Shown here piece after piece: positions 1 through 64,000 of a stretch of DNA of 64,000 bases. Origin of the DNA: Ensifer sp. LC163 (GTDB lineage: Bacteria; Pseudomonadota; Alphaproteobacteria; Rhizobiales; Rhizobiaceae); contig NZ_MBSS01000008.1 in the NCBI RefSeq assembly GCF_001695855.1, positions 62,001-126,000 of the forward strand, given 5' to 3'. The position numbers were made by a program, and so were the translations under genes. Each line of letters begins with the position of its first letter. The stretch's first letter is position 1. The notes beneath the pieces were generated by a model that was not told where the DNA came from, ran no database searches, and was given only the letters and a program-made list of their open reading frames with translations.

Positions 1-782
1 GCCGTCTGCGACGTGATATCCAGCTTCGAATAGAGATTACGCCGGTGCAGCTTCACTGTTGCCGGCGAGATGCCGAGCCGCGTCGCAGCCCCTTTGACGG
101 AATAGCCGCGCAGCACGAGTTGGGCGACCTGGCATTCGCGCTCCGTCAGGATGCTGCGGCCGAAATTGCCGATCGCCTGGGCAAGCGCCTTCTGCAACGC
201 GGAGCCCTCGCCATCGAGCGTCTCGGGTCTCAGGTCGCGGAAATGGCGGATGACTGCCGTCCGCAGGATCGGAGCCAGGCTCTCGAGCAACGCCACTTCC
301 TGCTCGCTGAAGGCTATGCTCGACCGCTTGCGGCCGAGGGAGATCGCAATCTTCGAGGCGTCGCCGAGGCTGACGATGAAGTTGAACTCGTCGTGAAGTC
401 CGGAGTGCTGATAGTATTCGCGGTAATACTGGGTTCGATCGAACGATGGCGCGATCTGGCTTAGGCGATAAAGCCCGTCATCCTCGTTCTCGACCGCGAG
501 TTGATAGAACGGATCGAGCCGGTAAGGTCCCTGAAGATAGTGCCGGATGTCGGACAGGCCGCGATGCGTCTGCCAATCGTTGAAGAGTATCTTCGGCGCG
601 CTGTCGCCCCGATAGAGCAGGATCAGCCCTGCATCCACGGAAACATGCTGCTTCAATGCCTCAGTCAAACGCTCCTGGAAATCCATTCGACCGATATTGC
701 CGATCAGTGACATCGCCAGTTCATTGATTGCAGGCGACTGCGTCACCGTGCCTGGCTCGCTCGTCGCGATACTCACATTCAT
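1..782 (-). CDS. LuxR-family transcriptional regulator (3' end cut by window)
   Basis: The minus strand is open from the ATG at 782 down to base 1, giving 260 codons with no stop, so the C-terminus lies outside the window. A strong Shine-Dalgarno (GGGAGGA) sits just upstream of the ATG. The last 55 or so codons form a LuxR/GerE helix-turn-helix (LTERECQVAQLVLRG, then GISPATVKLHRRNLYSKL). The preceding 190 residues look like a GAF-like sensory region, with no receiver domain and no phospho-acceptor Asp motif. It is divergent from the amidohydrolase operon beginning at 985, so it probably controls that operon, which is inference from position. Its ligand is unknown. Confidence 0.85.
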   Translation of the reverse strand, partial: MNVSIATSEPGTVTQSPAINELAMSLIGNIGRMDFQERLTEALKQHVSVDAGLILLYRGDSAPKILFNDWQTHRGLSDIRHYLQGPYRLDPFYQLAVENEDDGLYRLSQIAPSFDRTQYYREYYQHSGLHDEFNFIVSLGDASKIAISLGRKRSSIAFSEQEVALLESLAPILRTAVIRHFRDLRPETLDGEGSALQKALAQAIGNFGRSILTERECQVAQLVLRGYSVKGAATRLGISPATVKLHRRNLYSKLDITSQT

Positions 783-984
783 GCCAGCATCCTCCCTCGC
801 GCGAGCGTAGGTCAGTTTCAAAACGGCCGCAAGGGACGGCCGCAGCCTGTTGCTGACGGGGCAAGGATGCTTGCGGCGGTCGCCGATCGCGCGGACCTAG
901 CCCTTTGGAGTATTCCGCTTCCGGCCGCATTGCCGCTTACTCCATGCATCAGGTTCATCGGTTCTGACCTCGGGAGGGAAAGAC

Positions 985-2706
985 GTGCGCACCAAGAAAA
1001 CACGTGTTCTGCTGCACCAGCTTCTGGCTGGCACCATGCTCGCCGCGCTTGCGGCCGGATCATCTTTTACGGTTGCGAATGCGGCCGCCGATCTTATCGC
1101 GGTCAATGGCGACGTGCGGACCGTTGACCCCAATGCGCCGCGAGCCGAAGCCTTTGCCGTCGAAGGCGGAAAGTTCGTGGCAGTCGGCACCAGCGCCGAG
1201 ATCCGGTCGCTCGCCGACGGCAAGACCACCGTGCTCGATCTCGGCGGCAAGACGGTCACGCCCGGCTTCATCGACGGACATACGCATCTGACAAGCGGCA
1301 CGGACTACGTCACCGGCGTCGATCTCTCCTACATCCCTGACAAGGAAACGTGGCTGAAGAAGATCAAGGAGGCGGATGAACGCCTGCCGCCAGGCGTGTG
1401 GATCACCGGGGGCGGCTGGGACTATACGCTGAAGGAGGGCAAGCTTCCGACGAAGGAAGACATCGACGCCGTGGTCAAGGATCGCCCGGTCGTTCTGCGC
1501 GATATCGATTTCCACTCGATCTGGGTGAACAGCAAGGCCTTGGAAATCAGCGGCGTCACGGCGAAATCCGAGGTGCCTGCCGGTGGCGAGATCGTCGTCG
1601 ACCCCAAGACCGGAGAACCGACCGGGATCCTGCTCGAAGGGGCGGGCGATCTCGTCACCAACAAGAAGCCGGCCTATTCCGACAAGGAGCGCGCCGAAGC
1701 GCTGCTGCAGACCGTGAAGTTTGCCAACAGCGTCGGCCTGACCGGCGTTCACGACATGTCGTCCATCGCTGCCGCCTACGATTATCTGAAGCTCGTCGAG
1801 GACAAGACCCTGTCGTTGCGGGTTTGGTACGGCTTCTTCGAAGACAAGGCCGCAAATATTCCGGCAGCGGCAAAGGATCGTGAAGCCGTCGACAGCCGTG
1901 TGGCTGCCAGCGGCGAGACAAAGGTCAAGGGTCCGCTCCTGACGGTCGGCTACGCCAAATCGGTCGTCGACGGGGTGCTTTCGACCCATACCGCCTACCT
2001 GCTCGAAAATTACTCGGATCGCACGGGATGGAAGGGGGAGCCCTTCCAGTCGGAAGGGGATCTGAGCGCTCTGATCAAGGCGGCCAACGACAACGGCTTC
2101 CCGACTGCCGTTCACGCGATCGGCGATGCCGGCGTCCAGATGACGCTGAACGCATTCGAAAAGGGGCAGTCTCCCGGCAAATACCCCAATCGCGTCGAGC
2201 ATATCGAGATCATCAATCCCGCCGATATCGAGCGGTTCAAGACGCTCGGCATCGTGGCATCGATGCAGCCGAACCACGCGACCGGCACGATCGGAAAATA
2301 CATCACCGAACGGGTTGGCCATGAGCGCGAAAGCCATGCCTATGTCTGGAAGTCGATGCTTCAGTACAAGGTTCCGGTCGTATTCGGATCCGACTGGGCG
2401 ACATCGCCGCTCAGCCCGCTGACCCAGATCAACGATGCCGTTTTCCGCGAAAGTCCGTTCGGGCTCGGCGACGGCCCATGGCATCCCGAGCAGGCCGTCA
2501 CGTTTGACGAGGCGCTGTTCGCCTACACTCAGGCCGGCGCCAATATGACGCCATGGGCCAATGAGATCGGTTCGATTTCGACCGGTAAATGGGCTGATTT
2601 CGTCGTGCTCGACGCCAAGCTTCCCGATCCCGTCGACCGGTCAATCCGAAAGCGGCATGTCGAGGCGACCTATGTCGCCGGAACGGAAGTCTATCGGGCG
2701 AAGTAA
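985..2706 (+). CDS. Exported YtcJ-like amidohydrolase (amidohydrolase 3 family)
   Basis: This is a 573-residue metal-dependent hydrolase beginning at a GTG preceded by GGGAGGG. The N-terminus has a basic stretch and a hydrophobic core ending near VANA|AADL, which reads as a Sec signal peptide, so the enzyme is probably periplasmic. The metal site is recognisable: an HxH in DGHTHL near residue 100, further His in AVHAIGDAG and VEHIEI, and the late Asp in GSDWATSP. Members of this family hydrolyse amides or N-acyl bonds, but the substrate cannot be read from the sequence. It is the first gene of an operon with a cupin 76 bases downstream and then an FAD oxidoreductase. The group may degrade an N-substituted amine or amino acid derivative, which is inference. 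Confidence 0.85.
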   Translation: MRTKKTRVLLHQLLAGTMLAALAAGSSFTVANAAADLIAVNGDVRTVDPNAPRAEAFAVEGGKFVAVGTSAEIRSLADGKTTVLDLGGKTVTPGFIDGHTHLTSGTDYVTGVDLSYIPDKETWLKKIKEADERLPPGVWITGGGWDYTLKEGKLPTKEDIDAVVKDRPVVLRDIDFHSIWVNSKALEISGVTAKSEVPAGGEIVVDPKTGEPTGILLEGAGDLVTNKKPAYSDKERAEALLQTVKFANSVGLTGVHDMSSIAAAYDYLKLVEDKTLSLRVWYGFFEDKAANIPAAAKDREAVDSRVAASGETKVKGPLLTVGYAKSVVDGVLSTHTAYLLENYSDRTGWKGEPFQSEGDLSALIKAANDNGFPTAVHAIGDAGVQMTLNAFEKGQSPGKYPNRVEHIEIINPADIERFKTLGIVASMQPNHATGTIGKYITERVGHERESHAYVWKSMLQYKVPVVFGSDWATSPLSPLTQINDAVFRESPFGLGDGPWHPEQAVTFDEALFAYTQAGANMTPWANEIGSISTGKWADFVVLDAKLPDPVDRSIRKRHVEATYVAGTEVYRAK

Positions 2707-2782
2707 CGGCGACCAACCGCATCCGGCGGGACCGGGTTTTCTCGTGTCCCGCCAACAATTGTCCATGCATTCAGGAGCATAA

Positions 2783-3160
2783 ATGTCCAAGGTCATGAAA
2801 ATCGATCGCAATGGCGTCGGCCTGCGCGAGCTGGAAAAATGCAGCGTCGTGCCCGTCGAGGCGATCCTGTCGGGTTTTGCCGACGAGATGGGCGATGTCC
2901 ACTTCGAGAGCGCCGACGGTTCGGTCGTCGTCGGCACATGGCAATCGACGCCCTATGCCGAAATGCTCTCCTACCCCAACGGGGTGGAGTACAGCGTCAT
3001 CCTTTCAGGCAAAGTCTCGATCACCAACCCGGACGGATCGGTGGAGACGTTTCAAGCCGGCGAAAGCTATCTGCTGCCACAGGGGGTGGAGGTCCGGTTC
3101 GAGGTGCTGGAGACGATGCGCAAAGTCTATGTCCTGCACACCGCCAAGACCGACGGGTGA
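2783..3160 (+). CDS. Small cupin protein (cupin_3/DUF861-like)
   Basis: This is a 125-residue single-domain cupin. The beta-barrel signature is visible in YPNGVEYSVILSGKVSIT followed by FQAGESYLLPQGVEVRF. It resembles the EutQ/ureidoglycine-aminohydrolase type of cupin and has few obvious metal-binding histidines. It lies between the amidohydrolase and the FAD oxidoreductase, and only three bases separate its stop from the next ATG, so it is surely in the same operon. Cupins of this sort often sit beside DadA/PuuB-like amine oxidases. Whether it is an enzyme or a binding protein is not evident. Confidence 0.8.
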   Translation: MSKVMKIDRNGVGLRELEKCSVVPVEAILSGFADEMGDVHFESADGSVVVGTWQSTPYAEMLSYPNGVEYSVILSGKVSITNPDGSVETFQAGESYLLPQGVEVRFEVLETMRKVYVLHTAKTDG

Positions 3161-3163
3161 CCC

Positions 3164-4570
3164 ATGGCGCACGCAACGCAACGATCGTCGGCGGCGTCGC
3201 TTGCCGACGTGAAGATGTCGCCGTTCTGGCTGGATCGGCCGGATGCTCCCGAAGCGCTGCCGCCGCTGACGGCCCATCGAAAGGCTGATCTGCTGATCGT
3301 CGGGGGCGGTTTCACCGGCCTCTGGGGCGCGATCCAGGCCAAGCAGGCGCAGCCCGATCTCGATGTGGTGTTGATCGAAAAGAGCAGCGTCGCCAACGGT
3401 GCCTCCGGTCGCCCGGGGGGGGTCGTCTCCACGTCGGTGATGCACGGTCTGTCCAATGCAGTGCGCGTGTTCCCCAACGACATCGCCGAGCTGGAGCGAC
3501 TGGGCAAGGAGAACATGCATGGCTTCATGCAGACCATTTCGGCCCATGGCATCGACTGCCACGCGGAGTGGGGCGGTGAGCTGACCGTCGCGGTGGATGC
3601 AGACCATATCGAAGCCCTTCACCGAGAGCACGAACTGCACCTTCAATATGGCCATCAGGCCGTGTTTCTGGATCAAGACGCGGTCCAGGCGCAAATCGGG
3701 TCGCCGCGATACAAGGCCGGGATCTGGTCAAAGGATATCAGCGGGACGGTCCATCCCGCCTTGCTTGCCTGGGGGTTGAAGCGAACTGCGCTTTCTCTCG
3801 GCGTCGAGATTTTCGAGGGTACCGAGTTGCTGGCGCTCGACGAGGCTGGGGCCAGGATCGAGGTTAAGACGCCGTTCGGCTCGGTAACCGCGCCGAAGGT
3901 GCTGCTGGCAACCAACGCGTTTGCCTCCGGCCACCCCGGCATCAAGCGCCGCGTCGTCGCCGTCCGAGATCGTGTGCTCGCCACCGAGCCGTTGTCTGAA
4001 CAGCAGATGGCGTCGATCGGTTGGAAAAACCGGCAGGGTGTCTACGACACCCGAACCCAGATGAACTATATGCGCCTGACGAAAGACAATCGCATCATCT
4101 TCGGGGGAAGACTGGGCTATGCCTTCGCGGGCACGACGTCGCCAGGCGTGGACAGCGATGTCCAGACCTACGAGCCGCTTGCCGCCGCGTTCTTCGACAC
4201 GTTTCCGCAGTTGCGCGGCCTCCGTTTCACGCACGCCTGGAGCGGCCCGATCGATCTCAGCACACGCATGGCGGTGCATTTCCAGAGATACCACGCAGGC
4301 AAGGTCGTTTATGCCGGCGGCTATTCGGGTTTTGGTGTCTCCGCGTCGAGGTTCGGCGCACGCATTGCGCTCGACATTCTCGACGGGTCGAAGACTTCGG
4401 AGAGCAGGCTGGATTTTGCCACGCAATTGCCCAACGTCGTGCCGCCGGAACCTTTCCGCTGGCTTGGGGCACAAGTGACGATGTACGCGCTCGATACCGC
4501 CGACCGGAAGGGCGGATGGCGCAAGCCGTGGCTCAGGCTGGTCTCGGCAATGGGCTTTCCATTGAGTTGA
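3164..4570 (+). CDS. FAD-dependent amine/amino-acid oxidoreductase (DAO family)
   Basis: This 468-residue flavoprotein has the Rossmann dinucleotide motif VGGGFTGLWGA near residue 48 and the conserved C-terminal flavin contact YAGGYSGFGVS near residue 386. Order and length fit the DAO (DadA/PuuB/glycine oxidase) family, which oxidises secondary or primary amines to imines with FAD. No signal peptide or membrane segment is seen, so it should be cytoplasmic. It is the third gene of the operon that starts with the exported amidohydrolase. A plausible scheme is hydrolysis outside, uptake by an unlinked carrier and oxidation inside. The substrate is unknown. A dispersed palindrome follows its stop codon and may act in 3' processing. 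Confidence 0.85.
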   Translation: MAHATQRSSAASLADVKMSPFWLDRPDAPEALPPLTAHRKADLLIVGGGFTGLWGAIQAKQAQPDLDVVLIEKSSVANGASGRPGGVVSTSVMHGLSNAVRVFPNDIAELERLGKENMHGFMQTISAHGIDCHAEWGGELTVAVDADHIEALHREHELHLQYGHQAVFLDQDAVQAQIGSPRYKAGIWSKDISGTVHPALLAWGLKRTALSLGVEIFEGTELLALDEAGARIEVKTPFGSVTAPKVLLATNAFASGHPGIKRRVVAVRDRVLATEPLSEQQMASIGWKNRQGVYDTRTQMNYMRLTKDNRIIFGGRLGYAFAGTTSPGVDSDVQTYEPLAAAFFDTFPQLRGLRFTHAWSGPIDLSTRMAVHFQRYHAGKVVYAGGYSGFGVSASRFGARIALDILDGSKTSESRLDFATQLPNVVPPEPFRWLGAQVTMYALDTADRKGGWRKPWLRLVSAMGFPLS

Positions 4571-4591
4571 GCGGCAACAGGCCGAGCGCTT

Positions 4592-4633
4592 TACAGCGCC
4601 GCGCGTCTATTTAGACGCGCAAAGGTCGCTGTA
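4592..4633. repeat. Dispersed rhizobial palindrome, copy 1
   Basis: This 42-base element is built as TACAGCG, GCGCGTC, a 6-base loop, GACGCGC and CGCTGTA, so two nested stems of seven pairs can form. The same element occurs inverted at 62741-62782 and in decayed form at 40749-40790. The flank to about 4655 (ending GCATAA) also matches the flank of the 62.7 kb copy. It looks like one of the rhizobial intergenic mosaic or palindromic repeats. The exact family name was not checked. Confidence 0.8.
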
Positions 4634-4669
4634 ACACTTTGAGTTGGTGCATAAGCTGCCGCTGCACTC

Positions 4670-5233
4670 TCAGCTTTCGCGCGGCTCCTCGAGGCTCGCG
4701 ACGAGCTTGCGCAGCAGGTCTGCCAAAGTGGTGCGTTCTTCCGCATCAAGCCCCTGAAGAAAGACCAGTTCGTTCTCCATATCCACGCGAAATGCCTTCT
4801 CGGCAAGTGTTGCGCCAGTCGGTGTCAGGCAAACGACGACGCTTCGGCCGTCGCGGGTCGATTTTTCGCGCACAATCAACCCCGCTTTTTCCAACCGAAC
4901 GAGGCGGTGCGTCAGTCCGCCGGAAGACAGCATCAGCGTCGTGTACATTTCCGTCGGTGTGAGCTGGTAGGGCGGCCCGGATCTCCGCAAGGTCGCGATT
5001 ACGTCGAATTCGCCTCGGTCGAGGCCGAATTTTGCAAAAGTGTCCTCGATGGATGGGCCAACCAAATTGGCAAGGCGCTTCGCGCGGCCGAGGATAGCCA
5101 TCGGCTCCGTGTCCAGATCCGGCAGTTCGCGCGCCCATTGCGCACGAAGCCGATCAACATGGTCTTCGGCAGAACCGCGTTCCAAGCGGCGGTTTTCATC
5201 TTGTTCCGACTGCACTTGTTTGGCGTCCCTCAT
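4670..5233 (-). CDS. MarR-family transcriptional regulator
   Basis: This is a 187-residue winged-helix regulator. The reading frame is open further upstream, but the ATG at 5233 gives a normal MarR length and avoids reading through the AT-rich operator region. The core shows FDVIATLRRSGPPYQLTPTEMY, a recognition region at LSSGGLTHRLVRLEKAGLI, and the wing EKSTRDGRSVVVCLT, which are typical MarR landmarks. It is divergent from a cupin gene at 5396. The intervening AT-rich DNA carries two related palindromes (see 5295-5360). Autorepression and control of the cupin are likely by family precedent, but the ligand is unknown. Confidence 0.9.
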   Translation of the reverse strand: MRDAKQVQSEQDENRRLERGSAEDHVDRLRAQWARELPDLDTEPMAILGRAKRLANLVGPSIEDTFAKFGLDRGEFDVIATLRRSGPPYQLTPTEMYTTLMLSSGGLTHRLVRLEKAGLIVREKSTRDGRSVVVCLTPTGATLAEKAFRVDMENELVFLQGLDAEERTTLADLLRKLVASLEEPRES

Positions 5234-5294
5234 AGTCGATTTCAACGGTCTCAAGCCTTCGAGACATACACCGCACCAGCTCAATGGCAAAGAT

Positions 5295-5360
5295 ATCTTT
5301 GTGCAAAGATAAATATCTTGACGAGAAGAGAGTCTTGAGAATATATCTTCTCGCAAAGAT
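5295..5360. promoter_or_regulatory. Probable MarR operator pair
   Basis: A perfect palindrome, ATCTTTGTGCAAAGAT, lies at 5295-5310. A second, imperfect copy, ATCTTCTCGCAAAGAT, lies at 5345-5360, with centres 50 bases apart. The stretch is conspicuously AT-rich and contains further AAAGATA half-sites. It sits between the divergent MarR gene (start 5233) and cupin gene (start 5396), the usual place for MarR dimer sites. Confidence 0.65.
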
Positions 5361-5395
5361 AAATTTCAGATCTCTGCGACGTGGAGGAGTTCGGA

Positions 5396-5731
5396 ATGAT
5401 TTCAGTCCGCCGTCATCAAGAAGTCGAACCCGGCGCGAGCCGCACCGTTCGCTTCGAAGGCCGTGAGTTTGGCAGCGACGTATCGCTTTTTGTCGTCGAC
5501 GCGGATCCCGGGCGCGGTTCCGCACTGCACATGCATCCCTATGCGGAGACTTGGGTGATCCGCAAAGGCAAGGCAGAATTCACGATAGGCAATCAAAAAA
5601 CACGCGGCTCCGCCGGCGATATCATTGTCGGGCCCGCCAATATTCCCCATCGTTTCGAAAATGTCGGCGCCGACCAGCTGGAAATCGTCTGCATTCATCC
5701 GAGCCAGACGATTCAGCAGGTCTTGGTTTAG
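5396..5731 (+). CDS. Small cupin-domain protein
   Basis: This is a 111-residue cupin. The chosen ATG at 5396 follows GGAGGAG by seven bases, so an ATG five codons earlier is unlikely. The metal-binding cupin motif is visible as SALHMHPYAETWVIRKGKA followed by GDIIVGPANIPHRFEN, giving the His-His-Glu-His set of a metallocupin. It is divergent from the MarR gene and probably under its control. Such MarR/cupin pairs are common in rhizobia, and their substrate is not known. The gene stands alone, and the next gene is convergent. Confidence 0.85.
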   Translation: MISVRRHQEVEPGASRTVRFEGREFGSDVSLFVVDADPGRGSALHMHPYAETWVIRKGKAEFTIGNQKTRGSAGDIIVGPANIPHRFENVGADQLEIVCIHPSQTIQQVLV

Positions 5732-5904
5732 GCCGGTTTCCAATCCCCGTCAGGCGGGTTGACCAAAGACCGATCGCTACCGGCCGCCAAGAGCCGGCGA
5801 CACGTTCGCAGCGCAACTCGTAGCGTCACGGTTGGGGGCAATCTGCGCTCGTTGTATGGCGAGCCGGCCTGCCGGGATGTGACAACCGCTTGTGGCGGGC
5901 GGAT

Positions 5905-7659
5905 CTACGGCTCTATCCCCCTCAAGGTGGTGTGGATCGCTTCCCGTAGTTCCTCTCCGGTGATGGGCTTGTGCAGGATACGAACGCTACTTGCGCTAAC
6001 CTCCTTGAGACGTGACGGCGAGGTGTCGCCGGTGACGATGATTGCCGGAACGCGGTGACCGATGTGGGCGCTGAGGGCCTGGATCGCGTCCAAGCCTGTG
6101 GTGCCATGCTCAAGGCGGTAATCGGCAACGATAAGATCGACAGGCGCGTCGCCGGCCACCAGGGCTTCCGTATGGATTTTTAGCACCTCCCCAACTGATC
6201 GGCCGGCATAGACGCGATGCCCCTCCAGCGTAAGTAGCCGAACCATAGCGTCGAAGACGTCCTTCTCGTCCTCCACCAGCATGATGCCGGCCGTGATGTC
6301 CGCCGCGGGAGACGGCTGACCGCGTTGCGGAATGGATCTCACCGGATGGGCTCTCGGAACCGTGATCGAGAACATGGAGCCGCGCCCAGGCACGGAAACC
6401 AATCTTAGGGGGTGTTGCAGCAACTCGGCCGTCCGGCGAACGATGGCAAGACCCAGGCCCAGACCTTGCGTGCGGTCCCTTGCCGGGTTCTGCAACTGCA
6501 CGAATTCCTCGAAGATCATCGCTTGCTGATCGGCAGGGATGCCGGAGCCCGTGTCCAGAACCTGGATTTCGACCGTATTGCCGCGCCTGCGGCAGCCAAG
6601 CAGGATGCTGCCCGCTTTCGTGTAGCGGAAGGCGTTCGACAACAGGTTGTTAAGGATCCGCCGGAGCATCATCGGGTCACTGTCGACCAGCAGGTCGCTG
6701 TCGACGATCCGCAGTTTAAGGCCGCGCTGCGGTGCTTCCGCGGCGAACTCGTCACGAAGATCGCGAAAAAGGTCGCGCAACGCCACCGTCTCGTTGGCAA
6801 CCGTGACGATGCCGGCGTCAAGCCGGGAGATATCGAGCAGCGCATTCAGCAGTCCGCTGAGATTGCCGACGGCGGACTTCGCCCTCGTTGCCAGATCGCG
6901 AGCATCGCCGGAGGAGACGTTTCCGCGTTGCCCCAGGATCGCAAGTGTGGAAACCAGCAGACTCAACGCATGGATCGGCTGGCGCAGATCGTGACTGGCG
7001 GCTGCCAGAAAGCGCGTCTTGGCGCGGTCTGCTGCCTGCGCCCGGTCACGTTCCTCTTGCAAGTGGCCGACGAGGCTCTCGTTCTCCAGTCGCAGGCTGA
7101 CGGTTTCGCGCAACATCCGGTAGGTGATGCGACAATAGTAGAAATTGATCGCCACAAGGGAGGCGAGCAGGAACAGGAAAGCGCCGGAAATATCGCTGTC
7201 CGTCAGAATGCAGCGCGCGGCAATCGGCAGGACCGTTACAAGAATTGAGCCGATGAGCGCGGGTGGAAAAGCCGAAAGAGACGGTACCGTGCCGCAGACG
7301 AGGCCGGTCAGCACGATAACCGTGAAGGAAAGCACAATGGGCTCATCGGGAAGGAAGCCGACCCAGCCGAGCGTGCCCCACATGAGGCCGGACACCCAGG
7401 TGAATGCCGCTGCGAGCCAGGCCCATCGCATGATGGACCGGGGATCTCTTGGACGGCGGAAGAACCGGCGGGAGGCAACGACACGGATGACGATGAGCAG
7501 ATAGAGCGCGCCAACCCATCCGGCCAGCCAGCTCGCCGATACGACATGCCGAAGGACGGACACGGCGGCGAGAGAAATGACGATGTTGGAGATGACCACG
7601 CCATAGGAGTTGCGATACAGAAGCTCGATGAGAGCCTGACGAATCTTGTCCTCGTGCAT
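5905..7659 (-). CDS. Membrane hybrid sensor histidine kinase/response regulator
   Basis: This is a 584-residue hybrid kinase. Residues 18-190 or so contain about six hydrophobic segments, followed by a short coiled region. The phospho-acceptor box is SHDLRQPIHALS near residue 225, the N box NNLLSNAFRYT near 345, and the G boxes are DTGSGIP and GLGLGLAIV. A receiver domain occupies about residues 455-584, with the Asp in VADYRLEHG and the Lys in LHKPIT. Kinases with the SHDLRQP box often work with a NarL/LuxR-type regulator. No intact partner lies beside it, but a fragment resembling such a regulator starts at 7738 on the other strand. Signal and target are unknown. Confidence 0.9.
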   Translation of the reverse strand: MHEDKIRQALIELLYRNSYGVVISNIVISLAAVSVLRHVVSASWLAGWVGALYLLIVIRVVASRRFFRRPRDPRSIMRWAWLAAAFTWVSGLMWGTLGWVGFLPDEPIVLSFTVIVLTGLVCGTVPSLSAFPPALIGSILVTVLPIAARCILTDSDISGAFLFLLASLVAINFYYCRITYRMLRETVSLRLENESLVGHLQEERDRAQAADRAKTRFLAAASHDLRQPIHALSLLVSTLAILGQRGNVSSGDARDLATRAKSAVGNLSGLLNALLDISRLDAGIVTVANETVALRDLFRDLRDEFAAEAPQRGLKLRIVDSDLLVDSDPMMLRRILNNLLSNAFRYTKAGSILLGCRRRGNTVEIQVLDTGSGIPADQQAMIFEEFVQLQNPARDRTQGLGLGLAIVRRTAELLQHPLRLVSVPGRGSMFSITVPRAHPVRSIPQRGQPSPAADITAGIMLVEDEKDVFDAMVRLLTLEGHRVYAGRSVGEVLKIHTEALVAGDAPVDLIVADYRLEHGTTGLDAIQALSAHIGHRVPAIIVTGDTSPSRLKEVSASSVRILHKPITGEELREAIHTTLRGIEP

Positions 7660-7737
7660 TATTCCTCCCCAGATGCCGGGGGAAACTCATCCGGCGGTCC
7701 GCCCCAGGACGAGTGATTTATCAGAAAGTTGTTTCCC

Positions 7738-7860
7738 ATGGGTTGGTATTACGTCGATCCCTTCGTGGAGGGTGATCAGATTGATCGTCAGCTCACCGCT
7801 ATTCTCACCGACGATCATGCCATTGTTCGCGACGGACCGAAGCTGGCTGCCCCGCGGTAA
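7738..7860 (+). pseudogene. Possible remnant of a NarL/FixJ-type response regulator
   Basis: This short open stretch of 40 codons contains ILTDDHAIVRDGPK, which closely matches the start of NarL-family receivers (typically I-ADDH-IVR-GL). The frame stops within nine residues of that motif, and nothing downstream resembles a receiver or HTH. It is divergent from the hybrid kinase at 7659, the expected position for a cognate regulator. I read it as a decayed gene end, and the match could still be chance. Confidence 0.35.
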
Positions 7861-7958
7861 GCACGGCTGCGGTCTGCACGTTTTCAGCCTGGTTGCCCTG
7901 CGAGCTCATCTGAATGAGCAATATGCCAGAGGTGCGAAAGGGAGTTCGGTCACGCCTG

Positions 7959-10454
7959 CTAAAGGCCAAGTGTCGCGAGCTTGCTGGCGGTCAATGGCTT
8001 TTCAATGCAGGCCAGCCGCTCCGCATATCGCTCAGCCAATGGATTTGTCTGGGGAAATCGACCGGAAACCACAAGCGCGTGCGCCTCCGGTGAGGTCTCA
8101 AGCCATATTCTGGCCAATTCCCACCCGCGAGGCAGGTCCTCCAGATGCAGATCGGTTACCAGCAGATCGGATGGCGAGAACGTCTGCAACAGGCTTACGG
8201 CGGTGGAGAGCGAGTTTGCGGTCACGACCTCGAAACCCGCGGCCCTGAGTATGCCTTCGCCATTCGCCAGCGCCACTGGATCGTCGTCCACGAGCAGGCA
8301 GCGCCGGGACGAGCTTGTGCTGACAGATGCCTCTTCGGAGACGGCGGCAAGCGGGATTGCCAGGGTAACAGTCGTCCCGCGCCCAGGTTCGGACTGAATA
8401 GATAGGTCACCGCCCGACTGGCGGATGAACCCATAGACCATCGAAAGGCCGAGCCCGGTTCCCTGTCCGTCGCGTCGCGCGGTAAAGAAGGGCTCAAGAC
8501 ATTGCCTGCGTATCTCGGGCGACATGCCACAGCCCGTGTCGGTGATTTCAATCTCTGCTGCCTGATCCCCGCGCGTGCGAAGGGTAATTTCGATCCGCCC
8601 TCGTTCATCCATGGCCTGTCGCGCATTGATGCACAGGTTGAGAATCGCGCTCTCGAGTTGGCCAGGGTCCATTTTGGCAAGCAGCGGCTGGCCGTGAGGC
8701 GCGATGACGAGATCGACCTCCCCATTCAGCGCGATCTCGACCAGATCTCCCATGCCGGAAACCAGGAGGTTGAGGTCGATGACCTCGGGCTCCAGATGTT
8801 GCTTTCGCGCAAAGGCAAGCAGGCGCTGCACCAACGTGGCGCCAAGCTCGACGGTGGCGCCCATACGCTGGCGCAACTTTGCCGCGGCGTCGGCTGTCGC
8901 CGTCTCCAGCAGGTGAAGGTTGCCCGACAAGGTGGATAGGATGTTGCCAAAATCGTGCGCGACTTCGCCGGCGATCTTTCCGAGGCTTTCGATCCGTCGG
9001 ATCTCGTTCAAGCGGGCCTCGACGCGCCGCCGCTCAGTGACATCGGAAAACAACCAAACGACACCGCCATCAGGAAGAGGGGCCACCCTGCACTCGATCA
9101 CGCCACCGTCGGCACTTTTAAGCTCGTGGTTTTCTGGTGCGGTGTCGTGGCGGATGTTGGCGCGTGCGAACGGGGAGGCCTCGAACACGCCGGAAAGTGT
9201 CCGGTTGACAGCCACGGCACCCGCCCCGATCCGCAGCACTTTCGGCAGGTTCGGGCTCACGGCAGCAATCGTGCCCTGTGGTGCAATTATCGCCACGCCG
9301 TCGCTCATTCCAGCAACGACCGTCTCGAAGAGCAGGTTCTTGCGGCGAAGCTGCCGGTTCAAGCGATCCAGTCTCAGAACCGTCGCGCGGAACATCCGAA
9401 ACGCGTGGAACAACTTGCCTATCTCATCGTCGGGTTGCCGGGTTCGCGCCAGCCGGCTGCCTCGATCGCCGAGGGCCAGTCGCACCATTGCTTCGGAAAT
9501 TGCCCTGAGATTGGCGGCGACATATCGAACGACGAAAAGGGCGGCGAGAATGGTGACCACCGCGCTGATCGTCCCGACGACGAGGATAACGACCTTGGCG
9601 TAGTCGATGGATGAGCGTGTATCGAGCCGCACGGCATAAAGTTTTACATCGGCTTGCGCGATGACCGTCGCGCTCAGCTGATTGATATTCTCTGTTTGCT
9701 CACGAATGCGCGCAAGAGCGTTTCTCGCCTTTGCCAGAAACGCGAACTCCATCCGGCGCAATTCAAAGATTCGGGCCGGTCCTTCGCCATCGCCGGTCAG
9801 CTTCGACAACTGACCGGGCATGGTCTGCGAGACCTGCCGCCGTACGGCATGGTACTCGCGATCAAGTTCGCCGAGGTGGAACAGATTATCCGTGCGGCGT
9901 GCGGCCGCGAGCAGATCGATCAACTGCCTGACAGCAAATTGCTGCTGGGGATTGGCAAGGGCGGATGTGTCCTGCCCGGGAAGAATGGCAGAATCCAACA
10001 GAAGGAGTTCCCGGTCGAGGCGCAACTTCGCATCGCGAATGACCGACTGTTGCTGCGTCGCGGCGACCAGGTCCGCGACCGCTATTCTAAGCGCACCGAG
10101 CGGCATATCGAATTGCACCGCGAGCCGCGGATGGGAGCTGGAGAGCGCCCCGACCTGTTCCTCGATCCGGCCCGCCGTATCGAGCACGGCGGCGGCCTCC
10201 TTCTCGATCAAGTACGACGATTGCAAGGTGAGCAGGAATGGAGCCGTACTCGAGAGTTGCGAGACAAGACGCGAAATGGCAAGAGCATCACCGACATCCT
10301 GGACCGTGGCGGAATGCAACGCGCTGAGGCGCTTCTCCGAACGGTCGAGCGCGACCCACGCCACGGCGCCGATCAACACTGTCGCTGCCGACAACAGCAC
10401 CAGCGAACCCAACAACTTCTGCTGCACGCTCAGATGGCGGAGGCGCACCGTCAT
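7959..10454 (-). CDS. TorS-like hybrid sensor histidine kinase
   Basis: This 831-residue kinase has a transmembrane segment near residues 13-35, a periplasmic helical sensor region of about 250 residues, a second membrane segment near 287-310, and a HAMP-like linker. A PAS-like region follows at about 370-480, then a dimerisation box GEVAHDFGNIL near 495, an ATPase domain with NLCINARQAM, DTGCGMS and GTGLGLSMV, and a C-terminal receiver with LLVDDDPVA and LVTDLHLEDL. The long helical periplasmic domain is typical of TorS/PgtB-type sensors, which often read the state of a periplasmic binding protein. Its ATG overlaps the stop of the response regulator at 10451 by four bases, so the pair is translationally coupled. 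It probably senses the substrate of the importer that starts at 11449. Confidence 0.9.
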   Translation of the reverse strand: MTVRLRHLSVQQKLLGSLVLLSAATVLIGAVAWVALDRSEKRLSALHSATVQDVGDALAISRLVSQLSSTAPFLLTLQSSYLIEKEAAAVLDTAGRIEEQVGALSSSHPRLAVQFDMPLGALRIAVADLVAATQQQSVIRDAKLRLDRELLLLDSAILPGQDTSALANPQQQFAVRQLIDLLAAARRTDNLFHLGELDREYHAVRRQVSQTMPGQLSKLTGDGEGPARIFELRRMEFAFLAKARNALARIREQTENINQLSATVIAQADVKLYAVRLDTRSSIDYAKVVILVVGTISAVVTILAALFVVRYVAANLRAISEAMVRLALGDRGSRLARTRQPDDEIGKLFHAFRMFRATVLRLDRLNRQLRRKNLLFETVVAGMSDGVAIIAPQGTIAAVSPNLPKVLRIGAGAVAVNRTLSGVFEASPFARANIRHDTAPENHELKSADGGVIECRVAPLPDGGVVWLFSDVTERRRVEARLNEIRRIESLGKIAGEVAHDFGNILSTLSGNLHLLETATADAAAKLRQRMGATVELGATLVQRLLAFARKQHLEPEVIDLNLLVSGMGDLVEIALNGEVDLVIAPHGQPLLAKMDPGQLESAILNLCINARQAMDERGRIEITLRTRGDQAAEIEITDTGCGMSPEIRRQCLEPFFTARRDGQGTGLGLSMVYGFIRQSGGDLSIQSEPGRGTTVTLAIPLAAVSEEASVSTSSSRRCLLVDDDPVALANGEGILRAAGFEVVTANSLSTAVSLLQTFSPSDLLVTDLHLEDLPRGWELARIWLETSPEAHALVVSGRFPQTNPLAERYAERLACIEKPLTASKLATLGL

Positions 10455-11194
10455 TCGTGCGGCGCCAACGATGTGACGAAGACATATCCCTGCGTTCGCC
10501 GCGTCTGAAGATGCACCGGTTTCGAAGGGACACGCTCGATCTTGCGTCTCAGCCGCAATATCAGAACGTCAATCGTTCGATCCCCGTAATTCGAGAGGTC
10601 GCTACCAAGGTCGGTCAGCAATTCCGTTCGGGGAATGACGCGATTTGGATTGTCGAGGAAGTATTCAAGCAGACGATACTCCGAATTCGTGAGCGCGACC
10701 TCATTGCCGTCGGAACCCAGCAACTGGCGCCTGGACTTGTCTACACGCAGCTCGCCGAACGCGATCAACGACGGTGCCGTCGTGTCGGCGGTCACGATCC
10801 CGGCGGCCGGCCGGCCGTATCGGCGCAGCACGGCCCGGATGCGCGCCAGCAGCTCGCGCGGATTGAAGGGCTTGGTGATGAAGTCATCCGCCGCCGTTTC
10901 CAAGCCAATGATGCGATCGATCTCATCGCCCCGGCCCGTCAGCATGACGATAGGCATGTCCATGCGCGCCCGGATATGCATGGCGAGCGAGTGACCGGAC
11001 TCGCCCTTGAGTTTCAGGTCGATGAGCGCGAGATCGACCTCGGGCCGCTCACCGAGCGCGATAAACTCGGCGATGCTGGCAAGCGTAATCGCTGAAAACC
11101 CGTTCTCCGCAAGGAGACTTGCCACCATATCGCGATGCTCGCGATCGTCATCGACGATAGCGATAACGCTCCGTCTGTCTGATAATCCCCTCAC
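10451..11194 (-). CDS. OmpR/TorR-family response regulator
   Basis: This is a 247-residue response regulator. The GTG at 11194 is chosen because GGGAGGAG precedes it and it leaves a normal N-terminus (VIAIVDDDREHRD). The frame remains open upstream to 11317 without a better ribosome site. The receiver has acidic residues VDDD, the phospho-acceptor in LIDLKLKGESG and the Lys in ITKPFN. The C-terminal half is an OmpR winged helix (LTNSEYRLLEYFLDNPNRVIPR and RTIDVLILRLRRKIE). It overlaps the kinase gene by four bases and is divergent from the ABC importer, which it probably activates. Confidence 0.9.
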   Translation of the reverse strand: MRGLSDRRSVIAIVDDDREHRDMVASLLAENGFSAITLASIAEFIALGERPEVDLALIDLKLKGESGHSLAMHIRARMDMPIVMLTGRGDEIDRIIGLETAADDFITKPFNPRELLARIRAVLRRYGRPAAGIVTADTTAPSLIAFGELRVDKSRRQLLGSDGNEVALTNSEYRLLEYFLDNPNRVIPRTELLTDLGSDLSNYGDRTIDVLILRLRRKIERVPSKPVHLQTRRTQGYVFVTSLAPHE

Positions 11195-11275
11195 CTCTAA
11201 AGCTCCTCCCATGCCGCACATGGCGGCATGCAGCGACCATATATTGAAGCGGACAAGTCTGCACGACGCGTTTGA

Positions 11276-11291
11276 TTGCCAAAGTTGGCAA
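11276..11291. promoter_or_regulatory. Perfect 16-base palindrome in divergent promoter region
   Basis: TTGCCAAAGTTGGCAA is a perfect inverted repeat (TTGCCAA, two bases, TTGGCAA) between the response regulator gene and the importer operon. OmpR-family proteins usually bind direct repeats, so this may belong to another regulator, or it may lie in the leader of one of the transcripts. The position makes a regulatory role plausible. Confidence 0.4.
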
Positions 11292-11448
11292 GGCTGTAAC
11301 TTTTGAAACAATCCCAATCAATAAGCCGGTACAGCGCAGGATTGTTAATGCGATGATCGTGGCGAAATCGCCTGCCCAGCTGACATAGTAGAACCGGTTG
11401 TTCGGCAACGGTTTGTCGAATAGCCATTGCAGGGAGGAGCAACGGCCA

Positions 11449-12477
11449 ATGATGTTGAAGACACTATTCATGAGTTCCGCGCTGATCGCGGCAACCGCGA
11501 CAACTGCGGCTGCCCAGCAGCTCAGCGTCGTCTGCAGCTCGGAACAAGACCATTGCGACCTGGTCGCGAACGAGTTCCGCGCCGCCAGCGGTGCGGACAT
11601 TTCCTTGATCCGCAAAAGCACCGGCGAGACGCTCGCACAGATCCGGGCCGAGTCCGGCAATCCCAAGATCGATGTGTGGTTTGCGGGAACCGGTGACCCG
11701 CATATGATCGCCGCCGAGGAGAACCTGACCGAGGCCTCTGGCGCGAACACGACGAATTTGCTCGGCTGGGCGAAGAACATGGCCGAGATCACCGACGGCA
11801 AAGCCATCGGCGTCTATGCCGGCGCGCTCGGTATCGCCTACAACGCCGAACTGCTCAAGGAAAAGGGCTTGAAGGCGCCGGCCTGCTGGAAGGATCTTGC
11901 AGACCCAGCGTATCGGGGCGAAATTCAGGTTTCCAATCCCAACAGCTCCGGCACGGCCTATACCGAGATTGCAACACTGGTGCAGCTTTTCGGTGAGGAT
12001 GAGGCTTTCCGCCTGCTCGCCGAAATCGGCAAGAACGTCAACCAGTATACCAAGTCCGGCTCGGCGCCCGTAAAGGCCGCCGCACGCGGCGAATCCGTCT
12101 TCGCCATCGGTTTCATGGCCAACATGGTGCAGCAGAAGAATGCGGGCTTTCCGCTCGAGATCGTCGCTCCGTGCGAAGGTACGGGCTATGAAGTCGGCGC
12201 GGTCTCGATGATCAAGGGCACCAAGAACACTGCAACCGCCAAACAGTTCATCGACTTCGTGCTGTCTCCGGACGGCCAGAAGCTCGGTGCCCAGGCACAG
12301 TCGTACCAGACGCCCTCCAACCTGAACACGCCAGTGCCGCCTGAAGTGGGGAACCTCTCTTCGGTCAAGCTGATCGACTACGACTTTGCGACCTACGGTT
12401 CGTCGAAGACGCGCGAGAAGCTCCTTGCCCGCTGGGACGCCGAAGTAAAATCAGCCGGCGGTGCCATCGAACAGTAA
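11449..12477 (+). CDS. ABC importer periplasmic binding protein, AfuA/FbpA-like
   Basis: This 342-residue protein has a clear Sec signal peptide (hydrophobic core then TTAAAQQ near residue 22). The ATG at 11449 follows GGGAGGAG. Landmarks such as VWFAGTGDPHMIAAE, GVYAGALGIAYN, NPNSSGTAYTEIA and the closing LLARWDAE belong to the cluster that includes iron(III), sugar-phosphate (AfuA) and aminoethylphosphonate binders. It lacks an obvious pair of adjacent Tyr residues in the C-terminal lobe typical of ferric-binding FbpA, which argues mildly against iron. With the phosphatase downstream, a phosphorylated organic compound is a reasonable guess. It leads the operon with the permease at 12609. 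Confidence 0.85.
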   Translation: MMLKTLFMSSALIAATATTAAAQQLSVVCSSEQDHCDLVANEFRAASGADISLIRKSTGETLAQIRAESGNPKIDVWFAGTGDPHMIAAEENLTEASGANTTNLLGWAKNMAEITDGKAIGVYAGALGIAYNAELLKEKGLKAPACWKDLADPAYRGEIQVSNPNSSGTAYTEIATLVQLFGEDEAFRLLAEIGKNVNQYTKSGSAPVKAAARGESVFAIGFMANMVQQKNAGFPLEIVAPCEGTGYEVGAVSMIKGTKNTATAKQFIDFVLSPDGQKLGAQAQSYQTPSNLNTPVPPEVGNLSSVKLIDYDFATYGSSKTREKLLARWDAEVKSAGGAIEQ

Positions 12478-12608
12478 CAGCGAGCGGTAACGGCATGCCT
12501 CCGGCACGCCGTTACCGTCACCAGCACAGGCTGACGCCGCTCGCGATGCGGCAACGATGCCATTTGCGCCGCTGCTGCGCCATTGGCCTTAGTTAGGGAA
12601 CATCTCCA

Positions 12609-14777
12609 ATGAAAAAGACCACTGCGCTTTGGCTAGCGCTGGGGCTGGCGGGCTATGTCCTGTTGCCATGGTACGAGACGGATGCGGGCCTGCTCGATCC
12701 TGCTGTTCTGGCGGCCTATATCAGAGGCGAAGTGCCGTCCGGCCTGGCCCAAATGCTGTTTCATGGGCGCTGGTGGCTCGCGGCTCCGCTTATCGGTTTT
12801 GCCGGCTCGCTTGCTGTCCTTCTCGTCGTCAAGGCACAACGGCAGGCGGCGATCGGCCTTGTCACCTTCACCGCGGCAGGTCTCGCGCTTTCAGCGATGC
12901 AGGGCCTGCTGATCATCCCGTCGGGCGCGCGCCTTCTTTCATTTCCCGGCACCGAAGTCGGCCAGGGCAGCATGGGTATTGGCGCCTTGCTGACGTTCTG
13001 CGGCCTGCTGTTCACGCTGACTACGGGCATTTCCGGTCTTGGCAAAGGTCGGGGCGATGCGTTCGTTTGCGGGCTGATCGGCGCCATCGTCGCTTCCGTC
13101 GGCGTCTTCGTCTTCTATCCTGTCTTGCATGTATTGCTGCGCGCTTTCGAACTGCGCGACAAGACGGGCTACGGTTTCGGCGAGTTCCTGCCGAGGCTTC
13201 TTTCGGCCGACATCTGGGGCGCGAAGTGCCTGGTCTTTGCGGGGCCTTGCGGCTCGGGAACCAATTCGCTGATCCTTGCCCTCATGACCGGCTTGGGCAC
13301 GACCGTACTCGGCCTTGCTTTCGCGCTGATCTTCACGCGCACGAACTTCAGGGCCAAGGGGCTTTTGCGGGTGCTGACGATTATCCCCATCATCACCCCC
13401 CCATTCGTGATCGGCCTGGCGCTCATCCTGCTTTTCGGCCGCTCCGGCACGGTGACGAATTTGCTCGCCGACGTCTTCGAGCTCGAACGGACACGCTGGC
13501 TCTACGGCTTCTGGGGTGTCTATCTGGCGCAAGTGCTGAGCTTCACGCCAATTGCCTTTCTGGTGCTGATCGGTGTTGTCGAGGGTGTCAGCCCCTCGAT
13601 GGAAGAGGCCTCGCAGACGCTCGATGCGGACCGTTGGCAGACGTTTCGCTATGTCTCGCTTCCGCTGATGCGGCCCGGGCTTGCCAATGCCTTTCTGCTC
13701 GGCTTCATCGAAAGCCTCGCTGACTTCGGCAACCCGCTCGTGCTCGGCGGCAACTTCAACGTGCTGTCGACCGAGATCTATTTTGCGATCGTCGGCGCCG
13801 TCGCCGATCCGGCGCGTGCCGCCATCCTGTCGATAGCCCTCTTGTTCCTGACGCTGGGCGTCTTTCTGATCCAGCGACGTTGGGTCGGCAAGAAGTCCTA
13901 TACGACAGTGACCGGAAAGGCCGATTCCGGTCGGCACGCGGCGCTCAACCCCGGCCTCAGAGCGGCCTGTTACGCGCTCGCACTGCCCTGGGCTGCCTTC
14001 ACGGCCGTCGTCTATTCGATGATTGCGTTTGGCAGCCTGGTGAAGCTTTGGGGTTATGATCATACATTTACCCTTGCTCATTATGCACGCGCCTTCGCCA
14101 TCGATATCGGTCATGGTCTGCGCTTCACCGGCTCGGCCTGGGACAGCTTCTTCACGACGCTGGGTATCGCCGCCATATCGGCGCCACTCACGGCCCTGAT
14201 CGGATTGGCCACCGCATATCTGCTGGTTCGACAGCGGTTCTTCGGCAAGGCGGCATTCGAATTCTCGACGATGCTTTCCTTCGCCATCCCCGGAACGGTT
14301 ATCGGTGTGGCCTATGTCATGGCCTTCAACTTCCCGCCGATCGAGCTGACGGGCACGGCCATAATCCTGGTGATCGTCTTCATCTTCCGCAACATGCCCG
14401 TTGGCGTGCGTGGTGGGATTGCCGCGATGTCCCAGCTCGACAAGAGCCTTGACGAGGCCTCGACGATGCTCGGCGCCAACAGCTTCACGACAGCGCGTCG
14501 CGTTCTGGCACCACTGCTCGGACCCGCTATTCTTGCCGCCGTGACCTACAGCTTCGTGCGTTCCATCACATCGGTCTCGGCGGTCATCTTTCTGGTCAGT
14601 GCCCGCCACAACATGGCGACCTCCTTCATCGTCGGCCGCGTCGAGAATGGCGATTTCGGCGTCGCCATCGCCTATTCCGCCGTGCTGATCCTGACGATGC
14701 TCGCCGCCATCCTCACCCTTCAATTCACTATCGGCCAAAGGCGCCTGCGGCGGACCAACCGCCTCGAAGCAGCCTGA
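12609..14777 (+). CDS. Fused double-domain ABC permease, AfuB/FbpB-like
   Basis: This is a 722-residue inner-membrane permease with two BPD_transp_1 domains in one chain, at about residues 220-420 and 510-715. Each carries an EAA coupling loop: EEASQTLDADRWQTFRYVSLPL and DEASTMLGANSFTTARRVL (each quoted in part). The N-terminal 190 residues add about five further hydrophobic segments not needed for transport in the basic family. Such fused permeases accompany iron(III), hexose-phosphate and related binders. It lies between the binding protein and the ATPase and is clearly part of one importer. Confidence 0.9.
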   Translation: MKKTTALWLALGLAGYVLLPWYETDAGLLDPAVLAAYIRGEVPSGLAQMLFHGRWWLAAPLIGFAGSLAVLLVVKAQRQAAIGLVTFTAAGLALSAMQGLLIIPSGARLLSFPGTEVGQGSMGIGALLTFCGLLFTLTTGISGLGKGRGDAFVCGLIGAIVASVGVFVFYPVLHVLLRAFELRDKTGYGFGEFLPRLLSADIWGAKCLVFAGPCGSGTNSLILALMTGLGTTVLGLAFALIFTRTNFRAKGLLRVLTIIPIITPPFVIGLALILLFGRSGTVTNLLADVFELERTRWLYGFWGVYLAQVLSFTPIAFLVLIGVVEGVSPSMEEASQTLDADRWQTFRYVSLPLMRPGLANAFLLGFIESLADFGNPLVLGGNFNVLSTEIYFAIVGAVADPARAAILSIALLFLTLGVFLIQRRWVGKKSYTTVTGKADSGRHAALNPGLRAACYALALPWAAFTAVVYSMIAFGSLVKLWGYDHTFTLAHYARAFAIDIGHGLRFTGSAWDSFFTTLGIAAISAPLTALIGLATAYLLVRQRFFGKAAFEFSTMLSFAIPGTVIGVAYVMAFNFPPIELTGTAIILVIVFIFRNMPVGVRGGIAAMSQLDKSLDEASTMLGANSFTTARRVLAPLLGPAILAAVTYSFVRSITSVSAVIFLVSARHNMATSFIVGRVENGDFGVAIAYSAVLILTMLAAILTLQFTIGQRRLRRTNRLEAA

Positions 14778-14792
14778 ACGAAAGGACCACCC

Positions 14793-15860
14793 ATGACCAA
14801 CACACTGCCGAAAGGATCCGTCCGTTTCGACCGGGTCGCAAAGCGCTACGGCAACGTGACCGCTCTCAAGGAATTGTCGCTGGAGATCGAGCCCGGAACA
14901 CTCGTGACGCTTCTCGGCCCTTCCGGCTGCGGCAAGACGACGACGCTGCGTCTGATCGCCGGGCTGGAAAGCGCCAGTGAAGGCAGCATCTTCATCGGCG
15001 GTCAGGACGTTACTCACCTATCGGCCACCTATCGGAAGGTCTCGATGGTGTTTCAGTCCTATGCGCTCTTCCCGCATATGACTGTTCTCGAGAACGTCGC
15101 ATACGGCCTGACCGTGAAGCGGATGCGCAAGGCCGAAGCCAAGCAACGGGCGGAGATGGGTCTTGAGCTCGTCGGCCTCAAGGGGTTCGGCAACCGCCTG
15201 CCTTCGGAACTGTCGGGCGGTCAGCAGCAACGCGTCGCCGTCGCTCGCGCAATCGTGCTCGAACCGGAAGTGCTGCTATTGGACGAGCCGCTGTCGAACC
15301 TTGACGCGAAGCTGCGCCGTCACGTTCGCGAAGAAATTCGCCAGATACAGCAGCGGCTTGGCCTGACGGCGGTCTACGTGACCCATGACCAGGAAGAGGC
15401 GATGGCCGTTTCGGATCGCATCATCGTCATGCGAAACGCCGAGATCGCCCAGGAAGGATCGCCTCACGATCTCTACGAGCGCCCCGCCTCGGCCTTTATT
15501 GCCGACTTCATCGGCGATGCGAACCTCGTGGATGTTGAAGTCACGGCAGCGTCATCGTCTGGGGCTGAAATCGCTCTGTGCGGCAGGAAGCTGACGTTGC
15601 CCTCAGCCGCTGCGCCAACCGGCCCCGCCAAGCTCGTCTTGCGGCCCCATCAGATCAAGCTCGACCGGATGCCGGGCCAATCGACCTTTCCGGCTGAGAT
15701 CACCTATGCCGCCTATCTGGGAAACCAGATCCAATACACGTTGCAGGGAGAGCTTGGTTCTCTCTTCGCCGTGGCGCCTCCGATCGCTGGCGCCCCGCAG
15801 GTCGGATCATCCGTGTTCGTCAGCTTCGAACCCACAGAGGCCCGATTGGTTTCAGCATAG
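14793..15860 (+). CDS. ABC importer ATPase, AfuC/PotA-like
   Basis: This is a 355-residue ATP-binding subunit. It has Walker A GPSGCGKTT near residue 40, the Q loop in MVFQSYALFPHM, the signature LSGGQQQR, Walker B LLLDEPLSNLDAKL, and the H loop in YVTHDQEEAM. The C-terminal 110 residues form a TOBE/OB-like regulatory domain, as in the spermidine/iron/sugar-phosphate group. It starts 15 bases after the permease. The last bases of its TAG stop codon are also the first bases of a 103-base dispersed repeat (15859-15961). Confidence 0.92.
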   Translation: MTNTLPKGSVRFDRVAKRYGNVTALKELSLEIEPGTLVTLLGPSGCGKTTTLRLIAGLESASEGSIFIGGQDVTHLSATYRKVSMVFQSYALFPHMTVLENVAYGLTVKRMRKAEAKQRAEMGLELVGLKGFGNRLPSELSGGQQQRVAVARAIVLEPEVLLLDEPLSNLDAKLRRHVREEIRQIQQRLGLTAVYVTHDQEEAMAVSDRIIVMRNAEIAQEGSPHDLYERPASAFIADFIGDANLVDVEVTAASSSGAEIALCGRKLTLPSAAAPTGPAKLVLRPHQIKLDRMPGQSTFPAEITYAAYLGNQIQYTLQGELGSLFAVAPPIAGAPQVGSSVFVSFEPTEARLVSA

Positions 15861-15961
15861 AGCATTTCCAGGAAAAGTCCGAAGCGGTTTTCCGTCCAGG
15901 AATTGTGCAAAAACAAGGAGATAGAGCGTTTCCGTGACTCCATCTGAACCGGAAATGCTCT
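15859..15961. repeat. RIME-like dispersed element, copy 1
   Basis: This 103-base element is bounded by a perfect 11-base inverted repeat, AGAGCATTTCC at the left and GGAAATGCTCT at the right. A related copy lies inverted at 33660-33759. It overlaps the stop codon of the ATPase gene. Sequence and size fit the rhizobial intergenic mosaic elements known from Sinorhizobium and relatives. The exact subfamily was not verified. Confidence 0.75.
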
Positions 15962-16127
15962 TGGTCGGCTGGCGCACAGCGCCCTGACACACATGAACGC
16001 GCGTTGGGAGAACGCTCGTATCGGTGCGGTGCCACCGGAAGGACGGTCGTCTTGCTGGAGCCGCCCGGCATTGCAGGGCACCGGAACACAAACCACCCTT
16101 GAAAAAGGGCCAACACGGAGGAGAGAA

Positions 16128-17681
16128 ATGAGAATGACGACAATCAAAACGGCTAGATTGCGAAGCACGGTTCTGCACTTGGCGCTTTTGGGCCTGTTTG
16201 GAGCGGCGCAAGCGGCAGCCGCTGACGCCACGCTGGTCCAGGCGGACGACCCCTACTTCAAGCAGGCCGACACCACGCTGGCCAACATCCTGAAGCTGCA
16301 GAAGAACACGAACAAGGCGAAGAACGTTATCCTGTTTGTCGGTGACGGTATGGGATTTTCTACGGTCACCGCAGCCCGCATCTTCGAGGGGCAGCAGCGC
16401 GGCGTTGATGGCGAATCCAACGTGCTTGCCTGGGAAGCCTTTCCCTACCTCGCCGCGTCGAAGACCTACTCCTCGGATGCCCAGATCACCGACTCTGCTC
16501 CCAGTGCCGTGGCCATGACCACCGGCGTGAAGTCGATCAACGACGCCATGGGGCTTGATCACACGGCCAAGCTGGACTCGTGCGAGGATCAGAAGACTAA
16601 GCAGGTGACCACCCTCTGGGAAATGGCCGAGACGATCGGCATGTCGACCGGTGCGGTCACAACGACCCGAATGACCCATGCGACACCGGGAGCCACCTAC
16701 GCCCACATCGCCAATCGCGACTGGGAGTCCGATTCCCATATGCCGGAAGAAGCGCTGCGCGCCGGTTGCCTCGACATTGCACGCCAGCTCGTCGAGATGG
16801 GCTATGGCGATGGTCTGGAAGTGGCCCTTGGAGGCGGCCGCAGCAATTTCCTGCCGGCGTCGATGGAAGATCCCGAGTACCCCGGGAACGCGAAAAAGAG
16901 CGGCAAGCGCAAGGATGGCATGGATCTCACCAAGGCATGGACGGACCGTTACGGCGACAAAGGCGCCTATGTCTGGAACAAAGCCCAGTTTGACGCGGTC
17001 GACACCGCTCGCACGGATCACCTTCTTGGCCTGTTCGAACCATCACATATGCAGTACGACGTCGACCGCCCCGCCGATAAGGCCGGCGAGCCGTCGCTCG
17101 CCGAGATGGCTGAAAAGTCGATCGACATTCTGTCGCGCAACCCGGAGGGATATGTGCTGCTGGTCGAAGGCGGGCGCATCGATCATGCCAGCCACGAGTC
17201 CAATGCCTACCGCACCCTGTCTGACGCCGCTGCCATGAACGAGGCGGTAAAGGCTGTTCTGCGCAAGGTCGATCTCAACGAGACGCTGATCGTTGTCACC
17301 GGTGATCATAGCCACACATTGACGATTGCGGGCTATGCCAAGCGAGGCAATCCAATTCTGGGGATCTCTGTCGGCGTCGACGGTGAACCAATCTACGGCA
17401 AGGACGGCAAGACCTATACCACGATCGGTTTCGCCAACGGTCCAGGCGGTTATGAAAAGCCGCAGGAGCGGCCGATGCTGACTTCCGAAGAGACGACCAA
17501 GCCTGATTTTGTTCAGCACTCGCTGGTGCCGCTCAACAGCGAAACCCATGGCGGCGAGGACCTTGGCATCTATGCAGCCGGACCATGGGCTCATCTGTTC
17601 CAGGGCACCGTCGAGGAGAACTACATCTTCCACGTGATGAACTTCGCTTCGAGGATCGGCGAGCGGTTGGCAAAGGAGTAG
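16128..17681 (+). CDS. phoA: PhoA-type alkaline phosphatase, exported
   Basis: This is a 517-residue phosphomonoesterase beginning at an ATG after GGAGGAGAGAA. A Sec-type signal peptide ends near AQAAAAD and shows no twin arginine. Catalytic landmarks of the alkaline phosphatase fold are all present: FVGDGMG (metal Asp), ITDSAPSAVAM (nucleophile Ser), EGGRIDHASH (metal Asp/His), GDHSHT (Asp/His), and ETHGGED (late metal His). It hydrolyses phosphate esters in the periplasm. It follows the AfuABC-like importer on the same strand, separated only by a dispersed repeat and a 166-base gap. It may feed that importer or process the same phosphorylated substrate. Confidence 0.85.
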   Translation: MRMTTIKTARLRSTVLHLALLGLFGAAQAAAADATLVQADDPYFKQADTTLANILKLQKNTNKAKNVILFVGDGMGFSTVTAARIFEGQQRGVDGESNVLAWEAFPYLAASKTYSSDAQITDSAPSAVAMTTGVKSINDAMGLDHTAKLDSCEDQKTKQVTTLWEMAETIGMSTGAVTTTRMTHATPGATYAHIANRDWESDSHMPEEALRAGCLDIARQLVEMGYGDGLEVALGGGRSNFLPASMEDPEYPGNAKKSGKRKDGMDLTKAWTDRYGDKGAYVWNKAQFDAVDTARTDHLLGLFEPSHMQYDVDRPADKAGEPSLAEMAEKSIDILSRNPEGYVLLVEGGRIDHASHESNAYRTLSDAAAMNEAVKAVLRKVDLNETLIVVTGDHSHTLTIAGYAKRGNPILGISVGVDGEPIYGKDGKTYTTIGFANGPGGYEKPQERPMLTSEETTKPDFVQHSLVPLNSETHGGEDLGIYAAGPWAHLFQGTVEENYIFHVMNFASRIGERLAKE

Positions 17682-18188
17682 TCCGCCTCATGCTTGCCGG
17701 TGCCGCTGTCTCGCTCGGCGGCGCCGGCAACTTTTTATCCGCTCGGTGCATCGAGGTTTCCGGGGGCCACAAGTCCAGAACAGGCACGACCTTCGCAAAC
17801 TTGCTGTCGATAAGTCGGGATGGCGGAACGGGTGCACACGAAGGTCACGGTGGAGGCCTCGGATCAGTGCCGAACTCGCCGATGACGGTTGGGCGATCGA
17901 TCTTGACTGGTTCAGCGAAATACGTCCGGCGATGCCACGATCGAAGTCACGAGCGCCGGCGGCAGGGTTTAATCCTTGCCGCGCGTTGATGGACCAACGC
18001 CTGACCATCGCTCCCCGACAAGGCGCAGTATCGCGCATGGCGACAGGGTCCAGGCGGTTTGGGGACATAGCGGCCCGCCGTTTGTCACCCGACAAGGATT
18101 TCCCGCCCAACGGACGCTAATCCTATGTCGCAGCCGGCGACCCAGTCGCCGCCCGGCGGCATCGGTACAGTTTTAGGGAAGCGAAGAC
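17682..18188. other. Gap without a recognisable gene
   Basis: These 507 bases between phoA and tatA contain overlapping short open frames on both strands, none with a convincing ribosome site or family motif. No palindrome or transposon end stands out. It may be decayed coding DNA. Confidence 0.5.
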
Positions 18189-18374
18189 ATGGGTTCCTTG
18201 AGTATTTGGCATTGGTTGATCGTGCTTGCGGTGGTGTTGGTCCTGTTCGGACGCGGCAAGATCCCGGAACTGATGGGGGATGTCGCAAAGGGCATTCGCA
18301 ATTTCAAGCGCGGTCTGCAGGACGATGCGGCCGTGCCGCCGCAGAGGGAGATCGATACGAGACGGGGCGAGTAA
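18189..18374 (+). CDS. tatA: TatA/E-family twin-arginine translocase subunit
   Basis: This 61-residue protein has one N-terminal membrane helix ([17 protein letters not shown]), the conserved [12 protein letters not shown] turn, and an amphipathic helix [12 protein letters not shown]. That is the complete TatA plan, with a short tail. TatA forms the pore-like assembly that exports folded proteins. tatB and tatC are not adjacent, so this is probably an extra paralogue. Tat cargo is close by (NirK and NrtA carry twin-arginine signals), but no direct link is proven. It is convergent with ubiV. Confidence 0.85.
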
Positions 18375-18578
18375 TGACCGGCCCGCACCGGGTCGCGCCC
18401 GGCGAAGCCGCCCGGCAGCCAGTGCTTCGAACTGGAAGAGCAACTGATCGATCTCGGTCCGGCAGGCGCAATCGAGCGTCGCGCCATCGATCAGCCAACG
18501 AATGCTGCCGACGACATCGGCGAGATTGGCATCATCCGTCGTCTCCTTGGCCGAAAGGATCAACTCATCTGCGATCGT

Positions 18579-19511
18579 TCACCTCCATGGGGGCGAGCCG
18601 GCGGGCGCTGCGATCCATGACGCGCCGGTCTGGCCATGGTGAAAACCGTTCGACAGCGGCACGCCCGGGTAGGCGAGCGTCAGGCGACCAAGGCCCTCGG
18701 CGGGCGAGCATCGTCCGGTTGCAACATCGTCATAGATCCGGGCGGCCATCACCATGTCGCAGTCCTGCGGCGACAACCGGATGCGGCCGATGCCGGCGGC
18801 GGTCAGTTCGCCAAGCTCCTGCAACAGGCTCTGGCATGTGTGCGACATGGTCTGCACCCCGTTGAGGGCAAGGAACGGCTGGCGGTCGAGTGTGTCGACG
18901 ATGAGCCCGTCGCTGTCTTCGCCGCAGATGAATTGGCAATTGTCCTTCACCAGACCCTTGGAACGGGCGTGGGCGCAGCGCGCCGAGATCGCCAACGGCA
19001 CGCGTCCGAAACCGAAGATTTCAAACACGACATCAGGCGCATCGCGAGCGATGTCGCGCACCGACGCCATGGGCAACTCCGGCGGCAGACAAATGCTGGT
19101 CGCACCGCGCGACGCCAGCAGACGGGCGGTCGCGCCGTTGTAGACGTTGATTAAAGGGCCGACCGAATGCGGCTTGCCGGCAAGCAGCCCGAGAGCGGAC
19201 AGATCGTTGGCCTCGATCGGATGGACGCTGTCGCGCACAAGGCCGCGCACGAGTTGGCTTTCACGTTCCAAAGTAACCAGCGCAAGCGAGGCAAGGCTGA
19301 CCTTTTTGCCGGCGCCCTCCAGGCGTTCGATCACCTCGGCGACATGCGGTTCGATGAAATGCAGACGCTTCGAGCAGACTGCCTCGCCGAGGGTGACATG
19401 TTCGACCGGGGCTTCGTCGGCAATGCGGAAATAGAAGTCGCGCCATTTGGGTCCGTCCCAGAGGTAAAGTACCGGGCCGAGGCTGAGCGAGGGGTGTGTT
19501 GATGCGGGCAT
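18579..19511 (-). CDS. ubiV: O2-independent ubiquinone hydroxylation protein UbiV
   Basis: This is a 310-residue U32-peptidase-like protein. The ATG at 19511 is used because the upstream extension only reads back through ubiU. Cysteines expected to hold a [4Fe-4S] cluster are visible in GEAVCSKRL near residue 39 and in the spaced set CAHARSKGLVKDNCQFICGE. UbiU and UbiV form a complex that hydroxylates the ubiquinone ring without oxygen, allowing ubiquinone to be made under denitrifying conditions. It starts four bases after the ubiU stop in a ubiT-ubiU-ubiV operon. Confidence 0.9.
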   Translation of the reverse strand: MPASTHPSLSLGPVLYLWDGPKWRDFYFRIADEAPVEHVTLGEAVCSKRLHFIEPHVAEVIERLEGAGKKVSLASLALVTLERESQLVRGLVRDSVHPIEANDLSALGLLAGKPHSVGPLINVYNGATARLLASRGATSICLPPELPMASVRDIARDAPDVVFEIFGFGRVPLAISARCAHARSKGLVKDNCQFICGEDSDGLIVDTLDRQPFLALNGVQTMSHTCQSLLQELGELTAAGIGRIRLSPQDCDMVMAARIYDDVATGRCSPAEGLGRLTLAYPGVPLSNGFHHGQTGASWIAAPAGSPPWR

Positions 19512-19515
19512 GTCG

Positions 19516-20493
19516 TTACCTCCACCGCTTCTCGTAGGCGCCTGATGTCGTCTTCTGTCCCTCGCTAAGCCGCCGGAGACGCGACAGCAAGGCGGGCCTC
19601 TCGTCCGCATTGGCAGCGACGGCGCGACGCATGATGGACACGACCTCGGCGACATAGGCCTTGCCGCGCTGGCGTCCCTCGATCTTCAACGCGCCGACAC
19701 CCGCATCGCGCAGGGCATCGATGTGATCCATGACGTCGAGCGAAACCGGATCCTCGAAGGCGTACCCACGCTCCTCGGCAATGTCGAAGCGTCCCTTGCA
19801 GAGCGTGGGATAACCGGCGGCTTCGCCGGCCGGAAAGCGGTTGATGGTGTAGTCGCCCAGTTCCGATACCAGTTCGCTGCCATCCTCGCGGTAACGCACG
19901 TGACTTGCCGGCGAACAGACGCCGTTCATGTTGGGAGACTTGCCGGTGGCGTAGGACGAGAGCGAGCAGCGCCCCTCGGCCATCACGCAGAGCCCGCCGA
20001 AAACGAAGACCTCGATCTCGCAGCTGATCTGGCGCGCAAGGCGGGCGATATCGGGAATCGTGAGAATGCGCGGAAGCACGACGCGCTTCGCACCGAAGGT
20101 TTCGACAAGGAATTTGACGGCGTCGGCGTTGGAGGCGGAGGCCTGGACCGAGACGTGCAGCCGTTGCTCCGGATGGCGCTCGGCCGTGTAGGCCATCAAT
20201 CCGAAGTCGGCGAGGATAAGGGCGTCGGCCCCAAGGCGCACGGCATCGTCGACCGCGTCATGCCAGAGCTTTTCTTGACCCGCCCGCATGAAGGTGTTGA
20301 TGGCGACGAAGGTCATCACCTTGTGCCGGCGGGCGTAGGCAATCGCGGTCTTCAGTTCGTCGCGTGAGAAGTTGAGGCCGGGAAAGTTGCGTGCATTGGT
20401 CTCGTCGCGAAAGCCGCAATAGACGGCATCGGCGCCGGCATCCACGGCCTCGCGAAAGGCGGCGGGCGTGCCCGCCGGACAGATCAGTTCCAT
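19516..20493 (-). CDS. ubiU: O2-independent ubiquinone hydroxylation protein UbiU
   Basis: This 325-residue member of the U32 peptidase family begins MELICPAGTPAAFREAVDAG. The four probable cluster cysteines appear in FGGLCVMAEGRC, MNGVCSPASH and YPTLCKGRFD. It partners with UbiV, encoded immediately downstream, in the oxygen-free hydroxylation of ubiquinone precursors. Its start overlaps the end of ubiT by ten bases, so the three genes are translated from one message. The whole set lies beside the nitrite/NO respiration genes, which need ubiquinone without oxygen. Confidence 0.92.
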   Translation of the reverse strand: MELICPAGTPAAFREAVDAGADAVYCGFRDETNARNFPGLNFSRDELKTAIAYARRHKVMTFVAINTFMRAGQEKLWHDAVDDAVRLGADALILADFGLMAYTAERHPEQRLHVSVQASASNADAVKFLVETFGAKRVVLPRILTIPDIARLARQISCEIEVFVFGGLCVMAEGRCSLSSYATGKSPNMNGVCSPASHVRYREDGSELVSELGDYTINRFPAGEAAGYPTLCKGRFDIAEERGYAFEDPVSLDVMDHIDALRDAGVGALKIEGRQRGKAYVAEVVSIMRRAVAANADERPALLSRLRRLSEGQKTTSGAYEKRWR

Positions 20494-20990
20494 GTGGCTG
20501 CCTCCCCGGACAATGCGCGTGTCCTGATTTCAGCCGCTGCGCGCCGGACCAAGGGTGCGAACGGCCCGCTCATGCGGGCGATATCTGCCGGCAGGTCGAT
20601 GTCGCAGTCGTCGAGCGCGTTGCGCAGCGCCAACATGGCTTCCATGTCGCCCGTGATCGTCAGGCTTCTGGAGAAGAACACGGCATCGCCGTCGATCTGG
20701 CCTTCGAGCAGCGCCAGAAGCAACACGAACCTGCCGCCCATGCAGGCGTGAGCGACCGGCAGATGCGGCTTGCGGTGAACGGAGATGCGGCGGGCCGCCG
20801 GCTCTACCAGAAAGCCCACGGGAAGATCCGTGGGGACAAAGGCGTACCGCTTGTCGGCGTGCTCCCCGAGCCGGTCGAAAAGATCCGGATGCTGGGCAAC
20901 GACCTGGGCAAAGACGAGCCGCGTGGCGTGTTCGATGACGGAGAGCGGGGCGATCCGGAAAGGCACGGTCATCGCAAAGGGTAGGGTCAT
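20484..20990 (-). CDS. ubiT: UbiT, SCP2-domain lipid-binding protein
   Basis: This is a 168-residue protein with the SCP2 sterol-carrier fold, suggested by RISVHRKPHLPVAHACMGGRFVL (quoted in part) and LLEGQIDGDAVFFSRSLTITGD. In E. coli UbiT is the anaerobic counterpart of UbiJ and is thought to bind ubiquinone intermediates. The ATG at 20990 is chosen over one six codons later, and neither has a strong ribosome site. It leads the ubiT-ubiU-ubiV operon and is divergent from ubiD. An FNR-like box lies between them. Confidence 0.85.
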   Translation of the reverse strand: MTLPFAMTVPFRIAPLSVIEHATRLVFAQVVAQHPDLFDRLGEHADKRYAFVPTDLPVGFLVEPAARRISVHRKPHLPVAHACMGGRFVLLLALLEGQIDGDAVFFSRSLTITGDMEAMLALRNALDDCDIDLPADIARMSGPFAPLVRRAAAEIRTRALSGEAATWN

Positions 20991-21056
20991 GGGCTGCCTG
21001 CATAAAGATGGAGCAAAGAATGGTTTGCATGCTAGTCGCCGCACCGCGCCGGCTGT

Positions 21057-21070
21057 TTGTCCCACGTCAA
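21057..21070. promoter_or_regulatory. FNR/NnrR-type box between ubiT and ubiD
   Basis: The bases read TTGTC-CCAC-GTCAA, a near-symmetric FNR/CRP-family site with one mismatch between half-sites. It lies 67 bases before the ubiT ATG and 35 bases before the ubiD ATG. Confidence 0.55.
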
Positions 21071-21104
21071 AGACATCGGGCATTTGCCGAGCCTAAGAGG
21101 CGGC

Positions 21105-22616
21105 ATGAACAAGAACTTCCGTTCCGCCAAGGGTTTTGTCTCGCTTCAGGATTTTGCCGGCGCGCTGGAGCGTGACGGGGAGCTGAAACGCATCTCCCGT
21201 CCCGTCTCGCTGGTGCATGAGGTGACCGAAATCCACCGACGCGTTCTGGCGGATGAGGGACCGGCCTTGCTGTTCGAGCGGCCGGTCGATGCTTCCGGGC
21301 GCGTCCACGACATCCCTCTGCTTGCCAATCTCTTTGGCACCGAGCGCCGGATCGAACGTGGTTTCGGTTTACGCACCGGCGGACTTGTCGAGCTTGCACG
21401 CGAGCTGGCCGAGCTGCGGGATCCGCGCGCGCCCGGGTCGCTGCGCGATGCCTGGGACCGGCTGCCGCTGTTGCGGTCTGCACTCTTCATGCGGCCGAAA
21501 CATGTGGCGTCCGCACCTTGCCAGGACATCGTCTGGCGTGGCGCGGACCTCGACCTTGGCCGCTTGCCGATCCAATGGTGCTGGCCGGGCGAACCGGCAC
21601 CGCTGATCACCTGGCCGCTGGTGATCACGCGCGCACCGGACGATCCGCTCGATGTCAATGTCGGCATCTATCGCATGCAGGTGCTGGGCCGGGACCGGGT
21701 GATCCTACGTTGGCTTGCCCATCGCGGTGGCGCCCGACACCATCGCCTGTGGCAGCGCCAGGGGCGCGACATGCCGGTTGCCGTGGCAATCGGCGCCGAT
21801 CCCGCCACGATCCTTGCCTCCGTCATGCCGCTGCCGGAGGGGCTGAGCGAACTCAACTTCGCCGGACTGTTGCGGCGCAGCCGAACGCAGCTCACGGCGG
21901 CTACGTCGGTGCCGCTGGCCGTTCCGGCAAATGCCGAGATCGTCCTCGAAGGAACGGTATCGGCGACTGAGACGGCCGAGGAAGGGCCCTATGGCGACCA
22001 CACCGGCTACTACAATTCTGTCGAACCGTTTCCGGTCATGACACTTTCCGCCATCACCACGCGCCGTGCCCCCTATTATCTCTCCACCTATACCGGCCGG
22101 CCGCCGGACGAGCCTTCGCGCCTGGGCGAGGCGATGAACATGCTGTTCGTTCCGCTGGCCAAGAAGCAGTTCCCGGAGATCACCGATCTCTGGTTGCCGC
22201 CGGAGGCCTGTTCCTATCGCGCCATGGTCGTCTCGATCGACAAGCGTTACCCCGGACAGGCGAAACGACTGATGATGGGTCTATGGTCGATGCTGCCGCA
22301 GTTCAGCTACACCAAGCTGATCATCGCGGTCGACCCGGATATCAATGTCCGCCATTGGCCCGATGTCATGTGGGCGCTGGCCACCCGCTTCGATGCGAGC
22401 CGCGATGTCACCGTGATTGCCGACACGCCGATCGACTATCTCGATTTCGCCTCGCCGCGCTCCGGCCTCGGCGGCAAGCTCGGGCTGGATGCAACGACGA
22501 AGATCGGCTCGGAGACGGATCGGGAATGGGGGCGGGTGCTCGACATGACGCCGGATGTCGTCGAGCAGGTTGATACCATCTGGGCCGATCTTGGCCTTGG
22601 AGGCGGAGCGCGATGA
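21105..22616 (+). CDS. ubiD: UbiD-family decarboxylase (ubiquinone biosynthesis)
   Basis: This is a 503-residue UbiD-type enzyme, which uses prenylated FMN to decarboxylate 3-polyprenyl-4-hydroxybenzoate. The catalytic neighbourhood is recognisable as TAEEGPYGDHTGYY near residue 300, with conserved Arg and Glu in the family order. The ATG at 21105 follows AGAGGCGGC, and an earlier in-frame ATG at 21057 would lie on the FNR-like box. ubiX, which makes the cofactor, starts within the last four bases of this gene. Location opposite ubiTUV suggests a dedicated anaerobic ubiquinone module. A specialised aromatic decarboxylase role cannot be excluded. Confidence 0.88.
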   Translation: MNKNFRSAKGFVSLQDFAGALERDGELKRISRPVSLVHEVTEIHRRVLADEGPALLFERPVDASGRVHDIPLLANLFGTERRIERGFGLRTGGLVELARELAELRDPRAPGSLRDAWDRLPLLRSALFMRPKHVASAPCQDIVWRGADLDLGRLPIQWCWPGEPAPLITWPLVITRAPDDPLDVNVGIYRMQVLGRDRVILRWLAHRGGARHHRLWQRQGRDMPVAVAIGADPATILASVMPLPEGLSELNFAGLLRRSRTQLTAATSVPLAVPANAEIVLEGTVSATETAEEGPYGDHTGYYNSVEPFPVMTLSAITTRRAPYYLSTYTGRPPDEPSRLGEAMNMLFVPLAKKQFPEITDLWLPPEACSYRAMVVSIDKRYPGQAKRLMMGLWSMLPQFSYTKLIIAVDPDINVRHWPDVMWALATRFDASRDVTVIADTPIDYLDFASPRSGLGGKLGLDATTKIGSETDREWGRVLDMTPDVVEQVDTIWADLGLGGGAR

Positions 22617-23197
22617 GCAGGTTGAAAATTGTCGTCGGTGTGACCGGCGCATCCGGTGCCGCCATTCCTTTGCGCATCGCCGAACGGCTAGCTGAGATCG
22701 ACGAGGTCGAGATGCATCTGGTGATGTCGCCGGCAGCGCATCGCACGCTTGCCCATGAGGTCGGAGCGCACGCGCTGCTGCGGCTTCTGGAAAAGGTTGA
22801 TCGGACCTACGACAATAGCGATATCGGCGCGGCGATCGCCAGCGGTTCGTTTCCGACGGCCGGGATGATCGTGTCGCCCTGTTCCATGCGCACGCTTGCC
22901 GCGATCGCCAACGGGCTGGCCGACAATCTGCTTGTCCGGGCTGCGGACGTACACCTGAAAGAGCGTCGCCGTCTCGTCCTGATGACGCGCGAGACGCCGC
23001 TTCATCTGGGGCACCTGCGCAATATGTGCGCCGCCACGGAAATGGGCGCCATCATCATGCCGCCGGTGCCGGCCTTTTACCACCGGCCGGCAAGCGTCGA
23101 GGCGATCATCGACCATCTCGCCGCAAGGGCAATCGATCTGCTGGCGCTGCCGATCGCGCCGCTTGCAAGGGCCTGGCAGGGGGAGAAGATCAGTTGA
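22613..23197 (+). CDS. ubiX: UbiX flavin prenyltransferase
   Basis: This 194-residue protein opens with the UbiX flavin motif KIVVGVTGASGAAIPLR and contains IVSPCSMRTLAAIANGLADN and the late EMGAIIMPPVPAFY. UbiX transfers dimethylallyl phosphate to FMN to give prenyl-FMN, the cofactor of UbiD encoded directly upstream. The start overlaps the ubiD stop (ATGA), indicating translational coupling. Its 3' end overlaps the convergent nnrU gene by eight bases, which is unusually tight. Confidence 0.93.
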   Translation: MSRLKIVVGVTGASGAAIPLRIAERLAEIDEVEMHLVMSPAAHRTLAHEVGAHALLRLLEKVDRTYDNSDIGAAIASGSFPTAGMIVSPCSMRTLAAIANGLADNLLVRAADVHLKERRRLVLMTRETPLHLGHLRNMCAATEMGAIIMPPVPAFYHRPASVEAIIDHLAARAIDLLALPIAPLARAWQGEKIS

Positions 23198-23882
23198 ACG
23201 GAAGGGCTTGCAGCAGCGGATCGGCATCGAACATCGCATAGTGGCCGCCTGCAAGCAGCCAGAGGGTGATTGCAGCGGTCGCGAAGGCCGACAGGATCAT
23301 CACCGGATCCGCGCGAAACGGCGTCCGGCCCTTGAGGATCGCGACAAAGGGCCAGATGGAAGTGCGGCTGCTTGTGACGGACCAGCGTTCATTCAGGCGT
23401 CGCCGCGCTCGCTTCTCCACCATGAAGAACCCGCCCAGGGCGAAGAGCGCGAAACCACCGAAGAGCACCAGCGATCGTAGGTCGCCATTGGGCACGACAT
23501 GAGCGATCGCCCACAACAGGAAACCCCACAGGACCGGATGACGTGTGATGGCGACGATTGCGCCTGTCTGATCGCGATTTTCGAAGATCGAGATCGACAG
23601 TGGGTTTTCGCTGAAGAGGCCCGCGAGCACGAAGAAAATGCCGAGCGGAGCCAGAATGAACGTTACCCAGGCCTGCCACGGCGCCGGATCCCAGATCGGC
23701 ACGAAATCGAGCTGAAGCGCCGCATGAAAGACGAAACCCAGCGCAACCAGCGACAGCAGCGAGTAGGCAGCGAAATAGGTTCGGCGACCGAGCCGGTCGA
23801 TCAGGCCCTGGCGCAGTGACGGCCAGGCCGGCACGAGATGGAGCAGCAGGAAGGCGGCAAAGGCGAGGAGGAAATAGGTCAT
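23190..23882 (-). CDS. nnrU: NnrU family membrane protein
   Basis: This is a 230-residue protein with about six membrane helices. Conserved NnrU landmarks are RHPVLWGFLLWAIAHVVPNGD near residue 117 and FFMVEKRARRRL. NnrU belongs to the NnrU/isoprenylcysteine-methyltransferase-like membrane family and was named for its need in nitrite/NO metabolism in Rhodobacter. Its biochemical activity is unknown. An alternative GTG start exists at 23900. It follows the hemerythrin gene by ten bases, so both are one operon behind the box at 24381. Confidence 0.85.
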   Translation of the reverse strand: MTYFLLAFAAFLLLHLVPAWPSLRQGLIDRLGRRTYFAAYSLLSLVALGFVFHAALQLDFVPIWDPAPWQAWVTFILAPLGIFFVLAGLFSENPLSISIFENRDQTGAIVAITRHPVLWGFLLWAIAHVVPNGDLRSLVLFGGFALFALGGFFMVEKRARRRLNERWSVTSSRTSIWPFVAILKGRTPFRADPVMILSAFATAAITLWLLAGGHYAMFDADPLLQALPFN

Positions 23883-23892
23883 GTCGAGGGTC

Positions 23893-24321
23893 TCATGCAC
23901 AGGCTGCGAGCAGCAGGCGCTCCGTCGCCACGTGGCGGCGGACGGTTTCGAAGAAGGCCCGCAACATATAGCCGATCGCGTCCCAGCCTAGCGACGCCCG
24001 GTCATCCAACACAGCCTGCAGCACGCGCCCCAGCTCGGCGGCCGCCTGGTCATCGTGGTCGTGCTCGGCGCGTAGTCGTTCGATCAACGCGTCGCGATCT
24101 TTGGCTGTCCTTTGGTCTTCAACGGCTGGAAACAGGATTGACTCCTCGAGCGCATGGACCTGTTTGAGCCTTTCGGGCAGTTCCGCCAGAATCATGCGGC
24201 AGCTCGCACCGTCAATGCGATGTGGAATCGAGTCGGCGAGGGCTTCGAGGCGATCGCACAGGTCGAGAAGTCCGCGGTAGGCCTCGCCCAGTTCCTGGTG
24301 TCCGGTAAAGCGCTGTCGCAT
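23893..24321 (-). CDS. Hemerythrin HHE-domain protein
   Basis: This 142-residue helical protein shows hemerythrin-type ligands: HQELGEAYR near the N-terminus, HALEESILFPAVED in the centre, and AEHDHDDQAA with a closing His at RRHVATERLL. Such domains hold a di-iron centre that can bind O2 or NO, or serve in iron release and repair of nitrosylated iron (compare YtfE/DnrN). The ATG at 24321 follows GGAGCAGG. It precedes nnrU in one operon and has an FNR/NnrR-type box 60 bases upstream, so an NO-related role is likely. Confidence 0.8.
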   Translation of the reverse strand: MRQRFTGHQELGEAYRGLLDLCDRLEALADSIPHRIDGASCRMILAELPERLKQVHALEESILFPAVEDQRTAKDRDALIERLRAEHDHDDQAAAELGRVLQAVLDDRASLGWDAIGYMLRAFFETVRRHVATERLLLAACA

Positions 24322-24380
24322 CGAACCTGCTCCATTGGGATGTTTCGCGTCTGAACTACACCCGATGGCGACCGTCCTCT

Positions 24381-24394
24381 TTGACATTTCGCAA
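24381..24394. promoter_or_regulatory. FNR/NnrR-type box upstream of hemerythrin-nnrU
   Basis: The site reads TTGAC-ATTT-CGCAA. It lies 60 bases before the hemerythrin start and fits the box set seen at seven other places between 21 and 38 kb. Confidence 0.65.
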
Positions 24395-24500
24395 AGTCCC
24401 CGGCGCGACCGTTCGCCGCTCGCGGTGCTACGTCGTGAACGCATAAGGGGTCGCCGGATTCAACTTGATGCGGTCCAAAGCTCTTTGAAAGGAGCTTTGG

Positions 24501-24551
24501 ATGGCGCGGTACGATCTGAGTGAGACGGAGTGGCGGCTGATTGAGCCGCTC
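24501..24551 (+). pseudogene. Remnant of an IS5-family transposase N-terminus
   Basis: After GGAGCTTTGG, an ATG opens the frame MARYDLSETEWRLIEPL, the standard start of IS5-superfamily transposases (proline- and leucine-rich continuation expected). The similarity ends after about 17 residues, and the rest of the frame is unrelated and stops early. The preceding 60 bases from about 24446 may include the left end of the element. No right end was found. Confidence 0.7.
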
Positions 24552-24623
24552 GGGCCCAGAGTTTACGAGTCCAGAACCTGCGGGGGCACGGCCTTTGGGC
24601 CGGGTTCAACCCATCGTCGTCAT

Positions 24624-25307
24624 TCACGGACGCGGGCTCATCCGCTCAAGCCATGCGGTGAGCCTTGATCTTTCTCGGACCAAACCATGCTGATTGAAGT
24701 GGTGAACACAGAAATGCGCCCATGACTCTTCGAACGCCATCTCCATATCCCCGGTGACCGAGGTCGTGCCTAGCCCGATCTCTGCATAGGTAAACTCGAA
24801 ACTGCCGCTGGGACGCGCCATAGCAATGTGGAACGGTTGACCATTAAACTCATTGATCATCGGCCTGCCGCTGCTGCGCATGACACCGGGTATCTCTACT
24901 CTGGCGGTTCTGCGTTCCAAGTCCGCCTCAAGATGAATCGGCAGGAACAATGTCTCGCAAGATTCCGAGCATGTGGACGCGAATACGGAGAAAAGATTGC
25001 TCAATGGTTCGCCTGCCTCGCCTGAGATGATCGATTCAAGCGCGATCCGTTGAGCTTCATTCGCCCGCTCGTCGATAACGATCTGGCGCCGGCCGTTTCC
25101 GTCCTTGATTTCGCCGGGCCACTTGTAAAGTGCCGCCCAGTTCAGGCCTGCGATCGGCGTATCGTCGAAATGGCCTTCAACGATGTTGCCGACGAAAGCC
25201 GACTGACAATAGCCGTGGGTACTTGGCAAGTTGAACTGGCAACCACAATTCATGGCGCAATTGCAGTTATCGTAAGTCTCGCTCTTGAATAGCCATTGAT
25301 CAGACAT
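24624..25307 (-). CDS. DUF1326 domain protein
   Basis: This 227-residue protein begins at an ATG after GGAGGG. The N-terminus has a dense cysteine cluster, YDNCNCAMNCGCQF, characteristic of DUF1326, and the middle holds GHFDDTPIAGLNWAALYKWPG, also typical. The family has no established function. It is often encoded next to a DUF2182 membrane protein, which is absent here. It is convergent with the transposase remnant and sits inside the denitrification neighbourhood, with no FNR-like box seen ahead of it. The cysteines suggest metal binding, which is inference. Confidence 0.85.
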   Translation of the reverse strand: MSDQWLFKSETYDNCNCAMNCGCQFNLPSTHGYCQSAFVGNIVEGHFDDTPIAGLNWAALYKWPGEIKDGNGRRQIVIDERANEAQRIALESIISGEAGEPLSNLFSVFASTCSESCETLFLPIHLEADLERRTARVEIPGVMRSSGRPMINEFNGQPFHIAMARPSGSFEFTYAEIGLGTTSVTGDMEMAFEESWAHFCVHHFNQHGLVRERSRLTAWLERMSPRP

Positions 25308-25698
25308 CCCTCCGATCCTCCCCTAATCCGTCGCGTTTTTTCTCTTCGGGAGGGCAGCGCCTGACGATGCGCGCTTCTATGTCGCGATCGTGGTTGCCTC
25401 ATCCTCTCGAGTGGGCAGGCGCTAACCGACGACGTCTGCGGCGAGAATGGCGGCACCCGACGCTCCATGCCCGCTTCACTCACGGGACGCGCTCCTACTT
25501 TGGATGCGGAAGGATCGGAAGCTTACCAGTGTTGACATGTGGCTTCAACCGGGATGCTCGGACGTCCAGTTATGCGGAAGTGGCCTGCTGCCGCGAAGGA
25601 GGCCGCTGACGGCTCCAGGGTGGACCCTGGCAAGCCGTCCGCGAGCGTGCATACGAGTTCATGCCATACAGCAAATGGCCACGCGCGGGACCGGTGTC
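25308..25698. other. Gap without a recognisable gene
   Basis: These 391 bases between the DUF1326 start and the 51-codon gene hold only shadow frames with no family motif. The DUF1326 promoter must lie at the left end. Nothing else stands out. Confidence 0.5.
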
Positions 25699-25854
25699 TT
25701 ACCGGTCGAGGAAGAGAACGATCGCGATCGCAACGGAGGACAAGATGGCCGATAGTGTCGCGCCGCGCTGCAGCACGCCCATGCGATACAGAGCAAGGGC
25801 GAACCCGACAATGATCGGGGTTGCGACGGAAAGGCCGATTTGAGCGTCTGTCAT
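25699..25854 (-). CDS. Small two-helix membrane protein, 51 residues
   Basis: The ATG at 25854 is preceded by AGGAG at seven bases and opens 51 codons ending in TAA. The product begins MTDAQIGLSVATPIIVGFA, then has a short basic loop (LYRMGVLQRG) and a second hydrophobic helix (LSAILSSVAIAIVLFL), closing with DR. This is a classic small two-span inner-membrane protein. It is divergent from norE and shares the perfect NnrR-type box at 25907, which is 60 bases from its start. I do not recognise a family. Being beside norEF, it may assist NO reductase assembly or activity, which is inference from position. Confidence 0.7.
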   Translation of the reverse strand: MTDAQIGLSVATPIIVGFALALYRMGVLQRGATLSAILSSVAIAIVLFLDR

Positions 25855-25906
25855 CGGAAAACTCCTGGAATGAGCTTGCTGCTATCAGCCCCGTTGCCCC
25901 GCCTCT

Positions 25907-25920
25907 TTGCGCAATCGCAA
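25907..25920. promoter_or_regulatory. Perfect NnrR/FNR-type box, norE and divergent small gene
   Basis: TTGCG-CAAT-CGCAA is fully symmetric, and the flanking T and A extend the palindrome. It lies 64 bases before norE and 60 bases before the divergent 51-codon gene, the usual distance for activation by FNR-family proteins. Confidence 0.8.
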
Positions 25921-25977
25921 AGACAAGGGATGCCCGCCTGCCTAGCTGACGGCCGGTTCCAGCAAAGGAGTTGGCGC

Positions 25978-26544
25978 ATGGACGGGCACGCCCTTCCGGT
26001 TGTCGAGACAGAACAAACAGAAGAACATGCATCCGTAGACGATCTGCTGCTCTGGGTGCTCGTGTGGAGCGAACTTTCAGCCTTCGGCATCCTGCTGGCC
26101 GGCTTTCTCGTGGTCGGCGTCATACAGGCAGATGCGTTTGCCGCGGCCCGTTCACATCTCAATTCGCTGCTCGCGGGCATCGATACGCTCGTTCTTCTGA
26201 CCAGCGGCTGGCAGGCGGCTTCGGCGGCGCGTCCGGCCGCTTCGACGCCCACGCGCCGGCGTGCGCTGGTTCTCGCTGCCCTTTTCGGTTTTGCCTTCGT
26301 CGTCATCAAGCTTTTCGAATATTCCACCGAGGTCGCCGTCGCCGGGGTGCCGCAGTTCGGTGCCTTCTTCGAGCTCTATTTCCTCATCACCGGCTTCCAC
26401 CTGCTGCACGTCGCCTTCGGCAGCGCTGTCCTGCTCTTGGTCGCCTGGCGCCCGAGCCCCGGAAACATTGCGCTGATCGCCACCCTCTGGCACGTCATCG
26501 ACCTTGTCTGGATCGTGATGTTCCCGCTCGTCTATCTCGTGTGA
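25978..26544 (+). CDS. norE: NorE, cytochrome oxidase subunit III-like NO reductase accessory protein
   Basis: This 188-residue membrane protein of the heme-copper oxidase subunit III family has about five helices, with LLLWVLVWSELSAFGILL near residue 24 and the terminal FHLLHVAFGSAVLLL and LWHVIDLVWIVMFPLVYL segments. The ATG at 25978 follows AAAGGAG. NorE is not part of the NorCB core but supports NO reductase activity in Paracoccus and relatives. The gene is followed by norF after five bases, and its promoter carries a perfect NnrR-type box. Confidence 0.9.
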   Translation: MDGHALPVVETEQTEEHASVDDLLLWVLVWSELSAFGILLAGFLVVGVIQADAFAAARSHLNSLLAGIDTLVLLTSGWQAASAARPAASTPTRRRALVLAALFGFAFVVIKLFEYSTEVAVAGVPQFGAFFELYFLITGFHLLHVAFGSAVLLLVAWRPSPGNIALIATLWHVIDLVWIVMFPLVYLV

Positions 26545-26549
26545 TTGCC

Positions 26550-26828
26550 ATGACCCATCACAATGCGCGCCGACTTCACAATATCTGGGCCGTTCTGGTC
26601 GCGATCGTGCTTTCGGGCATGGTCATGATGACGTTCTGGGGCGGCACGACGGCAGTGACCGTGGCGCTGCTGTCGCTGGCGGTCATCAAGTGCCGGCTCG
26701 TGGCTCTGGATTTCATGGGCCTGCGTCACGCCCCGGCTGGTCTGCGGTTTGGCCTGCTGGCCTGGCCCGTCATCCTCGCGCTTCTGGCTCTGGCAAAGCT
26801 TGTGATCGGCGCGGTGCCATCCGCTTGA
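26550..26828 (+). CDS. norF: NorF, small membrane NO reductase accessory protein
   Basis: This is a 92-residue protein with three membrane helices (IWAVLVAIVLSGMVMMTFW, VTVALLSLAVIKCRLVALDFMG, LAWPVILALLALAKLVIG; each partly quoted). The arrangement is that of NorF, a subunit IV-like partner of NorE. It starts five bases after norE. The frame also reads back through norE, but the ATG at 26550 gives the expected size. Its role with NorE in NO reductase function is known from Paracoccus. Confidence 0.85.
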   Translation: MTHHNARRLHNIWAVLVAIVLSGMVMMTFWGGTTAVTVALLSLAVIKCRLVALDFMGLRHAPAGLRFGLLAWPVILALLALAKLVIGAVPSA

Positions 26829-26846
26829 AACCACTCTTCCGCTTGT

Positions 26847-26860
26847 TTGCCAAAACGCAA
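26847..26860. promoter_or_regulatory. NnrR/FNR-type box upstream of norC
   Basis: TTGCC-AAAA-CGCAA has one mismatch from full symmetry. It lies 147 bases before the norC ATG, which implies a leader of about 100 bases on the norCBQD message. Confidence 0.7.
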
Positions 26861-27000
26861 AGAAGGCCTTTCGGAAATCCCTAGACATGGTCCGCGCCCC
26901 GATAGTTCGTCGGTGCCGCAGGTCGCGGCGCCAACCGGGGAGGGGATCAGATCAGCCGGCCACGGTGTTCAAGGTCGGCCGAAGTCGAAAGGATCACGTG

Positions 27001-27453
27001 ATGGCAGAACGCCTCACCAAGACCGGGGCCCGAAACGTCTTTTACGGCGGGTCCTTTTTCTTTTTTGCAATCTTTGTCGGGCTGACCGCCCACAGCCATT
27101 ACTACATGCGCACGGTCTCGACGGATGAGTCGACGCTGACGGACGCGGTCGCGCGCGGCAAGCACGTCTGGGAGAAGAACGCCTGTATCAACTGCCACAC
27201 GCTTCTCGGTGAAGGCGCCTATTTCGCGCCCGAGCTCGGCAATGTCTGGAAGCGCTGGGGCGGCGAGACCGATCCGGACGGCGCGCGTGAAACGATGAAG
27301 GCCTGGATGGCTGCCCAGCCGAGCGGCATCGAAGGGCGCCGGCAGATGCCGCAGTTCAACCTCACCGAACAGGAACTCAACGACCTCGCCGATTTCTTGG
27401 AGTGGACAAGCCGTATCAAGACCCAGAACTGGCCGCCGAACGAGGCCGGCTAG
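27001..27453 (+). CDS. norC: NO reductase cytochrome c subunit NorC
   Basis: This is a 150-residue membrane-anchored c-type cytochrome. One N-terminal helix (VFYGGSFFFFAIFVGLTA) is followed by the heme-binding motif CINCH near residue 61 and the axial Met in RRQMPQF. NorC receives electrons from the bc1 complex or cytochrome c and passes them to NorB, which reduces two NO to N2O. The ATG at 27001 begins at MAERLTKTGARNVFYGG, which matches the family start. It is separated from norB by 110 bases containing a hairpin. Confidence 0.95.
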   Translation: MAERLTKTGARNVFYGGSFFFFAIFVGLTAHSHYYMRTVSTDESTLTDAVARGKHVWEKNACINCHTLLGEGAYFAPELGNVWKRWGGETDPDGARETMKAWMAAQPSGIEGRRQMPQFNLTEQELNDLADFLEWTSRIKTQNWPPNEAG

Positions 27454-27504
27454 GGCGCCGCGCGTTCGGGTGAACGCGTGAACGACGCCCTAACTCTTTG
27501 AAAC

Positions 27505-27540
27505 CAGAGCATCTTATCCGCCCTTCGGCGGGATGCTCTG
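27505..27540. repeat. Hairpin between norC and norB
   Basis: CAGAGCATC at 27505 pairs with GATGCTCTG ending at 27540. Inside, CCGCC pairs with GGCGG around a CTTC loop, leaving TTAT bulged. No T run follows, so this is not a simple terminator. It may stabilise or process the norCB message, or be a small relic of the dispersed rhizobial repeats. Confidence 0.6.
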
Positions 27541-27563
27541 CGCCGCGATTGGAGTGTGAAATC

Positions 27564-28910
27564 ATGAAATACCAGACCCAGAAGGTCGCGATGCTCTATT
27601 TTTACGGAGCGATCGGCCTGTTCCTCGCCCAGGTGCTGTTCGGCGTGCTTGCCGGCACCATCTATGTCCTTCCCAATACCTTGTCCGAACTGCTGCCTTT
27701 CAACATCGTTCGCATGGTGCATACCAACGCCCTTATCGTCTGGCTGCTGATGGGCTTCATGGGAGCCACCTATTACCTCCTGCCGGAAGAGGCGGAGACC
27801 GAGCTTTACAGCACCAAGATCGCGATCGCGCAGTTCTGGATCTTCCTGATCGCCGCTGCCATCGCCGTCGTCGGCTACCTCCTGCGTATCCACGAGGGGC
27901 GAGAGTTTCTCGAGCAACCCTTCGCAATCAAGGTCGGCATCGTCATCGTCGCGCTGATGTTCCTCTACAACATCACGCTGACGGTGCTCAAAGGCCGCAA
28001 GACCACCGTCACCAACATCCTGATCTTCGGGCTCTGGGGCGTTGCGATCTTCTTCCTCTTCGCCTTCTACAATCCGATCAATCTCGCGCTCGACAAGATG
28101 TACTGGTGGTACGTCGTCCACCTGTGGGTCGAAGGCGTCTGGGAATTGATCATGGCGTCGGTGCTCGCCTTCCTGATGATCAAGCTCAACGGTATCGACC
28201 GGGAAGTGGTCGAGAAATGGCTCTACGTCATCGTCGGCCTGGCGCTGTTCTCGGGCATCCTCGGCACCGGCCACCATTACTACTGGATCGGCGCGCCGGG
28301 CTACTGGCAGTGGATTGGGTCGCTGTTCTCGACGCTCGAGGTCGCGCCGTTCTTCACCATGGTGATCTTCACTTTCGTGATGACCTGGAAGGCTGGCCGC
28401 AAGCACCCGAACAGGGCGGCGCTGCTTTGGTCGATCGGCTGCTCGGTGATGGCCTTCTTCGGCGCCGGTGTCTGGGGCTTCCTGCACACGCTGTCGTCGG
28501 TGAACTACTACACCCACGGTACCCAGGTGACTGCAGCGCACGGACATCTCGCCTTCTTCGGCGCCTATGTGATGCTCAACCTCGCCGTCATGGCCTATGC
28601 CATCCCCGAAATCCGCGGTCGGGCGCCCTACAACCAGATGCTTTCCATGGTCAGCTTCTGGATCATGTGCACGGCAATGTCGGTGATGACCTTCGCACTC
28701 ACCTTCGCCGGCGTGCTGCAGTCTCATCTGCAGCGCGTCCTGGGTGAGAGCTACATGGACGTCCAGGACCAGCTCGCGCTGTTCTACTGGATCCGCCTCG
28801 GCTCGGGCGTCTTTGTGCTGATCTCGGCGCTGATGTTCGTCTGGGCGATCCTCGTCCCCGGTCGGGAACGCAGCAAGACGCTGAGTGCATCGATGCAGCC
28901 TGCAGAATGA
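27564..28910 (+). CDS. norB: NO reductase catalytic subunit NorB (cNOR)
   Basis: This 448-residue protein with twelve helices belongs to the heme-copper oxidase superfamily. The ligands are visible: MVHTNALIVWLLMG for the low-spin heme, YVVHLWVEGVWELIMAS for the first FeB His with the conserved Glu residues, GHHYYWIG for the two other FeB His, and HGHLAFFGAYVMLN for the active-site heme region. It lacks the N-terminal extension of quinol-dependent NorZ, so it works with NorC. It reduces NO to N2O in the inner membrane. The ATG at 27564 is preferred over an upstream extension that overlaps the hairpin. Confidence 0.97.
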   Translation: MKYQTQKVAMLYFYGAIGLFLAQVLFGVLAGTIYVLPNTLSELLPFNIVRMVHTNALIVWLLMGFMGATYYLLPEEAETELYSTKIAIAQFWIFLIAAAIAVVGYLLRIHEGREFLEQPFAIKVGIVIVALMFLYNITLTVLKGRKTTVTNILIFGLWGVAIFFLFAFYNPINLALDKMYWWYVVHLWVEGVWELIMASVLAFLMIKLNGIDREVVEKWLYVIVGLALFSGILGTGHHYYWIGAPGYWQWIGSLFSTLEVAPFFTMVIFTFVMTWKAGRKHPNRAALLWSIGCSVMAFFGAGVWGFLHTLSSVNYYTHGTQVTAAHGHLAFFGAYVMLNLAVMAYAIPEIRGRAPYNQMLSMVSFWIMCTAMSVMTFALTFAGVLQSHLQRVLGESYMDVQDQLALFYWIRLGSGVFVLISALMFVWAILVPGRERSKTLSASMQPAE

Positions 28911-28918
28911 ATGAACGC

Positions 28919-28943
28919 GCCGGTCCGGGTTGCCCGGACCGGC
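28919..28943. repeat. Strong hairpin between norB and norQ
   Basis: GCCGGTCCGGG at 28919 pairs perfectly with CCCGGACCGGC ending at 28943, with a three-base loop TTG. Only pyrimidine-rich sequence without a clean T run follows. It may reduce readthrough or protect the norCB 3' end, so that less NorQ and NorD is made than NorCB. Confidence 0.65.
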
Positions 28944-28976
28944 CATCTCCTCCCTCCTCTTTCACGGAGACATGCC

Positions 28977-29789
28977 ATGAGCATTGTTCAACCAAGCCTG
29001 GTTCCGGTATCGATCGACATTCCCGCCTATAGCCCCTCCGGCAACGAGTGCGCGCTGTTCGAGAATGCCTGGGTCCGGCAATTGCCGCTCCTGCTCAAGG
29101 GCCCGACCGGCTGCGGCAAGACCCGTTTCGTCAGCCACATGGCGGCAAAGCTCGGCCTGCCGCTTTCCACCGTCTCCTGCCATGACGACCTGGCCGCAGC
29201 GGATCTGACCGGGCGCTACCTGTTGAGGGGCGGCGATACCGTCTGGGTCGATGGCCCCCTGACACGCGCCGTGCGCGAGGGCGGGATCTGCTACCTCGAC
29301 GAGATCGTCGAAGCACGCAAGGATGTGACTGTCGTGCTGCATCCGCTGACCGACGACCGCCGCATGTTGCCCCTGGAGCGGACCGGCGAACTGCTCGAAG
29401 CGCCTCCAGCGTTCATGCTGGTCGTCTCCTACAATCCCGGCTACCAGAACCTGCTCAAGAGCCTGAAGCCCAGCACTCGGCAACGTTTCGTCGCGATCGA
29501 GTTCGATTTCCTGCCACGCAACGAGGAGATCGAGGTGGTCTCCCGCGAAAGCGGGCTGGCCGCAAGCCAGGTGGCGCCGCTCGTCAATCTCGCGGCACGC
29601 CTGCGCGCACTCAAAGGGCATGATCTCGAGGAGGGTGTCTCGACCCGCCTGCTGGTCTATTGCGCCTGCCTGATCGATGCCGGAATGCCTGTCAAAGACG
29701 CGGTGCGGGCGGCAATGATCGAGCCGCTGACCGACGAGCCCGACGTGCGGGCAGCGCTTCTCGAAGTCGCCGCCTCCTTGATCGCTTGA
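28977..29789 (+). CDS. norQ: NorQ, MoxR-type AAA+ ATPase for NO reductase activation
   Basis: This 270-residue AAA+ protein has Walker A LKGPTGCGKTR near residue 40, Walker B GGICYLDEIVEARKD and a sensor region VVSYNPGYQNLLKSLKP. NorQ works with NorD to insert the non-heme iron into NorB. The ATG at 28977 is preceded by GGAGA and gives the standard N-terminus. The frame is open back to 28911, but that would overlap the hairpin. norD follows after ten bases. Confidence 0.95.
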   Translation: MSIVQPSLVPVSIDIPAYSPSGNECALFENAWVRQLPLLLKGPTGCGKTRFVSHMAAKLGLPLSTVSCHDDLAAADLTGRYLLRGGDTVWVDGPLTRAVREGGICYLDEIVEARKDVTVVLHPLTDDRRMLPLERTGELLEAPPAFMLVVSYNPGYQNLLKSLKPSTRQRFVAIEFDFLPRNEEIEVVSRESGLAASQVAPLVNLAARLRALKGHDLEEGVSTRLLVYCACLIDAGMPVKDAVRAAMIEPLTDEPDVRAALLEVAASLIA

Positions 29790-29799
29790 GGAACAGGTC

Positions 29800-31701
29800 A
29801 TGCTGGATTTCCTCGAACTGGAAGAAACCGTCGGCCGTGCCTGGCACCGTTTCATCGGCAATACCGGCACCTGGCGGCGTTATCCCGAACAGGCTGTCAA
29901 ACTGGCCGATATGATGCCGATGCTGGCGATCTGCTTTCGAGGACACGGCGGCGAGGCCGCGGTCCAGATTGTGCCTGCGCGCGGCCGCACGTCCGGCCAC
30001 CGTCTGAAGTGGCGGCAGAAAATGGGGCTCGGCGAGGAAAAGCTCGTGCAGCCCGGCCGGGATCACGCGTCTTTGATGCTGCCCGGCGAGATCGACATTT
30101 TTCCCGACAGGAAACTCAACATCGACCTTTATTTCTGGTTGGCCGCCTATATGGCGACCATGCCGCTCGATCCGGCTGCAGAAACGGATCCCTTGCTGTC
30201 CGATCTGGCCTATCTGTCGCGGGCGCAGGAAACCGTGGCCGAGGTCTTCCAGCGGTTTCCGGGCATGCGCCGCAAATACTGCCACCTGGCTGAAGCCGTT
30301 CTCGTCGAGCGCCAGCGCGGTTCTCTCCCTTCGGTGGAGCAGCATGTCGAGAACCGTGTCTTGCGGCTGCTGCACAAGGCGGCCGGCCAACCGGGTGCGA
30401 CCTTGCCGGTCATCTTCCCGCATCGCGCTCCGCCGGGATATCTGCCGCTGCTGCCGGTGCCGCTGTGGCCGGATACTTTGCTGCGGCCGGAGACTGCTAG
30501 AGAGCGCGATGACGATGTCGCGGCAACGGGCGCCGCCTCCAGTCAGATCGCTGAGACCGAACGCCATATAGCGGTCAGGGAGAACCCCGAGAACCGCAAG
30601 GGGGATCGCAGCCCCTTCATCCTCAATCGCTTCGAGAAGATCCTGGCGATGGCCGAGATGGTCAATGTCGATCGGCCGTCCGACGACAGCGACGAACATG
30701 ACAACAAGGCTGCGCAGGATCTTGACGAGATGACGCTTGGCGAGCGGAAGGGCAGACCGTCTGCCCGTTTCCGCTTCGATCTCGACCTGCCGCCGGAAGC
30801 CGTCGATCCGACGCCGCTGACATCAGAACTCACCTATCCCGAATGGAACTACAGGACGTCGAGTTATCTCAAAGATCATTGCCGGGTGCTGGCGGGCCCG
30901 GCATCTGGCGTGGAAGACCGGGCCGAACTCACGCCGGAAACGAAAAGCCTGATCCGGCGGGTGCGACGGCAGTTCGAAGTGCTGCGGCCACGCAACGAGA
31001 TCCTGCGCGCGCAGATAGACGGCGCCGATCTCGATCTCGATGCGGTGGTGCGCGCCCGCACCGATCTGGCTGCCGGCGGCCAGGGGAGCGACCGCATCCA
31101 TCTGATGAGCCGCCCGCAGGTTCACGACCTCGCCGTGACAATCCTGGTCGACGTCTCGCTTTCGACCGATGCCTGGTCCGATAATCGCCGCGTGCTCGAT
31201 GTCGAAAAGGAGGCGCTGCTCATTCTCGCCCACGGCCTTTCGGCCTGCGGCGACAATCATTCGATCCTCACCTTCACCTCGCGGCGGCGCGACTGGGTGA
31301 AGGTGGAAAGCGTCAAGGCTTTCGAAGAGCCGATGAGCCCGCTCGTCGAATCCCGCATCGCCGCCTTGAAGCCGGGCTATTACACCCGCATCGGCGCCGC
31401 CGTCCGCCATGCCACATCAGAGCTGCAGAGGCAGCCCAACCGCAAGAAGCTGCTACTGGTCCTGACCGACGGCAAGCCGAACGACGTCGACCATTATGAA
31501 GGACGCTTCGCACTGGAGGATAGCCGCAAGGCGGTCACGGAGGCACGCCGCAGCGGCGTCAGTGCTTTTGCCGTCACCGTCGACCGCGAGGCGCGGTCCT
31601 ACGTACCTGCCATGTTCGGCCAGAACGGCTATGCCGTCGTCGGCAACATCGCCCGGTTGCCGGCGGCGTTGCCGGCGATCTACCGAAGCCTGGCGGGATA
31701 G
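29800..31701 (+). CDS. norD: NorD, von Willebrand factor A protein for NO reductase activation
   Basis: This is a 633-residue soluble protein. The C-terminal vWA domain begins at LAVTILVDVSLSTDAW near residue 448, with the MIDAS DxSxS pattern, and later shows LLLVLTDGKPNDVDHYEG. NorD is the partner of NorQ. The pair matures NorCB, and loss of either in other species leaves an inactive enzyme without FeB. The gene ends the norCBQD operon and is followed at once by a bidirectional terminator shared with hemN. Confidence 0.95.
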   Translation: MLDFLELEETVGRAWHRFIGNTGTWRRYPEQAVKLADMMPMLAICFRGHGGEAAVQIVPARGRTSGHRLKWRQKMGLGEEKLVQPGRDHASLMLPGEIDIFPDRKLNIDLYFWLAAYMATMPLDPAAETDPLLSDLAYLSRAQETVAEVFQRFPGMRRKYCHLAEAVLVERQRGSLPSVEQHVENRVLRLLHKAAGQPGATLPVIFPHRAPPGYLPLLPVPLWPDTLLRPETARERDDDVAATGAASSQIAETERHIAVRENPENRKGDRSPFILNRFEKILAMAEMVNVDRPSDDSDEHDNKAAQDLDEMTLGERKGRPSARFRFDLDLPPEAVDPTPLTSELTYPEWNYRTSSYLKDHCRVLAGPASGVEDRAELTPETKSLIRRVRRQFEVLRPRNEILRAQIDGADLDLDAVVRARTDLAAGGQGSDRIHLMSRPQVHDLAVTILVDVSLSTDAWSDNRRVLDVEKEALLILAHGLSACGDNHSILTFTSRRRDWVKVESVKAFEEPMSPLVESRIAALKPGYYTRIGAAVRHATSELQRQPNRKKLLLVLTDGKPNDVDHYEGRFALEDSRKAVTEARRSGVSAFAVTVDREARSYVPAMFGQNGYAVVGNIARLPAALPAIYRSLAG

Positions 31702-31714
31702 GCACGATCAGATG

Positions 31715-31756
31715 AAATGCAAAGAGGCCCAGTCGCGACCGGGCCTCTTTGCATTT
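31715..31756. terminator. Bidirectional terminator between norD and hemN
   Basis: AAATGCAAAGAGGCCC at 31715 pairs perfectly with GGGCCTCTTTGCATTT ending at 31756, around a ten-base loop. A/T runs at both stem bases suit termination on either strand between the convergent norD and hemN genes. Confidence 0.9.
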
Positions 31757-31771
31757 GACGTTGGCAGCGAT

Positions 31772-33124
31772 TCAGGCCGCCTTGCTGTGCGTGCGCTGCG
31801 CGTCGTCGATATAGGCATCGAAAGCGGCTGCCACGGCGCGGATCACGAAGCGATGATCCTGCCTTACCGTTATGACGCCGTCGGCGATATCCAGCACATG
31901 GTCGTCGGCCATCCTTGCCAGACGCTCATTGCCGCCGAGGAGGAAATCCGGATCCCGTCCGTGTGCAGTGGCGATTGCCTTGATGTCGGCCGTGAAATCG
32001 CACATCAGCCTTTCGATGATCGCGGCACGCAGGCGATCCTCGTCGGTCAAACGATAGCCCTTCGTCGTTGCCAGTCGGCCGGACGCGATATGGCTTGCAT
32101 AAAGCCCGGGAGGCACTTCGTTCTGCACATAGCCGTCTTGTGAGCGGCCGATCGCCGAGGCGCCGAAACCGATCAGCGTTTCGCAATTGTCCGTCGTATA
32201 GCCCTGAAAATTTCGCCGAAGCATGCCGGAGGTCTGCGCGAGCACGAGATCGTCGTCGGGCAGGGCGAAGTGGTCGAGCCCGATCTGGCGGTAACCCGCT
32301 TCGCAAAGCGCTTCGCTGATGGCGAGCGCCTGGTCGGTGCGGGCGGAAGCGCCGGGCAGCACGTTCTCGTCAATCATGCGCTGGTGTTTCTTGAACGACG
32401 GCACGTGCGCGTAACCGAAGACGGCAAAGCGCTCCGGCCGCATCGCCGTGGCGGCCTTGACCGTCTCGACGCAGGAGCGAACCGTCTGGTGCGGCAATCC
32501 ATAGATCAGATCGAAGTTGATGCTGCCGACACCGGCCTTGCGAAGATGCGCCACCGCATCCGCAGTCTGCCGTTCGCTCTGAATGCGGTTGACGGCCTTC
32601 TGGACGACCGGGTCGAAGCTCTGAACGCCGAGGCTGGCCCGTCTCACCCCACCTGCGCCGAGCGCTTGCGCCATGGCGGCGGTCAAGCGCCGAGGATCGA
32701 TTTCGACAGCTACACCTGTCTTCGGACCGAACCGATAGCGCTCGCGCAGGAGCGCCATCAACGCCAGGAATTCTTCCGGCTCGATGATCGTCGGCGTCCC
32801 GCCGCCGAAATGGACCTCGCCGACCGGCAGTGGCGCGGACACATGATCGGCCACCATGTTGATCTCCTGCCTGAGCACGTTGAGGTAATCGAGGATCGGT
32901 TCGTTCTGTCGGGTGATCGTGGTGTGACATCCGCAATACCAGCACATCGAGCGGCAGAAGGGGATGTGCAGGTAGAGTGAGACATCCCAGTCCGTTGGGA
33001 TCGTGCCCAGCCAGTCGGCGTACGTCTCGCGATCGATGCCGGCGCAAAAGCGTGGCGCGGTCGGGTAGCTGGTGTAACGCGGCAAGCGCATCTCGGCATA
33101 GTTCATAAGGGCGGTGGACTGCAT
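31772..33124 (-). CDS. hemN: Oxygen-independent coproporphyrinogen III oxidase HemN
   Basis: This 450-residue radical SAM enzyme carries the [4Fe-4S] motif in FCRSMCWYCGCH (CxxxCxxC) near residue 63 and VHFGGGTPTIIEPEE, the usual SAM-binding glycine motif. It converts coproporphyrinogen III to protoporphyrinogen IX without oxygen, so heme can be made for NorCB and other cytochromes during anoxia. It stands between norD (convergent) and the DUF2249 gene (divergent). FNR-type boxes occupy the divergent promoter. Confidence 0.95.
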   Translation of the reverse strand: MQSTALMNYAEMRLPRYTSYPTAPRFCAGIDRETYADWLGTIPTDWDVSLYLHIPFCRSMCWYCGCHTTITRQNEPILDYLNVLRQEINMVADHVSAPLPVGEVHFGGGTPTIIEPEEFLALMALLRERYRFGPKTGVAVEIDPRRLTAAMAQALGAGGVRRASLGVQSFDPVVQKAVNRIQSERQTADAVAHLRKAGVGSINFDLIYGLPHQTVRSCVETVKAATAMRPERFAVFGYAHVPSFKKHQRMIDENVLPGASARTDQALAISEALCEAGYRQIGLDHFALPDDDLVLAQTSGMLRRNFQGYTTDNCETLIGFGASAIGRSQDGYVQNEVPPGLYASHIASGRLATTKGYRLTDEDRLRAAIIERLMCDFTADIKAIATAHGRDPDFLLGGNERLARMADDHVLDIADGVITVRQDHRFVIRAVAAAFDAYIDDAQRTHSKAA

Positions 33125-33189
33125 GGCTCTTCCTATCGGCGTGTCGAAACAATCGATCCGTTTCTAGGCCGGATGCACACCGTCGTTCT

Positions 33190-33251
33190 TTGCGAAAAGC
33201 CAAGCAGGCGAGCAACAAGGGGCAAAGCGGGATTTGTTTGCGCTTCGACAA
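33190..33251. promoter_or_regulatory. Two FNR/NnrR-like boxes between hemN and DUF2249 gene
   Basis: TTGCG-CTTC-GACAA lies at 33238-33251, about 107 bases before the DUF2249 ATG, and is the better match. TTGCG-AAAA-GCCAA at 33190-33203 is weaker in its right half and lies about 72 bases before hemN. Both could serve anaerobic or NO-dependent activation of the divergent genes. Confidence 0.55.
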
Positions 33252-33351
33252 AATGTCGCGATGCGGCCGGGACTAGGCTTTGCATATCCGGGCCGTTTGC
33301 GTCGGCGTTTCCCGGGAACTGAGGCAACAACGGCGCCCTGAACGGACAGAG

Positions 33352-33642
33352 ATGACAACTGCAGAAACAGAAACGAAGCCTTTCATCGACGTGCGCACCA
33401 TCCCGCCGGTCGAGCGCCATCCGAAGATTTTCGGAATGCTCAATGCGCTGGCCGAAGGCGGCTCCTTCATCATCGTCAACGACCACGATCCGCGCCCGCT
33501 GCACTACCAGTTGGAAAGCCGTTATCCCGGTGAATTCACTTGGGAGTACCTTGAGCAGGGACCCGCTGTCTGGCGGGTCGAGATTGGCCGGCAACAGGCC
33601 TCCGGCTGCGACTGCTGCTGCGGCAGCAGCAGCGGCCACTGA
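33352..33642 (+). CDS. DUF2249 protein with cysteine-rich tail
   Basis: This 96-residue protein has one DUF2249 domain (FIDVRTIPPVERHPKIFGML, then FIIVNDHDPRPLHYQLE and a YPGEFTWEYLEQGP strand region). It ends in an unusual tail, SGCDCCCGSSSGH, with four cysteines in five positions. DUF2249 proteins are common next to denitrification genes and are thought, without proof, to bind a metal or heme. The ATG at 33352 was chosen because the frame upstream lies over the FNR-like box region. It leads the module continued at 33779. Confidence 0.85.
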   Translation: MTTAETETKPFIDVRTIPPVERHPKIFGMLNALAEGGSFIIVNDHDPRPLHYQLESRYPGEFTWEYLEQGPAVWRVEIGRQQASGCDCCCGSSSGH

Positions 33643-33659
33643 GAAGAATGCCCCCGGCT

Positions 33660-33759
33660 AGAGCGCTTCCGGTTCAGGCGGAACCGCAGAAGCGCTCTAT
33701 CTCTTTGTTTATACGCATTTCCTGACGGAAAGCCGCTTCACACTTTTCCTGGAAATGCT
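33660..33759. repeat. RIME-like dispersed element, copy 2 (inverted)
   Basis: These 100 bases match the reverse complement of the element at 15859-15961 over most of their length, including an AGAGCG-type left end and GGAAATGCT at the right. The copy separates the DUF2249 gene from the NnrS-like gene. Confidence 0.75.
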
Positions 33760-33778
33760 GTCGTCAGGATGAACCGCG

Positions 33779-35143
33779 ATGTTCGGAGCCACGCTTTCCC
33801 GCTGGACGATGTCCTATTTCGCGGCCGCGCTGATCTTTCTTGCCATCGGCGAGATGATGATGGTCTTCGGCTTCGGGTATCCGGGTTCATCCATCGAAGC
33901 CCCTGAGACGCTGGCGCTCGTTCACACCATTGCGCTTGGCTGGCTCAGCCTGCTGATGGCGGGAGCCCTGTTGCAGTTCGTGCCGGTCCTCGTTGGCCGG
34001 CCACTTTCGCTGTCGCACCTGGCTTTTCCGGCCCTGGTGCTGCTGGTGGTCGGCATAACCAGCCTTGTCCTTGGCTTTATCGGCCTTGCCGGTGCCGACA
34101 ACCTGTCGCCGCTCCTCCTGCCCTTCGGCGCGACCGTGACGATCGCCGGATTCGGTCTGCTCATCACCGTGTTCGCCGCTACCCTATGGCGCGCTCGACC
34201 GTTGCCGCTGCCTGCGCGGTTCGTCGCCGTCGGTCTCGGCACCCTTGTCATGACCATTTCCCTTGGCGGTACCTATGCATTTGTCCTTGCCGGGCTTGCT
34301 GATGCGCCGGGCGCCATCGATCTGACGCTTGAAGGCGTTTCACTTCATGCCGTGCTGGGACTGGGCGGCTGGCTGAGCTTTACGACCATGGGAGTCAGCT
34401 ACCGGCTTTTGACCATGTTCATGCTGTCGCCCGATCGGGAGCGGCTTGGCAGCAGGGTTGTCTGGGTACTCGGCGCCGCTGCTCTCGTCATGGTCGCCTG
34501 CGTCGTGCCGATGATCCTCTCCGGCTTAGCCGGGAAAGCGGCAGTGCTTTTCATCGCCGCGCTGGCCGGTGTGATCGCCATCGGAATTTACATGGCCGAC
34601 ATCGTGCGGATCTACCGTGAACGCAAACGCAAGCACATCGAACTGAACAGCCGCGCCGGCATCGGCGCTTTTTCGGCGCTGACTGTCGCGACCTTATTCT
34701 TCGTGGTTTTGGCTGCGGTCGGCCAGATCGAAAGGAGCATCGGTCCGCTGGTCTATCTCGTCACCTTCGGCTGGCTGACGGGCATGGGACTGGCACAGCT
34801 TTACAAGATCGTTCCCTTCATCACCTGGCTCGAATGTTACGGCCCGCTGCTCGGGCGCATGCCGACGCCGCGGGTTCAGGATCTGGTCGTCGAGGCGCGC
34901 GCCGCTCACTGGTTCCGGCTCTTTTACTTCACCGTGATCGTGGCTTCGATAGCGCTGTCTTTCGACAAGGCACTGCTGTTTCGGGCGAGCAGCCTTGGCC
35001 AGTTGATTGCGGTCAATGCGTTGCTTTGGGAATTCGCGGCAACACGACGGCTCAGCAACGTGCCCGACAATCTTCGGCTTTCTGGCGGCTTCGCCCATCC
35101 ACACCTTATCTTCCCACCGTTCCAGTCACGGAGACAACCATGA
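33779..35143 (+). CDS. NnrS-like/heme-copper-like polytopic membrane protein
   Basis: This 454-residue protein has about twelve hydrophobic helices and no signal peptide. Near residue 45 it shows HTIALGWLSLLMAGALLQF followed by VPVLVGRPL, which parallels HEMLFGFSSAVLAGFLL followed by VPNW and GRPL in the nnrS product of this window. A later LHAVLGLGGWLSFTTMG similarly parallels MHVMTVGVMASMMLA. The conserved His-Gly pattern suggests heme or metal binding in the membrane. It is not a NorB, since the HxxxE-HH active site is absent. It overlaps the next gene by four bases (ATGA). The function is unknown, and a link to NO stress is likely from context. Confidence 0.75.
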   Translation: MFGATLSRWTMSYFAAALIFLAIGEMMMVFGFGYPGSSIEAPETLALVHTIALGWLSLLMAGALLQFVPVLVGRPLSLSHLAFPALVLLVVGITSLVLGFIGLAGADNLSPLLLPFGATVTIAGFGLLITVFAATLWRARPLPLPARFVAVGLGTLVMTISLGGTYAFVLAGLADAPGAIDLTLEGVSLHAVLGLGGWLSFTTMGVSYRLLTMFMLSPDRERLGSRVVWVLGAAALVMVACVVPMILSGLAGKAAVLFIAALAGVIAIGIYMADIVRIYRERKRKHIELNSRAGIGAFSALTVATLFFVVLAAVGQIERSIGPLVYLVTFGWLTGMGLAQLYKIVPFITWLECYGPLLGRMPTPRVQDLVVEARAAHWFRLFYFTVIVASIALSFDKALLFRASSLGQLIAVNALLWEFAATRRLSNVPDNLRLSGGFAHPHLIFPPFQSRRQP

Positions 35144-35676
35144 CAAAAGATCCCTACGAGCTAGACGTCAGGCCACTTCTGCGAGGCGGCAACGATCCGT
35201 TCCAGGCCATCATGAGCGCCGTCGACGGCCTGGCACCCGGGCAACCGCTCAAGCTGATTGCGACGTTCAGGCCGGTGCCCCTCTTCAGCGTCATGGCCGG
35301 CCGCGGTTTTGCCCATCAGGACCAACCGCTCGCCGACGGTGATTGGGAGGTACTGTTCACGCCAGAGGGACAGGTGGACGGAATACGGGTCTCGGCCGGC
35401 GACACAGATCTGGATGCTTGGCCGGACCCTGCCCGCCAACTCGACCTGACGGATCTGGACCCTCCCGAACCGATGGTGCGCATCCTCGCCGTGGTGGAAA
35501 AGATGCAGGCCGGCGAGGTGCTCTTCGCCTTGCTCGCGCGCGAGCCGCTGTTTCTCTATCCCGAGCTTGCCAAGCGCGGCCACAAATGGGCCGGCAATTT
35601 CGACGCGGCCGGCGAGACCTATCGCATCCTGATCCGCGTCGGTGGACGCAAGGGGCAAGCAAATGCAGCCGACTGA
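35140..35676 (+). CDS. Tandem DUF2249 protein
   Basis: This 178-residue protein holds two DUF2249-like units. The first is ELDVRPLLRGGNDPFQAIM to about residue 75, including LKLIATFRPVPLFSVM. The second is PPEPMVRILAVVEKM to the end, with LFALLAREPLFLYPELAKRG and the terminal YRILIRVGG strand. Its ATG overlaps the stop of the NnrS-like gene, and its last bases overlap the MIP18 gene, so the three are translated in concert. The family function is unproven. Frequent linkage to NO genes suggests metal or NO handling. Confidence 0.8.
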   Translation: MTKDPYELDVRPLLRGGNDPFQAIMSAVDGLAPGQPLKLIATFRPVPLFSVMAGRGFAHQDQPLADGDWEVLFTPEGQVDGIRVSAGDTDLDAWPDPARQLDLTDLDPPEPMVRILAVVEKMQAGEVLFALLAREPLFLYPELAKRGHKWAGNFDAAGETYRILIRVGGRKGQANAAD

Positions 35677-35971
35677 AAGTGATGAACTGGTCGAAAGCAT
35701 CCGCGCCGCCCTGCGGATGATCGTCGATCCGGAAATGGGCTCCAACGTCGTCGACCTCGGACTGATCTACGACATTTCCGTCCAGGACGGCGGTCTTGTC
35801 CGGGTGACGATGACGACGACGATAAAGGCCTGCCCGGCGACGGCCTTTCTCAAGGAGGCGGTGCAGAACTGCGTCTGGTACGTGCCGGGCGTCGAATATG
35901 CCGAGGTGCGGCTGACATATGAGCCGCCGTGGACCCCGGAGATGATGCTCGACGCAGCCGTAGCGCGGTAA
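35663..35971 (+). CDS. MIP18/DUF59-family metal-sulfur cluster assembly factor
   Basis: This 102-residue protein has the DUF59 core: LRMIVDPEMGSNVVDLGLIY, VRVTMTTTIKACPATAFL, and the conserved Cys in the KACPA turn. Such SufT/PaaD-like proteins assist delivery or maturation of Fe-S clusters. The gene overlaps the tandem DUF2249 gene by 14 bases and ends this small module. A terminator follows. A role in Fe-S repair during NO stress is a reasonable inference. Confidence 0.88.
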   Translation: MQPTESDELVESIRAALRMIVDPEMGSNVVDLGLIYDISVQDGGLVRVTMTTTIKACPATAFLKEAVQNCVWYVPGVEYAEVRLTYEPPWTPEMMLDAAVAR

Positions 35972-35987
35972 TTGGATAACGCCTTAT

Positions 35988-36015
35988 GAAGGTTGCCGCA
36001 GATGCGGCAACCTTC
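35988..36015. terminator. Terminator between MIP18 gene and nnrS
   Basis: GAAGGTTGCCGC at 35988 pairs perfectly with GCGGCAACCTTC ending at 36015, around an AGAT loop, followed by a T-rich run. It lies between convergent genes. Confidence 0.85.
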
Positions 36016-36051
36016 ATTCTTTCTTGCAGGATGAATTAGCCGGTACGGCCG

Positions 36052-37275
36052 CTAGGCGGCCCCACGTGGCGAGCGCCGATCGCGAACCAGCATCGGACCG
36101 TATTCGATGCAGAACAGCGCAAAGGCAGCGATCCAGAGCGCTCCCGACAGCGCGATCAGATGATGATAGTGAACCGGCAGGATTTCGGCGAAGGGGCGCG
36201 CCAGCGCCGCGCCGATAATGGCGATGTAGGACGCGCAGCTGAGGTTCGATGCGGCCAGCGGCCTGCCAGTGTGCCCTCGGCTTGCGCGCGTCATGACGGC
36301 CAGCATCATCGAGGCCATGACACCCACGGTCATCACATGCATGACGGGATACCCGTCGAGGGCGCCGACGGCACCTACCGCAACCGCGGCGAAGCCGAGC
36401 GGAACGAAGGCATAGGCCGCGTGCAGGATGAATACGATCTTGTCCGGCCAGGTGGTCCAGCCACGCCAGCGGACAAGCCGTGCGGCCTGCAGCAACGAGG
36501 CTGCGGCTGCGATGGCGGCCGTGACGATTTGCTGTGGTGCGAAGGTCCAGCAGGTGAGGGCCGCCACGCCGACGAGAATGCTCGCAGTATCGAAGCGATT
36601 ATAAGGAACCGGAAAGTCGGTCCGGCCGAATTTGTTCAGCCAGTTGCGGGTGAAACTCGGCAGAATTCTGCCGCCGACAATCATGATCAACATGACATAG
36701 GCGCCGATCGCCAGCCGTGCTGCCGCATCGACGTCGAGTTGCCGGACGACGGAGATGTGGAACCACGCATTGGCGGCCGAAAGGAGGACCAATCCGCCGA
36801 CGACCTTCAGATCCTTCCACTTCCGCCCGACGATGACTTCGCGCGCGCAGATCGTGAGCAATGCCGGCATGAACGCCGCTTCGATGATGACCGCCGGTGT
36901 CAGTCCGATCACATCCGTCGCCAGCAGCGCCAGCCGCCCGGCAACCCACAGAGCGAATAGGTAGGCGAGCGGCCTTCCGGAAACAGGCAGTCTTCCGGTC
37001 CAGTTCGGAACCGCAGTCAAAAGGAAGCCTGCGAGCACGGCCGATGAAAAACCGAAGAGCATCTCGTGCGCGTGCCAATGGGCAGGGCCATAATCGCCGG
37101 CGATGTCGATACCCCTGACAAGGGCTGCGATCCATGCGGCCATGGCGAAGATCGCCCAGAGGCTGGCTCCGAGGAAAAATGGCCTGAAGCCATAGGAGAA
37201 GAGAACGGGGCCAGTGGTGGCGAGCCCTCGCGGGATTCCGCCGCGGGGCCGTGGTTTTCTAAGTAGATTAAGCAT
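36052..37275 (-). CDS. nnrS: NnrS family heme-copper membrane protein
   Basis: This is a 407-residue protein with about twelve membrane helices. Family landmarks are LFSYGFRPFFLGASLWA near residue 30, GPAHWHAHEMLFGFSSAVLAG, MLIMIVGGRILPSFTRNWL, and the late VMHVMTVGVMASMMLAVMTRASRGHTG (partly quoted). NnrS is induced by NO, binds heme and copper in Rhodobacter, and eases NO toxicity. The open frame runs far upstream through nirK on the opposite strand, but the ATG at 37275 with AGGA ahead gives the normal start. A perfect NnrR-type box lies 80 bases upstream. Confidence 0.93.
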   Translation of the reverse strand: MLNLLRKPRPRGGIPRGLATTGPVLFSYGFRPFFLGASLWAIFAMAAWIAALVRGIDIAGDYGPAHWHAHEMLFGFSSAVLAGFLLTAVPNWTGRLPVSGRPLAYLFALWVAGRLALLATDVIGLTPAVIIEAAFMPALLTICAREVIVGRKWKDLKVVGGLVLLSAANAWFHISVVRQLDVDAAARLAIGAYVMLIMIVGGRILPSFTRNWLNKFGRTDFPVPYNRFDTASILVGVAALTCWTFAPQQIVTAAIAAAASLLQAARLVRWRGWTTWPDKIVFILHAAYAFVPLGFAAVAVGAVGALDGYPVMHVMTVGVMASMMLAVMTRASRGHTGRPLAASNLSCASYIAIIGAALARPFAEILPVHYHHLIALSGALWIAAFALFCIEYGPMLVRDRRSPRGAA

Positions 37276-37347
37276 TGTTCGATCCTGTTCTTTCGTCCAG
37301 CGGACTTCCGGATCGGATCGATTTATCAACGCCCTGCCGAGGCCTCT

Positions 37348-37361
37348 TTGCGAAAACGCAA
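37348..37361. promoter_or_regulatory. Perfect NnrR/FNR-type box upstream of nnrS
   Basis: TTGCG-AAAA-CGCAA is perfectly symmetric. It lies 80 bases before the nnrS ATG in the nnrS-nirK divergent region. Confidence 0.8.
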
Positions 37362-37428
37362 TTACAGAGCCCGGCCAATGCCGCCCCGCGCGAAGATTCG
37401 CAGAAAAATATCTGCTTCCCGGGCCGAT

Positions 37429-37442
37429 TTGTTCCAAGACAA
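37429..37442. promoter_or_regulatory. FNR/NnrR-like box upstream of nirK
   Basis: TTGTT-CCAA-GACAA has one mismatch between half-sites. It lies 173 bases before the nirK ATG, implying a leader of roughly 130 bases if it activates nirK from the usual position. Confidence 0.55.
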
Positions 37443-37608
37443 AGACGTCATTCGCTCTCGGTTCTACTTGACACATGACTGCTGGAAAACCGGTGGTCAA
37501 AACCTGAGGTGAGCTCGCCAGGGACGGCGGAGGACACCGTAACACGTTGAATATCGGCATGATTTTCGGACGACCATTCCGGTCGCGCGGTCGTGCACAA
37601 GGAGAGCA

Positions 37609-38754
37609 ATGATGACAGAACAGCTGCAGATGACTCGCCGGACGATTCTGGCCGGCGCCGCCTTCGCTGGCGCGCTGACGCCGATCCTGACGGCGACCTC
37701 GACCCAGGCCGCAACGGCCGCCGCTCCCGCGGCAGCGGGCGCGGCACCGGTCGACATTGCGACACTGGAGCGGGTCAAGGTCGACCTCGTCGCGCCGCCC
37801 TTCGTTCATGCCCATGATCAGGTCGCCAAGACCGGTCCGCGCGTGGTCGAATTCACCATGACCATCGAAGAAAAGAAGCTGGTGATCGATGGCGACGGCG
37901 CCGAGGTGCATGCCATGACCTTCAACGGCTCGGTTCCCGGTCCGCTGATGGTCGTCCACGAGAACGACTATGTCGAACTCAGATTGATCAACCCCGCCAC
38001 CAACACGCTGCTGCACAATATCGACTTTCACGCAGCAACTGGGGCCCTGGGTGGCGGCGCCCTGACGCAGGTCAATCCCGGCGAAGAGACGACATTGCGC
38101 TTCAAGGCCACAAAGGCCGGCGTCTTCGTCTACCATTGCGCGCCGGAAGGCATGGTGCCCTGGCACGTCACCTCGGGCATGAACGGCGCCATCATGGTAC
38201 TGCCGCGCGACGGGCTGAAGGACGAGAAGGGACAGCCGCTGACCTATGACAAGGTCTACTACGTGGGCGAGCAGGACTTCTACATCCCGCGCGACGAGGC
38301 CGGCAACTACAAGAAATACGAAACGCCCGGCGAAGCCTACGAGGACACCGTCAAGGCCATGCGCACGCTGACGCCGACGCATGTCGTCTTCAATGGCGCG
38401 GTCGGAGCGCTGACCGGTGAGAAGGCGTTGACGGCAGCCGTGGGCGAGCATGTGCTCGTCATCCATTCGCAGGCAAACCGCGATACGCGGCCACACCTGA
38501 TCGGTGGACACGGTGACTATGTCTGGGCGACCGGCAAGTTCCGCAACCCGCCGGAACTCGACCAGGAAACCTGGTTCATTCCGGGCGGCACCGCCGGTGC
38601 GGCTTTCTACACATTCCGGCAGCCGGGTGTTTACGCCTACGTCAACCACAACCTGATCGAGGCTTTTGAGCTGGGCGCGGCGGGACACTTCAAGGTCACC
38701 GGCGAGTGGAACGACGATCTGATGACCTCGGTCGTCAAGCCGGCGTCGATGTAA
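37609..38754 (+). CDS. nirK: Copper-containing nitrite reductase NirK
   Basis: This is a 381-residue two-domain cupredoxin with a twin-arginine signal ([12 protein letters not shown]), so it is exported folded to the periplasm. Copper ligands are clear: [11 protein letters not shown] (type 1 His, catalytic Asp, type 2 His), [19 protein letters not shown] (type 2 His, type 1 Cys, His and Met), and VNHNLIEAF (type 2 His of the second domain). It reduces nitrite to NO, the substrate of NorCB. Two start codons lie side by side (37609 and 37612). nirV follows after 110 bases. Confidence 0.97.
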
Positions 38755-38864
38755 CCCAGGCATGACAATCGGCTACGCCGCCCCGGGGAAATCCTCGGGC
38801 GGCGACAGGAGCGACAAGGGCATGCGCCGCAGCCGTCGGCGCCTGCCAATAGAAGGGGAAGGTC

Positions 38865-39782
38865 ATGCGCGACAAACGTCACAAGAATTCGGTTTCGGTC
38901 TTTTCGATCGCCGTTCCTGCGATGCTGTTGGTTGCCATTGGCGGCGTGCTTTCGGCCAAGGTCGGGCTGTTGGACGATATGGACGCATCGGTCGATACCC
39001 GCATCGAAGCGCCGGTGACGGTGACCATCGAGCCACGCCGCATGGAGTACCGGGCCGAAGGCCACTTCATCAAGAACGGCTTTGCCGTCGACGCGCCGCT
39101 TGTCGATGCGACGCTCGCGACACCATTCAGGATCATGAAGTATCAGGTCAGCCGCAGGGACTATCAGCGCTGCGTCGAAGACGGCGCCTGCGAGGGGGGC
39201 GAGCCGGCGGCAAGCCTCGGCAATGGTACGCCGATGACGGGCGTCAACTACACCGATGCCAGCAACTATGCCGCCTGGCTGACCGAAAGGACAGGGCAGG
39301 TCTGGCGGCTGCCGACCGATCGGCAATGGGCCTTTGCGGCAGGCAGGAAATTTCCCGATGACGCGCTTGGCATCGACGGCAGCAAGGACAACCCGGCGCT
39401 GAGATGGCTTGCCGACTACGAGCGCGAATCCACCCGGCAGAAGTCGAAGAACCCGATGCCGCAACCGTCCGGCACATTCGGCGAGAACGAATTCGGCGTT
39501 GCCGATCTCGACGGCAATGTCTGGGAATGGACGCAAACCTGCCACCGTCGGGTGACGATCGGCGAGGACGGCGAGGTGCTGAAGGAATCGCCCGCCTGCG
39601 GCATCTACGTCGTCGACGGCAAGCACCGCGCGTCGATGAGCTTCTTCATTCGCGATCCGAAGAGCGGTGGTTGCGCCGTCGGCGTGCCGCCGGACAATCT
39701 CGGCTTCCGCCTGGTTCGCGACGATCGCTGGTATGCGAACATGCTGTATGCCTTCGAGCGCCGTTTTCCCGGTGCGGTGTAA
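38865..39782 (+). CDS. nirV: NirV, FGE-sulfatase-like protein linked to NirK
   Basis: This 305-residue protein has an N-terminal hydrophobic segment (VFSIAVPAMLLVAIGGVL), probably a signal anchor, followed by a formylglycine-generating-enzyme-like (SUMF1) domain. Landmarks are YQVSRRDYQRCVEDGAC, GVNYTDASNYAAWL, WRLPTDRQWAFAAG and GVADLDGNVWEWT. NirV commonly accompanies nirK, and its precise role is not established. Position and strand put it in one transcript with nirK. Confidence 0.93.
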   Translation: MRDKRHKNSVSVFSIAVPAMLLVAIGGVLSAKVGLLDDMDASVDTRIEAPVTVTIEPRRMEYRAEGHFIKNGFAVDAPLVDATLATPFRIMKYQVSRRDYQRCVEDGACEGGEPAASLGNGTPMTGVNYTDASNYAAWLTERTGQVWRLPTDRQWAFAAGRKFPDDALGIDGSKDNPALRWLADYERESTRQKSKNPMPQPSGTFGENEFGVADLDGNVWEWTQTCHRRVTIGEDGEVLKESPACGIYVVDGKHRASMSFFIRDPKSGGCAVGVPPDNLGFRLVRDDRWYANMLYAFERRFPGAV

Positions 39783-39901
39783 CAGCGCAGGCCCTCATTA
39801 TCGCTGCCTTGGGGCTACGACTGGGTGCTGTCCGCTTCTTCCGCCCGATCGCACATGATATAGCAGCCGGCATCGCCGATCCGCAGGAGACAGGAAACGA
39901 C

Positions 39902-40603
39902 GTGGCTGCACTGGACCGAACACTCGTCAAATCGCTCCCGCTTTTTCAAAAGATGAGCGATCAGGAACTGGACAAGCTCCTGGCGCATGCGACCGTCAGG
40001 CGCGTCCCGCAGAATGAGGCCGTCTTCGAACAGGGGGCTGCGGCGGATTCGTTCTACCTGCTTCTGCATGGACGACTTAAGGTCACCCAAGTCACCCGCG
40101 ACGGCCAACAGATCATCGTCCGTGTCGTCAATCCGGGCGATCTGTTCGGCTTTGCCCGCGCGCTGCAGCGCAGCGACTATCCGGGCACGGCGATGACAGC
40201 GACGGAAAGCCTTGTTCTCGCCTGGCCGACCGAGCTCTGGAACGTGTTCGTCGAGAGCAATCCGCATCTGGCCGTGAACGCGATGCACACGATCGGTCAG
40301 CGGCTTGACGAGGCCCATACCCGCATCCGCGAGATGTCGACCGAGGAGGTCGAGCGCCGGGTCGCGCACGCGGTTCTGCGCCTTGCCGAACAGGCGGGCA
40401 AGCGCGAAGAGCTCGGCGTGCGTATCGATTTTCCCATTTCCCGTCAGGACATTGCCGAAATGACCGGCACCACCCTTCACACGGTCTCGCGCATCCTCAG
40501 TGCGTGGGAGGGGCGGGGCCTCGTCCAGGGCGGACGTCAAAAGCTGCTTCTCTGTGACTTGGCCGGGCTGCGCCGGCTGGCGGAGCAGGTCGAGAAAAAC
40601 TAG
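39902..40603 (+). CDS. nnrR: NnrR, CRP/FNR-family NO-responsive regulator
   Basis: This is a 233-residue protein starting at a GTG, VAALDRTLVKSLPLFQKM, with AGGAAAC ahead. The frame is open much further upstream over nirV, but that is a shadow. The N-terminal cyclic-nucleotide-like barrel shows AVFEQGAAADSFYLLLHGRLK and VRVVNPGDLFGFA. The C-terminal HTH includes ISRQDIAEMTGTTLHTVSRIL. No FNR-type cluster cysteines are present at the N-terminus, as in NnrR/Nnr/DNR. NnrR activates nirK, nor and nnr genes when NO is present. The boxes at 21-38 kb fit its type of site. No box was seen directly ahead of this gene. Confidence 0.92.
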   Translation: MAALDRTLVKSLPLFQKMSDQELDKLLAHATVRRVPQNEAVFEQGAAADSFYLLLHGRLKVTQVTRDGQQIIVRVVNPGDLFGFARALQRSDYPGTAMTATESLVLAWPTELWNVFVESNPHLAVNAMHTIGQRLDEAHTRIREMSTEEVERRVAHAVLRLAEQAGKREELGVRIDFPISRQDIAEMTGTTLHTVSRILSAWEGRGLVQGGRQKLLLCDLAGLRRLAEQVEKN

Positions 40604-40748
40604 GTTCACGGCTCCGGCCATGGGGCGCTTCACGCCTGAATCTGGGCGGGCGCCAAACAATCCGTCAGGTTTTCGCACGGCCGTCTCCCGGTCGGCAGCT
40701 TGGCCGGATTGCGCCGCTTCGATTGGTGCAGCATCTCGATGACCCGGC

Positions 40749-40790
40749 TACAGCGCTGCACGTCAAATATGACGCGCTAAGTAGCGCTAA
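40749..40790. repeat. Dispersed rhizobial palindrome, decayed copy
   Basis: TACAGCG, GCACGTC, AAATAT, GACGCGC and GCGCTAA follow in the order of the elements at 4592 and 62741. Both outer and inner stems have lost pairs, so this copy no longer folds well. Confidence 0.65.
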
Positions 40791-40805
40791 CGTGATGGGC
40801 AGTCA

Positions 40806-40820
40806 GCCTAAAAATTAGGC
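40806..40820. promoter_or_regulatory. Short palindrome upstream of nasT
   Basis: GCCTAA and TTAGGC flank AAA about 70 bases before the nasT ATG, in AT-rich DNA. It may be an operator of nasTS, but there is no family match. Confidence 0.3.
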
Positions 40821-40889
40821 ATCAACAAATTTGTCAAGAAAATAGGCAATTCTGTTGCGAAACTTGCTGCGCTGCATCATGATCGCGCC

Positions 40890-41477
40890 ATGACAAACCG
40901 CGACCTTACCATTCTCGTTATCGACGAGAACGCCATCCGTGCCTCGATCATCGAGGAAGGATTGCATGAGGCCGGGCATCGCAAGGTCACGGTCATTCAT
41001 GAGGTGCAGGGCGTCGCGCGCATCATCGACAGCCTCAGGCCCGATGTCATTGTCATCGATATCGAAAACCCCAATCGCGACATGATGGAGCATCTCTTCC
41101 AGTTGACGCGCACTGTCGGCCGGCCGATCGCGATGTTCGTGGATCGGTCCGACACGGCGTCGATCGAGGCGGCGGTGGAAGCGGGCGTGTCGGCCTATAT
41201 CGTTGACGGCCTGAAGAAGGAGCGCGTCAAGCCGATCCTCGACATGGCCGTCAGTCGGTTCAACGCCTTCAGCCGGCTGCAAAGAGAACTGGCCGACGCC
41301 AGGTCCGCGCTCGAGGAGCGCAAGGTCGTCGAGCGCGCCAAGGGTATCCTGATGAAGATCCGCGGTCTCTCGGAAGAGGAAGCCTTTGCCCTGCTGCGCC
41401 AGACGGCGATGAACGAAAAGAAGAAGATGTCTGAAATCGCGCAAAGCGTGGTGACGGCTGCCGGCCTGCTGATGTGA
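40890..41477 (+). CDS. nasT: NasT, ANTAR-domain antiterminator for nitrate assimilation
   Basis: This 195-residue protein has an N-terminal receiver-like domain (ILVIDENAIRASIIEEGL, VIVIDIENPNRDMMEHL) and a C-terminal ANTAR RNA-binding domain (ERKVVERAKGILMKIRGLSEEEAF, partly quoted, and KKKMSEIAQSVV). In the NasST systems of Azotobacter, Paracoccus and Bradyrhizobium, free NasT binds a two-hairpin leader RNA and prevents termination. NasS holds NasT when nitrate is absent. The gene directly precedes nasS, and a suitable leader occurs at 43010. Confidence 0.95.
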   Translation: MTNRDLTILVIDENAIRASIIEEGLHEAGHRKVTVIHEVQGVARIIDSLRPDVIVIDIENPNRDMMEHLFQLTRTVGRPIAMFVDRSDTASIEAAVEAGVSAYIVDGLKKERVKPILDMAVSRFNAFSRLQRELADARSALEERKVVERAKGILMKIRGLSEEEAFALLRQTAMNEKKKMSEIAQSVVTAAGLLM

Positions 41478-41529
41478 TGGCGCGCGCGGTGCATCGGCCT
41501 TGTCGCAAGGAGTGAGCGGAGTGAACATC

Positions 41530-42825
41530 ATGGCCAATTTCGGCGATATCGGCAGCGGCCAGGCTTCGACCGGTGACGGCTTGCCGGCGCCGCAAAAGCT
41601 GCGCAGCGAGGATGCCCGCACGCTGCGCGCCGGCTTTATCCCGCTGGTGGACGCATCGGTGCTGGTGGCCGCTTGCGAGTTCGGCTTTGCTCGCAAGGAA
41701 GGCCTGACACTCGATCTGGTCAAGGATGTTTCCTGGGCCAATGTTCGCGATCGGTTGGCTTTCCGTCAGTTCGATATTGCCCATATGCTCGCGCCCATGC
41801 CCGTTGCGGCGATGCTCGGTCTCGGCTCCAACCCTTCGCCTGCAATTACGCCCTTCTCGCTCGGGCGCGGCGGCAATGCCATCACGCTGTCCAACCGGCT
41901 CTATGCCCGCATGGCCGAGGAAGGGGCGCTCGGGGGCGCTGAGGACGCGCTTGCCAACGCCCGAGTGCTTGCTGCCGTGCTTCGGCGCATGAAGGCACAC
42001 GGCGAAGGGCCGCCGACCTTGGGCGTGACCTATCCTTTCTCCTCGCACAATTACGAATTCCGCTATTGGCTGGCGGCTGGCGGCATCGATCCCGACCGCA
42101 ACGTCAAGCTTGTGGTGGTGCCGCCGCCGATGACCTCCGACGCGCTCGCCGCCGGCGCGATCGATGGTTTCTGCGTCGGTGCGCCCTGGAACATGGTTGC
42201 ATCCGAGCGCGGCGTCGGGCGTATCGTGGCCGCCAAGCAGGATATCTGGCCGTCGGCGCCCGAAAAGGTCGTCGGCATGCGCCCTGAATGGGCCGAGGCC
42301 AATCCGGAAACCGTTTCACGATTGATCGTGGCGTTGGATGCGGCAGCGCAGTGGTGCGACGATCCGCAGAACCGTGCTGCCCTGTCCGACGCGCTCGCCG
42401 ACCAGCGCTATGTCGGCGCCCCGGTCGAAATCATCCGCCGCGTGCTTTCCGGCGAGTTCACCATCGACGCTCACGGGCAGCGCCGGGTCATCGACGATTA
42501 CTTTGTCTTCCATCGCCGTTTCGCCAACTATCCCCGACCCAGCCACGCACTGTGGATCTACAGCCAGATGGCGCGCTGGGGGCAGGTTGGCCTCAGCCCG
42601 GACGGGATGACGACCGCGGCTTCGGCCTATCGCCCGGACCTCTATCGGCTCGCGCTCGGGAATGGCGTGGCTCCAGTGGGTGCTGACATCAGGATCGAGG
42701 GCGCATCTGCCGACGATGGCTTCGTGGACGGGCATGTTTTCGACCCTGCCGCCATCAAGGCCTATGTCGAGGCGTTTCCCGTGCGTGCGACGGGCGGTGC
42801 AGTCGCTTTTGACGCCGACAACTGA
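41530..42825 (+). CDS. nasS: NasS, cytoplasmic nitrate sensor
   Basis: This is a 431-residue homologue of nitrate-binding NrtA without a signal peptide, as expected for NasS. The shared core AAQWCDD is present here (LIVALDAAAQWCDDPQNRA) and in the nrtA product of this window. YPFSSHNYEFRYWLAAGGIDPD matches the substrate region of the family. It sequesters NasT until nitrate binds. The ATG at 41530 is chosen, while a GTG nine bases earlier, also with a good ribosome site, is possible. It is followed by the nitrate operon's regulatory region. Confidence 0.92.
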   Translation: MANFGDIGSGQASTGDGLPAPQKLRSEDARTLRAGFIPLVDASVLVAACEFGFARKEGLTLDLVKDVSWANVRDRLAFRQFDIAHMLAPMPVAAMLGLGSNPSPAITPFSLGRGGNAITLSNRLYARMAEEGALGGAEDALANARVLAAVLRRMKAHGEGPPTLGVTYPFSSHNYEFRYWLAAGGIDPDRNVKLVVVPPPMTSDALAAGAIDGFCVGAPWNMVASERGVGRIVAAKQDIWPSAPEKVVGMRPEWAEANPETVSRLIVALDAAAQWCDDPQNRAALSDALADQRYVGAPVEIIRRVLSGEFTIDAHGQRRVIDDYFVFHRRFANYPRPSHALWIYSQMARWGQVGLSPDGMTTAASAYRPDLYRLALGNGVAPVGADIRIEGASADDGFVDGHVFDPAAIKAYVEAFPVRATGGAVAFDADN

Positions 42826-42983
42826 AGGCGTCGGCCGCTGCTTGTTTGGGCAGAGTCGCCAGGCCGATTGTGTGCGGCGCACAATAATTCAGCAGATTCT
42901 ATAATAGCCATTTTTATGGGCGGCTTCATCAAGTTGTATTTTTATCCTTTAATCTCAATATATTAAAGCTACTCCTCTGAAAC

Positions 42984-42999
42984 TGGCACGACCCTTGCT
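42984..42999 (+). promoter_or_regulatory. Sigma-54 promoter of the nitrate assimilation operon
   Basis: TGGCAC-GACCC-TTGCT is an excellent -24/-12 element, with the GG and GC dinucleotides ten bases apart. Transcription should start near 43010, exactly at the first leader hairpin. The DNA upstream (42890-42975) is AT-rich, as is usual for NtrC-dependent enhancers. I did not find a clear NtrC site. Confidence 0.85.
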
Positions 43000-43009
43000 T
43001 CTAAGAAAT

Positions 43010-43141
43010 CGCTTCGATCAACGGCGATTGAAGCGAGTTCAAACGCCAGATCGCGTTTGCCAGAGACACTGACGTCGCAAGGTTTTTGTTTCCCGAGGAT
43101 TCCTCCTGATCCCGGACGCAATCTCCAAGCGGCGTTTTTTT
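43010..43141 (+). promoter_or_regulatory. NasT-responsive antiterminator leader
   Basis: Hairpin P1 pairs CGCTTCGATC (43010-43019) with GATTGAAGCG (43026-43035), with one G-U, around the hexaloop AACGGC. This has A at position 1 and G at position 4, as ANTAR proteins require. Hairpin P2 pairs CAAACGC (43040) with GCGTTTG (to 43059) around the hexaloop CAGATC, which does not fit the A1/G4 rule. A seven-T run follows a short GC stem near 43114-43141 and may be the intrinsic terminator. The arrangement matches known NasR/NasT leaders. Confidence 0.7.
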
Positions 43142-43180
43142 ATGTCCGGCTTTGCCCGGCAGCAGCAGAGGAACCTGCGC

Positions 43181-44473
43181 ATGACCAAGTTTTCGACCGG
43201 CGGCCTGACCCGCCGCAGCCTGCTGAAGACCACAGCCACGGCCGCCCTGTTCGGTGCGGTCAAGGCGGCATTCCCTTCCGGCGCGTTCGCTCAGGCTGCG
43301 GGTCCGGAAACGACCAAGGCCGTGCTCGGCTTTATCGCGCTCACCGATTCCGCACCACTGATCGTCGCCAAGGAGAAGGGCCTGTTCGACAAGTACGGCA
43401 TGACCGAAGTCGATGTGGTCAAGCAGGCTTCCTGGGGCACGACACGCGACAACCTCGTGCTCGGTTCGGCCGGTGCCGGCATCGATGGCGCCCATATTCT
43501 CACGCCGATGCCCTACCTGATCTCGACCGGCAAGGTGACGCAGAACAACCAGCCGCTGCCGATGGCGATCCTTGCGCGCCTCAATCTCGACGCGCAGGCG
43601 ATCTCGGTCGGTGGCGCCTATGCCGATCTGAAAGTCGGGCTCGATGCTTCCGCGTTGAAGGAGGCCTTTGCGAGGAAGAAGGCGGAAGGCGCTGCGGCCA
43701 AGGTGGCGATGACCTTCCCCGGTGGCACACACGACCTCTGGCTGCGTTACTGGCTTGCCGCGGGCGGCATTGATCCGGACTCGGATGTCGAGACGATTGT
43801 TGTTCCGCCGCCGCAGATGGTCGCCAACATGAAGGTCGGCACCATGGACTGTTTCTGCGTCGGCGAGCCTTGGAACGAGCAGCTCGTCAACCAGAAGATC
43901 GGCTACACCGCCGTCAACACCGCCGAGATCTGGAACGAGCATCCGGAAAAATCCTTCGCAATGCGTGCCGACTGGGTGGAGAAAAACCCGCGCGCCGCCA
44001 AGGCGCTCACCATGGCCATCCAGGAAGCGGCGCAATGGTGCGACGACATGGCCAACAAGGAAGAGTTGGCGAAGATCGTCGGCAAGCGCAGCTGGTTCAA
44101 CGTACCGCCGAAGGACATCGTCGACCGGCTGAAGGGTGAATACGACTACGGCAACGGCAAGATCGTCGAGGCCAGCCCGCATTTCATGAAGTTCTGGCGC
44201 GACCACGCCTCCTATCCCTTCCAGAGCCATGACAGCTGGTTCCTGACGGAGAACATCCGCTGGGGCAAGTTTGCGCCCGACACCGACATCAAGGCGCTCG
44301 TTGCCACGGTCAATCGCGAAGACATCTGGCGCGAGGCGGCCAAGGAGCTCGGCGTCTCCGACATCCCGTCCTCGACCTCGCGCGGCATCGAAAAATTCTT
44401 CGACGGCAAGGTGTTCGACCCGGCAGATCCGCAGGCTTACCTGAAGAGCCTGAGCATCTCGCGCGTCGCCTGA
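43181..44473 (+). CDS. nrtA: Nitrate-binding ABC transporter protein NrtA/NasF
   Basis: This is a 430-residue periplasmic binding protein. The ATG at 43181 follows AGAGGAAC and starts a twin-arginine signal (LTRRSLLKTTATAALF). The earlier ATG at 43142 lies inside the terminator T run. Family landmarks are GFIALTDSAPLIVAKEKGLF, FPGGTHDLWLRYWLAAGG, FCVGEPWNEQLV and AAQWCDD. It captures nitrate (possibly nitrite) for the NrtBC importer. It leads the operon nrtA-nrtB-nrtC-nirB-nirD-nasA-cysG. Confidence 0.95.
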   Translation: MTKFSTGGLTRRSLLKTTATAALFGAVKAAFPSGAFAQAAGPETTKAVLGFIALTDSAPLIVAKEKGLFDKYGMTEVDVVKQASWGTTRDNLVLGSAGAGIDGAHILTPMPYLISTGKVTQNNQPLPMAILARLNLDAQAISVGGAYADLKVGLDASALKEAFARKKAEGAAAKVAMTFPGGTHDLWLRYWLAAGGIDPDSDVETIVVPPPQMVANMKVGTMDCFCVGEPWNEQLVNQKIGYTAVNTAEIWNEHPEKSFAMRADWVEKNPRAAKALTMAIQEAAQWCDDMANKEELAKIVGKRSWFNVPPKDIVDRLKGEYDYGNGKIVEASPHFMKFWRDHASYPFQSHDSWFLTENIRWGKFAPDTDIKALVATVNREDIWREAAKELGVSDIPSSTSRGIEKFFDGKVFDPADPQAYLKSLSISRVA

Positions 44474-44532
44474 GCCTTCGTGGCGGCGGCCGAACCCCGC
44501 CGCCGCCCGACTTGAACCTTTAGGAGAACGGT

Positions 44533-45426
44533 ATGTCCGTCACCAACCTCAAGCTTCCGCAGGATGCTGCCCCACGGCACGCGGCCCGTGTCATCGCCTT
44601 TACCCGCGCCGCCAGACCCGGCGCCAGTGGCCGGCTGCCGGCGGCGCTCGCGACGGCTTTGATCAATCTCGTCCCGCTCGTGGTCACCCTGAGCTTCATC
44701 CTGGTCGCCTGGCAGGTGATCTGTTCGGCGCCAGACTCGAGCTTGCCGGCGCCGACAAGCGTTCTCGAAGAAAGCTGGGAGCTCATTGCGCACCCATTCT
44801 ATGTCGGACAAGGGGTCGATCAGGGTCTGTTCTGGCATATCTCGGCCAGCCTGCAGCGTGTTGCGATCGGCTATGCGCTTGCTGCCGTCGTCGGTATCGC
44901 GCTTGGCGCACTCGTCGGCCAGAGCGCCCTTGCCATGCGCGGGCTCGATCCGATCTTCCAGGTGCTGCGCACGGTGCCGCCACTCGCCTGGTTGCCGCTG
45001 TCGCTTGCCGCCTTCCAGGACGGCACCCCCTCGGCGATCTTCGTGATCTTCATCACCGCGATCTGGCCGATCATCATCAACACCGCCGTCGGCATCCGCA
45101 ACATTCCGCAGGACTACCAGAACGTCGCCAAGGTGCTGCGGCTCAATGCCTTCGAATATTTCGGCAAGATCATGCTGCCGGCGGCGGCCCCTTACATCTT
45201 CACCGGCCTTCGCATCGGCATCGGCCTCTCATGGCTCGCCATCGTTGCCGCCGAAATGCTGATCGGTGGCGTCGGCATCGGCTTCTTCATCTGGGACGCA
45301 TGGAACTCCTCGTTGATCAGCGACATCATCGTCGCGCTGATCTACGTCGGCATCGTCGGCTTCCTCCTCGATCGTCTCATCGCCCTCATCGGCCGCATCG
45401 TCACCCGCGGCACGGCAACCGCGTGA
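44533..45426 (+). CDS. nrtB: Nitrate ABC transporter permease NrtB
   Basis: This 297-residue permease has about six membrane helices. The BPD_transp_1 region starts near residue 110 and includes the EAA-type loop IPQDYQNVAKVLRLNAFEYFG. LRTVPPLAWLPLSLAAF and IGLSWLAIVAAEM are typical of NrtB/SsuC permeases. The gene has AGGAG ahead and lies between nrtA and nrtC. It forms the membrane channel for nitrate uptake. Confidence 0.95.
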   Translation: MSVTNLKLPQDAAPRHAARVIAFTRAARPGASGRLPAALATALINLVPLVVTLSFILVAWQVICSAPDSSLPAPTSVLEESWELIAHPFYVGQGVDQGLFWHISASLQRVAIGYALAAVVGIALGALVGQSALAMRGLDPIFQVLRTVPPLAWLPLSLAAFQDGTPSAIFVIFITAIWPIIINTAVGIRNIPQDYQNVAKVLRLNAFEYFGKIMLPAAAPYIFTGLRIGIGLSWLAIVAAEMLIGGVGIGFFIWDAWNSSLISDIIVALIYVGIVGFLLDRLIALIGRIVTRGTATA

Positions 45427-45440
45427 GAAAGGCAAAGATC

Positions 45441-46241
45441 ATGACCAAGAGCTATCTTTCGCTTGAGCTTATCGACAAGAGTTTTGAACGCGGCGGCGTC
45501 AGGACGGAGGTCCTGAAGCAGGTCTCGCTTTCCGTCGACAAGGGCGAATTCATCTCGATCATCGGCCATTCCGGCTGCGGAAAGTCGACGCTGCTCAATA
45601 TTGTCGCTGGCCTGACGCCGGCCACCACCGGCGTGGTCCTGCTCGATGGCAGGGTTGCCGACGAGCCGGGACCGGACCGCGCCGTCGTCTTCCAGAACCA
45701 TTCGCTGCTGCCCTGGCTGACGGTCTACGAGAACGTTCGCCTCGGCGTCGACAAGGTGTTCGGCGCGACCAAGGGTAAGCCTGAGCGCCATGACTGGACC
45801 ATGCGCAATCTCGAGCTGGTGCAGATGGCCCATGCCGCCGACAAGCGTCCGTCCGAGGTTTCCGGCGGCATGAAGCAGCGCGTCGGCATCGCCCGGGCGT
45901 TGGCCATGGAACCGAAGGTGCTGCTGCTCGACGAGCCGTTCGGCGCACTCGATGCGCTGACCCGCGCCCATCTGCAGGACCAGGTGATGCAGATCCACGC
46001 CGAGCTCGGCAACACGGTGCTGATGATCACCCATGATGTCGACGAGGCGGTGCTGCTTTCCGACCGCATCGTCATGATGACCAACGGGCCTTCGGCGCGC
46101 ATCGGCGAGATCCTCGACGTGCCGCTTGCCCGCCCGCGCCGGCGCATCGAGCTTGCGGCCGACCGAACCTACCTCAAATGCCGCGAAGCGGTGCTCAAGT
46201 TCCTCTACGAGCGCCACCGTTTCGTCGAAGCTGCGGAGTGA
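45441..46241 (+). CDS. nrtC: Nitrate ABC transporter ATPase NrtC/D type
   Basis: This 266-residue ATPase has Walker A GHSGCGKST near residue 43, signature VSGGMKQR, Walker B LLLDEPFGALDAL and the H loop MITHDVDEAV. It is a single-domain NrtD/NasD-type subunit without the binding-protein-like C-terminal half of cyanobacterial NrtC, so it presumably works as a homodimer. The ATG at 45441 follows AAAGGCAAAG. The gene starts 14 bases after nrtB and ends five bases before nirB. Confidence 0.93.
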   Translation: MTKSYLSLELIDKSFERGGVRTEVLKQVSLSVDKGEFISIIGHSGCGKSTLLNIVAGLTPATTGVVLLDGRVADEPGPDRAVVFQNHSLLPWLTVYENVRLGVDKVFGATKGKPERHDWTMRNLELVQMAHAADKRPSEVSGGMKQRVGIARALAMEPKVLLLDEPFGALDALTRAHLQDQVMQIHAELGNTVLMITHDVDEAVLLSDRIVMMTNGPSARIGEILDVPLARPRRRIELAADRTYLKCREAVLKFLYERHRFVEAAE

Positions 46242-46246
46242 TCCCC

Positions 46247-48706
46247 ATGGCTCAAAGCACAAGCGAAAAACTGGTCATCATCGGCAATGGCATGGCGCCG
46301 GGGCGCATGCTCGAAGAGCTGTTCGAAAAGGCCCCGGGTCGCTATGAGGTCACGATCTTCAACGCCGAGCCGCGCGTCAATTACGACCGCATCATGCTGT
46401 CGCCGGTGCTGTCTGGCGAGAAGGAATACGCGGACATCGTCATCCATGACGACGCCTGGTACGCCGCAAATGGCGTCACCTTGCACAAGGGCGCCAAGGT
46501 CGCTCAGATCGACCGGACGGCCTGCACGGTAACCTCGGAAAACGGCATCACCGCCAGCTACGACAAGCTGGTGATCGCCACCGGCTCCAGTCCCTTCATC
46601 ATTCCCGTGCCCGGCCATCAGCTACCCGGCGTGCTTGCCTACCGCGACCTCGACGACGTCGAAAAAATGCTTACCGGCAGCAGGGGCGGCGGCCGTGCCA
46701 TCGTCATCGGCGCCGGCCTGCTCGGGCTCGAGGCGGCCTATGGCCTCAAGCGCCAGGGCATGGAGGTCACCGTCATCCACCTGATGCCGACGATCATGGA
46801 GCGTCAGCTCGATCCGGCCGCCGCCTATCTCCTGGAAAAAGCGCTGACCGAACGTGGCATCGAGATCGTCACCAAGGCCAACACCAAACGGATCCTCGGC
46901 GAAACGAAGGTCGAGGGCATCGAGCTCGAAGACGGCCGGATCATCGAGGGGTCGATGGTCGTCATGGCCGTCGGCATTCGTCCGGCGTCAGGCCTGGCGA
47001 AGGAAGCCGGTATCGCGGTCAACCGCGGCATCGTCGTCGACGACGGCATGATGACGTCGGATGCGGCGGTCTATGCGCTCGGCGAATGCGCCGAACATCG
47101 CGGCACCTGCTACGGCCTGGTGGCGCCGCTCTATGAAAGCGCCAGGGTGCTTGCCGACCGGCTGGCCGGCGGTGATGCGGAATATCATGGCTCGGTCACC
47201 AATACAAAGCTCAAGGTCACCGGCATCAATCTCTTCTCCGCCGGCGACTTTGCCGATGGCGAAGGTCGCGAGGAAATCGTGCTCCGCGATGCGACCGCCG
47301 GCGTCTACAAGCGCCTGGTGCTGAGGGAAAACCGCATCATCGGCGCCGTCCTCTACGGCGAAACATCGGACGGCTCCTGGTTCTTCGATCTGATGAAGAG
47401 GGGGGCAGATATCACCGCCATGCGCGAAACCCTGATCTTCGGCCAGGCCTATCAGGGAGGATCCCCGCTGGACCCTACGGCGGCCGTTGCAGCCTTGCCG
47501 GATGATGCGGAAATCTGCGGCTGCAACGGCGTATGCAAGGGCAAGATCGTCGCGACGATCACGGGCAAGGGACTGACATCGCTCGACGAGGTGCGCGCCC
47601 ATACCAAGGCATCCGCCTCCTGCGGATCCTGCACGGGTCTCGTTGAGCAGGTGATGTCCTTGACGCTCGGCGAAGCCTACAATCCCGCTGCCGTCCAGCC
47701 GATGTGCAACTGTACCGAACTCGGCCACGACGACGTCCGCCGACTGATCAAGGCCAAGGGGCTGAAGACCATTCCCGCCGTGATGCAGGAGCTGGAATGG
47801 AAGACTTCTTGCGGCTGCGCCAAGTGCCGCCCGGCGCTCAACTATTATCTCGTCTGCGATTGGCCGGACGAATATGCCGACGACTACCAGTCGCGCTTCA
47901 TCAACGAGCGTGTGCACGCCAATATCCAGAAGGACGGTACCTATTCCGTCGTCCCGCGCATGTGGGGTGGGGTCACCAACTCCGGGGAATTGCGCGCGAT
48001 CGCTGACGTGGTCGACAAGTTCGAAATCCCGATGGTCAAGGTTACGGGCGGTCAGCGCATCGACCTGCTCGGCATCGAGAAGGAAGACCTGCCCGCCGTC
48101 TGGGCCGATCTCGGCAAGGCCGGCTTCGTGTCGGGCCAGGCCTACGCCAAGGGTCTGCGTACGGTGAAGACCTGCGTCGGTTCCGACTGGTGCCGCTTCG
48201 GCACGCAGGATTCGACCGGGCTCGGCATCCGCATCGAGAAGTTCATGTGGGGTTCCTGGACCCCGGCCAAACTGAAAATGGCCGTCTCCGGCTGTCCCAG
48301 AAACTGCGCCGAGGCCACCTGCAAGGATATCGGCGTCATCTGCGTCGATAGCGGCTTCGAGATCCACTTTGCCGGTGCCGCCGGGCTCGACATCAAGGGC
48401 ACCGAGGTTCTCGGTCTGGTCAGGACCGAGGACGAGGCGCTCGAGCATATCGTCGCGCTGACGCAGATGTATCGCGAGCAGGCCCGCTATCTCGAGCGGA
48501 TCTACAAGTGGGCCAAGCGCGTCGGCCTCGAGGAAATCCGCCGCCAGATCATGGACGATGCGGGACGTCGCAAGGCGTTCTTCGATCGCTTCGTCTTCAG
48601 CCAGAAATTCGCCCAGGTCGACCCCTGGTCGGAGCGTGTCTCCGGCAAGGACAAGCACGAGTTCCGACCAATGGCGACGGTCGGTTTTTCCCAGGCAGCG
48701 GAGTGA
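46247..48706 (+). CDS. nirB: Assimilatory nitrite reductase large subunit NirB
   Basis: This is an 819-residue NAD(P)H-dependent siroheme enzyme. In order: an FAD/NADH Rossmann region (LVIIGNGMAPGRML, ATGSSPFIIPVPG, AIVIGAGLLGLEAAYGL), and two BFD-like [2Fe-2S] parts with CGCNGVCKG and CGSC, then CNCTELGHDDVRRLI and CGCAKCRP. Then come the ferredoxin-like and siroheme/[4Fe-4S] domains with CVGSDWC and CPRNCAEATC. It reduces nitrite to ammonium in the cytoplasm with NirD. The ATG at 46247 is chosen over an in-frame start inside nrtC. Confidence 0.96.
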   Translation: MAQSTSEKLVIIGNGMAPGRMLEELFEKAPGRYEVTIFNAEPRVNYDRIMLSPVLSGEKEYADIVIHDDAWYAANGVTLHKGAKVAQIDRTACTVTSENGITASYDKLVIATGSSPFIIPVPGHQLPGVLAYRDLDDVEKMLTGSRGGGRAIVIGAGLLGLEAAYGLKRQGMEVTVIHLMPTIMERQLDPAAAYLLEKALTERGIEIVTKANTKRILGETKVEGIELEDGRIIEGSMVVMAVGIRPASGLAKEAGIAVNRGIVVDDGMMTSDAAVYALGECAEHRGTCYGLVAPLYESARVLADRLAGGDAEYHGSVTNTKLKVTGINLFSAGDFADGEGREEIVLRDATAGVYKRLVLRENRIIGAVLYGETSDGSWFFDLMKRGADITAMRETLIFGQAYQGGSPLDPTAAVAALPDDAEICGCNGVCKGKIVATITGKGLTSLDEVRAHTKASASCGSCTGLVEQVMSLTLGEAYNPAAVQPMCNCTELGHDDVRRLIKAKGLKTIPAVMQELEWKTSCGCAKCRPALNYYLVCDWPDEYADDYQSRFINERVHANIQKDGTYSVVPRMWGGVTNSGELRAIADVVDKFEIPMVKVTGGQRIDLLGIEKEDLPAVWADLGKAGFVSGQAYAKGLRTVKTCVGSDWCRFGTQDSTGLGIRIEKFMWGSWTPAKLKMAVSGCPRNCAEATCKDIGVICVDSGFEIHFAGAAGLDIKGTEVLGLVRTEDEALEHIVALTQMYREQARYLERIYKWAKRVGLEEIRRQIMDDAGRRKAFFDRFVFSQKFAQVDPWSERVSGKDKHEFRPMATVGFSQAAE

Positions 48707-48710
48707 GATG

Positions 48711-49046
48711 ATGGACATGAACTGGATCACAATCGGTGACATTTCGGACATTCCGCTCCGCGGCGCACGCTGCGTGCGAACGCCTCAAGGCAAGATCGCC
48801 GTCTTCCGCACGGCCGAAAACGAGGTTTTCGCCATCGAGGATCACTGCCCGCACAAGGGCGGGCCGCTGTCACAGGGCATCGTCCACGGCACGGCCGTCA
48901 CCTGCCCGCTGCACAACTGGGTGATCTCGCTCGAAACCGGCAAGGCGCTGGGCGCGGACGAGGGCGCCGTGCGCACGATCCCCGTGCGCAACGACGGCGG
49001 CGCACTCTTCATCGCGCTTGAAAGCCTGATGATCGCGGCGGAATAG
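48711..49046 (+). CDS. nirD: Assimilatory nitrite reductase small subunit NirD
   Basis: This 111-residue Rieske-like protein has VFAIEDHCPHKGGPLSQG and VTCPLHNWVISLETG. Both C-x-H positions are present here, so unlike many NirD proteins it may still bind a [2Fe-2S] cluster. ATGs at 48708 and 48711 are adjacent, and GGAG spacing favours 48711. It lies between nirB and nasA in the operon and partners NirB. Confidence 0.92.
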   Translation: MDMNWITIGDISDIPLRGARCVRTPQGKIAVFRTAENEVFAIEDHCPHKGGPLSQGIVHGTAVTCPLHNWVISLETGKALGADEGAVRTIPVRNDGGALFIALESLMIAAE

Positions 49047-49048
49047 TC

Positions 49049-51706
49049 ATGGCAACCGAAGTCAAAACCACCTGTCCCTATTGCGGTGTCGGCTGCGGCG
49101 TGATCGCGACGGTTGGCGATGACGGCGGCGTCGGCGTGAAAGGCGATCCGGATCACCCCGCCAACTTCGGCCGGCTTTGCTCCAAGGGGTCGGCGCTTGC
49201 AGAGACGCTCGATCTCGACGGACGGCTGCTCTATCCCGAGATCGCCGGCGAACGGGCGGATTGGGATGAGGCGCTCGATCATGTTGCCGAGCGTTTCTCA
49301 AGCGCGATCGCCCAACATGGGCCCGATTCTGTTGCCTTCTACGTCTCCGGCCAGTTGCTGACCGAGGATTACTACGTCGCCAACAAGCTGATGAAGGGCT
49401 TCATCGGCTCGGCCAACATCGACACGAACTCGCGCCTGTGCATGTCCTCTTCCGTGGCCGGTCATCGCCGCGCCTTCGGTGCCGATACCGTGCCCGGCTG
49501 CTACGAGGATCTGGAGTTGGCGGATCTCGTCATCCTGACCGGCTCCAACCTCGCCTGGTGCCATCCGATTCTCTACCAGCGTCTGGCTGCGGCTAAGGCA
49601 GCTCGGCCGCAGATGCGGGTCGTCGTCATCGATCCGCGCCGGACAATGACCGCCGACATCGCCGATCTGCATCTGGCGATCCGACCGGATGGTGATGTTG
49701 CGCTGTTCAATGGGCTGTTCGCGCACCTGGCCGCGAGCCCGGCCGTCGATCAGGGCTATATTTCCGCCCATACCAGCGGCTTCGCCGAAGCCTTCGCCGC
49801 AGCAAGTGCGCTCGATGAGACCGCTTTGGCGCAGGCGACGGGGCTCGAGGCGACGGAAATAGCGGCCTTCTTTCGACTGTTCGAAACGACGGAAAAGGTC
49901 GTCACCTGCTACAGCCAGGGGGTCAACCAGTCGGTGGCCGGGACCGACAAGGTCAATGCCATCATCAATTGCCATCTGGCCACCGGCCGCATCGGTCGTC
50001 CCGGCATGGGGCCGTTCTCGCTGACCGGCCAGCCCAACGCCATGGGCGGTCGCGAGGTAGGCGGGCTTGCCAATATGCTCGCCGCCCATATGGATATCGA
50101 AAAGGCCGGGCACCGCGATCAGGTCCGGCGCTTCTGGGGCGCGCCGTCGCTCGCCGCCAAGCCGGGCCTCAAGGCCGTCGACATGTTTCGCGCCGTTGCC
50201 GACGGGCGCATCAAGGCGATCTGGATCATGGCGACCAATCCGGTGGTGTCGATGCCGGATGCCGATGCCGTCGAGGCAGCGCTCAAGGCCTGTCCCTTCG
50301 TCGTCGTCTCCGATGTCCTGAAGAAGACCGATACGACGCGCCATGCGCATGTGCTGCTGCCTTCGCTCGGCTGGGGTGAAAAGGATGGCACGGTCACCAA
50401 CTCCGAGCGCCGCATTTCTCGCCAGCGTGGTTTTCTCTCGGCACCTGGGGACGCCAGAGCGGATTGGTGGCAGCTTGCCGAAGTCGGCCGCCGCATGGGT
50501 TTTGCCGGCGCATTTGCCTATGCGTCGGCATCCGAAATCTTTGCCGAACATGCCGGTCTTTCCGGCTTCGAGAACGATGGGCGGCGCGATTTCGATATCG
50601 GTGCCCATGCCTCGATCGATAATGCCGGCTATGATGCGCTGATACCGTTCCAATGGCCGCAGCCGCGGGGTGCGGCGAGCGCGACGACACGCTTCTTCGC
50701 TGACGGCAGCTTCTTCCATGCGGACGGGCGCGCACGCTTCATCGCGACCACCAGTCGCGTTGACGACCGCGTCAGCGACGCCTTCCCTTTCACCCTCAAC
50801 ACCGGGCGTGTCCGCGACCACTGGCACACGATGACCCGGACGGGAAAGAGCGCGCGGCTCTCCGCCCATATCGGCGAGCCCTTCGTCGAGATCCACCCGC
50901 GCGATGCGATGGAGCTTGATCTATCGCCCGCCGATCTCGTGGTATTGGAAAGCCCTTATGGGGAGGCGATCGTTCGGGCACTGATTACCGAACGCCAGGC
51001 GCGCGGCAACCTCTTCGTGCCGATGCACTGGAACGACCAGTTCGCGGCCAAGGCGCGCATCGATGCTTTGGTGCCGCCGATCACCGATCCCGTTTCGGGG
51101 CAGCCGGCCTCCAAGAACGTTGCTGTTTCCGCCCGCCGCTTCGCAGCCACCACCTATGGATTTGCGGTGAGTGCCGCAAAGCCTAAAGCCCTCGATTGCA
51201 CCTATTGGGCGCTCGCCAAGGCACGGGGAGGTTGGCGGCTCGAGCTGGCGGCGGAGAGGGCACCTGAGGATTGGGTCACCTGGTGCCGGCGCACCTTCGA
51301 CCTGCCTGGCGATATCGACCCGATCGGCTACGCGGACGGGCCATCGGGCCATCGCCGGCTTGCATTCTTCGACAGCGATCGGCTTCTGCTGGCCCTGTAT
51401 CTCGCGCCGGAGCCCGTCGCGGTCGCCCGCAACTGGGCGGTCGAGCAGCTCGATATCTCGCAATCGGATCTGCGTCTGCGCTTCGCGCTCGTGGCCGGCC
51501 GGCCGGGAGCGGATAAGCCTGATCCGGGCGCAACCGTCTGCTCCTGCTTCAATGTCGGGATCAACCAGATCGTTGCTGCCGTGCGCAACGGCTGCCGCAC
51601 GGTCGAGGCGGTCGGCCAGGCACTCAATGCCGGAACCAATTGCGGCTCCTGCCGCGCCGAGATCAGGGGGATCGTCGATGGATGCCTTGCTGCCGCCGCG
51701 GAATGA
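49049..51706 (+). CDS. nasA: Assimilatory nitrate reductase catalytic subunit
   Basis: This is an 885-residue molybdopterin enzyme. The N-terminal [4Fe-4S] motif is CPYCGVGCGV with the fourth Cys in GRLCSKGSAL. Mo-bis-MGD domains follow (SRLCMSSSVAGHRRAFG, TGSNLAWCHPILYQR, GPFSLTGQPNAMGGREVG, and LNTGRVRDHWHTMTRTGKS near residue 590). The last 60 residues form a BFD-like [2Fe-2S] domain (CSCFNVGINQIV and CGSCRAEI), as in NADH- or ferredoxin-dependent NasA/NarB. No Tat signal is seen, fitting a cytoplasmic enzyme. It reduces nitrate to nitrite for NirBD. Confidence 0.95.
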   Translation: MATEVKTTCPYCGVGCGVIATVGDDGGVGVKGDPDHPANFGRLCSKGSALAETLDLDGRLLYPEIAGERADWDEALDHVAERFSSAIAQHGPDSVAFYVSGQLLTEDYYVANKLMKGFIGSANIDTNSRLCMSSSVAGHRRAFGADTVPGCYEDLELADLVILTGSNLAWCHPILYQRLAAAKAARPQMRVVVIDPRRTMTADIADLHLAIRPDGDVALFNGLFAHLAASPAVDQGYISAHTSGFAEAFAAASALDETALAQATGLEATEIAAFFRLFETTEKVVTCYSQGVNQSVAGTDKVNAIINCHLATGRIGRPGMGPFSLTGQPNAMGGREVGGLANMLAAHMDIEKAGHRDQVRRFWGAPSLAAKPGLKAVDMFRAVADGRIKAIWIMATNPVVSMPDADAVEAALKACPFVVVSDVLKKTDTTRHAHVLLPSLGWGEKDGTVTNSERRISRQRGFLSAPGDARADWWQLAEVGRRMGFAGAFAYASASEIFAEHAGLSGFENDGRRDFDIGAHASIDNAGYDALIPFQWPQPRGAASATTRFFADGSFFHADGRARFIATTSRVDDRVSDAFPFTLNTGRVRDHWHTMTRTGKSARLSAHIGEPFVEIHPRDAMELDLSPADLVVLESPYGEAIVRALITERQARGNLFVPMHWNDQFAAKARIDALVPPITDPVSGQPASKNVAVSARRFAATTYGFAVSAAKPKALDCTYWALAKARGGWRLELAAERAPEDWVTWCRRTFDLPGDIDPIGYADGPSGHRRLAFFDSDRLLLALYLAPEPVAVARNWAVEQLDISQSDLRLRFALVAGRPGADKPDPGATVCSCFNVGINQIVAAVRNGCRTVEAVGQALNAGTNCGSCRAEIRGIVDGCLAAAAE

Positions 51707-52817
51707 AAGGCGCCTACGCGCGGAGCCGCCGCGCATGATGCCACTGGCAAAGCTGCCAGTGTTCTGGGCGCTCGACGGCCGCCGCGTCGTCGTGGCCGGT
51801 GGCTCCGACGCCGCTGCCTGGAAGGCGGAACTGTTGGCGGCCTGCGGCGCCGAGGTGCATGTCTATGCGCCGTTTGAGGAACTCGGAGAGGTCTGCACCC
51901 GCCTGCTCGAGGGCGGCTCCTGTCACCCGGGCGGCAGGTTCGTGCATCACGGCGAAGCCTGGACCAAGAACACGCTCATCGGCGCGGCGCTTGCGATCGC
52001 CGATTGCGAGGCTGAGAGCGATGCCCAAGCCTTCTTCGAGGCAGCCCAAAAGGCCGGCGTGCCGGTCAACGTCATCGACAAACCGGCCTATTGCCAGTTT
52101 CAGTTCGGCTCGATCGTCAATCGCTCGCCTGTCGTCGTGTCCATATCGACCGATGGCGCCGCTCCCATCCTGGCCCAGGCGATCCGTCGCCGCATCGAGA
52201 CGCTGCTGCCACCGGCTCTGAAGGATTGGGCGTCGCTGGCGCAGGCGATCCGCGACAAGGTCAATGCAAGCCTCAAGCCCGGTGTCGGGCGGCGCGCTTT
52301 TTGGGAGCGCTTTGTCGATCATGCCTTTCGGGAGACACCGGAGGAGGGTGTAGAGACGCGGCTGGTGGCGGAAATGGATCGCCTTGCGGCGAACCGGACT
52401 GCCACCGGCCGCGTCACGCTCGTCGGCGCCGGCCCCGGCGAGGCGGAGCATCTGACGCTGAAGGCGGTGCGGGCCATGCAGGCAGCTGACGTCATCCTTT
52501 TCGACGACTTGGTCTCCGATGAAGTCCTGGAGCTTGCCCGGCGCGAGGCCAAGCGTCTTCTCGTCGGCGACCGCACGAGCTGCCGACAGGAGGACATCAA
52601 CGACATGATGGTGTCGTTGGCGCGCGCCGGAAAACGGGTCGTCCGGCTTAAATCCGGCGATGCGATGATTTCCGGATGCGCCGGCGAAGAGATCGCCCGG
52701 TTGCAGGCGGACGGCATTCCGGTCGATGTCGTTCCCGGCGTGTTAGCCGCCAGTGAGTGGAGAACGGCCAGATCAACCTCGGTTTCATCCGCCCGGTCGA
52801 AAACATCGGCTCGTTGA
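51678..52817 (+). pseudogene. cysG: 3'-truncated siroheme synthase CysG
   Basis: The frame overlaps the nasA end by 29 bases. Residues 20-220 are the precorrin-2 dehydrogenase/ferrochelatase part (FWALDGRRVVVAGGSDAAAWKAELL, partly quoted; NVIDKPAYCQFQFGSIVNRSPV). The uroporphyrinogen methyltransferase part starts at GRVTLVGAGPGEAEHL but breaks off after DVVPGVLAAS near 52753, losing about 100 residues. Its key loop reads LKSGDAMISGCAGEE, where homologues usually have GDPxxFGRxGEE. The frame then runs 20 unrelated codons to a stop. The dehydrogenase half may still be made. Siroheme for NirB must rely on another methyltransferase elsewhere. Confidence 0.8.
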
Positions 52818-52935
52818 ACTTCTCCTCGATTGGGCAAGAGCGCTATCTGCCGGCGGTGGAAAAGACGAGCGCGCCGCTTGCGTGCAGCAAGGTCGGCATA
52901 GAATCGGCAGCGACCGTGCCGGTACGCACCGAGTG

Positions 52936-53847
52936 TCAACCAAGGGCTGCGTCTCCCGTAGGCTTGACATCACCGGCCGCGCTTTGCGTGAGTTTGCGCG
53001 CTATTTCATAGAATGCATGGACGAGTTTGCCGTTGCTGCGTTCGCGCAGGCAGATGAGCGCCTCGTCCATCAGCATTTCCGGGGCGTCGATCTTGATCGG
53101 AACGAGGCGGGTGTCCTGGCCGAACTCCGCGGAGGAGACGAAACCGACGCCGCCGCCGGCGGCGACGATCTCGCGAACGGCCTCGCGGCCCTCGGCCTCG
53201 ATGAGCGGCGTCAGCGTGACGCCGCACTGCTCGGCCATCGCCTCGAGCTTCTGGCGGGTTTTGGAGCCTCGCTCGCGCATGACGAGCGGGTGTTTTGCAA
53301 GCTCGGCGAAGGTGACGCTCTGACACGTCGCCAGGGGATAGTCGCGGCTTGCGAAAGCGACGATCGGCGTGGAATTCAACTTCAGGACGTCGAAGTCGCC
53401 CACCTGCGGGATTTCACCGAGAACGCCGATATCCGCCTCATAGGCGTGCAGGCTGGTGATGACCGTCTCCGTGTTGCCCGCGTCGATCGACACCTGCACC
53501 GTCGGGTAGGTCCGTCGGAAGGCGGCAAGAATGTGCAGCAGATGGTGCGCAGCATCCGCGACGATCCTAAGCTTTCCGGCCCTCAATGCGCGCGATTCAG
53601 AGAGAAGATCGAGTGCCTGCTGCTCGACGTCGAACATGCGCCGGGTGACTTCCAGAAGCTGCTGGCCGGCCTGGGTCAGCGTGACCTGTTTCTTGTTCCG
53701 ATTGAAGAGCAGGACGTCATATTCCTCCTCGAGTTTGCGCACCTGGTCGGAGACAGCGGGCTGCGTCAGGAAGAGGGCTTCGGCTGCCCGTGAAAAGCCG
53801 CCATGGATGGCCACATTGTGAAAGGCGCGGAGCTGGACATAGCGCAC
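52936..53847 (-). CDS. LysR-family regulator of the phosphonate operon
   Basis: This is a 303-residue LysR protein. The GTG at 53847, preceded by GGGGA, gives the usual start VRYVQLRAFHNVAIHGGF. The frame is open 13 codons further to an ATG at 53886. The HTH reads FSRAAEALFLTQPAVSDQVRKLEEEYDVLLF (partly quoted), and the effector domain continues to residue 295. It is divergent from the Na/Pi transporter and phnWAY, so it most likely controls aminoethylphosphonate use. An inverted repeat at 53868 lies just upstream of its start. Confidence 0.9.
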   Translation of the reverse strand: MRYVQLRAFHNVAIHGGFSRAAEALFLTQPAVSDQVRKLEEEYDVLLFNRNKKQVTLTQAGQQLLEVTRRMFDVEQQALDLLSESRALRAGKLRIVADAAHHLLHILAAFRRTYPTVQVSIDAGNTETVITSLHAYEADIGVLGEIPQVGDFDVLKLNSTPIVAFASRDYPLATCQSVTFAELAKHPLVMRERGSKTRQKLEAMAEQCGVTLTPLIEAEGREAVREIVAAGGGVGFVSSAEFGQDTRLVPIKIDAPEMLMDEALICLRERSNGKLVHAFYEIARKLTQSAAGDVKPTGDAALG

Positions 53848-53867
53848 GGTAACATCCCCACAGATAA

Positions 53868-53892
53868 GTTCTGTCGATGAAACCATCAGAAC
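53868..53892. promoter_or_regulatory. Inverted repeat in LysR/transporter promoter
   Basis: GTTCTG and CAGAAC are separated by 13 bases between the LysR gene (start 53847) and the Na/Pi transporter (start 53960). The dyad size suits a LysR tetramer site, but the T-N11-A core is not strict. Confidence 0.45.
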
Positions 53893-53959
53893 GAACGATT
53901 TGATTTATGTAAAGGGGCAAAAGATAGTTTCCGGAGCCAAACCTTTCCGGAGCGCGCCT

Positions 53960-55618
53960 ATGAATCTTTCGGTCGTCGCCCTCGAACTCACTGCTGCAAC
54001 AGTCCTGCTGCTTTACGCCGTCAGCCTGGTCAAGAAGGGCGTCGAAGCTGCCTGCGGCGATGTGGTCACGCGTGCCGTCGGCGGCGCTGGTGGCAGGCCG
54101 CGCGCGGCTGCCTATGGCTGTTTGATTGCGATTGCCCTTCAGAGTTCGACGGCGGTCGCCATGCTGGCCGCGAGCTTTGCCGTGAGCGGAGCGCTGGCGC
54201 TGGATGTCGGCCTGGCGGTCCTTCTCGGCGCGGACCTGGGTTCGGCCCTCGTCGTCAAGATCTTGAGTTTCGATTTGCACTGGCTGGCGCCGCTGCTGAT
54301 TGCTGCAGGCGGCCTCCTGCACCTCAAGGCGCGCGCTCGCAAGCCGGTCGAGGCCGGGCGTGCCGTTCTCGGGATCGGCCTATTGCTTCTATCGCTGCAG
54401 ATGATCGGCCATGCGACGCTGCCGCTTGGTCAAAGCCCGCTGCTGCCGGCAGCGATCGACATGCTCAGCAAGGACCCTCTGACGGTGATGATCGTTGCTG
54501 CCGTCTTCACCTGGGGGCTGCATTCCAGCGTTGCGGCCATCCTTTTGATCCTGACCTTTGCCGCAAAGGGTCTGCTGCCGCTCGACGTCGGCATTCCCTT
54601 GATCCTCGGCGTCAATCTTGGTGGCGGGCTGATCGCCCTGTGGCTGACCCGTGGCCTGCCGGTGGAGGGCAGGCGCCTGCCGCTCGGCAATCTTCACTTT
54701 CGGACGCTGTTCAGTGCTGCTGTCTTTGCGCTGTTTTCCATGCAGGTCTCTTTTGCATGGCTGCCTGGCGCGACGGTCGCCGCCAAGCTCGTCAATCTGC
54801 ATGTGCTGTTCAATGCGGCATTGGCGCTCTTGGGTCTGGTGTCGTGTGGCCTGATGGCGCGCTTCATTCGCCTTCTCACCCCCGAAAACGTCGGGGACAA
54901 GGAAGCCAGTCTTGCAGCCCATGTGAGTGCGCTCGAGCGGTCTCTGATCGACAAGCCGGCGCAGGCATTGGCGGCCGCCGCACGCGAAGTCCTGCATATG
55001 GGCAACCTGATCACGCGTTTGCTCGAACCGGTCATGGGGGTGATCGCGTCGCCGACGCCGGAGACGGTCAATGCGCTGCGCCGCATCGATGGGGACATCC
55101 ATCGCGCCCATAGCGAGATCAAGCTTTTTATCGCCGCGGTCAATCGGGGCGTGCTGACGGAGGAGCAATCCCGGCGCGGCATCGAACTCACCGAGGCGGC
55201 CATTCATCTGGAATATGCCGGTGACGTCGTGTCGAAGAGCCTGTTGCGGATGGCGGAGGAGCGGCTTGAAGGCGCCGGCGCCTTTTCGACGGCGGGCTGG
55301 CACGAGCTGACGACGCTGCACGCCGCGGTGTTTTCGAACGTCAAACTTGCCGCCAATCTGCTCGTCTCGCCCGAACCGGTGATTGCCCGCGAGATGGTGC
55401 GCCAGAAGGAACATGTCCGCCGGCTGGTGCAGGAAAGCAGTCAAAGCCATCTCGAGCGGCTGAGGCAAGGCATTGCCGCCAGCATCCAGTCGAGCGACAT
55501 GCACTTGGAGATCATGCGTGCGCTGAAGGAACTCAATTCGCTGGTCACGACGATGGCTTATCCCCGTCTTCGCGAGACCGGAGACCTGCTCGAAAGCCGC
55601 CTCGTTCCCGCGGCGTAG
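53960..55618 (+). CDS. Na/Pi cotransporter family protein (NptA/YjbB-like)
   Basis: This 552-residue protein has two halves of membrane helices carrying the family repeats AIALQSSTAVAMLAASF near residue 70 and FTWGLHSSVAAILLIL near residue 185. These are followed by a cytoplasmic PhoU-like helical tail from about residue 330. The ATG at 53960 is used; the longer frame to 53900 crosses the shared promoter motif. Family members import phosphate with sodium or, like YjbB, export it. Lying directly ahead of phnWAY, it may expel phosphate freed from aminoethylphosphonate, which is inference. Confidence 0.88.
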   Translation: MNLSVVALELTAATVLLLYAVSLVKKGVEAACGDVVTRAVGGAGGRPRAAAYGCLIAIALQSSTAVAMLAASFAVSGALALDVGLAVLLGADLGSALVVKILSFDLHWLAPLLIAAGGLLHLKARARKPVEAGRAVLGIGLLLLSLQMIGHATLPLGQSPLLPAAIDMLSKDPLTVMIVAAVFTWGLHSSVAAILLILTFAAKGLLPLDVGIPLILGVNLGGGLIALWLTRGLPVEGRRLPLGNLHFRTLFSAAVFALFSMQVSFAWLPGATVAAKLVNLHVLFNAALALLGLVSCGLMARFIRLLTPENVGDKEASLAAHVSALERSLIDKPAQALAAAAREVLHMGNLITRLLEPVMGVIASPTPETVNALRRIDGDIHRAHSEIKLFIAAVNRGVLTEEQSRRGIELTEAAIHLEYAGDVVSKSLLRMAEERLEGAGAFSTAGWHELTTLHAAVFSNVKLAANLLVSPEPVIAREMVRQKEHVRRLVQESSQSHLERLRQGIAASIQSSDMHLEIMRALKELNSLVTTMAYPRLRETGDLLESRLVPAA

Positions 55619-55638
55619 ATATATAAGTGTAATTTATA

Positions 55639-55660
55639 GATTTATACAAAAGAACGATTT
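55639..55660 (+). promoter_or_regulatory. Motif shared by the transporter and phnW promoters
   Basis: GATTTATACAAAAG (55639-55652) adjoining GAACGATTT (55652-55660) lies in a very AT-rich stretch before phnW. The same parts, GAACGATTT and GATTTATGTAAAGG, occur at 53893-53915 before the Na/Pi transporter, in the opposite order. Common control by the LysR protein is plausible. Confidence 0.4.
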
Positions 55661-55719
55661 TACATATATGTCTGCCCGCCGCATTGTCAGTCCCGGAGAC
55701 GCCAACGTGAGGACGGACA

Positions 55720-56922
55720 ATGCCAAATACCGCTTCTGACAGAACCATCGCACCGCTGGAATCGCCGAGACTTGGCGAGCCCTATCTGCTGACGCCCGGC
55801 CCGCTGACGACGGCCTACGAAGTCAAGGAAGCCATGCTGAGGGACTGGGGATCGTGGGATGGTGATTTCCGTGCGATGACGGCGCAACTGCGTCGCCAGC
55901 TTCTCGACATTGCCGGCGATGCCAAGGGCGAGTTCGATTGCGTCCCGATGCAGGGCAGCGGTTCGTTCTCGGTCGAGGCGATGCTCGGCAGCTTCGTTCC
56001 CCGCGACGGCAAAGTGCTGGTGCTGATCAACGGCGCCTATGGCAAGCGTATCGCTCAGACGCTCGCCTACCTCGGACGCGACCACGTGACGATCGACAAG
56101 GGCGATTACATGCCGCCGCGCGGCCCCGAGGTCGCCGCCGCGCTCGACGCAGACCCGGCCATCACCCATGTCGTCGTCGTTCACTGCGAGACCAGTTCCG
56201 GCATCCTCAATCCGCTCAAGGAAATCTCCGAGGTCGTCTATAACAGCGGTCGCAAGCTGCTGGTCGACTCGATGAGTGCCTTCGGTGCCGTTGCGGCCGG
56301 GCTCGCCGACTTCCGTTACGAGGCGATCGTTTCCTCCGCCAACAAATGCATAGAAGGCGTGCCTGGCTTCGGCTTCGTCATCGCCCGCAGAAGCGAACTG
56401 GAGGCCGCCAAGGGTCGCAGCCATTCGCTCAGCCTCGACGTGCACGCGCAGTGGGACTACATGAACAAGACCGGCCAGTGGCGTTTCACGCCGCCGACCC
56501 ATGTCGTCGCCGCGTTCCTGGAGGCGCTTCGACTGCATCGCGAGGAAGGCGGCGTTGCCGCCCGCGGGGCGCGGTATGCGCGCAACCGGGACGTCATGGT
56601 CGCCGGCATGCGAGAGGCAGGCTTCGAGACGCTGCTTGCCGACCGCTGGTTGTCGCCGATCATCGTCACCTTCTTCAGCCCCGCCGATCCGGCCTTCGCC
56701 TTCGACCGCTTCTACGAGCTGATGAAGGAGAAGGGTTTCATCATCTACCCCGGCAAGCTGACGGTCGTCGACAGCTTCCGCGTCGGCTGCATCGGCCGCA
56801 TGGATGAACATGTGATGCGCCGCGTGGTCGAAGCCGCCCGCAGTTCTCTGACCGAAATGGGGGTCGCCAATGCCGCCCCTCCAGCGATCGCCCTTGCCGA
56901 ACGCAGCCGTCTCGCCGCTTGA
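55720..56922 (+). CDS. phnW: 2-aminoethylphosphonate:pyruvate transaminase PhnW
   Basis: This is a 400-residue fold-type I PLP aminotransferase. The N-terminal YLLTPGPLTT, the VHCETSSGILNPL segment, the cofactor Asp region LLVDSMSAFGAV, and the PLP lysine in SSANKCIEGVPGFGFV are characteristic of PhnW. It transfers the amino group of 2-aminoethylphosphonate to pyruvate, giving phosphonoacetaldehyde and alanine. It opens the phnWAY operon, and phnA follows after 21 bases. Confidence 0.95.
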   Translation: MPNTASDRTIAPLESPRLGEPYLLTPGPLTTAYEVKEAMLRDWGSWDGDFRAMTAQLRRQLLDIAGDAKGEFDCVPMQGSGSFSVEAMLGSFVPRDGKVLVLINGAYGKRIAQTLAYLGRDHVTIDKGDYMPPRGPEVAAALDADPAITHVVVVHCETSSGILNPLKEISEVVYNSGRKLLVDSMSAFGAVAAGLADFRYEAIVSSANKCIEGVPGFGFVIARRSELEAAKGRSHSLSLDVHAQWDYMNKTGQWRFTPPTHVVAAFLEALRLHREEGGVAARGARYARNRDVMVAGMREAGFETLLADRWLSPIIVTFFSPADPAFAFDRFYELMKEKGFIIYPGKLTVVDSFRVGCIGRMDEHVMRRVVEAARSSLTEMGVANAAPPAIALAERSRLAA

Positions 56923-56943
56923 ACGAACGATAGGATTTTTCCG

Positions 56944-58212
56944 ATGAACCAGATGTCCAAGATCAACGTCGCCGTCACCGCCAATCGGCGCACCTATCCC
57001 TGGCCGAACGTCACCGCCATCGCCATCTGCCTCGACGGCTGCGAGCCGGCCTATCTCGACGAGGCCATCAAGGCCGGGCTGATGCCGACGCTTGCCCGCA
57101 TTCGCCAGACCGGGACGGAGCGCACGGCGCTCAGCGTCATCCCGAGCTTCACGAACCCCAACAACCTTTCCATCGCGACCGGCCGTCCGCCGGCCATTCA
57201 CGGCATCTGCGGCAACTACCTCTACGAACCGCAGACCGGCAACGAAGTGATGATGAACGACCCCCGCTTCCTGCGCGCGCCGACCATCTTCAAGGCCTTC
57301 TACGATGCCGGCGCAAAGGTCGCGGTCGTCACCGCCAAGGACAAGCTCCGCGCACTTCTCGGTCACGGCCTCAAGTTCGATGAGGGCAGGGCGGTCTGCT
57401 TCTCGTCCGAAAAGTCCGACAAGTCGACCAAGGCGGAGAACGGTATCGAGAACGCTTCGGAGTGGCTTGGCCTGCCGGTACCGGAAGTCTATTCGGCGGA
57501 ACTCTCGGAATTCGTCTTTGCAGCCGGCGTGAAACTGCTGAAGGAGTTCGCTCCTGACGTCATGTACCTGACGACCACGGACTACGTGCAGCACAAATAT
57601 GCCCCGGGCGTTCCAGCAGCGAACGCCTTCTACGAGATGTTCGACAAGTACCTGACCGAACTCGATGCGCTTGGTGCTGCGATCATCGTGACGGCCGATC
57701 ACGGCATGAAGCCGAAGCACAAGGCTGACGGTTCGCCGGATGTGATCTACGTGCAGGACGTGCTCGATGAATGGCTCGGAAAGGACGCGGCGCGCGTCAT
57801 CCTGCCGATCACCGACCCCTACGTCGTCCACCACGGCGCGCTTGGATCGTTCGCGACGGCTTACCTTCCGGAGCGCGCCGACAAGGAGGATATCATCGAA
57901 CGGCTGGCGGCGATCGACGGCATCGACCTTGTTCTTTCGCGGCCCGAGGCCTGCATTCGTTTCGAACTGCCGGATGACCGCATCGGCGATATCGTCCTCA
58001 TCTCCTCGGAGAACAAGACGCTCGGCACAAGCGAGCATCGCCACGATCTTGCCGCGCTGAACGAGCCCTTGCGCTCGCACGGCGGCCTCACGGAGCAGCA
58101 GGTGCCCTTCATCGCGAACCGCAAGCTGCCCGAGCTCGGTTCCGCCGCCACGCTGCGCAACTTCGACGCCTTCTACTATGCGCTCGTCGCGGCGGCGCAG
58201 CCGGTAAATTAA
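56944..58212 (+). CDS. phnA: Phosphonoacetate hydrolase PhnA
   Basis: This is a 422-residue enzyme of the alkaline phosphatase superfamily. Metal and catalytic residues align with the well-studied S. meliloti enzyme: Asp in [12 protein letters not shown] near residue 29, the Thr nucleophile in [13 protein letters not shown] near 68, Asp/His in [13 protein letters not shown], Asp-His in [11 protein letters not shown], and a late His. It splits phosphonoacetate into acetate and phosphate in the cytoplasm. Order phnW-phnA-phnY identifies the oxidative aminoethylphosphonate pathway rather than the PhnX route. Confidence 0.95.
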
Positions 58213-58222
58213 GGAACGGACG

Positions 58223-59677
58223 ATGACCAAGGTGGAAACGACATTCGCACTGCGCCATGAGCCCATGCGCATTGCCGGCAGGAAGGTCGATGCCGAGGGG
58301 GTGATCGAGGTGCACTACCCCTGGAACGATGCCGTCATCGGTACCGTTCCAGCCGGCAATGCCGAGCACGCCCGCACAGCCTTCGAGATCGCAGCGGCCT
58401 ATCAGCCGAAGCTGACGCGATACGAGCGCCAGCGCATCCTGCTGAAGGCGGCCGAGATGCTGGTCGCCCGCAAGGAGGAGATCTCCGATATCATCACGCT
58501 GGAGCTCGGCATATCGAAGCAGGACTCGCTCTACGAGGTCGGCCGCGCCTTCGACGTGCTGACGCTGTCGGGCCAGATGTGCATTCGCGATGACGGCGAG
58601 ATCTTCTCCTGCGACCTCACCCCGCACGGCAAGGCGCGCAAGATCTTCACGATGCGCGAGCCGCTGACCGCCATCTCGGCGATCACACCCTTCAACCACC
58701 CGCTCAATATGGTGGCACACAAGGTGGCGCCGGCCATTGCGACCAACAACTGCGTGGTGCTGAAGCCGACGGAGCTGACGCCGATGACGGCGCTCGTCTT
58801 CGCCGACATTCTCTACGAGGCGGGATTGCCGCCGGAAATGCTGTCGGTGGTGACCGGCTGGCCGGCGGATATCGGCATGGAAATGATGACCAATCCGAAC
58901 TTCGACCTCATCACCTTTACCGGCAGCGTGCCGGTGGGCAAGCTGATCGCGGCGAACGCGCACTACAAGCGCCAGATCCTCGAACTCGGCGGCAACGACC
59001 CGCTGATCATCCTCAACGACCTGTCGGACGACGACCTGGCAAAGGCGGCCGACCTCGCGGTCGCAGGCGCAACGAAGAACTCGGGCCAGCGCTGCACGGC
59101 GGTCAAGCGCATTCTGTGCCAGGAGAGCGTCGCCGATCGTTTCGTGCCGCTCGTGCTGGAACGGGCCAGGAAGCTGCGCTTCGGCGACCCGATGGATCGC
59201 GCGACGGAACTGGGCACGGTCGTGCATGCCCGTGCTGCCGAAACCTTCGAGCGTCGGGTGCATCAGGCGGCCGAGCAGGGGGCGGACATCCTCTACGATC
59301 CGGGCCGCCGCGGCGCTCTTCTCCCGCCGATCGTGGTCGATCGTGTGCCGCATTCGAGCGAACTGGTGATGGAGGAAACCTTCGCGCCGATCATTCCGAT
59401 CGTGCGGGCACCCGACGATGACGATGCTCTGATCGCGCTCTCCAACTCGACCGCCTTCGGCCTGTCGTCCGGGGTCTGCACCAACGACTTCCGCCGCATG
59501 CAGAAATACATCGCCGGCCTCAGGGTCGGTACGGTGAACATCTGGGAGGTGCCCGGCTATCGCATCGAAATGTCCCCCTTTGGCGGCATCAAGGATTCGG
59601 GCAATGGCTACAAGGAGGGCGTGATCGAGGCGATGAAAAGCTTCACCAACGTCAAGACGTTTTCCCTGCCCTGGTGA
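58223..59677 (+). CDS. phnY: Phosphonoacetaldehyde dehydrogenase PhnY
   Basis: This is a 484-residue aldehyde dehydrogenase. It has the NAD-binding [19 protein letters not shown], the [11 protein letters not shown] loop, the general-base Glu in [12 protein letters not shown] and the catalytic Cys in [11 protein letters not shown]. It oxidises phosphonoacetaldehyde to phosphonoacetate, the substrate of PhnA. The ATG at 58223 lies ten bases after phnA. A clear terminator follows at 59724, ending the operon. Confidence 0.95.
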
Positions 59678-59723
59678 TCTGGGCCCTGGTGATCTGAGCA
59701 TCCCCTGCCAAATCACCCTTCCT

Positions 59724-59752
59724 GGGAGCTGTCGATCGGCAGCTCCCTTTTT
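59724..59752 (+). terminator. Terminator of the phnWAY operon
   Basis: GGGAGCTG at 59724 pairs with CAGCTCCC ending at 59747, around eight bases, and is followed by a run of five T. Confidence 0.9.
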
Positions 59753-60092
59753 CTTGACGCAAGCTGCAAGACGCTTTGTCAGCATCTGTGGCCCGCGGAT
59801 GCAGGCCCTGTTCGTTTCGTCATCAATTGCGCCGAGGAGTGACGCGTCTGAAGCGTTTAAGCCTACAGACGGCGCGTTCGATGCGGGCATATCCATGCGT
59901 GCGGAAGTGGGAGCCTTATGTGCTACGCAAGCGATGTTGCAGGAGTATCATCTGATAGGCTCTGTTCGCCCGGAAGGGATGATCACCAACGCCCGTCGCG
60001 GGAGACGTCCATTCCTGCCGGCAGCGGCAATTGCGATGAGAATGTTGTTGGTTGTAAACATTCCGTCCGCTTGATTTTGAAGGAGCCACGGC
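59753..60092. other. Gap without a recognisable gene
   Basis: These 340 bases between the phn terminator and the GFA gene contain short overlapping frames without family motifs. The GFA promoter and its ribosome site (GAAGGAG) lie at the right end. Confidence 0.5.
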
Positions 60093-60485
60093 ATGGACCG
60101 ATTCACTGGCGGTTGCCTGTGCGGCAATGTCCGAATTGTGGCGTCGGGACGCCCATACCGGGTCGGCCTTTGCCACTGTCTCGACTGCCGCAAGCATCAC
60201 GGGGCGCTTTTTCACGCTTCCGCGATATTCCCTCAGGATGCGGTGACGATCGACGGCGAAACACGCGACTACGCCGGGCGGTTTTTCTGTCCCCGCTGCG
60301 GCTCGTCCATTTTCGCACGCACCGCAGACGAAATCGAAGTGAATGTGGGCTCCCTGGATGCCCCCGACCAACTGGTGCCAACCTACGAAAGCTGGATCGT
60401 GCGCCGCGAGTCCTGGTTGCCGCCGTTTCCGATCACGAGACGATACGACCGCGACCGTGACGCCACGAGCCGCTTTGAGGAGTAG
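60093..60485 (+). CDS. GFA/CENP-V-family zinc protein
   Basis: This 130-residue protein has zinc-binding cysteine sets GGCLCGNVR, CHCLDCRKHHG and FFCPRCGSSIF. That is the complete pattern of the glutathione-dependent formaldehyde-activating (GFA) family. Most members have no proven activity, and many do not act on formaldehyde. The ATG at 60093 follows GAAGGAG. It stands alone, convergent with the CadC-like regulator, and no link to neighbouring pathways is evident. Confidence 0.88.
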   Translation: MDRFTGGCLCGNVRIVASGRPYRVGLCHCLDCRKHHGALFHASAIFPQDAVTIDGETRDYAGRFFCPRCGSSIFARTADEIEVNVGSLDAPDQLVPTYESWIVRRESWLPPFPITRRYDRDRDATSRFEE

Positions 60486-60529
60486 GTCGCGACCGGTGCG
60501 AGGCCGAAGTTACGTGTCACGCCGGGGCG

Positions 60530-62047
60530 TCACTCCGGCAGACCGGCCTTGCGGTAGCCATCAACGAAATGCGCAAGGGTCGCAGCGTCGCGGAATGGCT
60601 CGGTCGTTGCCCAGTGGTGGATTGTGAAATTCGGGTTGCCGACGAGAAACAGTTCGACCTCTGCGTGCGCCTCGTCGAGCCGGCCCAGTTGGGCAAGGCT
60701 TGCCGCGAGGAAACGCCTCGAGCTTGTGCGATAAGTCTCGTCCCTGCGCAGTGTCTCGACAGCGGCTTCGTATTGGCCGGCCGCATATTGCGCCTGGCCG
60801 AGCGTCAGATAGTACCAACTTGCTGGAAACGGGTTCAGCCGGAACGCCTTGCAAATGTGCTCGAGGCCTTCCTCGACCCGCCCGGCCAGGACTGCGATGT
60901 CGGATAGTGCCGCCCAGGTGTCGGCCTCGTTCGGGTCGAGCTCGATCGCCGTGGCAAATTCCTGATCCGCCTCGACGAAGCTGCGCTCATAGGCAAGCAG
61001 GTACGCCAGGATCCAGCGACTGCCGGCATCGTGGGGATCGATCGCGACAGCCTTGCGCGCCAGCTCCAGAGCAGCACTGCGGCCAGGTTCCGTCGGCCCG
61101 CCGGAATGGACCCATCCCATCCAGTGGTTCATCGCAAGCCAGCGATAGGCCTCGGCGTAATCAGGATCGAGCGAAACTGCGCGCGTGAGCATCAGATGCG
61201 CTTCCCGCGCCGCCTGCGGCGTATCATCCATCAGCTTGCGCGCCCGCACGCAGAGATCGTAGGCCTCGAGATTTTTGGGCCGATGGCGCGGCGGCGGCGC
61301 GCGCAGCCGGCCGAGCAGTGCCTCCACGATCTTGCCGGTGACTTCGTCCTGCACGGCAAAGATATCTTCCAGGCTGCGATCGAAGCGTTCCGTCCATAGA
61401 TGATCGCCACTCACGGCGTCGACCAGTTGGGCGTTGATGCGCACGCGCCCCGCGGCGCGGCGCGCGCTGCCCTCCAGCAGGTAGCGCACGCCAAGGTCCT
61501 CAGCGATCCCGCGCACGTCCATTGGCTTTCCCTTGTAGGCAAAGGCCGAGTTGCGGGCGATGACGAACACGCCGGAGATCCTGGACAGGTCGGTGATCAG
61601 GTCTTCGGTCAACCCATCCGCGAAGGATTCCTGCTCGGGATCATTGCTGACATTCACGAAGGGCAGCACGGCTATCGATGGTTTGCTGGGCAGCGGCAGA
61701 GGTTTTCGCTTCGCACCCCCGAGCTGTTCGATGGCCCTGGTGAAGCGGTAGCCGACGCGCGGAACCGTGGAGATCCATTCACCGCCGTCGGCGGCCGGGC
61801 CAAGCAGCTTGCGCAGCTGCGCGATTTGGACGGTGAGGTTGCCTTCCTCGACGGCCGTGCCCGGCCACGCCGCGTCCATCAATTCGGCCTTTCCAAGGAT
61901 TTCGCCGGGCCGTCCGACGAATGCCGCAAGCAGCCTCAGCCCGCGGTGGCCGATGGCAACGGGATCATCGTTCCGAAGGAGCGTTCCCGCATCCGGATCA
62001 AGCACGAACGGACCAAAGGCAAAGCGCGATCCCTGCATACGGCGCAT
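60530..62047 (-). CDS. CadC-like winged-helix regulator with TolB-like and TPR regions
   Basis: This 505-residue protein begins with an OmpR-type winged helix (residues 1-105: FGPFVLDPDAGTLL, GNLTVQIAQLRKLLG, ISTVPRVGYRF). Next comes the TolB-like segment often seen in this group (SIAVLPFVNVSNDPEQESFADGL, partly quoted; VRYLLEGSARR; FAVQDEVTGKI). The C-terminal 230 residues are TPR-like helices with AVSLDPDYAEAYRWLA, AIELDPNEADTWAAL and LAQLGRLDEAHAEV. No membrane segment or cyclase domain is seen. It is divergent from the DUF1127 gene. Target and signal are unknown. Confidence 0.88.
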   Translation of the reverse strand: MRRMQGSRFAFGPFVLDPDAGTLLRNDDPVAIGHRGLRLLAAFVGRPGEILGKAELMDAAWPGTAVEEGNLTVQIAQLRKLLGPAADGGEWISTVPRVGYRFTRAIEQLGGAKRKPLPLPSKPSIAVLPFVNVSNDPEQESFADGLTEDLITDLSRISGVFVIARNSAFAYKGKPMDVRGIAEDLGVRYLLEGSARRAAGRVRINAQLVDAVSGDHLWTERFDRSLEDIFAVQDEVTGKIVEALLGRLRAPPPRHRPKNLEAYDLCVRARKLMDDTPQAAREAHLMLTRAVSLDPDYAEAYRWLAMNHWMGWVHSGGPTEPGRSAALELARKAVAIDPHDAGSRWILAYLLAYERSFVEADQEFATAIELDPNEADTWAALSDIAVLAGRVEEGLEHICKAFRLNPFPASWYYLTLGQAQYAAGQYEAAVETLRRDETYRTSSRRFLAASLAQLGRLDEAHAEVELFLVGNPNFTIHHWATTEPFRDAATLAHFVDGYRKAGLPE

Positions 62048-62175
62048 CTATAGACCCTTTGGAAGTTTTTGAGAACTTTTTGGGAGGGCTTAAGTACGAC
62101 GCCGTTCGTATCCTCCAGACTTCATCCTCTTTCAGGTCGGGGCCCCCGGGCCCCTCAAACCCTATGGAGGTTGCC

Positions 62176-62694
62176 ATGGACGATACTCCTACCCTTGCGT
62201 CGGCGCCGCATCAGGCATCGCGGCCGGGAACGCTCGTAGGCCCGGCGGAAGTGTCGCGTCGGCACTGCAGCCTGGCGACCCTGCGGAGCATTATCGCCAC
62301 CTGGGACGAGCGGAAACGCGTTCGCTGCGACCTTGAGCGAAAGCTGAAGCAAGATCCCCATTTGATCGCCGACATCGGTCTGACGAGACGGCAGTTCGAG
62401 GCAGAGATCGCCAAGCCCCTAGGCGAACACACCACAACCAACGGTCTGCTACGGCTTCTCGGAAGGCTGGGCATTTTGGCCACCCATTGGAAAATATGGG
62501 GAGGTAGCCTGGCAACTCGGGGAGAGAACGACGACTTGAGCGAAGGACAGTTGCTTGAACTGGGCATTTGCCGCGTTGCACGCAGGGAACGCTGGCTTGA
62601 CGGCTGTGAGACGCTGCTCCCCATGGATTATTTCGAGTACAGCCTCCATCCGGACGTCTCAAGTGGAGGGGAACGCTACTGCATAATTCCTTAA
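62176..62694 (+). CDS. DUF1127-type protein with extended C-terminus
   Basis: This 172-residue protein starts at an ATG after TGGAGG. Its middle carries the DUF1127 core (TWDERKRVRCDLERKL then HLIADIGLTRRQFEAEI). Most DUF1127 proteins end soon after, but here 75 more residues follow, including LSEGQLLELGICRVARRE, which resembles a second copy of the same core. Small DUF1127 proteins bind RNA and influence phosphate and nitrogen responses in Agrobacterium; whether this long form does is unknown. The last codons run into a dispersed repeat, which may have supplied the stop. Confidence 0.7.
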   Translation: MDDTPTLASAPHQASRPGTLVGPAEVSRRHCSLATLRSIIATWDERKRVRCDLERKLKQDPHLIADIGLTRRQFEAEIAKPLGEHTTTNGLLRLLGRLGILATHWKIWGGSLATRGENDDLSEGQLLELGICRVARRERWLDGCETLLPMDYFEYSLHPDVSSGGERYCIIP

Positions 62695-62782
62695 ATCGGA
62701 ATCGATTTAAGGAGGAAATTATGCGGCAAGTTTAAAGCGGTACAGCGTCCTTTGCGCGTCATATTTGACGCGCGGCGCTGTA
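62681..62782. repeat. Composite rhizobial palindromic repeat
   Basis: The left part has a perfect stem, CCTTAAATCG and CGATTTAAGG (62689-62712), enclosed by GCATAATT and AATTATGC. The right part (62741-62782) is the inverted copy of the 42-base element at 4592, with TACAGCG and CGCTGTA at its ends. The element overlaps the DUF1127 stop codon. It resembles known rhizobial intergenic repeats. Confidence 0.8.
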
Positions 62783-62979
62783 GCGGTGTGGGCGACTTGC
62801 GTCCCGGTGAGGCTTCGCCAGACCCATAGTTTTTACTTTGACAATGATAAGAATAATAAATTTTACTAATTGAATACGTCCACGCAGAATGCCTCCTGAA
62901 GCATGCGAGACAAGGGCAGCGACAGATTGCCAGCCTTGCTTCCCGGATTTTTTCCAGGCCTCCAGAGGAGATATTCAGC

Positions 62980-64000
62980 ATGAACAGACACATGTTTTTT
63001 ATGCTTGCCGGCGCCATGTCCGTGGCTCTTCCCGTCATCGCATCCGCACAGACCGAGCTCACCGTTTACACTGCCGTCGAGGCTGTCGACCTTGATCGTT
63101 ACAAGGCGACCTTCGAGAAGGCGCATCCCGATATCACGATCAATTGGGTCCGCGATTCAACCGGCGTCATGACGGCGAAACTGCTTGCCGAAAAGGACAA
63201 CCCGCAGGCGGACGTTGTCTGGGGGCTCGCTGCCACGTCCCTGCTTCTCCTGAAAACGGAGGGCATGCTGGAAGCCTATCAGCCGAAGGGCGTCGAGGCG
63301 CTCGACAAGAAATTCGTCGACCGTGACACGCCGCCGAGCTGGGTCGGCATGGACGCCTATGTGGCAGCACTCTGCTACAACACGGTCGAGGCCGCAAAGC
63401 TCGGGCTGACGGCCCCTCAAACCTGGGAAGACCTGACGAAGCCCGAATACAAGGGCCACATCGTCATGCCGAACCCGAGCTCGTCGGGCACCGGATTCCT
63501 CGACGTATCCGGCTGGATGCAGATGTGGGGCGAAGAGAAGGCCTGGTCCTTCATGGACAGGCTTCACGAGAACATCTCCGCCTATACGCATTCCGGCTCG
63601 AAGCCCTGCAAGATGGCCGGCGCCGGCGAGGCCGTCATCGGCGTGTCATTCGAATTTCCAGGCGCCAAGGCCAAGAGCGCCGGCGCGCCGATCGACATCA
63701 TCTTCCCTGCCGAAGGGTCGGGCTGGGAGGCCGAGGCGACGGCGATCATTGCCGGCACGGCCAACCTCGAGGCCGCCAAGACCCTGGTCGACTGGTCGGT
63801 CACCAGGGAAGCCAACGAAATGTACAATGTCGGCTATGCCGTGGTGGCCTATCCCGGCATCGCCAAGACCGTTCAGCATCTGCCCTCTGACATTGCCGCA
63901 AAGATGATCGACAACGACTTCGAATGGGCCGCGAACAATCGCGCGACCATCCTGAAGGAATGGCAGAAGCGTTACGACGCGAAGTCGGAACCGAAGAGCT
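62980..64000 (+). CDS. 2-aminoethylphosphonate-type ABC binding protein (3' end cut by window)
   Basis: At least 340 codons are open from the ATG at 62980, which follows AGAGGAG, to the window end. A Sec signal peptide ends near VIASAQ|TELT. TVYTAVEAVDLDRYKATFEKA, VWGLAATSLLLLKTEGML, MPNPSSSGTGFLDVSGWM and YTHSGSKPCKMAGAGE fit the AepX/PhnS2 group of binding proteins that deliver 2-aminoethylphosphonate. Permease and ATPase genes would be expected downstream, outside the window. Three unrelated genes separate it from phnWAY. Related binders for iron or other phosphonates cannot be excluded. Confidence 0.85.
   Translation, partial: MNRHMFFMLAGAMSVALPVIASAQTELTVYTAVEAVDLDRYKATFEKAHPDITINWVRDSTGVMTAKLLAEKDNPQADVVWGLAATSLLLLKTEGMLEAYQPKGVEALDKKFVDRDTPPSWVGMDAYVAALCYNTVEAAKLGLTAPQTWEDLTKPEYKGHIVMPNPSSSGTGFLDVSGWMQMWGEEKAWSFMDRLHENISAYTHSGSKPCKMAGAGEAVIGVSFEFPGAKAKSAGAPIDIIFPAEGSGWEAEATAIIAGTANLEAAKTLVDWSVTREANEMYNVGYAVVAYPGIAKTVQHLPSDIAAKMIDNDFEWAANNRATILKEWQKRYDAKSEPKS

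Follow-up and report, generated by a model that had tools for sequence, protein, structure and literature searches.

Four adjacent genes (33352..35971, forward strand) within a denitrification island of Ensifer sp. LC163 form a tightly spaced, co-inherited unit which includes a MIP18 gene and is tied to denitrification genes. This four-gene set probably looks after metal cofactors during nitrogen-oxide respiration. In the specific form favored here, which we rate slightly short of an even chance, the module is a denitrification accessory set through which metal cofactors stay assembled in the enzymes of anaerobic respiration under NO. NO sensing, Fe–S repair and metal delivery had been suggested for it by a sequence-only reading of the locus; cofactor maturation or repair is ranked first here. 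The proposal starts from observations on the genes, their predicted folds, conserved residues, linkage, upstream box and taxonomic spread. DUF2249 (which we take to be COG4309) recurs in bacterial and haloarchaeal denitrification clusters and has no agreed function in the searchable literature; its combination with a predicted oxidase-fold membrane protein and an Fe–S-type carrier gives a concrete, testable functional reading. The earlier view that the set has no assigned function was nearly right: no published test of the whole four-gene set was found in the literature, but leads are in print, namely COG4309 with nor genes (PMC1274295) and DrpA/DrpB in Thermus (PMC6282519).

Locus layout and upstream boxes

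The window, i.e., the whole stretch of DNA analyzed, is 64,000 nt of assembly GCF_001695855.1 (contig NZ_MBSS01000008.1, positions 62,001–126,000, forward strand). The four open reading frames lie where the sequence-only reading had placed them (Table 1), and its account of the arrangement was accurate: genes 2 and 3 share an ATGA (35140–35143), genes 3 and 4 share 14 bases (35663–35676), and hemN is on the opposite strand. The hairpin between genes 1 and 2 is possibly an attenuator or a processing site; as a genome-wide repeat it is not supported in the form searched, a pattern found once in the genome.

Table 1. Features of the module and its surroundings (window positions).
Feature	Position	Strand	Description
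hemN	31772–33124	-	upstream of gene 1, divergent
Box TTGCGAAAAGCCAA, second FNR/NnrR-type	33190..33203	+	closer to hemN; from TTG-N8-CAA scan
Box TTGCGCTTCGACAA, NnrR/FNR-type	33238..33251	+	-114 to -101 from first ATG of gene 1
Gene 1 (P0001)	33352..33642	+	96 aa; single DUF2249, DrpA-like; Cys-rich C-terminal tail
Strong RNA hairpin	33659..33699	+	between genes 1 and 2; z -3.5
Gene 2 (P0002)	33779..35143	+	454 aa; predicted 12-helix haem-copper-oxidase-fold protein; invariant H49 and H190
Gene 3 (P0003)	35140..35676	+	178 aa; tandem DUF2249; resembles C-terminal part of DrpB
Gene 4 (P0004)	35663..35971	+	102 aa; MIP18/DUF59; conserved Cys-Pro
Intrinsic terminator	35986..36017	+	3' of gene 4; 14 pairs, z -5.6
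True NnrS gene (PF05940)	36052–37200		next door to module; Pfam match

The form of TTGCGCTTCGACAA matches published boxes such as TTGCGCTGCGACAA (PMC6710368), and a counterpart of the TTGCGAAAAGCCAA-type box is located near -162 in several Ensifer relatives. TTG-N8-CAA, which would mark membership of the NnrR regulon, is found in the 250 bases preceding the module both here and in 62 of 78 related loci, where shuffling of the bases would give 2.9 such loci; two loci (L090 and L097) with too little upstream DNA are left out of the 78, many of which are close kin and hence non-independent. In the whole genome, the strict box form occurs seven times, vs. three for a reversed control. The FNR-like box noted in the sequence-only reading is thus present and recurrent upstream of the module, whereas matches across the 64-kb window are at chance level, both for the box with two mismatches or fewer (8 observed, 11.7 expected) and for TTG-N8-CAA (16 observed, 11.1 expected), so that window-level enrichment of NnrR-type boxes was rejected. 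Control of the module by an NnrR/FNR-type regulator, as judged from sequence, would be part of the cofactor-maintenance reading and shares its tentative standing.

The four proteins

P0001 contains one DUF2249 domain (Pfam, E 4.2e-30) and has high identity across it to Thermus DrpA (64% over 70 aa); a PDB sequence search gave only weak matches (best E 0.074). It carries invariant His. The Cys-rich tail, correctly described before, is limited to some lineages, with Cys within the final 15 residues in 48 of 64 relatives.

P0002 is predicted to fold into twelve long helices (mean pLDDT 92.4), as anticipated from sequence, and matches no Pfam family at E <= 1. The model shares the haem-copper-oxidase fold, with cbb3 oxidase and cNOR as best structural matches. 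In haem-copper oxidases and NO reductases, two haems and CuB or FeB are bound by six His, located in helices 2, 6, 7 and 10. Gene 2 has the twelve helices of these catalytic subunits but not the six-His set: only H49, in helix 2, and H190, in helix 6, are shared by 50 of 50 close members, both being invariant out to Thermus, and helices 7 and 10 hold no conserved His. As the known active site therefore cannot form, it is highly improbable, despite the predicted fold, that gene 2 encodes a catalytic, NOR-related enzyme which reduces NO or O2. The kinship with NorB rests on that fold, because profile comparison with NorB found no sequence link and a PDB sequence search no match. A viral-structure search with gene 2 returned nothing below E 0.86, and a candidate homolog in Haloferax larsenii (L118, 8592–9806) was dropped at an hhalign probability of 1.4%. 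Putative inside segments, tails included, carry 14.7 Lys/Arg per protein vs. 1.5 outside.

The sequence-only reading had called this protein NnrS-like, a claim which does not hold: there is no PF05940 match, hhalign probability against NnrS is at most 1.64%, and in the NnrS proteins from the same loci His is conserved at six positions (each in at least 45 of 46 sequences, from 45 loci and the window), whereas gene 2 has two. NnrS occupies the same denitrification islands and is presumably a relative of the gene 2 fold, but without a sequence match.

P0003 has DUF2249 in two stretches, as proposed earlier, and its second half also matches TusA (Pfam, E 1.6e-8), with a TusA fold predicted for this second unit. 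The TusA catalytic motif is Cys-Pro-x-Pro; in gene 3 the motif is PPxP, with Pro in place of the Cys in 31 of 31 aligned members and in Thermus DrpB, which leaves no sulfur carrier at this motif. A TusA-type sulfur-transfer relay feeding Fe–S assembly, for which the fold, the Pfam match and the adjoining MIP18 gene would speak, is accordingly rated very improbable. Gene 3 and DrpB are 35% identical over 169 columns and both contain two DUF2249 units; DrpB has an N-terminal DUF1858, which Pfam does not find in P0003.

P0004, rightly recognized before as a DUF59 protein and a putative Fe–S factor, matches FeS_assembly_P/MIP18 (PF01883, E 3.9e-18, 65.9 bits vs. a cut-off of 23.5). The MIP18 Cys and Pro are invariant in 23 of 23 aligned sequences, and Cys-Pro occurs somewhere in 76 of 76. 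PF01883 and the conserved Cys are common to gene 4 and the MIP18/SufT/PaaD/CIA2 proteins, but gene 4 scores under the curated NCBIfam cut-offs for SUF_assoc (89.2 of 143.4 bits), SufT (72.1 of 202.6), PaaD (49.4 of 108.15) and haloarchaeal PaaD (79.9 of 180).

Linkage to denitrification genes

Co-occurrence in other genomes, on which the sequence-only reading had staked its proposal, was found. Among 80 loci with gene 2, the best-scoring 80 of at least 512 confirmed relatives and skewed to Hyphomicrobiales, tandem DUF2249 is present in all and MIP18 in 76; the gap, where measured, is 50 bp or less in 78 of 79 cases for the former and in 71 of 75 for the latter. NirK is present in 48 of the 80 loci and cNorB in 37. 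By author-set thresholds, denitrification/NO-type genes flank 72 of these loci; the other eight, several with short flanks, have none in their flanks. NosR-like genes (a label we presume from Fer4_5 plus FMN_bind) are near the module in several loci, and in Vineibacter a qNOR gene and an Rrf2 regulator, presumably NsrR, are on either side. Distance matrices support co-inheritance (partial Mantel given NirK 0.66–0.72, p 0.001; 45 loci with all genes, rows related).

A sample of 199 genomes of the order provides a less biased test. DUF2249 is present in all 12 gene-2 genomes, adjacent to gene 2 in each, vs. 15 of 187 others (Fisher 3e-12). NirK is present in 8 of 10 close gene-2 genomes vs. 32 of 189 (p 4.7e-5), or 8 of all 12 vs. 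32 of 187 (p 4e-4), and cNorB in only 5 of the 10 (p 0.015), one weak NorB match (G038) being excluded.

The set is not uniform. In the four of the best 80 loci where MIP18 was not found, a DUF1858 protein follows instead; three loci (L075, L103 and L112) carry both, so DUF1858 is no clean substitute. Gene 2 and MIP18 are both missing from an Agrobacterium nor–nirK cluster and from one of two Allorhizobium islands, the other island of the same strain having the full set. By tblastn, pSymA of S. meliloti 1021 contains all four genes. DUF2249 is near nirK with gene 2 missing in five loci (L127, L130, L131, L133 and L135). Phylum-wide, DUF2249 matched in 62 genomes; among 30 loci examined, gene 2 lies within 1.5 kb in eight and MIP18 in four, a MIP18 gene beyond gene 2 falling outside this flank.

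Proposed function and related systems

In the cofactor-maintenance reading, gene 2 would be an oxidase-fold membrane protein in which the catalytic metal sites have disappeared and two His remain. The haem-copper-oxidase fold has three-fold pseudo-symmetry, on the basis of which these His (helices 2 and 6) might hold one haem b, in a pore which true oxidases leave vacant. Conserved positive loops, which an inside N-terminus would place in the cytoplasm, would serve as docking sites for soluble partners: gene 3, with its two DUF2249 units and putative TusA fold but no sulfur-carrying Cys, as adaptor; gene 4, carrying or passing on Fe–S clusters or iron via its conserved Cys; and DrpA-like gene 1, with its invariant His and, in some lineages, Cys tail, as a small mobile partner. 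We infer that haem is bound, that the proteins form a complex and transfer Fe–S clusters or iron, and that NO is the stress to which they respond. To our knowledge, NirK and cNOR contain no Fe–S cluster, which counts against this reading. The MIP18-less loci, the Agrobacterium cluster, the occurrence of DUF2249 elsewhere and cNorB in only half of the close genomes also count against it.

It is distinctly unlikely that the module assembles, or inserts metal into, a single respiratory enzyme (NO or nitrite reductase would be the foremost candidates), with gene 2 as a structural mimic during maturation. For COG4309, Rodionov et al. (2005, PMC1274295) described probable co-transcription with nor genes in three rhizobia and, in three beta-proteobacteria, a predicted place in the NsrR regulon, frequently together with norB, and they suggested relevance to NO reductase; the NirK and cNorB frequencies in the best 80 loci and the five nirK loci without gene 2 are consistent with this. 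But as the module neighbors nar in Thermus, qNOR in Vineibacter and NosR-like genes in several loci, no single client enzyme fits, and cNorB is missing from half of the close genomes.

Unlikely, too, is a sensing module in which the membrane haem protein and the DrpA-like protein would detect NO or nitrate and tandem DUF2249 would relay the signal to the transcription machinery. It agrees with nitrate sensing, the main model put forward for the DrpA/DrpB operon of Thermus thermophilus (Chahlafi et al., 2018, PMC6282519), where drp mutations abolish the control of nar by nitrate and alter nar and dnr expression, findings which count against cofactor maintenance; the DrpA–gene 1 identity and a protoglobin gene inside the Thermus run point the same way. 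However, Pfam finds no DNA-binding, kinase or cyclase domain in the four proteins, the Ensifer sp. LC163 island already carries a Crp/Fnr regulator gene, and MIP18 is left unexplained. In addition, Thermus drpAB double mutants make the Nar subunits but have little activity and hardly any nitrate growth, from which those authors inferred an added role at maturation (PMC6282519). Cofactor maintenance would account for this low-activity nitrate reductase and gains from it.

Like the module, the Thermus operon places a DUF2249 protein and a tandem-DUF2249 protein alongside respiratory genes; behind nar, the order is drpA, drpB, a COX1-like unit, protoglobin, gene 2 and MIP18. It differs in the extra COX1-like single unit and protoglobin, in DUF1858 of DrpB, in neighboring nar rather than nor/nir, and in its regulator, DnrT (PMC6282519), vs. 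putative NnrR control for the module. Of 15 Thermus plasmid records which carry drpB, mostly of one species, 14 also have a full-length gene 2 homolog, and in strain JL-18 MIP18 overlaps it. Orthology of the MIP18 proteins across phyla is not established, because the Thermus protein is closer to a SufT-like protein of Ensifer sp. LC163 (47%) than to gene 4 (43%). HB8 MIP18 is identical across 103 residues to PDB 2cu6 (T. thermophilus TTHB138); its gene adjoins a C-terminal piece of a gene 2 homolog on a plasmid where drpB has no match, which gives this crystal structure a genomic context.

Gene 2 also resembles, by description only, the three-unit HCOH (haem-copper-oxidase homology) proteins that Pei et al. 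reportedly described in 2014 (cited in PMC11218638), which are said to have 12 helices, two conserved His and a neighborhood of denitrification genes and DUF2249. In haloarchaea, a nar-operon P-loop NTPase with DUF2249 of H. mediterranei is up in denitrification (log2FC 3.60; PMC11218638). One-chain MIP18–NUBPL–DUF2249 proteins of Haloferax larsenii, Halarchaeum and Halomicrobium adjoin Fe–S/molybdoenzyme and TorD genes, suggesting the Fe–S link of the module. It is possible, if doubtful, that the module, the Thermus drp operon and these fusions represent one ancient, portable system which makes or repairs Fe–S or iron cofactors under NO, with a one-haem oxidase-fold protein, DUF2249 adaptors and a MIP18 carrier. 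We know of no earlier oxidase-fold protein in cofactor biogenesis; if so, gene 2 would be the first, and DrpA and DrpB would be re-read as maturation parts rather than nitrate sensors.

The four-gene module and its denitrification island

The window spans positions 62001-126000 of contig C8 in a 6.5 Mb genome, and its nearest named relatives among the matches listed are Ensifer/Sinorhizobium. It carries a denitrification island that includes the four-gene module. On its nor side, the island contains genes for NnrU, a hemerythrin protein, a DUF1326 protein, a cytochrome c, a COX1-family protein, NorQ and a NorD-like VWA protein, as well as hemN; its other genes encode a true NnrS, NirK, an FGE-domain protein and a Crp/Fnr regulator. 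By their context, the cytochrome c and the COX1-family protein would be NorC and NorB, and the FGE-domain protein is presumably NirV-like. Adjoining the nor genes lies a segment encoding an SCP2-domain protein, a flavoprotein-family protein, NnrU and the hemerythrin protein, a set reminiscent of anaerobic quinone synthesis genes joined to the island.

Features of the module and of related loci
Feature	Sequence	Position	Strand
Gene 1, single DUF2249 (DrpA-like)	Window	33352-33642	+
Gene 2, 12-helix haem-copper-oxidase fold	Window	33779-35143	+
Gene 3, tandem DUF2249	Window	35140-35676	+
Gene 4, MIP18/DUF59	Window	35663-35971	+
Box upstream of module	Window	33238-33251	
Hairpin between genes 1 and 2	Window	33659-33699	
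TTG-N8-CAA box between nnrS and nirK	Window	37348-37361	
TTG-N8-CAA boxes before nor genes	Window	25907-25920; 26847-26860	
SCP2-domain, flavoprotein-family, NnrU and hemerythrin genes	Window	20484-24444	
Small ORF in MIP18 place	L057	12002-12262	
144-aa protein, T. thermophilus JL-18	L152	3290-3724	
C-terminal piece of gene-2 homologue, HB8 pTT27	L153	3798-4501	

ORFs and Pfam domains bear out the location and composition of the four genes in the sequence-only reading. As genes 2/3 and 3/4 overlap, a box lies upstream and a strong terminator lies 3' of gene 4, the module fits a single operon. Between genes 1 and 2 lies a second, strong hairpin (z -3.5) with a T-rich stretch after it; this hairpin could uncouple expression of gene 1 from that of the rest. 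The upstream box has the same form as boxes preceding genes lowered in a B. diazoefficiens nnrR mutant (PMC6710368). Further TTG-N8-CAA boxes at nnrS/nirK and nor are in line with a single regulon.

Conservation and genomic associations

A gene-2 alignment was run against 84,980 species genomes; at least 512 relatives were confirmed, and the best 80 loci were examined. Among these, a tandem DUF2249 gene lies downstream of gene 2 in all 80 and a MIP18 gene comes next in 76, so the co-occurrence in other genomes on which the earlier proposal depended is found. Upstream of gene 2, 64/80 loci have a DUF2249 gene no more than 1.5 kb away, intergenic gaps are 50 bp or less in 78/79 and 71/75 measured pairs, and TTG-N8-CAA precedes the module in 62/78 loci. 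Genes around the cassette are rearranged from genus to genus, which indicates that the cassette moves as a unit. The four MIP18-less loci (L057, L073, L074 and L079) have a small ORF in its place, which in L057 is DUF1858-type with CxxC and in the other three matches the L057 protein. A DUF1858-type gene also lies beside MIP18 in three loci (L075, L103 and L112).

The flanks of the same best 80 loci contain NirK (48/80), NnrS (45/80) and cNorB (37/80), and at least one denitrification/NO-type gene is present in 72/80 when NosR-like, qNOR and Rrf2 proteins are also counted. In Vineibacter the module lies between an Rrf2-type regulator and qNOR, and an Rrf2 regulator occurs at one Bradyrhizobium locus; we infer that these regulators are NsrR.

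A less biased test took 199 genomes spread evenly over the order; a gene-2 homologue is present in 12 of them, 10 being close and 2 remote. DUF2249 is present in 12/12 of these versus 15/187 others (Fisher 3e-12) and adjoins gene 2 in all 12; MIP18 is within 1.5 kb in 10/12, and was not found within that distance in the two remote genomes. NirK occurs in 8/10 close genomes versus 32/189 (p 4.7e-5; 8/12 overall, p 4e-4), and cNorB in 5/10 versus 29/189 (p 0.015; 5/12 overall, p 0.035). DUF2249 alone is more loosely associated: among 30 loci examined from the 62 phylum-sample genomes that have it, gene 2 lies within 1.5 kb in 8 and MIP18 in 4. At L130, L131, L133, L134 and L135 (genomes G189, G028, G138, G107 and G166), a DUF2249 gene adjoins NnrS without gene 2, with nirK near four of the five; this is another arrangement of the same families.

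Counterparts and possible function

In T. thermophilus JL-18, nar is followed in order by drpA, drpB, a 144-aa protein, protoglobin, a gene-2 homologue and MIP18, the last two overlapping by 4 bases. The 144-aa protein resembles COX1 weakly and over its last part alone, with a match (E 4e-5) that falls short of the curated cut-off, and may represent one four-helix unit of the oxidase fold. Among 15 Thermus plasmid records with drpB, all close kin, 14 have full-length gene 2, in 13 cases 1.3 kb from drpB on the same strand; the exception, NZ_AP024271, keeps drpA and drpB with no annotated gene 2 or MIP18. In four further records, including HB8, the match to gene 2 is confined to its C-terminal third, which adjoins MIP18; these records yielded no drpB match at E 1e-20. 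The HB8 MIP18 protein is identical to PDB 2cu6, a crystal structure labelled rhamnose-reductase-related. In Haloferax larsenii, Halarchaeum and Halomicrobium, MIP18, NUBPL and DUF2249 form one chain encoded in an Fe-S/TorD enzyme cluster.

The Thermus drp paper proposes nitrate sensing; it also describes a drpAB double mutant with low nitrate reductase activity and wild-type-like subunits, from which additional control at the maturation step was inferred (PMC6282519). Taken with MIP18 as a partner in the operon and with the fusion to NUBPL, this mutant points to cofactor maturation or repair, the reading that uses every part of the module, though it is not proven. Against maturation or repair, changed expression in drp mutants is described in the same paper (PMC6282519), and one Agrobacterium cluster is without genes 2 and 4. 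In a single strain of Allorhizobium pseudoryzae, plasmids (L156 and L183) carry two denitrification islands: all four genes are present in one, and the other has just the two DUF2249 genes. Since exactly gene 2 and MIP18 are jointly absent from the latter island, the Agrobacterium cluster and the annotation of NZ_AP024271, the pair is suggested to work together.

We class the four-gene set as a denitrification accessory module. No published description of the whole set was found in the searchable literature, which leaves out most subscription papers; each part, namely COG4309 (which we take to be DUF2249), the oxidase-fold homologues, the Drp proteins and haloarchaeal DUF2249, has been noticed before. 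Pei et al. (2014, cited in PMC11218638) reportedly noted the oxidase-fold homologues together with DUF2249. COG4309 is associated with nor genes (PMC1274295), Drp proteins are described in Thermus (PMC6282519), and haloarchaeal DUF2249 is reported, with the P-loop/DUF2249 gene of the H. mediterranei nar operon up in denitrification (PMC11218638).
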